From a virus: a stretch of DNA of 25,885 nucleotides. Under the pieces are notes generated by a model. That model saw only the letters and a list, made by a program, of their open reading frames with translations. It searched no databases and was not told the DNA's origin. A program made the position numbers and the translations under genes. Where the stretch lies: positions 1-25,885 of IMG/VR virus record IMGVR_UViG_3300009526_000054; one strand, 5' to 3'. Every line of letters starts with the position of its first letter. Positions within the stretch are counted from its first letter, which is position 1. Below are positions 1-25,885 of this stretch, piece after piece.

Positions 1-122
1 CCCTGTGAGGGCCGCTATAGCCCTTCTCACGGCGTTTAAGCCATAGGTAGGGCTAGGTGTAGGGGTAAGGCTAAAAGCCCTTAGAACGCGATTCTGGGCC
101 TCCCAGGCTTGTCAAGTTTGGT

Positions 123-421
123 GGTTTAACTACTTATACCAAACCGACTTTTCTTGGTTCAAATAGTTATACCAGAGCGACTTTTCTCATGCTTTCGCGG
201 TATAACTATCTATACCAGCCCACACACGGTTCAATTATTCATACCACCCGTAGCCCTGTCGGTATAACTATCTATACCGCCCTCGGTTCAACTATCTATA
301 CCACCAGCCCAAGGCGGTATAACTATTCATGCCCGCTGATAGCCTACTGGTATAACTATATATACCAACCACGGTATAACTATCTATACCCGCTAAACCT
401 GTCGGTATAACTATTCATACC
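123..421. repeat. Array of ten 18-bp imperfect inverted repeats
   Basis: The consensus is GGTATAACTATCTATACC, two 6-bp arms GGTATA/TATACC around a 6-bp centre. Copies start at 123, 156, 199, 228, 261, 285, 316, 349, 373 and 404. Those at 199, 261 and 373 match the consensus exactly. Copies at 156, 228 and 285 have GGTTCA as left arm; the copy at 316 ends CATGCC. Spacers are short (6, 11, 13, 15 or 25 bp) and more GC-rich than the repeats. Palindromic symmetry suggests binding by a dimeric protein. Whether this is an iteron origin, a centromere-like site or an operator array cannot be told from sequence alone. Confidence 0.9.
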
Positions 422-428
422 GCCTTGG

Positions 429-464
429 CATGTAGCCAAAAGCGTCATGTAGCCAAAAGCTACA
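429..464. repeat. 15-bp direct repeat with overlapping hairpin
   Basis: CATGTAGCCAAAAGC occurs at 429-443 and 446-460, separated by two bases. The second copy runs into a 6-bp stem, TGTAGC/GCTACA with loop CAAAA (448-464). It lies directly beyond the last 18-bp repeat and may be part of the same control region. Confidence 0.6.
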
Positions 465-469
465 CACCA

Positions 470-577
470 AATATCAGGAATATCAGTCCAATATCAGCGG
501 GAAGATACGAAAGGTGGCCGCCGGAAGCCTTTAGGGGCGCAGGTTTGGCGGGTCACTATAAGAGTCCTAAATATCAG
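470..577. repeat. Four AATATCAG motifs
   Basis: AATATCAG occurs at 470-477, 479-486, 490-497 and 570-577, always in the same orientation. The first three are spaced 9 and 11 bp apart, about one helical turn, as if read by a protein from one face of the DNA. They lie between the 18-bp array and the AT-rich segment. Confidence 0.6.
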
Positions 578-618
578 CAAATCACCCAAAAAGTATATAT
601 ACAACGAATAATTATCTA

Positions 619-647
619 TTGTAATATGTAAGTCTACAGTGATATAC
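619..647 (+). promoter_or_regulatory. Possible promoter for the packaging operon
   Basis: TTGTAA at 619-624 and ATATAC at 642-647 are separated by 17 bp and resemble a weak sigma-70 promoter in the AT-rich stretch just before the first genes. Matches to both boxes are poor, so this is a suggestion from position and spacing. Confidence 0.25.
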
Positions 648-680
648 CCGTTTCAGAGCAGTCGCAGGAGGAAGGTTATT

Positions 681-731
681 TTGAAAAAGAAAATTGTAAA
701 TAGCATATATAGTCTCTACGCGCGCGTATGA
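681..731 (+). CDS. Possible 16-residue leader peptide
   Basis: A strong ribosome binding site AGGAGG (666-671) lies ahead of a TTG codon that opens a short frame, MKKKIVNSIYSLYARV. Its TGA (729-731) overlaps the ATG of the next gene as ATGA. The next gene has no ribosome binding site of its own in the GC-rich bases before its ATG, so translation through this mini-ORF could deliver ribosomes to it. A second mini-ORF of the same build precedes the large terminase gene. It may be only a coupling device with no peptide function, or the TTG may be unused. Confidence 0.35.
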   Translation: MKKKIVNSIYSLYARV

Positions 732-976
732 AACGAACCCGCTCCCAAATAAGATATGCCAACTCAAAGCTGGGGAAATACACCACTGCTAGACGGGAAG
801 CAATCCTGCGAGGAGAGACTTGGGAGTTTACTTTTGAGGAGTGGGAGCCAATGTGGTTTCGCAAATGGAAAGGGAGAGCTACTGACGGGAACAGAATGGA
901 AAGAACAGACAAGAACGGCCCATGGTCAAAAGAAAACTGTAGAATAAGACACGCCAAACAACGGAGAACAACATGA
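728..976 (+). CDS. Small HNH-like phage protein
   Basis: This 82-residue basic protein begins the packaging operon. Its C-terminal half, with TFEEW...W near residues 35-45 and then R-x-D-x-x-GPWSKENCRI near 59-75, resembles the C-terminal part of phage HNH/AP2-type endonucleases, where a D-x-x-GY-x-x-x-NCRW motif is common. The usual two halves are shortened here and no full set of HNH metal ligands is clear, so nuclease activity is uncertain. HNH proteins beside terminase genes assist DNA cleavage during packaging in HK97-like phages, which fits the position. The start overlaps the leader ORF by ATGA, and the stop overlaps the ATG of the next gene (973) in the same way. It may instead be a DNA-binding regulator. 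Confidence 0.6.
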   Translation: MKRTRSQIRYANSKLGKYTTARREAILRGETWEFTFEEWEPMWFRKWKGRATDGNRMERTDKNGPWSKENCRIRHAKQRRTT

Positions 977-2205
977 CAGAAACAGCACTGCAAATAGACT
1001 ACATCGACCCGATAACTCTCAAGCCTCATCCTGATAACGCAAAAGTGCATACAGACAAGCAAATAGACCGCGTTGCCAAATCTATGGATAACACTGGCGG
1101 GTCGGTACAGCCGATCTTGATAGATGAAAACAACACCATACTTGCTGGCCATGGCCGTTGGATGGCGCACAAAAAGCGCGGCGATATATCCTGCCCTACC
1201 ATAATGAAGCGCGGGCTTAGTGACGCTCAGAAGAAAAAGTTCTTGCTGGCTGATAACCAAACCAACGCGATGACAGGCAACGACTTTGAAGCGGTGTCTG
1301 CACTGCTAATCGGGCTAGATAGCGAGGGTGTTGAAATAGCGGATATTGGCTTTAGTGAGAAAGAGCTGGATGCTTTCTTAAATTACTCAGAAGAAGAAGC
1401 TGACGCGAAGCGGGACAAGCTGGAGGAATCTAGCGAGTCATCTTCCGGTGTCCGTGAGCTAAAGGAGAGGCTAGAGCTGCATCTTAACCAGCACGTAGGC
1501 CCGTATGATCTTCCGCCATTGATAGCTCGGAGAATACCGCATATACCGGACGATTTTGTAGTCTGGATGAATCGACACCGCACTAGCCCACTGGCCCAAG
1601 GCCAGATGTACTATCACTTGTTTGGGCGGGAATCGACCAAGGGGCTTGACCCTGCCGATGCGCTAATATCGTTCTACATTGATGACGTTAGATTTGAGCG
1701 CGTATGGACTAAACTACGCGAAAATACACAGCGTTTTATGAATGCCGAAGTAAATATGCTGGTCATGCCCGACTTTACACGGTCTACAGGCTGGCCTATG
1801 CCAAAAAACCTGTGGAACGTGTACCGGAGTTTCTATTGCGCCCTGTATTGGCAATTGGCCGGATTGGAGGTTATCCCGAATCTTATTGATTGGGATTTGG
1901 ATAGTGTGGAGGCTTGCTGTAAGCCTATCCCAGAGCGATGCCCCACGGTATCTGTTCAATTGCAAACAATAGGTGGAAGAACCATGAAAAGTGGAGATGG
2001 TTCCAAGGGTGCTGACCCCGATCTTTTTCGAGCCTGTATTGGAGCAAGTTTAGATATAATTAAGCCTGAGACTTTGTTAGTCTATGGCGGAGAGCGCGGA
2101 TTGACTTTAGGCAAGGAAATCTGTAAAAGACATAATGTGCGGTTTGTTGGTGTAGCCAATCGGGCTACCGCTGCAACTGACTTAGGCTCTGACCAAGGGT
2201 TCTAA
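973..2205 (+). CDS. ParB-domain protein fused to DUF4417
   Basis: This 410-residue protein has two parts. Residues about 8-137 form a ParB/sulfiredoxin-like domain: HPDN (19-22), ILAGHGRWMAHKKRG with GHGR at 59-62, the LADNQ motif (92-96) and a closing GFSEKELDAFL. An acidic linker (139-170) follows. Residues about 175-397 match my recollection of DUF4417, with SFYIDDVRFERVW (233-245), MPDF (265-268), WNVYRSF (281-287), YWQLAG (292-297) and VIPN (300-303). In phages the ParB domain is usually attached to a DNA methyltransferase; no methyltransferase motif is seen here. The helix-turn-helix of true partition ParB is also absent. Start: ATG with GGAGA six bases upstream. Its role may be DNA binding or nucleotide-dependent processing near packaging; the function of DUF4417 is unknown to me. 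Confidence 0.8.
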   Translation: MTETALQIDYIDPITLKPHPDNAKVHTDKQIDRVAKSMDNTGGSVQPILIDENNTILAGHGRWMAHKKRGDISCPTIMKRGLSDAQKKKFLLADNQTNAMTGNDFEAVSALLIGLDSEGVEIADIGFSEKELDAFLNYSEEEADAKRDKLEESSESSSGVRELKERLELHLNQHVGPYDLPPLIARRIPHIPDDFVVWMNRHRTSPLAQGQMYYHLFGRESTKGLDPADALISFYIDDVRFERVWTKLRENTQRFMNAEVNMLVMPDFTRSTGWPMPKNLWNVYRSFYCALYWQLAGLEVIPNLIDWDLDSVEACCKPIPERCPTVSVQLQTIGGRTMKSGDGSKGADPDLFRACIGASLDIIKPETLLVYGGERGLTLGKEICKRHNVRFVGVANRATAATDLGSDQGF

Positions 2206-2232
2206 ACTAAATTTTATAAGGGGAAGTTTAAC

Positions 2233-2499
2233 ATGGCTAAAGCAAGCGGAAGTTCAGGTGTTGACGGCATGAGCCAAGATACAATGTTGGATACTGCGGG
2301 TGGGCAATTTGTTGCTGACCTTATTTCTGATTTCGAGAGTGATACAGGCAACGTACTGAGTCTGGCAAACGTGCAAGCTGTAAATAGTGCGATAGCAAAT
2401 GCTGCTACTGACTTAGGATCGGGTAGTCTAACTACGGCCAACCTTCGTAGCCTTATTTCGCAGGGGTTTGCAGGTACTTTGGCCCCCGGCGCAGGTTAA
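2233..2499 (+). CDS. Small acidic protein of unknown function
   Basis: An 88-residue protein starts at an ATG preceded by AAGGGGA. I do not recognise a family. It is acidic and rich in Ala, Ser and Gly, begins with a flexible MAKASGSSG stretch, has a probable helix around residues 25-60 and ends in a Gly/Pro tail. The segment AATDLGS (56-62) also occurs at the C-terminus of the preceding protein, and the underlying 22 bases match at 19 positions in the same frame, which hints at a local duplication. It lies between the ParB/DUF4417 gene and the small terminase gene. Confidence 0.6.
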   Translation: MAKASGSSGVDGMSQDTMLDTAGGQFVADLISDFESDTGNVLSLANVQAVNSAIANAATDLGSGSLTTANLRSLISQGFAGTLAPGAG

Positions 2500-2504
2500 G
2501 CTGA

Positions 2505-2963
2505 GTGGGTGACAGTGTTACAAAACTCGGTCGCCCTAAAGCTGGTGACTATTCTGACCCTGCATCGGGTGAAATAAACGATGCAGGGTTAACTATTTTA
2601 AGGCGTTCGGCTGGTATGGGGCTTACTCAAAAAGAGATGGCCGCATTGATTGGCATGTCAGAACGAACCTTATATGACAGGCGCAAAGAGTTTCCCGCTA
2701 TTCAAGAGGTCATTGAGCTAGGGGAGGCGGAAGCCGGAGTCAGGGTCGCTAATGCCTTATTGCGAAGGGCGGAAGGTGGCGACATGGCCGCTATACGCTG
2801 GTACGAAATGACGCGCAAAGGTAGGCACGAAAAAGTAGATACGACTGTGGAAACCCGCAGTTATGTCATAGAAGTTCCAGCGCAACAATCGGAGGAAGCA
2901 TGGGAAAAGATAAACTCACCTGTAAGCCTTATATCCGATGACAGCACAGATTCTCCCCTTTGA
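2505..2963 (+). CDS. terS: Terminase small subunit
   Basis: This 152-residue protein recognises phage DNA and recruits the large terminase subunit to start packaging. A helix-turn-helix lies near residues 36-60 (MGLTQKEMAALIGMSERTLYDRRK, broken here as MGLTQKEMAALIG and MSERTLYDRRK), followed by a helical segment EVIELGEAEAGVRVANALLRR typical of the oligomerisation region, and a tail AAIRWYEMTRKGRHEK seen in many phage small terminases. The gene sits immediately before the large subunit. The start is GTG at 2505, five bases after the previous stop, with a weak ribosome binding site; a later start at the ATG before GLTQ would cut off about 35 residues but keep the HTH. The 3' end overlaps the large subunit gene by 26 bases. 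Confidence 0.8.
   Translation: MGDSVTKLGRPKAGDYSDPASGEINDAGLTILRRSAGMGLTQKEMAALIGMSERTLYDRRKEFPAIQEVIELGEAEAGVRVANALLRRAEGGDMAAIRWYEMTRKGRHEKVDTTVETRSYVIEVPAQQSEEAWEKINSPVSLISDDSTDSPL
2900..2941 (+). CDS. Possible 13-codon mini-ORF coupling to terL
   Basis: GGAGGA (2891-2896) stands three bases before an ATG that opens a 13-residue frame, MGKDKLTCKPYIR, whose TGA at 2939-2941 overlaps the terminase ATG as ATGA. The frame lies inside the 3' end of the small terminase gene, so for a few bases all three + frames are used. The large subunit has no ribosome binding site close to its own ATG, and a ribosome finishing this mini-ORF could restart there. The peptide itself may have no function. Confidence 0.35.
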   Translation: MGKDKLTCKPYIR

Positions 2964-4413
2964 TTCGGAAGAACCTTCTGTAACATTCGCAGCACAGGCG
3001 GGGCCACAGACGGCTTTGCTATCCTGTCCGATACAAGAAATCTTTTTTGGTGGCGCACGTGGCGGAGGCAAAACATTTGTTCTCGCGCTTGATTGGGTTA
3101 TGCACAGCGCAAAATACGGCAGTAATGCGGCGGGTGTTGTATTCCGGCAGTCCTACAAAGAACTTGAAGAAGTAGTCAAATGTTTTAAGTCGGTCACGTG
3201 GGACATTGGCGGCAGGGTCGTTGGCCAAGAATTGCGTATGCCAAATGGTGCTATCTTAAAATTCCGCCACTTGAAGCGGGAAGATGACGCAGACGATTAT
3301 CAGGGGCATCAGTATACGTGGGTAGCTTTTGACGAGGTTACGAACTGGGCAACCCCCTCGGCTATCAATAAGCTGCGAGCCTGTCTACGTAGTGCCGTTG
3401 TTCCCCCTGAAGGATTGCGTTTTCTTTTGACCGGAAACCCCGGCGGTAAAGGCCACAACTGGGTCAAGGCAAGGTACGTTGACGCTGGCCGACCCTACGA
3501 AATCATAAAGGAATATGACTCAGATTTTGACGGATATAAGAAGCGGGTATTTATCCCCTCACTATTGGCGGATAACCCTGCACTAGCTAACAATGACCCT
3601 ATGTACTTATCTCGCTTAAAGGATTCCGGCCCCGCTTGGTTAGTGAAGGCTTGGATAGAGGGCGATTGGTCAATCATTGCAGGAGGTATGTTCGATGATG
3701 TTATTGATACTAAAACGCCACACCAAGTTGGGCAGAAAGTTTGGGGCTATGGAAGCAAATGCCCGCCTTTTCGTATCCCAGAGTCGTGGCGCGTTGATAG
3801 AGCATTTGATTGGGGCAGTTCTGCACCGTTCTCAGTCGCTTGGTATGCTGAATCTGACGGTACTGAAGCATTCTCTGCTGACGGATGCCCGATAATTGTT
3901 CCACGTGGAACAGTGTTTCGCATTGCGGAATGGTACGGTTGGAATGGCCAGCCCAATACAGGGCTTAAGATGTTGTCTGAAGATGTTGCCGTTGGCATTA
4001 AAGAACGGGAAGTTTTCATTAGCAGGAATATGCTTAGTGGCCAGCAAATAAAAGCAGGGCCAGCGGATACCAGTATCTATACCGCTGAAGACGGCGTGAG
4101 TATAGGTGATAACATGGCGCGAAGGGGCGTGAAGTGGACTAGGGCCGATAAGAGGGCGGGTTCTAGGAAGAATGGTTGGGAGACTTGCCGTAGAATGTTG
4201 AAGGCGGCAGCCAAGGGTAACATTGAACACCCAGCCTTTATCTGCTTTGATACATGCTTACAGTGGTGGCGAACAGTACCCGTTGCCCCACGATGCAGTA
4301 GAGATATGGATGATTTGGATACAGCGACAGAAGACCATATAGCCGATGAGTGGAGATATAGGTTACAGAATTGCATCCGAGAGGTTAAAGTACGCAGACT
4401 GAAGGGACTATAA
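2938..4413 (+). CDS. terL: Terminase large subunit
   Basis: This is the ATP-driven packaging motor and headful or cos nuclease, 491 residues, the usual size. The N-terminal ATPase shows a Walker A motif GGARGGGKT (38-46), Walker B WVAFDE (128-133) with the catalytic glutamate, and a coupling motif LLTGNPGG (163-170). The C-terminal RNase H-like nuclease is marked by RAFDWG (288-293) with its metal-binding Asp, GPADTS (374-379), and ATEDHIADEWRY (463-474). The pattern fits the Terminase_6 type of large subunit. It begins inside the small subunit gene and seems to be translated by coupling, either to that gene or to the mini-ORF ending at 2941. Portal follows after four bases, the standard packaging order. 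Confidence 0.96.
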   Translation: MTAQILPFDSEEPSVTFAAQAGPQTALLSCPIQEIFFGGARGGGKTFVLALDWVMHSAKYGSNAAGVVFRQSYKELEEVVKCFKSVTWDIGGRVVGQELRMPNGAILKFRHLKREDDADDYQGHQYTWVAFDEVTNWATPSAINKLRACLRSAVVPPEGLRFLLTGNPGGKGHNWVKARYVDAGRPYEIIKEYDSDFDGYKKRVFIPSLLADNPALANNDPMYLSRLKDSGPAWLVKAWIEGDWSIIAGGMFDDVIDTKTPHQVGQKVWGYGSKCPPFRIPESWRVDRAFDWGSSAPFSVAWYAESDGTEAFSADGCPIIVPRGTVFRIAEWYGWNGQPNTGLKMLSEDVAVGIKEREVFISRNMLSGQQIKAGPADTSIYTAEDGVSIGDNMARRGVKWTRADKRAGSRKNGWETCRRMLKAAAKGNIEHPAFICFDTCLQWWRTVPVAPRCSRDMDDLDTATEDHIADEWRYRLQNCIREVKVRRLKGL

Positions 4414-4417
4414 GACT

Positions 4418-5851
4418 ATGACGGGCGTTACGACAGAACACGAAGAATACAGGGAATATGCCGCTGTTTGGGAAGAAATGCGCGACCATTTGAAGGGTTC
4501 TCGCGCTATAAAGCACGAAGGCACAAAATACCTCCCCATGCTAGGTGATGAGCGCGACCAAGAAGACCGTAAACTTTACGTTGGCTATTTGGAACGGGCT
4601 TTGTACTTTGAGGCGACCAAAAGAACGCGAGAGGCAATGGTAGGCGCGATGTTTATGAAGCCGCCGAGCTTCACGAACCTAGATGACAAGTACCGCGCTG
4701 ATTTCAAGCAAGTTACGATGGACGGGTATTCTATGGATACCTTCATGCGTAATGTCGTGCATGAGCTGGTGTCGGTGTCTCGAACAGGTGTTCTTGTAGA
4801 ACGCGCCAGAGAAGAAAACGGCGGGCATTTGTACTTTGTACAGTACAAGGCAGAGGACATTATCAACTGGCGATTCGAGCGTTTAGAGGATGATATTGTC
4901 CTTACCCTAGTGGTTCTTGAGGAGAAGTATTTCAAGCAGGACGGGCGATTCGAGACAGATGACAAAATTAGATTCAGGGTATTGGAGTTGATAGATGGTA
5001 TTTATGTTCAGTCGGTATTTGAATCTGCCATTGGCGATAGGGACGAAGTGTACTATGCTGAGACAGATGAGATTATTCCCGTTAATGTTGGGGAGCCACT
5101 TGATTACATACCGTTTGTTTTCTTCACGCCTTTGGGCAATGTACCTGACGTATGTGAACCCGTCCTTGGAAGCATTAGTGCTATTAATCTCAGCCATTAT
5201 CGCACTTCCGCTGATCTTGAGCATGGCCGCCATTACACTGGGTTGCCTACTGCTTGGGTTGCTGGGTTTGATACTGACCAACACTTACAACTTGGCTCTC
5301 AGGTTGCGTGGGTTAGCGAACAGGCGAATGCTAGAGCGGGATTCCTAGAGTTTACAGGTCAAGGCTTGGGTACACTGCAAATAGCATTGGCAGAGAAGCA
5401 GGAGCAAATGGCCACCATGGGCGCGAGAATGTTGCGCCCACCGAGGTCAGGAGTTGAGGCCGCAGAGACAGCGCGGATATATCAGTCTGCTGAGTCGGGA
5501 ACTTTGGGCAATCTTTCTTTGGCTGCGTCTGAGTCGTTTAGCACGTTAATCCATTACTGGTTAACGTGGCAGGGTGTCGTTGAGCATGACGTAACAATAG
5601 AGATGAACACTGATTTCATTGATTCCCGAATAGACCCAAGCTCCATCACTGCTATGCTCCAGCTCTGGATGGCTGGCGGCATTTCATACGATACTTTGTT
5701 CTACAACTTGCAGAACGGGGAAATTGTGCCGGATGGGGTAACTTCCGAGGAAGAACAGGATAAGATTGCCATGGAAGCCCCAGCACCGGAGCCGGAGCCG
5801 GAGCCTATGGAGCCGGAGCCTATGGAGCCGGACGCTGATGAACCTGAATGA
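4418..5851 (+). CDS. Portal protein, DUF4055 type
   Basis: The portal forms the dodecameric ring at the capsid vertex through which DNA enters and leaves, and docks the terminase. This 477-residue protein shows the DUF4055 pattern: EYREYAAVWEEMRDHLKGS, then HEGTKYLPML, YVGYLERALYFEATKRT and VGAMFMKPPSF in the first 90 residues, and the stretch VSVSRTGVLVERA around residue 115-130. The C-terminus is an acidic Pro-Glu tail with repeats of EPEPM caused by a tandem DNA repeat (5788-5830). Start: ATG with GAAGGGA upstream. The last bases overlap the MuF-like gene by 14 bp. Family and gene order agree, so confidence is high. Confidence 0.9.
   Translation: MTGVTTEHEEYREYAAVWEEMRDHLKGSRAIKHEGTKYLPMLGDERDQEDRKLYVGYLERALYFEATKRTREAMVGAMFMKPPSFTNLDDKYRADFKQVTMDGYSMDTFMRNVVHELVSVSRTGVLVERAREENGGHLYFVQYKAEDIINWRFERLEDDIVLTLVVLEEKYFKQDGRFETDDKIRFRVLELIDGIYVQSVFESAIGDRDEVYYAETDEIIPVNVGEPLDYIPFVFFTPLGNVPDVCEPVLGSISAINLSHYRTSADLEHGRHYTGLPTAWVAGFDTDQHLQLGSQVAWVSEQANARAGFLEFTGQGLGTLQIALAEKQEQMATMGARMLRPPRSGVEAAETARIYQSAESGTLGNLSLAASESFSTLIHYWLTWQGVVEHDVTIEMNTDFIDSRIDPSSITAMLQLWMAGGISYDTLFYNLQNGEIVPDGVTSEEEQDKIAMEAPAPEPEPEPMEPEPMEPDADEPE
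5788..5830 (+). repeat. Tandem GGAGCC-rich repeat at the portal 3' end
   Basis: The unit GGAGCCGGAGCCTAT recurs about two and a half times, giving the portal tail its Pro-Glu-Met repeats. In the frame of the following gene the same DNA is open and would read Arg-Ser-Leu-Trp repeats, but it lies before the chosen start at 5838. Confidence 0.75.
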
Positions 5852-6863
5852 TGTTTTGGCGCGGGAAATTGTACGCAATACGGTAAACCTGACTAGGTTC
5901 GAGGCTGGGTTGCGTAAGACTGCCCTTGCAGAATTAATCCGGCTGGACAATATTCTAGTCGGTATTCTCGCGCAATCTGGCCCGAATATTAAAGTCTCCA
6001 AGATGCTCGCCACAGCCAAACAAGAGATAAACAAGCATATTGATAGCGCAAAGAAGACTGCATTGCGTGATTCCGAGAGACTTACGCGGGCAACGGCGGC
6101 AGCAACGGCTAAATCAGTTAATCTAGTTACAGGGTCAAACCTTGCGACCTCACTTGTATCTGATTCTTTCGTCAAGGCCAGCTTGAAAAAGGCTGTAGTT
6201 ATGGGCGCACCCGCCGCAGAGATGTGGGGTCGCCAGAAAGTATCTTACTACAACAGGTTTGCTGACATTGCTCGTGCTGGCTTTATAACGGGAAAATCAA
6301 CAGGTTCTATAATCACAGACTGGAATCAGAACTCTGACCAGCTACGGCGGAATGTTGAGTCTCAGGTAAGAACATCGGTTCACTCTATGGCTAACGCCGC
6401 TCAGATGCAGTTTTACGAGAATAACGGGGATTTTATTGATGGTGTTCAGGTTCAGGTGACGCTAGACCTTAGAACATCCCCTATATGCCGCGCTAGGTCA
6501 GGCATGGCGTGGAGCTTAGATGGGAAGCCTATTAATGCTAGCGCATCCGGCCAGCCTTACCCCGGCAATCCGCCTTATCACTACAATTGCAGGTCTATTA
6601 TGATCGGTGTGCTAAAGGATTTTAGCGACCTAACCCCCAGTGACCAGAGAAAGATTCCTGTAGGCACTCAGGCCAGTATGAATGGCCAAGTACCCGCTAA
6701 TTTAACCTACGATGATTGGTTTAAGACCCTACCTGAGTCAGATCAGGTAGAGGTTTTGGGACAGAGTAAGTTTAAGATATGGAAAGATGGGCGGCTTTCT
6801 CACAGGAATATGATTAATCAGGACGGGAATACTTTAACCATAGAACAGCTAGAAAGCAGGTAG
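5838..6863 (+). CDS. Minor head protein, MuF / SPP1 gp7-like
   Basis: This 341-residue protein belongs to the phage head morphogenesis family (Mu gpF, SPP1 gp7), which binds portal and is carried in the procapsid, where it may aid DNA ejection. The C-terminal domain shows DLRTSPICRARSGM (from residue 210), then PPYHYNCRS with Cys251: the D-x-x-T-S-x-x-C and H-x-NCR pair that marks the family. The N-terminal 200 residues are mostly helical. I chose ATG 5838, which overlaps the portal stop; the frame is open back to an ATG at 5766, but that extension would encode low-complexity Arg-Ser repeats from the portal tail. It follows portal as expected. Confidence 0.88.
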   Translation: MNLNDVLAREIVRNTVNLTRFEAGLRKTALAELIRLDNILVGILAQSGPNIKVSKMLATAKQEINKHIDSAKKTALRDSERLTRATAAATAKSVNLVTGSNLATSLVSDSFVKASLKKAVVMGAPAAEMWGRQKVSYYNRFADIARAGFITGKSTGSIITDWNQNSDQLRRNVESQVRTSVHSMANAAQMQFYENNGDFIDGVQVQVTLDLRTSPICRARSGMAWSLDGKPINASASGQPYPGNPPYHYNCRSIMIGVLKDFSDLTPSDQRKIPVGTQASMNGQVPANLTYDDWFKTLPESDQVEVLGQSKFKIWKDGRLSHRNMINQDGNTLTIEQLESR

Positions 6864-6870
6864 TCTAAAC

Positions 6871-6888
6871 CCACAGTAGGGACTGTGG
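6871..6888 (+). other. Hairpin after the MuF-like gene
   Basis: CCACAGT (6871-6877) pairs with ACTGTGG (6882-6888) around the loop AGGG. There is no T tract after it, so a simple intrinsic terminator is unlikely. It lies in the 78-base gap between the MuF-like gene and the small basic protein, where it could protect an mRNA end or reduce downstream expression. Confidence 0.55.
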
Positions 6889-6941
6889 TGGGGTAGGACG
6901 GGCCAACCTGCCTCGGCTCGGCACAAGATAGGGGGTACAGA

Positions 6942-7193
6942 GTGAAACCAGCGAAAGGAAAGGCTAAAGTTAAGGTAACGGCCAGCGGCAAAAAAGTTAG
7001 TTACGGTCAGGCTGGCAAGGCAAAAGACGGCAAGGCCCGTGTTCAGGCTGGCACTCCCAAAGGTGACGCTTATTGCGCCAGAAGTTTGGGGATAAAGAAG
7101 GGATTGTCTAAATCGAAGCAGAATGACCCAAACACCCCGAACAATTTGTCGCGCAAGCGGTGGAAGTGTTCCGGCTCTAAGTCTAGGAGGTAG
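6942..7193 (+). CDS. Small basic cysteine-containing phage protein
   Basis: An 83-residue, very basic protein starts at GTG. It reads KVKVTASGKKVSYGQAGKA in its first third, then GDAYCARSLGIKK (44-56) and ends NDPNTPNNLSRKRWKCSGSKSRR in short blocks. Similar small proteins, with an AYCARS segment and an SRKRWKC ending, are common between portal and capsid genes of siphoviruses and podoviruses; their function is unknown to me. The Lys/Arg content suggests binding to DNA or RNA, and the two cysteines might bind metal. GGGGG eight bases upstream could serve as ribosome binding site. The stop is followed almost at once by the holin gene. Confidence 0.7.
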   Translation: MKPAKGKAKVKVTASGKKVSYGQAGKAKDGKARVQAGTPKGDAYCARSLGIKKGLSKSKQNDPNTPNNLSRKRWKCSGSKSRR

Positions 7194-7195
7194 TG

Positions 7196-7594
7196 ATGAG
7201 CATTGCAGCGATTACCAGCATGTTAGTAGGGCCAGTGGCCGATTTGATAAGCAAATTTATACCCGACAAAGATCAGGCGGCTAAATTAGCCCACGACATA
7301 GCTATCATGGCTGCTACTCAGGCGCACCAGCAAGCCATGGGGCAAGTAGAGGTCAACAAGGTCGAGGCGGCCCACAGATCGGTTTGGGTGGCGGGTTGGC
7401 GGCCAGCAATCGGTTGGACATGCGCCTTGGGCTTGTTTTGGAACGTAATAGGACACCCCGTATTAGATATATGGTACGAGATGCCTAAGATAGACCCTGC
7501 CTTGCTCTATCCGGTAATGCTCGGTATCCTTGGCATTGGCGGTGCTAACGTAGTGGCCCGTACTTACGAGAAGGTTAAGGGCGTTAGTGTATAG
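7196..7594 (+). CDS. Holin, three-helix (GTA holin-like)
   Basis: Holins form holes in the inner membrane that time lysis. This 132-residue protein shows an N-terminal amphipathic segment, a central stretch of polar helix (25-62), then WVAGWRPAIGW and two hydrophobic helices: CALGLFWNVIGHPVLDIW and LLYPVMLGILGIGGANVVA. The W-x-x-x-WRP-x-x-GW motif before the membrane helices is typical of the three-TM holin family also found in gene transfer agents. AGGAGG (7185-7190) stands five bases before ATG 7196; a GTG at 7193 is in frame and could also be used. The gene sits inside the head module, and no endolysin accompanies it. Confidence 0.8.
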   Translation: MSIAAITSMLVGPVADLISKFIPDKDQAAKLAHDIAIMAATQAHQQAMGQVEVNKVEAAHRSVWVAGWRPAIGWTCALGLFWNVIGHPVLDIWYEMPKIDPALLYPVMLGILGIGGANVVARTYEKVKGVSV

Positions 7595-7610
7595 TCATGG
7601 AGAAGCAAGA

Positions 7611-7940
7611 ATGGAACAACGAAGACGAAGTACGGATGTTGGGTGGCAGAAGTTTTTAACCGTTGAAATCCTTATGGGAATTTTTGCAATGGTTTTTGTG
7701 GCGGGAGGAATCTGGGTCACGCTAAGTGCTGATATTTCTTATGCTCAGTCGTCTACTGCCGAGAACACAGTTAAGCTACAGAATCTTGCCCGTCAAGTCG
7801 CTAGCCTTGACGTTGACTTGCGTATAATTTCGGCAAACGCAGAACACAACGCAGATACAGCCGATGAGATTAAAGCTGATCTTAAAGAACAACGGGCAGA
7901 TATTAAAGAGATACTGCGTATTCTCGGCCCAAAGCAATAA
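7611..7940 (+). CDS. Membrane-anchored coiled-coil protein, possible lysis accessory
   Basis: A 109-residue protein has a short basic N-terminus (EQRRRSTDVGWQKF), one transmembrane helix (about residues 14-36, EILMGIFAMVFVAGGIWVTL) and a helical C-terminal region with heptad spacing (NTVKLQNLARQVASLDVDLR, then ADEIKADLKEQRADIKEILRIL). This is the layout of an inner-membrane spanin or a hemolysin XhlA-like lysis helper, and it lies directly after the holin. I chose ATG 7611, with GGAG eight bases upstream, over a GTG at 7587 inside the holin gene. No outer-membrane spanin partner or lipobox is seen nearby, so a spanin role is only inferred. Confidence 0.6.
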   Translation: MEQRRRSTDVGWQKFLTVEILMGIFAMVFVAGGIWVTLSADISYAQSSTAENTVKLQNLARQVASLDVDLRIISANAEHNADTADEIKADLKEQRADIKEILRILGPKQ

Positions 7941-7955
7941 TACTGGAGAGGCATC

Positions 7956-8372
7956 ATGGCAACATTCACAAAATTTCAACAGTTTGCTTTAGATACGGCT
8001 CAGAAGAAGCATGACCTTGGTGCTTCGGGTGATACGTTAAAAGTGGCTTTGTACAACACAGCACCACTGGCTACCCATGCAAACTTGGCGGCGATTGGGA
8101 CTCAGGCAACCTACACCAACGTAACCGAGAACAGGCAGCTAAATATTTCTGCCAGCGCACAGACGGGTGGATTGGCTACAATTGTTATTGATGCTTCTAC
8201 CATTACCGCTGGGGGTGGGACAGTTGGGCCTTTTCGGTATGTTGTGGTTTACAACGATACTGCCACCGCAGATAACCTAGTAGGGTTTATTGATTACGGC
8301 GCGTCAATTACATTGGCAGACGGGGAATCTATTGACCTTACGTTTAACGCATCGTCAATAACCTTTCAATAG
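7956..8372 (+). CDS. Probable virion structural protein, beta-rich
   Basis: A 138-residue protein starts ATG after GGAGAGG. The N-terminus MATFTKFQQFALDTAQKKHDLG is followed by SGDTLKVALYNTAPLATHANL and a series of beta strands with Gly/Thr-rich turns, ending in DGESIDLTFNASSITF. Proteins with this pattern (a short helix, then DTLKVAL and a beta sandwich) are common among structural genes of siphoviruses, but I cannot name an exact role. Placement between lysis and scaffold genes suggests a capsid decoration or fibre part. Confidence 0.6.
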   Translation: MATFTKFQQFALDTAQKKHDLGASGDTLKVALYNTAPLATHANLAAIGTQATYTNVTENRQLNISASAQTGGLATIVIDASTITAGGGTVGPFRYVVVYNDTATADNLVGFIDYGASITLADGESIDLTFNASSITFQ

Positions 8373-8381
8373 GAGATTAAC

Positions 8382-8531
8382 GTGCATTCTAAAAGTTGTG
8401 GGAGTGGTGCAATGAAGTCAGCAAGATCAGCAAAGGCCAAGAAAACCAATGTTACTCACCGTATGTCTGATGGCAGCCTGATGTCGGGTAAAAAGCACAA
8501 GGGCAAGAAAATAAAAAGTAAGAAATATTGA
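8382..8531 (+). CDS. Small lysine-rich protein, 49 residues
   Basis: A short frame starts GTG at 8382, six bases after TAGGAG, and ends TGA at 8531. It encodes a strongly basic peptide: MHSKSCGSGAMKSARSAKAKK, interrupted by NVTHRMSDGSLMSG, then KKHKGKKIKSKKY, given here in pieces. Nearly a third of residues are Lys or Arg. Comparable short proteins with a HRM-x-DG-x-MSG-x-KH core occur next to capsid genes in other phages; their role is unknown to me. An internal ATG at 8412 is a second possible start. Its stop overlaps the TTG start of the next gene, suggesting coupled translation. Confidence 0.6.
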   Translation: MHSKSCGSGAMKSARSAKAKKTNVTHRMSDGSLMSGKKHKGKKIKSKKY

Positions 8532-8956
8532 TAACCGCCGACACATCAACCCTAGATGCAATGTCACAAGTTGTAGCCGCTGGCGTATCCGTCAATATTT
8601 TTTCTGAAGGCTGCGCTATGCACAATACTACAATTGCGTTTATTGAAAACAATCCAGCATCAGCGGTAAATGTTACGGGGTTAATTTCAGAAGTAAACAG
8701 ACTGAAGCCTGAAGACGTAATGTTTGGAATGGCTTTTGCAGCCCTTTTGTCTTTTACACGCGAACTGTATTCTCCCGAACTAATTCCTCAGTATCTTTTG
8801 CTTGGGGCGCAAAGTGTGGCTGGCGCAAACCTTATCCGTTACGTTAAGGGGGATGATGTAGCAGATGAATTGCTTCCGTATCTGCCCGACACTGTACTAG
8901 ATGTGTGGAAGCACAGTTTTTCAGCGGCGGATGACTACTTGTTTGGGGGTGCGTAA
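8528..8956 (+). CDS. Protein of unknown function in the head module
   Basis: I do not recognise this 142-residue protein. It begins at TTG 8528, overlapping the stop of the preceding small gene (TTGA); an in-frame ATG at 8561 would remove 11 residues. It is mainly helical and acidic, with a hydrophobic stretch MFGMAFAALLSFTRELYSP near residues 67-85 and a C-terminal LPDTVLDVWKHSF. Neither a clear signal peptide nor a long transmembrane helix is visible. It overlaps the next gene by one base (TAATG), and so belongs to the same operon. Confidence 0.55.
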   Translation: MITADTSTLDAMSQVVAAGVSVNIFSEGCAMHNTTIAFIENNPASAVNVTGLISEVNRLKPEDVMFGMAFAALLSFTRELYSPELIPQYLLLGAQSVAGANLIRYVKGDDVADELLPYLPDTVLDVWKHSFSAADDYLFGGA

Positions 8957-9939
8957 TGACTTCGCGCAACACCAGTGCTAAGTTTTTTACCACTACCGCT
9001 TTGTTGGTTGACGAGGGCGATCGTCCTGATACGGGTAGTGCAAATTCCATAGTTAGCGACAACACCTTCTGGACTAACTCCGAAAATCTATTAAAGCAGG
9101 AAAAAACAGACAAATACCTGTACACCGACATAACAGTAAAACACCCTAGCCCGACAGATATACCAGTCAAGTTAGCTTTCTCTTTAGATGGATACAAGGC
9201 AACGGTGAGCGGCCCCCCTGTACCAGTTGTTGCAGTTGGCGTTTATTCAGGTGGTGTGCAAGGTACGCTTCCTGTTCTTAAAGAAATAACGGAGACAAGT
9301 TCTAACGGGTCTTTCTTTAATATATTTGACGGCTCAGAATCCGCTCTCCAAAAAACGTATGGCTTTAGCTCACTCAATATGGGGGATATTAACGCCAGCG
9401 GTTTTGGAGTTACGCTACAGCTAAAAAACAATCAAGCCGCAGGTGCAGTCCCAATATCCAGCGTAGATATTTTTGTGGACTGTATAAGACTACAGGTTAA
9501 GTATCAGCTAAACATTGGCTGTGACACTATGGCCGTTACTAGCGGGCTTGGTGCTGTATCAATAAATAGGGTTTTCCCTCTGTCTGTTTCTGCTATGCCT
9601 GTTGTGGCTGTATCACTAGGCTCAGTTGGCATTGCAGTAACAAGAAAGGCGGGTTTTGGCTCAATGTCTTTGTCAGTGGTGTTTAACCCTGCGGAGATAG
9701 ACCGAACTGTGGGTCTGGCGTTTACTAGGATGCAGTTGTCTTCGACTTTTAACGATGCGGAGATAGATAAGACTACAATTCTTAATTCACAGACGCTTAG
9801 TGTCGGGATTACTGCTAATTCAGTGACCGCTACGGCTAGGTTGAAAACTGTTACAACGCCGGATAGCCGGACTTCAAATGTCCCAGAACAAGGTAGGGCT
9901 TACAATATACCCAAGCGTAGGCTTTTCAATGTCCCGTAA
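8956..9939 (+). CDS. Probable virion structural protein with repeated C-terminus
   Basis: A 327-residue, largely beta-strand protein starts at ATG 8956. The first 190 residues look like a compact sandwich domain (VPVVAVGVYSGGVQG..., then SSVDIFVDCIRLQVKYQL). The last third holds short internal repeats, FNPAEIDRT and FNDAEIDKT, 22 residues apart. The final 25 residues repeat an R-x-x-N-V/I-P rhythm: SRTSNVPEQG, RAYNIPKR, RLFNVP. Such RTY-x-VP repeats end many phage proteins encoded near capsid or fibre-adaptor genes. Its place just before an adaptor-like gene supports a virion part, possibly a capsid or tail spike component. Confidence 0.55.
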   Translation: MTSRNTSAKFFTTTALLVDEGDRPDTGSANSIVSDNTFWTNSENLLKQEKTDKYLYTDITVKHPSPTDIPVKLAFSLDGYKATVSGPPVPVVAVGVYSGGVQGTLPVLKEITETSSNGSFFNIFDGSESALQKTYGFSSLNMGDINASGFGVTLQLKNNQAAGAVPISSVDIFVDCIRLQVKYQLNIGCDTMAVTSGLGAVSINRVFPLSVSAMPVVAVSLGSVGIAVTRKAGFGSMSLSVVFNPAEIDRTVGLAFTRMQLSSTFNDAEIDKTTILNSQTLSVGITANSVTATARLKTVTTPDSRTSNVPEQGRAYNIPKRRLFNVP

Positions 9940-9957
9940 TACTGATATGGTTCCGCT

Positions 9958-10287
9958 ATGAGTAACCCTATATTCACAGACACTAAAGCAGTGAATGACC
10001 ACCTAGACTGGTCATTTAACTATGCTGATTCTGACGGCTCCACCAACACAGGTTCCGCTACAGATGACGGGTTTTTGCAAGGCGATACAATATCGACCTC
10101 TACTTGGTTGTTTGAAGGGCCGGATACGGCTTTAGTTTTGGGAACAACTGGAAACACAACCTTGGCGGCAAGTGTTATAGTCTCTGGCGGGACTGAGGGC
10201 TATGCTTACAGGGTAAAGAACTTGGTTGTCACCGCTGGTGGTGACAGGAAGGAACGCACTCTCCATCTGGAGATTGTGAACAACTAA
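9958..10287 (+). CDS. Probable structural protein, fibre-tail adaptor-like
   Basis: A 109-residue beta-rich protein contains NDHLDWSFNYAD near residue 13, then GDTISTSTWLF and VSGGTEGYAYRVKNLVVTAGGD. The order LD-x-x-W, D-T-I-x-x-S-x-W, GG-x-x-G-x-x-Y-x-V, T-x-G is found in small phage proteins often labelled fibre-tail adaptor or structural protein. There is no clear ribosome binding site; a four-codon frame (ATG 9947) ends in an ATGA overlap with this start. It precedes the scaffold gene by 45 bases. Confidence 0.55.
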   Translation: MSNPIFTDTKAVNDHLDWSFNYADSDGSTNTGSATDDGFLQGDTISTSTWLFEGPDTALVLGTTGNTTLAASVIVSGGTEGYAYRVKNLVVTAGGDRKERTLHLEIVNN

Positions 10288-10295
10288 CATGAGTG

Positions 10296-10308
10296 GGGCG
10301 AGAGGCCC
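10296..10308 (+). other. Short hairpin with GAGAG loop before the scaffold gene
   Basis: GGGC (10296-10299) pairs with GCCC (10305-10308) around GAGAG. The same pentaloop closed by a C-G pair occurs in two longer hairpins before the tail chaperone gene (14757-14779 and 14790-14806). Alone, the 4-bp stem would be unremarkable. Confidence 0.4.
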
Positions 10309-10332
10309 AACACGTATCGGGAGGATACAATC

Positions 10333-11097
10333 ATGGCTTTAAAATTAGAAACTGAAACACTTGACGATGTTGACGAACAATTCCGTGGACTTTATACGCA
10401 GAGCGCAGAGGGAGAGCCTTTCGTTTTGGCAGTAGAAGGATTGCCCGATGTTAAAGGGCTAAAACAGGGACTTGACCGTGAACGCAGGACAGTGCGCGAG
10501 CAAAAAGAAGAACTTAGCAAGTTTAAGGGCTTCGATCTTGACGAGTATAAGGACTTGCAAGAAAGGGCAGTTGCCCTTCAAGAGCATGACCCCGAGAAAG
10601 TTAAAGGCATGATTGACAAGCGAGTAGCAGACAATAATAAGGCTTGGGAACTGAAGTACGGCGAGTTAGACCGCCAACTTCAAGGAACTCGCGGGAAATT
10701 ATCTACTGTTATGGTTTCTGATGAGTTGAGGCGAGTAGGCGCAGATTTGGGCGTACTTGACGGGGAAGCGATGAACGATTTCGTGACTCGTGGTAGCGGC
10801 TTATTCAAAGTTAGCGATGAAGGTTCAGTCGTTGCGATGAAGGGTGACGAAATCGTTTATGGGGAGTCAGGCGTAGAACCCTTGACAATGCGGGAGTTTG
10901 GTAAGACACTCTCAACCACGGCTACACATTTATTCAAATCCAGTGGAGGAGGGGGAGCCGACAACACTGGTAACGGGAAAGCGAGAGGCACTTCTGTTCG
11001 TAGCAAAGCTGACTTGATTACCAATCAGGACAAGGCTAGTTTTATAGGTAAAAACGGTAGAACGGCATATCTTGAATTGCCCGCCACCAGTAACTAA
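10333..11097 (+). CDS. Capsid scaffolding protein
   Basis: Scaffold proteins direct assembly of the procapsid and then leave it. This 254-residue protein is strongly charged and helical, with a coiled-coil stretch from LKQGLDRERRTVREQKEEL (about 42-60) through VADNNKAWELKYGELDRQLQG (98-118), a form shared by phage scaffolds. A Gly-rich linker (SSGGGGADNTGNG) precedes a basic C-terminal part that could bind the coat protein. It lies immediately before the major capsid gene. GGGAGG (10319-10324) gives a strong ribosome binding site eight bases before the ATG. Confidence 0.8.
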   Translation: MALKLETETLDDVDEQFRGLYTQSAEGEPFVLAVEGLPDVKGLKQGLDRERRTVREQKEELSKFKGFDLDEYKDLQERAVALQEHDPEKVKGMIDKRVADNNKAWELKYGELDRQLQGTRGKLSTVMVSDELRRVGADLGVLDGEAMNDFVTRGSGLFKVSDEGSVVAMKGDEIVYGESGVEPLTMREFGKTLSTTATHLFKSSGGGGADNTGNGKARGTSVRSKADLITNQDKASFIGKNGRTAYLELPATSN

Positions 11098-11107
11098 ATG
11101 CGAACAT

Positions 11108-11123
11108 AGGAGGGGTTTTCCCC
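11108..11123 (+). promoter_or_regulatory. Ribosome binding site with hairpin at the capsid start
   Basis: AGGAGG (11108-11113) overlaps a small hairpin, GGGG (11112-11115), loop TTTT, CCCC (11120-11123), that abuts the ATG at 11124. If the stem forms it hides part of the ribosome binding site; if it stays beside the ribosome it shortens the distance to the start codon. It may tune capsid synthesis. Confidence 0.5.
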
Positions 11124-12125
11124 ATGGCAGATGACACAACTAAAGGTGATGTAGGCGATTTCGTTGTATATCACGAAGAATTTTTCGGCGGGTTTTCTGA
11201 GGCACTTGAGCAGAACTCAAATATTTTCAATGAGGCTTCGCAAGGCGCGATTCAGCTTCGACCTAACCGTTTGATCGGTCACTTTGAGAAAGAATCTTTC
11301 TTTAAGAGCGTAACAAACTTGATTGCCCCGCGTGATGTGGCACTCAACGATGTAACGGCTGACCTCAAATTAGAGCAAGGCGAAATTATAGGCGTTAAGC
11401 TGAACAGGCGCATTGGGCCAGTCACTAACACCATTGATTCTTTCCGTAAGATCGGGGAATCTGCTGAGACAATGAGCTTTATGCTCGGTCAGCAAATTGG
11501 TAAAGCGGCAGCGGTTGATATGACCAACACTTCTATTGCTGCTCTAGTAGGCGGGATTAGTAACCTTGGCGCAACTGCTTTGCACGATGGCACTGCTGGT
11601 ACTCCGACTCACTCTGGACTGGTAGACATTCTATCTAAGATGGGTGACGGTGAAGGCGGGATTATTGCTTGGGTCATGCACTCTAAGAGCTACTTTGACC
11701 TTGTTAAGCAATCCATTGCTGATAAAGTGTTCGAGGTTGCCGGAGTCACTATCTACACTGGAACGGTTGCTACGCTTAATCGCCCCGTTGTTGTTGTGGA
11801 CAGTTCAGCCCTTACTGTTCCTGCTGCTGGTGAAGTACCTATTCAGTACAACATCCTCGGTCTGACCGAGGGTGCGTGTATTGTTGATGAGTCCGAGCGT
11901 CAGGAAGTTGTTTCTGACACAGTGACGGGTTACGAGAACTTGCTGCTCCGTATTCAGGGCGAGTATGCTTATAACCTCAAGCTGAAAGGCATTGCGTATG
12001 ACACTGCTGCTGGCGGGTCTAACCCCAACGCAGCAGCGGTTGCTTTGGCAACTAACTGGGATAGCGTTCTTTCTGCCGCTAACGGCATCAAAGGCGGCCC
12101 CGGCGCAAGAGGCTTGTTCGACTAG
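11124..12125 (+). CDS. Major capsid protein
   Basis: A 333-residue protein directly follows the scaffold gene and is followed by a strong terminator, as expected of the most abundant virion protein. It begins with GDFVVYHEEFFGGFSEALEQ, has a helical middle with SFRKIGESAETMSFMLGQQIGKAA in two blocks, a segment IIAWVMHSKSYFDLVKQ near 175-192, and GVTIYTGTV plus RPVVVVDSS near 210-230. The WVMHSK-x-x-x-x-L motif and the strand-rich second half fit an HK97-fold capsid protein. The C-terminus includes LLLRIQGEYAYNLKLKGIAYD. Family is assigned from pattern and gene order; the N-terminus shows no long delta domain, consistent with a separate scaffold. Confidence 0.87.
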   Translation: MADDTTKGDVGDFVVYHEEFFGGFSEALEQNSNIFNEASQGAIQLRPNRLIGHFEKESFFKSVTNLIAPRDVALNDVTADLKLEQGEIIGVKLNRRIGPVTNTIDSFRKIGESAETMSFMLGQQIGKAAAVDMTNTSIAALVGGISNLGATALHDGTAGTPTHSGLVDILSKMGDGEGGIIAWVMHSKSYFDLVKQSIADKVFEVAGVTIYTGTVATLNRPVVVVDSSALTVPAAGEVPIQYNILGLTEGACIVDESERQEVVSDTVTGYENLLLRIQGEYAYNLKLKGIAYDTAAGGSNPNAAAVALATNWDSVLSAANGIKGGPGARGLFD

Positions 12126-12158
12126 GCAATTTTGTTTTTAAGGCTTAGTTTAGAACTG

Positions 12159-12184
12159 GAAAGGGGCCGTATGGCCCCTTTTTT
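12159..12184 (+). terminator. Intrinsic terminator after the capsid gene
   Basis: AAGGGGCC (12161-12168) pairs perfectly with GGCCCCTT (12173-12180) around GTAT, followed by a run of six T (12179-12184). This is a textbook rho-independent terminator. It lies 33 bases after the capsid stop and 17 bases before the next gene. No promoter is evident after it, so downstream tail genes must rely on readthrough or antitermination. Confidence 0.9.
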
Positions 12185-12201
12185 ATATCAGCGGAGGGTA
12201 T

Positions 12202-12711
12202 ATGGAATTAATAACAGACGCGGCATCCACGGGATATAACTGTTATCTTTCCTACAGTGATGCGGCAAAACGAATCGGAGATATGATTCGTGCGCCTAAC
12301 TGGAAGGCAGCGAGCGAGACTCAGCACAAACGGGCTTTAATTACTTCCTCTAAACTGCTTGATCGCTACGTTAAGTGGTACGGAAATCCCACGGTACAAA
12401 CTCAGACTATGGCTTGGCCTAGGCAGCATGTTCAGGTGAGGGATAGAGAGCTTGGTGCTTATTTGGACAAAGATACACTACCCGAATTTTTAAAGGAAAT
12501 AACAATAGAGTACGCAGAGGCGTTACTCGGTGAGGATTTGATAGCTTCGCAAGAAACTGGATTATCTTCATTAAGTGTTGGAGGCATAGCACTAAACTTT
12601 AATCAGATAGATAGAAAAGATGTTATGCCTGACGGTGTAAAAATGCTTGCCGGAGATTACGGTATTGTCAGGACGGGTCAAAGCAGCGTTGTATCGGTGA
12701 TGAGAAGATGA
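12202..12711 (+). CDS. Head-tail connector, DnaT-like family
   Basis: This 169-residue protein is the first neck gene. Its pattern YNCYLSYSDAAKRIGDMI, W near 31, KRALITSSKLLDRYVKWYG (44-62), TMAWPR (69-74) and the helix EFLKEITIEYAEALL matches the phage family named DnaT-like ssDNA-binding protein, which serves as the adaptor bound to the portal (lambda gpW / HK97 gp6 role). The short C-terminal part with SVGGIALNFN is typical of the tail of this family. GGAGGG (12193-12198) lies four bases before the ATG. It overlaps the next gene by four bases (ATGA). Confidence 0.78.
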   Translation: MELITDAASTGYNCYLSYSDAAKRIGDMIRAPNWKAASETQHKRALITSSKLLDRYVKWYGNPTVQTQTMAWPRQHVQVRDRELGAYLDKDTLPEFLKEITIEYAEALLGEDLIASQETGLSSLSVGGIALNFNQIDRKDVMPDGVKMLAGDYGIVRTGQSSVVSVMRR

Positions 12712-13064
12712 GTATCCGTGGGCTTATTCAAGATCAGGTTTCCGAAGGCTTTAAAAAGCTAGGCGACCTAGTGGTTACTGTATCTTACACGCCAGAGGGC
12801 GGCGGCTATAACCCAGCCACGGGTACTCTTTCAGTAGCGTCATCTAAGGATGCTAAAGCAGTTATTACCAGTTACAACATGCGACAGGTAAACAACACCA
12901 CCATAGTATCTTCAGACAAACAGATTATCTTCCCGAAAAAAGATTTGTTGTTTGAAATGACTGTGGGAGGCACTTTGACAGACCCCAACGGTTCTATTTA
13001 CCAGATTATGAACATCGTAGAAGACCCTGCTGGCGCAACATTGACTGTTCAGGGGCGAATATGA
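12708..13064 (+). CDS. Head closure (neck) protein
   Basis: A 118-residue protein made mostly of strands: VVTVSYTPEGGGYNPATGTL (two pieces), DAKAVITSYNM, KQIIFPKKDLLFEMTVGGTLTDPNG and YQIMNIVEDPAGATLTVQGRI. The GG-x-Y-NP-x-TG motif and the middle strand pattern fit small beta-barrel head-closure proteins (SPP1 gp16 / lambda gpFII role). It lies between adaptor and tail-completion genes and overlaps both by four bases. The role is inferred mainly from order. Confidence 0.68.
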   Translation: MSIRGLIQDQVSEGFKKLGDLVVTVSYTPEGGGYNPATGTLSVASSKDAKAVITSYNMRQVNNTTIVSSDKQIIFPKKDLLFEMTVGGTLTDPNGSIYQIMNIVEDPAGATLTVQGRI

Positions 13065-13435
13065 GTGGTTGGAGTAAGAATCCCGCAAAATTGGTGGAGA
13101 AGATAAAAAGAGATCACGTTAATCAGGTTTGCTTAACTGCGCTTAACATACACCAGAGAATTGTTCAAAAGACCCCTGTAGACACAGGCAGAGCGCGTAG
13201 TAACTGGATTCCTCGCGTTGGTTCTCCGGCTTCTCAAACCCGTAAAAAAAGCACACCGAGTTCACTTGCTAGCTTCGCAAGAAAAGAGTTTAATCGCAAA
13301 ACAGTTCCTTTCGGGTCAAACTTGTATATAGCTAACAACTTGCCGTATATTGAAAGGCTAAATCAGGGGTACTCTAAACAAGCACCCATGCACTTTGTTG
13401 AAATGGCTATTCAGGAAGTTAAGAATGAGCTTTGA
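13061..13435 (+). CDS. Tail completion / neck protein, HK97 gp10-like
   Basis: A 124-residue basic protein starts ATG in an ATGA overlap. The motif IHQRIVQKTPVDTGRARSNW (34-53) is the hallmark of the HK97 gp10 / lambda gpZ type tail completion family. NNLPYIERLNQGYSKQAP near residue 95-112 is the second conserved segment of that family. These proteins sit at the joint of head and tail. The C-terminal EVKNEL overlaps the start of the next gene by 11 bases. Confidence 0.8.
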   Translation: MSGWSKNPAKLVEKIKRDHVNQVCLTALNIHQRIVQKTPVDTGRARSNWIPRVGSPASQTRKKSTPSSLASFARKEFNRKTVPFGSNLYIANNLPYIERLNQGYSKQAPMHFVEMAIQEVKNEL

Positions 13436-13820
13436 AGCACTTACGCGGGCAATAGAGACTAGATTTAATTCTAATTACACCTCTACCCCTGTAGCGTATG
13501 AAAATGTTCCTTTTACGCCACCAAAAGGACTGCCTTGGGTTAGGTTGACGATTATCAATGGAGAAAGCGTTACTCAGGGAATTACGGGCAGTACACCCCT
13601 TGTTAGGGACACAGGGCTTATATCCATCACTGTCTTTGTTCCAGAGAACACCGGAACTCAGGCATCAAAGGCTATAGTGGACACAGCGAAAACGGTTTAC
13701 GAGCATACCCCGTTTAGTGGTATAGTTGCCCTAACCGCCTCTGTGGCTCCGGCTGGTAACTTCGATGGGTGGCATCAAACGAACATAACGATACCGTTTA
13801 GGAGAAATAGAAATGTCTGA
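13425..13820 (+). CDS. Tail terminator protein, DUF4128-like
   Basis: Tail terminators cap the tail tube and set its end (lambda gpU role). The 131-residue protein begins MSFEALTRAIETRFNSNY, then VAYENVPFTPPKGLPWVRLT, IINGESVTQGITG and GLISITVFVPENTGT, with VDTAKTVYEHTPF as the long helix and FDGWHQTNITIPFRR at the end. This is the DUF4128/gpU pattern. The frame is open back to 13395, but ATG 13425 has AGGAAG upstream and gives the family's usual N-terminus. It overlaps the major tail gene by eight bases. Confidence 0.8.
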   Translation: MSFEALTRAIETRFNSNYTSTPVAYENVPFTPPKGLPWVRLTIINGESVTQGITGSTPLVRDTGLISITVFVPENTGTQASKAIVDTAKTVYEHTPFSGIVALTASVAPAGNFDGWHQTNITIPFRRNRNV

Positions 13821-14736
13821 TTCAAATAGAGTAGCGATAAGGTTTTGCGAGGAAGACGGGGTGTATGGTACTACTCCAGCAAACGCAACCGATTGGAAAG
13901 ACCTACGATATACCTCATCAAGTTTGGCTGCCGCCCCACAAACAGCAATCTCAAATGAGATTCGAGCTGACCGTCAAGTTGCTGATCTTGTGGGCGTTGG
14001 TCAATCTGTGACGGGTGACATAGGCTTTGAGCTTAGTGCGACCAGTTTCGATGAGCTTATAGAAGCCGCTTGTCAGGGAACATGGGTAGCAAACGCGCTG
14101 AAGTGCCAAGCTGTTGATCGGAGCTTCACTTTCGAGATGCGGCCCGAAGATTGGGCCACTTCTAAGTTTTTGCACTTTAAAGGTATGAAGGTTGGTGGTA
14201 TGTCGATCACCGCTGCCTATGGCTCTATTATAACGGGTAGTTTTCAGTTAGCAGGGAAGTCGGCTAGTGTCGCTAATGCCACGTTAGTTGGTAGCACTGC
14301 TTCTGCCGCTGTGCCGACAACTGAGGTAATGAACGGGTCTTCCGGTGTAACAACGATCAGTATTGGCGGTGACGCTACTATTCCTGTTCGGACTATATCA
14401 CTTAACCTTTCTAATACCATGAGAGCGCAGGAAGGAATCGGTCAGTCTGGCCCTACCGATCAGAACTCAGGTCGGTCTATGCTTACGGGTAGTGTTGAAG
14501 TTTATTTCGATAACATAACACTGTACGAAGCACTTCTGAACAGCACTTCTGTTGCAATATCACTGACTATAGCGCAAGGCGGAAAGGCTTTTGTCTTCAC
14601 TCTGCCAAAAGTTAAATTTAACGATGGCGTTCCCGCAGTATCCGGTGTTGATACTGACCTTATGCTGCCGCTTAACTTTACTGCGCTTTATGATGCAACC
14701 TCAGCAACTCAAATGACTATAACCAGAATTCCATAA
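13813..14736 (+). CDS. Major tail (tube) protein
   Basis: This 307-residue protein would form the stacked hexamers of the tail tube. It begins MSDSNRVAIRFCEEDGVYGTTP, the start typical of phage tail tube proteins, then LRYTSSSLAAAPQTAISNEIR, a GDIGFELSATSFDELIEAA segment and FLHFKGMKVGGMSI; the residues thereafter alternate in short strands. The second half (from about 165) with SGVTTISIGGDATIPVRTIS and SVEVYFDN fits the second sheet of the tube fold. GGAGA (13801-13805) stands seven bases before ATG. A GC-rich hairpin follows the stop, which may keep this abundant message stable. Confidence 0.85.
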   Translation: MSDSNRVAIRFCEEDGVYGTTPANATDWKDLRYTSSSLAAAPQTAISNEIRADRQVADLVGVGQSVTGDIGFELSATSFDELIEAACQGTWVANALKCQAVDRSFTFEMRPEDWATSKFLHFKGMKVGGMSITAAYGSIITGSFQLAGKSASVANATLVGSTASAAVPTTEVMNGSSGVTTISIGGDATIPVRTISLNLSNTMRAQEGIGQSGPTDQNSGRSMLTGSVEVYFDNITLYEALLNSTSVAISLTIAQGGKAFVFTLPKVKFNDGVPAVSGVDTDLMLPLNFTALYDATSATQMTITRIP

Positions 14737-14756
14737 GGTTTAGTACGATAACTCAA

Positions 14757-14779
14757 GGGGCAAACGAGAGGTTTGCCCC
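14757..14779 (+). other. Strong hairpin with GAGAG loop after the tail tube gene
   Basis: GGGGCAAAC (14757-14765) pairs with GTTTGCCCC (14771-14779) around GAGAG, a perfect 9-bp stem. No T run follows, so intrinsic termination would be weak. It lies 20 bases after the major tail gene stop and may shield the 3' end of that message, slow polymerase, or bind a protein. Confidence 0.75.
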
Positions 14780-14789
14780 GACAACCAAC

Positions 14790-14806
14790 TATCACGAGAG
14801 GTGATA
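14790..14806 (+). promoter_or_regulatory. Hairpin holding the chaperone ribosome binding site
   Basis: TATCAC (14790-14795) pairs with GTGATA (14801-14806) around GAGAG. The loop and 3' arm contain the ribosome binding site AGAGGTGA, two to eight bases before ATG 14809. Folding would hide the site and lower synthesis of the tail chaperone, which is needed in far smaller amounts than the tube protein encoded just before. Confidence 0.6.
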
Positions 14807-14808
14807 AT

Positions 14809-15207
14809 ATGAAAGTAGCATTGCAAAGCAGTCAGTCAGAAGTTGACGGTATTTGGGTAACTTACTCCGAAGGAGTGGAGTTTTTAATTGGTAGGGCGGG
14901 AAATGCAAACTTCCTACGAGCCTCGGACAGATTAGAAGCCCCTCACCGTAAGCAGATTCGTTTGGGTAAGCTCTCTACAATGAAGCAGATAGAAATACAG
15001 TGTCGGGCAATGGCCGAGGCTATTCTATTAGACTGGAAAGGTATTGATTCCTCTGATGGGCCGCTAGAATATAATGTTGAAAACGCCTACAGCGTCCTTC
15101 GCTACAATATAGATGTGCGGGATTTTGTTTTTGAATACGCCACAGAAAACGAAAATTTTCGTGAAGAAGAAATTGAGGCCACTGCAAAAAAGTCCAAGAA
15201 GTCATAA
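14809..15207 (+). CDS. Tail assembly chaperone, short form (gpG-like)
   Basis: A 132-residue protein between tube and tape measure genes, the place of lambda gpG. It begins MKVALQSSQSEVDGIWVTYSEG, has EFLIGRAGNANF and the helix KQIRLGKLSTMKQIEIQCRA, then LLDWKGIDSSDG and YNVENAYSVLR, and ends with an acidic-to-basic tail EEEIEATAKKSKKS. The W-K-G-I-D/E motif is common to phage tail chaperones of the DUF-type 'GP13/gpG' group. I used ATG 14809 with its ribosome binding site; the frame also extends upstream to 14773 across the hairpins. A slippery heptamer lies eight codons from the stop and gives a longer form. Confidence 0.85.
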   Translation: MKVALQSSQSEVDGIWVTYSEGVEFLIGRAGNANFLRASDRLEAPHRKQIRLGKLSTMKQIEIQCRAMAEAILLDWKGIDSSDGPLEYNVENAYSVLRYNIDVRDFVFEYATENENFREEEIEATAKKSKKS

Positions 15208-15551
15208 ACTGGAAGTCAGGATACGACAACGTAACTGAGGAATGGCTTGAGGAACAGGTAACGGATGATTTTGTACCCGCAGCTTTGGCTAGGAAACCAG
15301 AGCTGACTCGTTACGAGGCTGGAATTTTAGGGAGCTATGTACAGCTCGCTAATATGGTAGCGGAGGGGTTTTCTGGTAAAGGCCCAATAACTCTACGTGA
15401 GATAGACGTTTATTTGCGGTACTATCCCGTTGACGATGTGTATTATTTCGTTGACCTGATGAGAGCAATAGACAATGGAATCCAGACTGGTAGTAAAGAT
15501 AGACGGCAGCCAAGCGGAAGCGGAAGCCAGAAAGCTAACGGCGGCACTTGA
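14809..15551 (+). CDS. Tail assembly chaperone, frameshifted long form (gpGT-like)
   Basis: A -1 shift at A AAA AAG (15186-15192) joins the first 128 residues of the short form to a 119-residue extension read from 15192 to 15551, 247 residues in all. The extension begins VQEVINWKSGYDNVTEEWLE and continues RYEAGILGSYVQLANMVAEG and DVYLRYYPVDDVYYFVDLM. It has no stop between the slip site and 15549, and no good start of its own near the beginning of its frame. In lambda the T extension recruits the tape measure and the tube protein. The 3' end overlaps the tape measure gene by 77 bases. The fusion is predicted from sequence; its ratio to the short form is unknown. Confidence 0.85.
15186..15192 (+). 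promoter_or_regulatory. -1 ribosomal frameshift site
   Basis: The heptamer A AAA AAG is in the correct register (codons GCA AAA AAG) and is the same as the E. coli dnaX slippery site. A purine run GAGG (15175-15178) lies seven bases upstream and could act as an internal Shine-Dalgarno stimulator, as in dnaX. I see no obvious stem-loop just downstream. The zero-frame stop follows at 15205-15207. Confidence 0.88.
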
Positions 15552-18500
15552 AAAACTTGGTAGAGCGGGAGATGGGGTAGAAGCACCGCTGAAACGTGGT
15601 AGCACCGCCATGTCTAAGCTCAAAACCACCGCAGGGATGGCCCTGAAAGGCATCGGAGCCTTTGCTGGAGTTAGTGCTGTAATATTAGGAGTTACCCGCA
15701 AAATAGTTGGAATGTCTGACGGCATGGCGGCTTTGCGTGGTCAAATACTGCTAACAGGTACTAGCCAATCAGGGTTAAATTCTGTTTTCGACAAGGCCAA
15801 GCAAGTGTCGAATGACACGGGTGCTGCTATAGGAAGCACTATTAAGCTATATGGCCGACTGTCTCGGTCAGCCGAAGAACTTGGATATAGCTCCGGTGAG
15901 TTGTGGAAAGTCACCACCGCTGTAAACCAATCCTTTATCGTGTCGGGTGCTTCTGCTCAAGAAGCTGCCTCTGCGACTTTGCAGTTATCTCAGGGTATTG
16001 CTTCTGGAACGCTACGAGGCGAAGAACTTAACTCAGTAATGGAGAACTCGCCCCGCCTAGCCAAAGCCTTGGCAGACGGAATGGGCATTGCTCGTGGAGA
16101 ATTGCGCGAGCTTGGTTCTCAGGGAAAGATAACAGGTCAGGAAGTTGTAGACGCTTTGCTTAAAATGTCTAAGGAGATAGACGAAGACTTTAAGCGAATG
16201 CCGATGACCGTAGCCCGCTCAATGAACAAAGTTCAAAACGAGCTTATGGCTGTATTCGGTGCGTTAGATACAACTGATCTTATTGGAACGGTTGATGATC
16301 TGGCCATAAAGTTACAAGACCCTGCAACAATAAAAGCTGTTCAAGACTTGGCTAACGGGATGATTAGGTTTTCGAGTGCTTTGATTACTGTTGCATCATC
16401 TTTCGCTGGGTGGTCAAGGGATTTTGGTGAGTTCTTAGCACAGCTAGCTGGCTATAACGACTATACTAGCGGGACTATGGATGAGCTTGCCGCGAGAACC
16501 GTTGAAATAGAGGCGGCACTAAATAAACTTAAAGAGACTGCAATTAGCGAATGGTGGTACGAGAATAATCTCCAAACTAGAGCGTTAAAAGAAGAACTGA
16601 CAGCTATAAATAATGTTCTTGGTTTAACCAGCCTTGAAGTTGTTAAGGCGGGAGGTAAGTGGGTTGCGGCAAAGCAAGTTATAGCGGGTGTAATCCCACA
16701 GATTCAAGAACTCGATAATGTCTATGACGGTTTTAGAATGCGTATGGGAGTAACACTACCAATCGCACCACTCCGCGATGCGAAGGCCAATGACGATCAG
16801 CTTAGAGTTTTTAGACTGCTGATAAAAGAATCGGGTAAACTGGCTGACGCTAAAAGAGAGGTTGTAGACAAGACTGCTGACCTTATTGAAGCGGGAAAGT
16901 TAGAAATAGAAATTCTAAAAGCCACTGGCTCTGCGCTTGTAGCTTTGCAGCGTGAACAGGCTGGAAATACTGCGGCAGCAAAGGCTCAAAAAGGTGCGAC
17001 AGAAGAACAGACAGAAGCATTACGCCAGCAAGGTCTTGAAGTTTTCGATCAGACCCGCAAACAAGCTCACAAAGATTTAATGCGTTCTTATGAGCAAGAA
17101 GTAGCAATTCTAAAGTTGACCACTGGCGAAAAAAAGAATGAGACAGCCGCTATCAGGAAGCTACAGTTAGAGCAGGAGATTTCTAACATATTGCGGGATA
17201 ATAGCTATGACGCATTGAGTGACGAAGGCATTCAACTGGCTAATGTAATAAGGCTGAAGGCTGAAGAAACTGACCGCGTTGAACTTTTGGGTGAAGCCCT
17301 AGTTGAAACAACGGATTCCGTAGAAGGACAAACAGCGGCTTTAAGAGAACAAGAGCAAGCTATAAACCCGTGGCAAAACGCTTTGACTGGTGCGGTAGAA
17401 TCCATTGACGCTGCGTTTGTCAAACTGTGGCAGGGTGCTTTTGAAGGTTTTGACGATTTCGCAAAGAATTTAAAAGATGCGTTTATCAAGCTACTCGCAA
17501 CTCTCGCAAACGAGGCAATAACCCGCCCAATAGTTATGACTATTGCCGGAGCCTTTTCTTCTGACGGTAGTGGCGGTGGAGGTATAGCTGGTTCGGCTGG
17601 CGGTGCTAATTGGGGCGCACTTGGAAGTGTAGCGAGTTACGCAAAAGGTGCTTATCAAGGACTTGTGTCGGGAGAAGGCTTCGGTGCGCTTGTTCCTTCA
17701 TGGGCAAGTTCTGGAGCCAGTTATGCAAATACAGTTGTTCAGGGTTATCAGCAAAGTGGGTTTAACGGGGCTTTTAACGCTGCTAGTGTCGGTTCTACTG
17801 GAATTGAAGGACTGAATTACGCTGTTGCTGGTGACGGAGGAGCAAACCTAGCCGCAGCATCGCAGCCGGGAATAGATTGGACTAATGTAGGATTGAGCAT
17901 GGCGGCAAGTTTTGCTGGTGCTTATGTAGGCCGACAAGTATTCCAGAACGAAGGCACAACAGGAATAGGCGCAGGAGCCGGAGGAATAGCTGGTGGTATA
18001 ATTGGCGGTGTGCCGGGGGCGGCTATAGGCGCGTTTCTTGGCGAAGGTCTGGAGAAAGTTTTAGGCGATATATTCGGATTTGGGGGAAAAGAAAGCCACA
18101 ACAGGGTATATCAAGACCTTGATTTGAGGGCTGACCCAGAAGATCGGGGAGGTTCCTATTACACAGACAAGGGACACCACAAGCCACAGCAAGATGCTGT
18201 GGATGCTTATTCCGAAATGATTTTTGCCTTTTCTGACATGATAGGCGGTTCTGATTACTCAGGGCAAGTATCGGTCAGTGCTAGGGATGGATTCAATCTT
18301 GACGGGCAAGACTACGAAGATACCGACCAGATGACTCAAGTGTTGTTTAAAAATATTCTTGCAGGGGCAAGCCACCTTGACGCAAATTTAAAAGACTTGT
18401 TAATGTCCTTTGATGGGACAGCAGATGAAACGGCAACTTATGCAGCTACCCTTATGGCTATTTTTGGCGAAGATGGCGAAGTAAGCGACATGCTTCACGG

Positions 18501-19404
18501 GTTAATTGCAGGTTTTGATGGTGCAACCGATGAGCTTCTTCCTTATGTTGCTGCTGTTTCAAGTTTAAATGCGATGTTTGAGACTGATATTATAGGTCTT
18601 GCGATGGAAAATATTACCGAGCAAGCCCGAATAGCAGGGATGACAATGACTGATGTGTATGCCGCGCAGTCAGAAGAAGTTGCAATTTTAGCTGGAGAAT
18701 TTGATGGCTCTACTGCATCTCTTACTGAGCTAACCGGAAGATTTGCCGAAAATAGAGCCATAGCTTACGAGCTAGTCACGGCTTTAATCTTGACAAAAGA
18801 TGCTATGGCGGGATTGACCGAAGGAAGCGCAGACTATTTCCGAACAGCAGTAATGAGTGAAGAACAACTGTTGAAAAAACGGCTGATTGATCTAGGTACG
18901 CTAGAGAAGGAGCTTTCAGAAGCAACCTCTCCCGAAGAAATAGATCGGATAATGAAAGAGTACACATCTCTTTCCAAGACTATATTTGACAGCTTAAAAG
19001 GCGATTTTGAGGGTGCAGAGCTAAAATCGTTTGGTGAGGCGTTTGCGGTCAACGCGGAGAGAATCGGGGGGATTGCCGAGGAGCAACTAACCAAGTCTAT
19101 TGACGCTATAGAAACGCATCAGGACGGTCAGAACACCAACATAGAAGGATTGCTTATTTCTATTGGTGAACAGAATATTGATTTAAACACTATATTGACG
19201 GGTCTTGGAATAAGCACTACAGACCTTGCAACTATTGCAGCAAGCACTGAGAAGATTACAACTGCAACCGTAGCGGCAGAAGAAGCGGCAGCGGCTAGTC
19301 TGAAGGCGGCCACTACAGCATTTACTACAGCGGTTGGTGTCTTTGCAGCTAACAGTGATGTTACGGTTACGGTTGATGTTGACGGCGGGAATGTAACAGG
19401 ATGA
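15475..19404 (+). CDS. Tape measure protein
   Basis: At 1309 residues this is the largest protein; it sets tail length and helps pass DNA through the host envelope. The N-terminus MESRLVVKIDGSQAEAEARKL and the segment from about 75 to 265 match the tape measure N-terminal domain: LLTGTSQSGLNSVFDKAKQ, YSSGELWKVTTAVNQSF, then TLRGEELNSVMENSPRLAKAL and ELGSQGKITGQEVVDALL. Long helical stretches follow (about 420-650). Hydrophobic and Gly/Ala-rich segments occur near 50-80 and 828-875 (GIGAGAGGIAGGIIGG), likely membrane-active. The C-terminus is Ala/Thr-rich. The gene starts inside the 3' end of the chaperone extension with a weak ribosome binding site and shares four bases (ATGA) with the next gene. 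Confidence 0.95.
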   Translation: MESRLVVKIDGSQAEAEARKLTAALEKLGRAGDGVEAPLKRGSTAMSKLKTTAGMALKGIGAFAGVSAVILGVTRKIVGMSDGMAALRGQILLTGTSQSGLNSVFDKAKQVSNDTGAAIGSTIKLYGRLSRSAEELGYSSGELWKVTTAVNQSFIVSGASAQEAASATLQLSQGIASGTLRGEELNSVMENSPRLAKALADGMGIARGELRELGSQGKITGQEVVDALLKMSKEIDEDFKRMPMTVARSMNKVQNELMAVFGALDTTDLIGTVDDLAIKLQDPATIKAVQDLANGMIRFSSALITVASSFAGWSRDFGEFLAQLAGYNDYTSGTMDELAARTVEIEAALNKLKETAISEWWYENNLQTRALKEELTAINNVLGLTSLEVVKAGGKWVAAKQVIAGVIPQIQELDNVYDGFRMRMGVTLPIAPLRDAKANDDQLRVFRLLIKESGKLADAKREVVDKTADLIEAGKLEIEILKATGSALVALQREQAGNTAAAKAQKGATEEQTEALRQQGLEVFDQTRKQAHKDLMRSYEQEVAILKLTTGEKKNETAAIRKLQLEQEISNILRDNSYDALSDEGIQLANVIRLKAEETDRVELLGEALVETTDSVEGQTAALREQEQAINPWQNALTGAVESIDAAFVKLWQGAFEGFDDFAKNLKDAFIKLLATLANEAITRPIVMTIAGAFSSDGSGGGGIAGSAGGANWGALGSVASYAKGAYQGLVSGEGFGALVPSWASSGASYANTVVQGYQQSGFNGAFNAASVGSTGIEGLNYAVAGDGGANLAAASQPGIDWTNVGLSMAASFAGAYVGRQVFQNEGTTGIGAGAGGIAGGIIGGVPGAAIGAFLGEGLEKVLGDIFGFGGKESHNRVYQDLDLRADPEDRGGSYYTDKGHHKPQQDAVDAYSEMIFAFSDMIGGSDYSGQVSVSARDGFNLDGQDYEDTDQMTQVLFKNILAGASHLDANLKDLLMSFDGTADETATYAATLMAIFGEDGEVSDMLHGLIAGFDGATDELLPYVAAVSSLNAMFETDIIGLAMENITEQARIAGMTMTDVYAAQSEEVAILAGEFDGSTASLTELTGRFAENRAIAYELVTALILTKDAMAGLTEGSADYFRTAVMSEEQLLKKRLIDLGTLEKELSEATSPEEIDRIMKEYTSLSKTIFDSLKGDFEGAELKSFGEAFAVNAERIGGIAEEQLTKSIDAIETHQDGQNTNIEGLLISIGEQNIDLNTILTGLGISTTDLATIAASTEKITTATVAAEEAAAASLKAATTAFTTAVGVFAANSDVTVTVDVDGGNVTG

Positions 19405-19922
19405 CAAGAACAACAAACTCAGGAGTACAGGCGGAGATAGCGAAAATTGCTACGATGCCTTTTCACATAGCAAAAATAGAGTTTGCTAGTCAGACCTCTT
19501 TTGTTTCAGAGGGGCCGGAAGTTACTTTTGGCGGGAATGCTTACCTAGACAGTAGCTTATCTGTAGGTACTATAAAATATGGAACCGCTGGTTTTGAAAG
19601 AGCAGATATTGCTCTTTTAGATTACTCTAACGGGATTATATCTGTTTACTTGCAGAACAAAGTTCTTGATGTACCCTGTACCCTGTACTTAGTCTATAGG
19701 GATTCTGCTGGGGCTTTCACAACCCCCGTAATGCTTGCTCAAGGTGTTCTTGAACCTGATAGAATATCCGGCTCAGAAGTATCTCTAACGCTTCTGCCAA
19801 AATCAGAGCTTAGTAGCTTTTACCCCACGGTGTACTTTAACGAAGACAACGGGGCTACTCACTTAGCTAAATCTGGGACTATCGTTGAATGGGGCGATGA
19901 GAAATTTGAACTGGTGAATTAG
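19401..19922 (+). CDS. Minor tail protein (distal tail region)
   Basis: A 173-residue protein lies immediately after the tape measure gene, where lambda-type phages encode gpM and gpL. It contains FHIAKIEFASQTSFVSEGP, then YLDSSLSVGTIKYGTAGFER and ADIALLDYSNGIISVYLQN, then LYLVYRDSAGAFTTPVMLAQG and a final stretch VSLTLLPKSELSSFYP. The strand pattern, with a pairing of 'tape end' and 'tip' genes around it, fits a DUF2163-like or lambda gpL-like adaptor between tube and tip. No cysteine cluster for an iron-sulfur site, as in gpL, is visible. Exact family not recognised. Confidence 0.65.
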   Translation: MTRTTNSGVQAEIAKIATMPFHIAKIEFASQTSFVSEGPEVTFGGNAYLDSSLSVGTIKYGTAGFERADIALLDYSNGIISVYLQNKVLDVPCTLYLVYRDSAGAFTTPVMLAQGVLEPDRISGSEVSLTLLPKSELSSFYPTVYFNEDNGATHLAKSGTIVEWGDEKFELVN

Positions 19923-19923
19923 T

Positions 19924-20253
19924 ATGCTTTATCCTATAAATTTGCCTCAAGTTATAGGCAGCAGTTTTAACGAAGAAAGCGGGGCTGTCGTAAGCCGATC
20001 AATTAATGGTAGGCCAAGAATAAGAAACAATTTCTCGCAGGTTTGGAGAACGGGTACTATTGTTCACGAGTTGAGCCAATCTGAGCTAGACTCTTTGATG
20101 ACGTTTTATAATGACAACAAATCCATAGCTTTTACATTCACTTATCAAGCTGACAATGTGACGTATAGTTGTCAGTTTGAAAAAGCCCCACAAGCAAAAC
20201 CCGTTCTTGGTGGAAGGTATGATGTTTCTGTCTTCATAATTGAGGTGGTTTAA
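19924..20253 (+). CDS. Minor tail protein (gpM-like by position)
   Basis: A 109-residue protein starts one base after the previous stop, with GGTGA upstream. It reads INLPQVIGSSFNEESGAVVS, RSINGRPRIRNNFSQVWRTG, LSQSELDSLMTFYNDN and FTFTYQADNVTYSCQFEKAP. The pattern of R-x-R-x-x-F-x-x-x-W, a helix ELDSLM-x-FY and F-x-F-T is shared by lambda gpM-like and distal-tail proteins. The function is likely to join the tube with the tip protein encoded next. It is assigned by position and general pattern. Confidence 0.65.
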   Translation: MLYPINLPQVIGSSFNEESGAVVSRSINGRPRIRNNFSQVWRTGTIVHELSQSELDSLMTFYNDNKSIAFTFTYQADNVTYSCQFEKAPQAKPVLGGRYDVSVFIIEVV

Positions 20254-20255
20254 TA

Positions 20256-23200
20256 ATGGCTACTTTCAAGTACAAAAACGCTTCAGGTCAATATGTAACG
20301 ATGAATTATCGTGACAGAACCCCAAAAGCATCTGTCAGCACTGTAAACGCGGTAGCAGAGGCCAGCAAAAGTATACGCAAGGAAACAATTCTTTCTTCTA
20401 ATGATATTGCTCCCGTTGTTTTTGGCAGAGATAGGTTTTTCGCAAAGCCGTGGAATGCCTTTGCGAAAGACGATATTTTATATGTCCCTTATCTTGTAGC
20501 TTGGGGAGGCCCACCACAGGGCGATTATCTTGGCGGGTCTGGAGCTAGAGGAATATCTGCGTACAACAATGTTTACGTAGACGGTGTTGATATAAACGAG
20601 ACAGACGGTTTCATAGATTCTGGCGGAGAAATAGAATATCACTATGGAAGAAATGGAGTAAACCAGCCTCTCTCAACTTTTCTTGCAGAGGCAGTAACGG
20701 GATTTACAAACAGATATGATGGCTTTGCCTACATTGTTTTAAAAGTTCCTGTAGGAATCTCGAATGGATTTCCTAGAGTTGAAGTAGACATAGATGGACT
20801 CAAGATAAGAAGAAGGTCTGCTAATTACCCTTTTGTAGAAACGGGAGCAACCCCTAGCGGAACTAATCTTGTTCCAAATTCAGCTAATCCTATGTTGTGG
20901 ACTGTACAGAATGGAGCGACACACCAAGACACAGGAAACAATATTGGCTTCTTTCAAGAAACTACTGTAACTAGCGGAGGCTCAACTGGCGCAAAAACTA
21001 GGATTATAGCGGGAGCCACTGTAGGTGCTTTTTTCTATGGCATAACGATTTATTATAAGGCCGGAACTTCAGGGAAAGTTCGATTTCAAGTTCTCAATCA
21101 AACCAAAAACGTATCATCTATTATTTCAGGAGATATTGGTTCATTGCCTACACAGGGAACTAACCCAACTACTTCGGGAACTTTTACTGTTTTATCCGAT
21201 CATTCCTTGGGGGCTTACCGTGTTTTTAGGGCAGTTTATACTCCCCTTTCTTATCTCGATACCGTCTATTTTTATATGGGGCCGCAAAGTTCTGTTTCGG
21301 GTGAAAATGTTTTTGTCTATGGCGCACAAGTAGATAATATTACCTATAATTTTTTTGCAGTACCCGTCTTTACCGACAACCCTATTGATATTCACGCACA
21401 TCTTTTAGAGCAATCTGGCAGCACACTAGATGCTAATTCTGTTCAAGAGGCATCGAGCTGGAACAATGAAGTTCTTCCTTATAGCACTAGCCCCCGGCGA
21501 TCAATGGGATTTACTATTGATAGCGTAGGGAAAATTTCGAGTATTCTTGAATTTTTTAGGGCATACACTGGCTGCTCTTTGACTTACGATGGCGGAGTAG
21601 TCTACTACTTAAAGCAAGAGGCGCGGGTTACTTCACACACGTTTAATGATAACCATGTTGAAAGGATAAACATAGGTAAGTCTAAATCAAAAGAAGTTCC
21701 CACTAGGTATGTTGTTTCTTATACAGACAAAGAAAATGATTTTGCAGTCGAAGAAGCGATAGTCGTTAACCCCGACTCTACCTTGCCAGTTAGGATTTCA
21801 AAGATTTCTTTCCTTGGTTGCAACAATTTTGAGTTTGCAAAAAGGGAAGCCGTAGAAAGATATAACAGAAGCACTCTTTCGGATTTAAGAGTGAATGTTC
21901 AACTATTCGATGAGGGAATTGAAGTTTTAGTCGGGGAAGTTTGCTCGATAACCTATTCCGACATACTTACTAATAAGCTGATGGAGGTTGTTTCTGTTTC
22001 TGAGAGGTCGGCGGGTTATTGGAACGTGGAACTTGAAGAATACGACCCCTTGTTCTTTTCTACTGACGTTGAAAGCAGCCCTTCCTTCCCAGACACCCAG
22101 CTTCCTGTTCACGCACCGCCCCCAGCAGTAACGGGTTTGACGGTATCCGAGGAAATATACCAAAGGAAAAACGGTGAGTACGACAATAGATTCCGCATCA
22201 ATTGGACAAAATCTATTTCTGCCTACACTAGAAACTATGTTGTCAGGGTTAAAAAAGGCGGAGTGGTTATTGCTTCAATTAGCGAGACAGGCTTAGAAAC
22301 TGCCTACGGCCCGTTAGAAGAAGATGTGCCTTACCAGATTGAGGTTGTCGCGGTAACGTCTTTATACGAAGGGGCTGTTGCCTCTGTCATTGCAACTCCA
22401 AATGGTAAAACAATCCCACCTTTGCCCGTAACAGTTTTTGACGTTTTTGAGGTTGGTGGTCAAGTTAGGCTTTCTTGGGGGGCAGCGGTTGACTTGGATA
22501 TTGTTGATTATGAGATTCAATATGGGCCAGCAAATGTTGTTTGGGATGACGACCCCGCATCAGCACAAATCTTAAACAGGGTATCCTCTTTACGCTATGT
22601 CACGAATGACATACCAATTGGCACTTACGATTTTATGATAAAGCCAAGAGATTCCGTTGGGCTGTATCCAACCACAGGGGGAGATGACGGGGTTGGTACA
22701 AAAAGAGTTAACTCAGTTGAAGTGACACTAGACGAGAAAAGTTTGCTTGTTGGAAGCGGAACATACCCCGACCTCACAACAGATGATCTTCTAGTACACA
22801 GAACAAAAGAGGTTCGGTGCAGCACTTTTGAAATAATCTACACGAATACTTCCAGTCAGACTTGGACTGCTTTATTTGGAGGCAGTCAGTTGCCCGCAGC
22901 AGGGGCCATTGCTTCTAAGCAAGCTGTCCCAACCTCAAACTTCCGGCATAGTAGTGCTGTAGTCACTTTCGCTACTGACATTTCTGGTAACTGGAGGTCA
23001 ACACATGACGCTACTGTTTACGGCGGGACTGTGGCAACTAAGCAGGGATTGAAGCTATCTGCCGCTGCTTCCTTTACCCTTTACGATGCTGCTTCTGTGC
23101 AAACAAAGGCGAGGAATACTTTCCAGCAGTACGTGGGATTGGGTCTTGTAAGAATAGACTTGTCCAAGCAGATATATAGAGTTGATGCTGTTACAAGAAA

Positions 23201-23438
23201 TGAAACGAAGTCGGACGAAGCTGCTATTGGCGGGAAAACGGTTGAGCTAGAAGGAAGCTATAGTGCTTTTAAAGTTATAACCGCCACACCAATAGGGAAC
23301 GGTGCGCTTGCTGCTTACTGCGTCATTGATGCGGTAGATTTTACTGCTACACCAAACACGTTTGATGTATATATGTTCGACCCAGCGGGAGTGCAGCTCT
23401 CTGGTGACGGTTTTGTTTGGAGGTTTGAAGGTGTATAA
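20256..23438 (+). CDS. Tail tip protein, lambda J-like, with lectin-like insert and FN3 domains
   Basis: This 1060-residue protein forms the tail tip. Residues 1-195 and 365-615 make a J-like hub: APVVFGRDRFFAKPW, VPYLVAWGGPP, VYVDGVDI, and later NPIDIHAHLLEQ, LEFFRAYTGCSLTYDGG, PTRYVVSYTDKEND and AKREAVERYNR. Between them (about 204-360) is an inserted module, NLVPNSANPMLWTVQNGA ... ITIYYKAGTSGKVRFQV ... AYRVFRAVYTPLS ... VFVYGAQVD, the pattern of a carbohydrate-binding or lectin-like domain. Two fibronectin type III domains follow (about 620-715 and 718-820), then a beta-rich end (830-1060) closing in FDVYMFDPAG. It is probably the central fibre that triggers ejection; the insert may bind surface sugar. 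ATG lies two bases after the previous stop, with GAGGTGG upstream. Confidence 0.88.
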   Translation: MATFKYKNASGQYVTMNYRDRTPKASVSTVNAVAEASKSIRKETILSSNDIAPVVFGRDRFFAKPWNAFAKDDILYVPYLVAWGGPPQGDYLGGSGARGISAYNNVYVDGVDINETDGFIDSGGEIEYHYGRNGVNQPLSTFLAEAVTGFTNRYDGFAYIVLKVPVGISNGFPRVEVDIDGLKIRRRSANYPFVETGATPSGTNLVPNSANPMLWTVQNGATHQDTGNNIGFFQETTVTSGGSTGAKTRIIAGATVGAFFYGITIYYKAGTSGKVRFQVLNQTKNVSSIISGDIGSLPTQGTNPTTSGTFTVLSDHSLGAYRVFRAVYTPLSYLDTVYFYMGPQSSVSGENVFVYGAQVDNITYNFFAVPVFTDNPIDIHAHLLEQSGSTLDANSVQEASSWNNEVLPYSTSPRRSMGFTIDSVGKISSILEFFRAYTGCSLTYDGGVVYYLKQEARVTSHTFNDNHVERINIGKSKSKEVPTRYVVSYTDKENDFAVEEAIVVNPDSTLPVRISKISFLGCNNFEFAKREAVERYNRSTLSDLRVNVQLFDEGIEVLVGEVCSITYSDILTNKLMEVVSVSERSAGYWNVELEEYDPLFFSTDVESSPSFPDTQLPVHAPPPAVTGLTVSEEIYQRKNGEYDNRFRINWTKSISAYTRNYVVRVKKGGVVIASISETGLETAYGPLEEDVPYQIEVVAVTSLYEGAVASVIATPNGKTIPPLPVTVFDVFEVGGQVRLSWGAAVDLDIVDYEIQYGPANVVWDDDPASAQILNRVSSLRYVTNDIPIGTYDFMIKPRDSVGLYPTTGGDDGVGTKRVNSVEVTLDEKSLLVGSGTYPDLTTDDLLVHRTKEVRCSTFEIIYTNTSSQTWTALFGGSQLPAAGAIASKQAVPTSNFRHSSAVVTFATDISGNWRSTHDATVYGGTVATKQGLKLSAAASFTLYDAASVQTKARNTFQQYVGLGLVRIDLSKQIYRVDAVTRNETKSDEAAIGGKTVELEGSYSAFKVITATPIGNGALAAYCVIDAVDFTATPNTFDVYMFDPAGVQLSGDGFVWRFEGV

Positions 23439-24555
23439 CTATTTTAAGGCTCATTTTCCGATAGCCGATCAAACTGGCACAGACTTGGTTCTTGACACGA
23501 AGAACAGCCTTCATGCTTTGCGGGATGCTATCACTGTTGATGCTATGTATGGCTGGAACTATACAAACAGCGCGGCAATGAACCCAGCAGAAGGCACTTA
23601 TTCTCAGCCTGACTTTTATAATTGGTATAAGTCGATAGACGGAGTTATACACACAATAAGAGCCACCGTAACAAGTTGGGGTACTTACGGGGCTTCAATT
23701 ATAGTTTGGACTTATTCCTCAAACGGAATTGCGCTTGCTATTGGAACAGAGACTACTACTTGGGACGCTAACGGCAATTTTATACAGTCTGCTTGGAGTG
23801 GAAGCCCCACGATAGAGTTGTTTGAAAGAGAGAAGCCTGTTGTTGGGGATGCCTTCCTGCAAACAATAGATTATATACGGGAAAATCTTTTAGCTGTCCG
23901 AGATGATTTGATCGGAACTGCTGGGCATGGCTACAAGTATTATTATACTGTTGGTAACGGTTCAGCTCAAATGCCGCAAAATTTGTTTTGGTCTGACTTA
24001 TCCAAGCCAACGGCAAGCCGCCCGATAATGAAAGGTGTTATTGTTTATGATAGTAATGAGAGTGTAACTTCTATTTCTTGGGTTACATCAAATAATGGCG
24101 GCAGTTTATATTACAATGTAGGCACAATAAATTTTGTTTATACCTCAGAGGGTTATTGCTCAACAGCAATCTGGTCAACCCCCGCTAACTATACTCAGTT
24201 TGAAGATAACAGACCCATTATTACTGAATCAGATGCGGATAACATAATTGTAGATATTAAAAATAATCTCAACGCTTTGCATGATGGCGCGATAATGAAT
24301 ATTATGCCGTTTTGGAATTACAGTAGGCATTTCGGGACAGCCTCAAATCCATACTCAGAGAGATATACTAAAGGGGCGTTACAGCTTGAGATAATAAACA
24401 CCTACGGTGCTTCTGGCCCGTCAATTAACTGCCCAACACAAAGAACTTACAGTTATTCTACAGATAGTGGCTCTACTAGATTTATATATGGCAGAGCTGT
24501 TATAAACTATGGGGATGACGGGATTGTTTCTACAACAACATGGCACTTGAGTTAA
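23431..24555 (+). CDS. Tail fibre protein made of three ~126-residue repeats
   Basis: A 374-residue protein starts at GTG 23431, with GGAGG (23419-23423) seven bases upstream and an eight-base overlap with the tip gene; an ATG at 23362 is less likely. It consists of three diverged repeats at about 9-135, 136-261 and 262-374. Each opens with a helix: NSLHALRDA (25-33), ENLLAVRDD (151-159), NNLNALHDG (278-286), then an aromatic block (YGWNYT, YKYYYT, FWNYSR) and strands ending in QSAWS, STAIWS or STTTWHL. Period is 126 or 127 residues. I do not recognise the family. Position between tip and adhesin, and the high aromatic content, suggest a fibre or receptor-binding part. Confidence 0.75.
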   Translation: MYNYFKAHFPIADQTGTDLVLDTKNSLHALRDAITVDAMYGWNYTNSAAMNPAEGTYSQPDFYNWYKSIDGVIHTIRATVTSWGTYGASIIVWTYSSNGIALAIGTETTTWDANGNFIQSAWSGSPTIELFEREKPVVGDAFLQTIDYIRENLLAVRDDLIGTAGHGYKYYYTVGNGSAQMPQNLFWSDLSKPTASRPIMKGVIVYDSNESVTSISWVTSNNGGSLYYNVGTINFVYTSEGYCSTAIWSTPANYTQFEDNRPIITESDADNIIVDIKNNLNALHDGAIMNIMPFWNYSRHFGTASNPYSERYTKGALQLEIINTYGASGPSINCPTQRTYSYSTDSGSTRFIYGRAVINYGDDGIVSTTTWHLS

Positions 24556-24571
24556 CACAGGAGTATAGAAG

Positions 24572-25648
24572 ATGAGCCTTGGCCCATTTGCAGGAATAAC
24601 AGGCAGCTTAAAGACTTTACGCGATACAGTTGTTGCGGGTTTTACGGCTAATGCTACACAGCTAGACGCGACTATATTAAGTCGAGCCGCAGAAAACACT
24701 GTGGCAAAAGCCGCTGAATTAGCGGCAGTCAAAGCTCAAACAGATACTATCCCCACAATAAGTACTAATGCGTTAGCTGCGACCCGAAAAGAAACAGAAT
24801 TTCTCTCTGGTGGTGCGAGTACCTTCACTGTTCCTTCGGGTGTAAACATGGTCTACGTTACTATGATTTCTGGAGGTGGTGGAGGTGGTGGAGGGACAAT
24901 GAGATCAAGTGGTTCCAGTAAGGGGTATGGTGGAGGTGGTGGTGGAGGTGCTGGCTCAATAGCAATGAGAGTCCCATTAGCAGTCACGCCTCTTGCTACA
25001 ATCGCTGTTTTTGTTGGTAGTGGCGGTTCTGGAGGCGCGGGTGGTGATGCCCCAAGCGGTACTACTTATAACTCGTACCGATCTGGGGATGACGGTAATG
25101 GGGGAACAGACACCTATGTTGAAGGCGGGACTCATAGCATAACTCTTAGAACTGTAGGAGGAAAAGGAGGGTTGCGGGGTGCGATAGGTACGACCGAATC
25201 CGTCAATTCCGCTGGACAAAGCAAGGGAGGCGGACAGGTCAATACCGCTGCGTTCTGGGGTAATCAGCCCTGCTATGGGCCGGGTTCCGCTGGAGGCAAT
25301 GGAGGCACTCAACTACCCGCCATAACCTCCAGACCGAATGGGCAGAACCCATCCGGTTCGCTTGATTATTACGGAAGAAGCGGAGCCAATAAGGGGTCAA
25401 CGGCAGGAGGCAGTTTTACTTATGGTGGAGGTGGAGGTGGAGGCGGTCATGGGTATCGAGGTGATGGTGGAACAGGAGGCGCGTCAGGAACGTCAGTAGG
25501 GGGGAATGGCGGAGCCGCGCCTACTCATACGGGAGCAGGTGGAGGAGGCGGTTCCAGTACACAAACAAACACCAGCAACGCCAGCACCACATACGCTTGC
25601 GGGAGTGGAGGTGCTGGCGGCAGCGGTTACGTGCTAATCGAATACTAG
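24572..25648 (+). CDS. Glycine-rich tail adhesin
   Basis: A 358-residue protein begins with a short helical region that starts GSLKTLRDTVVAG, like the helix of the neighbouring fibre repeats, and has heptad-like ALA spacing up to about 75. From about 78 comes a glycine-rich domain: FLSGGASTFTVPSGVNMVYV, then tracts of Gly at 101-108 and 120-126 and several later, ending GSGGAGGSGYVLIEY. The F-x-VP-x-GV start, the Gly tracts and the Y-V-L-I-E-Y end are typical of phage glycine-rich fibre domains; T-even and S16 gp38 adhesins use similar polyglycine layers to bind receptors. AGGAG (24559-24563) is the ribosome binding site. It is likely the receptor-binding tip of the tail fibre. Confidence 0.85.
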   Translation: MSLGPFAGITGSLKTLRDTVVAGFTANATQLDATILSRAAENTVAKAAELAAVKAQTDTIPTISTNALAATRKETEFLSGGASTFTVPSGVNMVYVTMISGGGGGGGGTMRSSGSSKGYGGGGGGGAGSIAMRVPLAVTPLATIAVFVGSGGSGGAGGDAPSGTTYNSYRSGDDGNGGTDTYVEGGTHSITLRTVGGKGGLRGAIGTTESVNSAGQSKGGGQVNTAAFWGNQPCYGPGSAGGNGGTQLPAITSRPNGQNPSGSLDYYGRSGANKGSTAGGSFTYGGGGGGGGHGYRGDGGTGGASGTSVGGNGGAAPTHTGAGGGGGSSTQTNTSNASTTYACGSGGAGGSGYVLIEY

Positions 25649-25658
25649 GAGATAAAAA

Positions 25659-25885
25659 ATGATTACATACGCAAGTATAGAAAACGGCAAAGTAATCGGT
25701 ATTTATGCTTTTGCAAGTACCGAAGTAATTGGCCCCGATAAAGGAACTTTTGTTGATGTAACCAGCCAGCCTGAAGTGCAAGTTGGATGGATTTATTTAT
25801 CCGGAGATTCTTTTGAAGCTCCTCCAGAAATTGACATCATCTATAATCCTGTAATTACTACTGTAGATTTTGTAGAGTTATTCAC
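25659..25885 (+). CDS. Partial gene, tail-fibre-assembly-like protein
   Basis: A frame starts ATG at 25659, seven bases after AGGAG (25647-25651), and runs off the window after 75 codons without a stop. It reads MITYASIENGKVIGIYAF, VDVTSQPEVQVGWIYLSGDS and FEAPPEIDIIYNPVITTVDF. The Y-A-x-I-E-x-G-x-V opening and the VGW-x-Y-x-G-D-x-F-x-x-P segment are typical of the N-terminal part of phage tail-fibre assembly or tail-accessory proteins, and the last part (VDFVELF) resembles the start of their next domain. It follows the adhesin gene, where such chaperones usually lie. Confidence 0.7.
   Translation, partial: MITYASIENGKVIGIYAFASTEVIGPDKGTFVDVTSQPEVQVGWIYLSGDSFEAPPEIDIIYNPVITTVDFVELF

Follow-up and report, generated by a model that had tools for sequence, protein, structure and literature searches.

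A non-coding array of ten imperfect 18-bp palindromes at a phage operon boundary: probable protein assembly site and possible replication origin

The iterons of phage lambda are about 18 to 19 bp long and have imperfect dyad symmetry. In the origins of lambda and the Stx phages, four or six iterons bound by the O protein lie beside an AT-rich tract that is needed for unwinding (PMC7466680). The origin of PLE1, a satellite of phage ICP1, contains three semi-palindromic RepA iterons of about 30 bp in a non-coding region, and PLE origins are swappable modules whose sequence varies between lineages (PMC8263062). Multicopy direct arrays are also known as phage centromeres, for instance in the extrachromosomal mycobacteriophage RedRock, whose parS loci repeat an 8-bp motif eight times in direct orientation (PMC7157519). 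The array that we describe here appears, to judge from its sequence, to be a cis-acting multi-dimer binding array.

Near its left end (positions 123 to 421, plus strand), the window, i.e., the whole stretch of 25,885 bp that was analyzed (IMG/VR record IMGVR_UViG_3300009526_000054), carries ten 18-bp imperfect palindromes of the GGTWYAACTATHYATACC type. Site scanning and alignment placed their starts at positions 123, 156, 199, 228, 261, 285, 316, 349, 373, and 404. Nine of the ten match GGTATAACTATCTATACC with at most three mismatches, versus 0.02 expected from dinucleotide shuffles; the tenth copy, at 228, has more than three, and no further match at this threshold is found elsewhere in the window. 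Three copies are exact (sites 199, 261, and 373). In the same scan eight sites were found on the plus strand and one, site 156, on the minus strand. Positions 1 to 3, 6 and 7, 9 and 10, 14 and 15, and 17 and 18 are invariant in all ten sites, giving the pattern GGT..AA.TA...AT.CC, and variation is confined to positions 4, 5, 8, and 11 to 13 and, once, position 16. The original prediction, that the arms are better conserved than the center, is thus correct for the GG/CC ends but not for the center itself, where the TA is fixed too and the variable positions lie between it and the ends. Each site matches its own reverse complement at five to seven of nine positions, a symmetry that would fit a site bound by a dimer and made up of two unequal halves. 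With ten 18-bp sites within 299 bp, the array has the close-set copies of one site, about 17 to 22 bp long, that are typical of iteron-type origins.

The sole open reading frame across the array (positions 189 to 410, 73 amino acids) is not open in the sister strain L009, where stops break it. Hence, the interval is non-coding, and a coding repeat was rejected. Together with the scan, the broken frame bears out the prediction of ten copies, three of them exact, in 300 gene-free bases. The accompanying idea of dimer-type binding sites is supported as well; arrays like this one in non-coding phage DNA serve in replication, partition, or regulation. Other candidates were likewise rejected. Rfam matches, which would indicate a known RNA element, are absent from the window and from L009, and L009 has no tRNA or tmRNA. 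A CRISPR array would have repeats of about 23 to 47 bp, unique spacers of a near-constant length of about 25 to 40 bp, and linked cas genes, whereas here the sites are 18 bp and the spacers 6 to 25 bp long, and cas genes are absent among the proteins scanned. Very probably, the array serves in cis as the site at which a dimeric, sequence-specific phage protein assembles.

The spacers between successive sites measure 15, 25, 11, 15, 6, 13, 15, 6, and 13 bp. Comparison of spacing and identity uncovered a higher-order period of 88 bp (positions 228 to 421, plus strand) that runs for two rounds, 228 to 315 and 316 to 403, and is followed by a closing site at 404. The exact recurrence of the spacer lengths 15/6/13 has a p of about 3.5e-4 under random spacings of 22 to 45 bp. 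Between the two rounds the sites are 89% identical versus 35% for the spacers, whose 12 matches in 34 positions are not above shuffles (p 0.23). Given that the sites and the 15/6/13 lengths are kept while the spacers are dissimilar, it is the sites and their spacing, not the spacer bases, that look constrained, and selection acting on both is the simplest reading. Helical phasing of the sites is weak, with a best fit at 10.8 bp per turn (p 0.024) and no signal at 10.5, and was set aside as evidence.

L009 is 99.5% identical to the window over 6573 aligned bases and likewise has ten array sites, with a further, outlying site at its position 242. The first 421 bp differ at 18 places (17 substitutions and one 1-bp deletion), versus seven substitutions in the remaining 6145 bp when a 6-bp indel at 5785 is left uncounted. 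In other words, the left 421 bp are about 40-fold more divergent than the rest, and the ten sites have been retained despite this. The divergence could reflect recombination, repeat-driven conversion, or an assembly error in the repeats. To the left of the array only 122 bp are available in the window and 488 bp in L009, which has terminator-like hairpins there at its positions 189 to 211 and 280 to 304; a search for a contig extending L009 leftward found none. The 6-bp length difference between the strains at window position 5785 lies in a proline/glutamate-rich repeat that ends the portal gene.

In the collections scanned, which may lack some of the records closest to the window, the array is found only in this phage and in L009. 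Viral contigs were scanned with the exact 18-mer, two array-type patterns, and a strict-palindrome pair pattern and yielded, besides L009, single isolated copies in L007, L008, L010, and L011 and a pair in L061. The latter, an unrelated phage contig, has two identical GGTATACTGTACTATACC palindromes 33 bp apart (L061:5148-5198), flanked on one side by a TerS gene and on the other by a gene that weakly matches a winged-helix repressor. The genome-contig scan for the array gave zero matches, and the phage and plasmid collections contained no similar DNA. Five viral contigs encode a protein 66 to 70% identical to the ParB/DUF4417 protein discussed below, in the same gene order as in the window (ParB/DUF4417, TerS, TerL, portal, MuF). 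None of them shows the array, and a repeat search in these relatives found no comparable non-coding array. They represent about four lineages, L012 and L013 being nearly the same phage. Four of the five contigs extend upstream of the ParB/DUF4417 gene; in the L014/L026 lineage the contig begins at this gene.

The array is located at an operon boundary. To its right lies a packaging and structural block whose genes all point rightward, and left of the boundary the relatives have replication genes that resemble those for primase, helicase, and polymerase. Right of the array there is also an 82-amino-acid open reading frame (728 to 976, plus strand) that weakly matches an HNH endonuclease family and was not seen at the corresponding place in the relatives. 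Its ATG at 728 overlaps the stop of a short TTG-started frame (MKKKIVNSIYSLYARV, positions 681 to 730) that lies behind AGGAGG and is possibly a leader peptide. Among cultured phages, of which two annotated records were examined, the best match is 50% identical for TerL and 36% for the portal protein.

For the function of the assembly site we favor, tentatively, an iteron-type replication origin, guided by the order of its parts and by its likeness to the lambda/Stx and PLE origins. Directly right of the array lie two exact copies of the 15-bp repeat CATGTAGCCAAAAGC, 17 bp apart (429 to 460, plus strand), the second of which differs in L009 by a single substitution, at window position 451. Four copies of AATATCAG follow, at 470, 479, 490, and 570 (470 to 577, plus strand). 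They are the only ones on the plus strand of the window, all four are kept in L009, and an 8-mer occurring four times in such a stretch has a p of 0.005 in simulations. Further right, at scales of 60, 100, and 150 bp alike, no duplex in the window is less stable than an AT-rich tract (556 to 718), which is a candidate for a DNA unwinding element or a promoter region. Read rightward, the order is therefore array, AATATCAG repeats, AT-rich tract. In this reading, an initiator of the phage, whose gene would lie beyond the left end of the sequenced stretch, attaches as a dimer to each near-palindrome, and the ten bound dimers, at their constrained spacing, might build a nucleoprotein complex that destabilizes the AT-rich tract 135 to 300 bp rightward, where the helicase would be loaded. 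We infer the dimeric nature of the binder, its identity as an initiator, and the status of the locus as an origin.

The array resembles a lambda-type origin in that repeated sites lie next to an AT-rich tract (PMC7466680). In contrast, the four or six lambda-type sites are located inside the initiator gene, whereas here there are ten, in non-coding DNA, with another sequence and with no initiator found. That number, which exceeds the iteron count of the phage origins cited, argues against an origin. Likewise, the PLE origin shares the semi-palindromic repeats within a long non-coding region but differs in having three iterons of about 30 bp and an identified RepA. Since the window has no initiator gene, the array is not tied to any replication protein. 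The AT-rich tract is weak evidence for an origin because all three relative lineages checked are without the array and nevertheless have the least stable DNA of their records in the same place, the gap that precedes the ParB/DUF4417 gene. In L012 this gap has a terminator-like hairpin and promoter-like hexamers, and so the tract may mark an operon boundary and not an unwinding element. No DnaA-box match occurs in the first 1 kb, and no GC-skew switch was seen at the equivalent boundary in the relatives, which concerns the relatives only and does not decide for this phage. If the array is an origin, it would offer a clear experimental handle on a group of phages that has no close relatives in culture, and it would mean that one lineage acquired an origin or control array at a fixed boundary of the genome while the genes on either side stayed conserved.

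The main rivals of the origin are an operator array and a centromere. Possibly, though we would not expect it, the ten sites are operators through which a repressor or activator controls either the operon of HNH, ParB, terminase, and structural genes or an early operon that runs leftward. Near-palindromic symmetry of dimer sites is a typical feature of operators, the rightward block downstream of the array has a start that is AT rich in the relatives too, and the GGTATACTGTACTATACC pair of L061 adjoins the gene with the weak repressor match noted above. However, for a simple operator, ten sites spread across 300 bp are many and the end of the array, more than 130 bp short of the AT-rich stretch, is far away, no consensus sigma-70 promoter is found on the plus strand across the array or the AT-rich tract, and the same gene block runs without the sites in the relatives.

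It is doubtful that the array is a parS-like centromere of a phage living as a plasmid, served by a partition protein other than ParB/DUF4417 that is encoded outside the window. RedRock parS is a precedent for a phage genome with numerous sites in direct repeat (PMC7157519), but there an 8-bp motif is linked to parA-parB, whereas the sites here are 18-bp near-palindromes and no ParA family member was seen among the window proteins scanned. Integrase and plasmid genes were not detected among these proteins either, and the relatives lack the sites. A packaging-initiation site of the pac or cos type, recognized by TerS, is unlikely as well. An HTH-bearing TerS is encoded 2.1 kb away (2505 to 2963, plus strand), with TerL next to it (2938 to 4413, plus strand), but the relatives without the array have TerS and TerL proteins that are 47 to 51% and 66 to 69% identical, respectively.

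The original prediction had proposed the ParB/DUF4417 protein (410 amino acids; 973 to 2205, plus strand) as the array binder. Profile and similarity searches matched DUF4417 at 5e-22 and ParB_N at an E value of 7.6e-4, a match that does not reach the Pfam cut-off. Against TIGR00180, the canonical model for ParB, the score was 17.7 bits, far short of the cut-off of 58.45. In the AlphaFold model (mean pLDDT 42), whose poor quality meant that it added nothing to the argument, only the N-terminal domain, residues 10 to 95 or thereabouts, is reasonable; this domain is probably of the ParB-CTPase type. Neither HTH_ParB nor another helix-turn-helix was detected by profile search; the prediction had itself noted that no obvious helix-turn-helix is present. 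A 2025 PNAS survey lists ParB-DUF4417 among phage-enriched ParB-fold fusions of unknown function and reports consistent parA neighbors only for another fusion, with DUF3850 (PMC12704722). The fusions described there share their domain architecture with the window protein but are probably unrelated to the array; no DNA target sites for them were encountered in the literature consulted. That the ParB/DUF4417 protein binds the array is highly improbable: it has the ParB-type N-terminal domain and its gene begins close by, 550 bp to the right of the array, but a helix-turn-helix was not detected and the gene, 66 to 70% conserved at the protein level, is kept in five contigs that show no array. That leaves a tempting functional link for ParB/DUF4417 proteins without support.

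The boundary that carries the array and the HNH-like open reading frame here measures only about 200 bp in the relatives. Conceivably, but very improbably, both arrived together as a module at the border between replication and packaging genes, the array being a swappable origin and the HNH protein, comparable to origin-directed nucleases, acting in homing or competition against phages with another version of the boundary. Inspection of translations by eye revealed DNA polymerase-like open reading frames with intein-like interruptions in the relatives (L012:2727-5381 and L015:2-2557), overlapped in other frames by HNH-type open reading frames. Finally, early-region proteins of the relatives (L056:10005-10811, L056:10845-11306, and L059:7213-7992) match the gp34-like and gp33-like families of cyanophage Pam3 with E values down to 6e-59, hinting at an early module that may be common to the relatives and Pam3.
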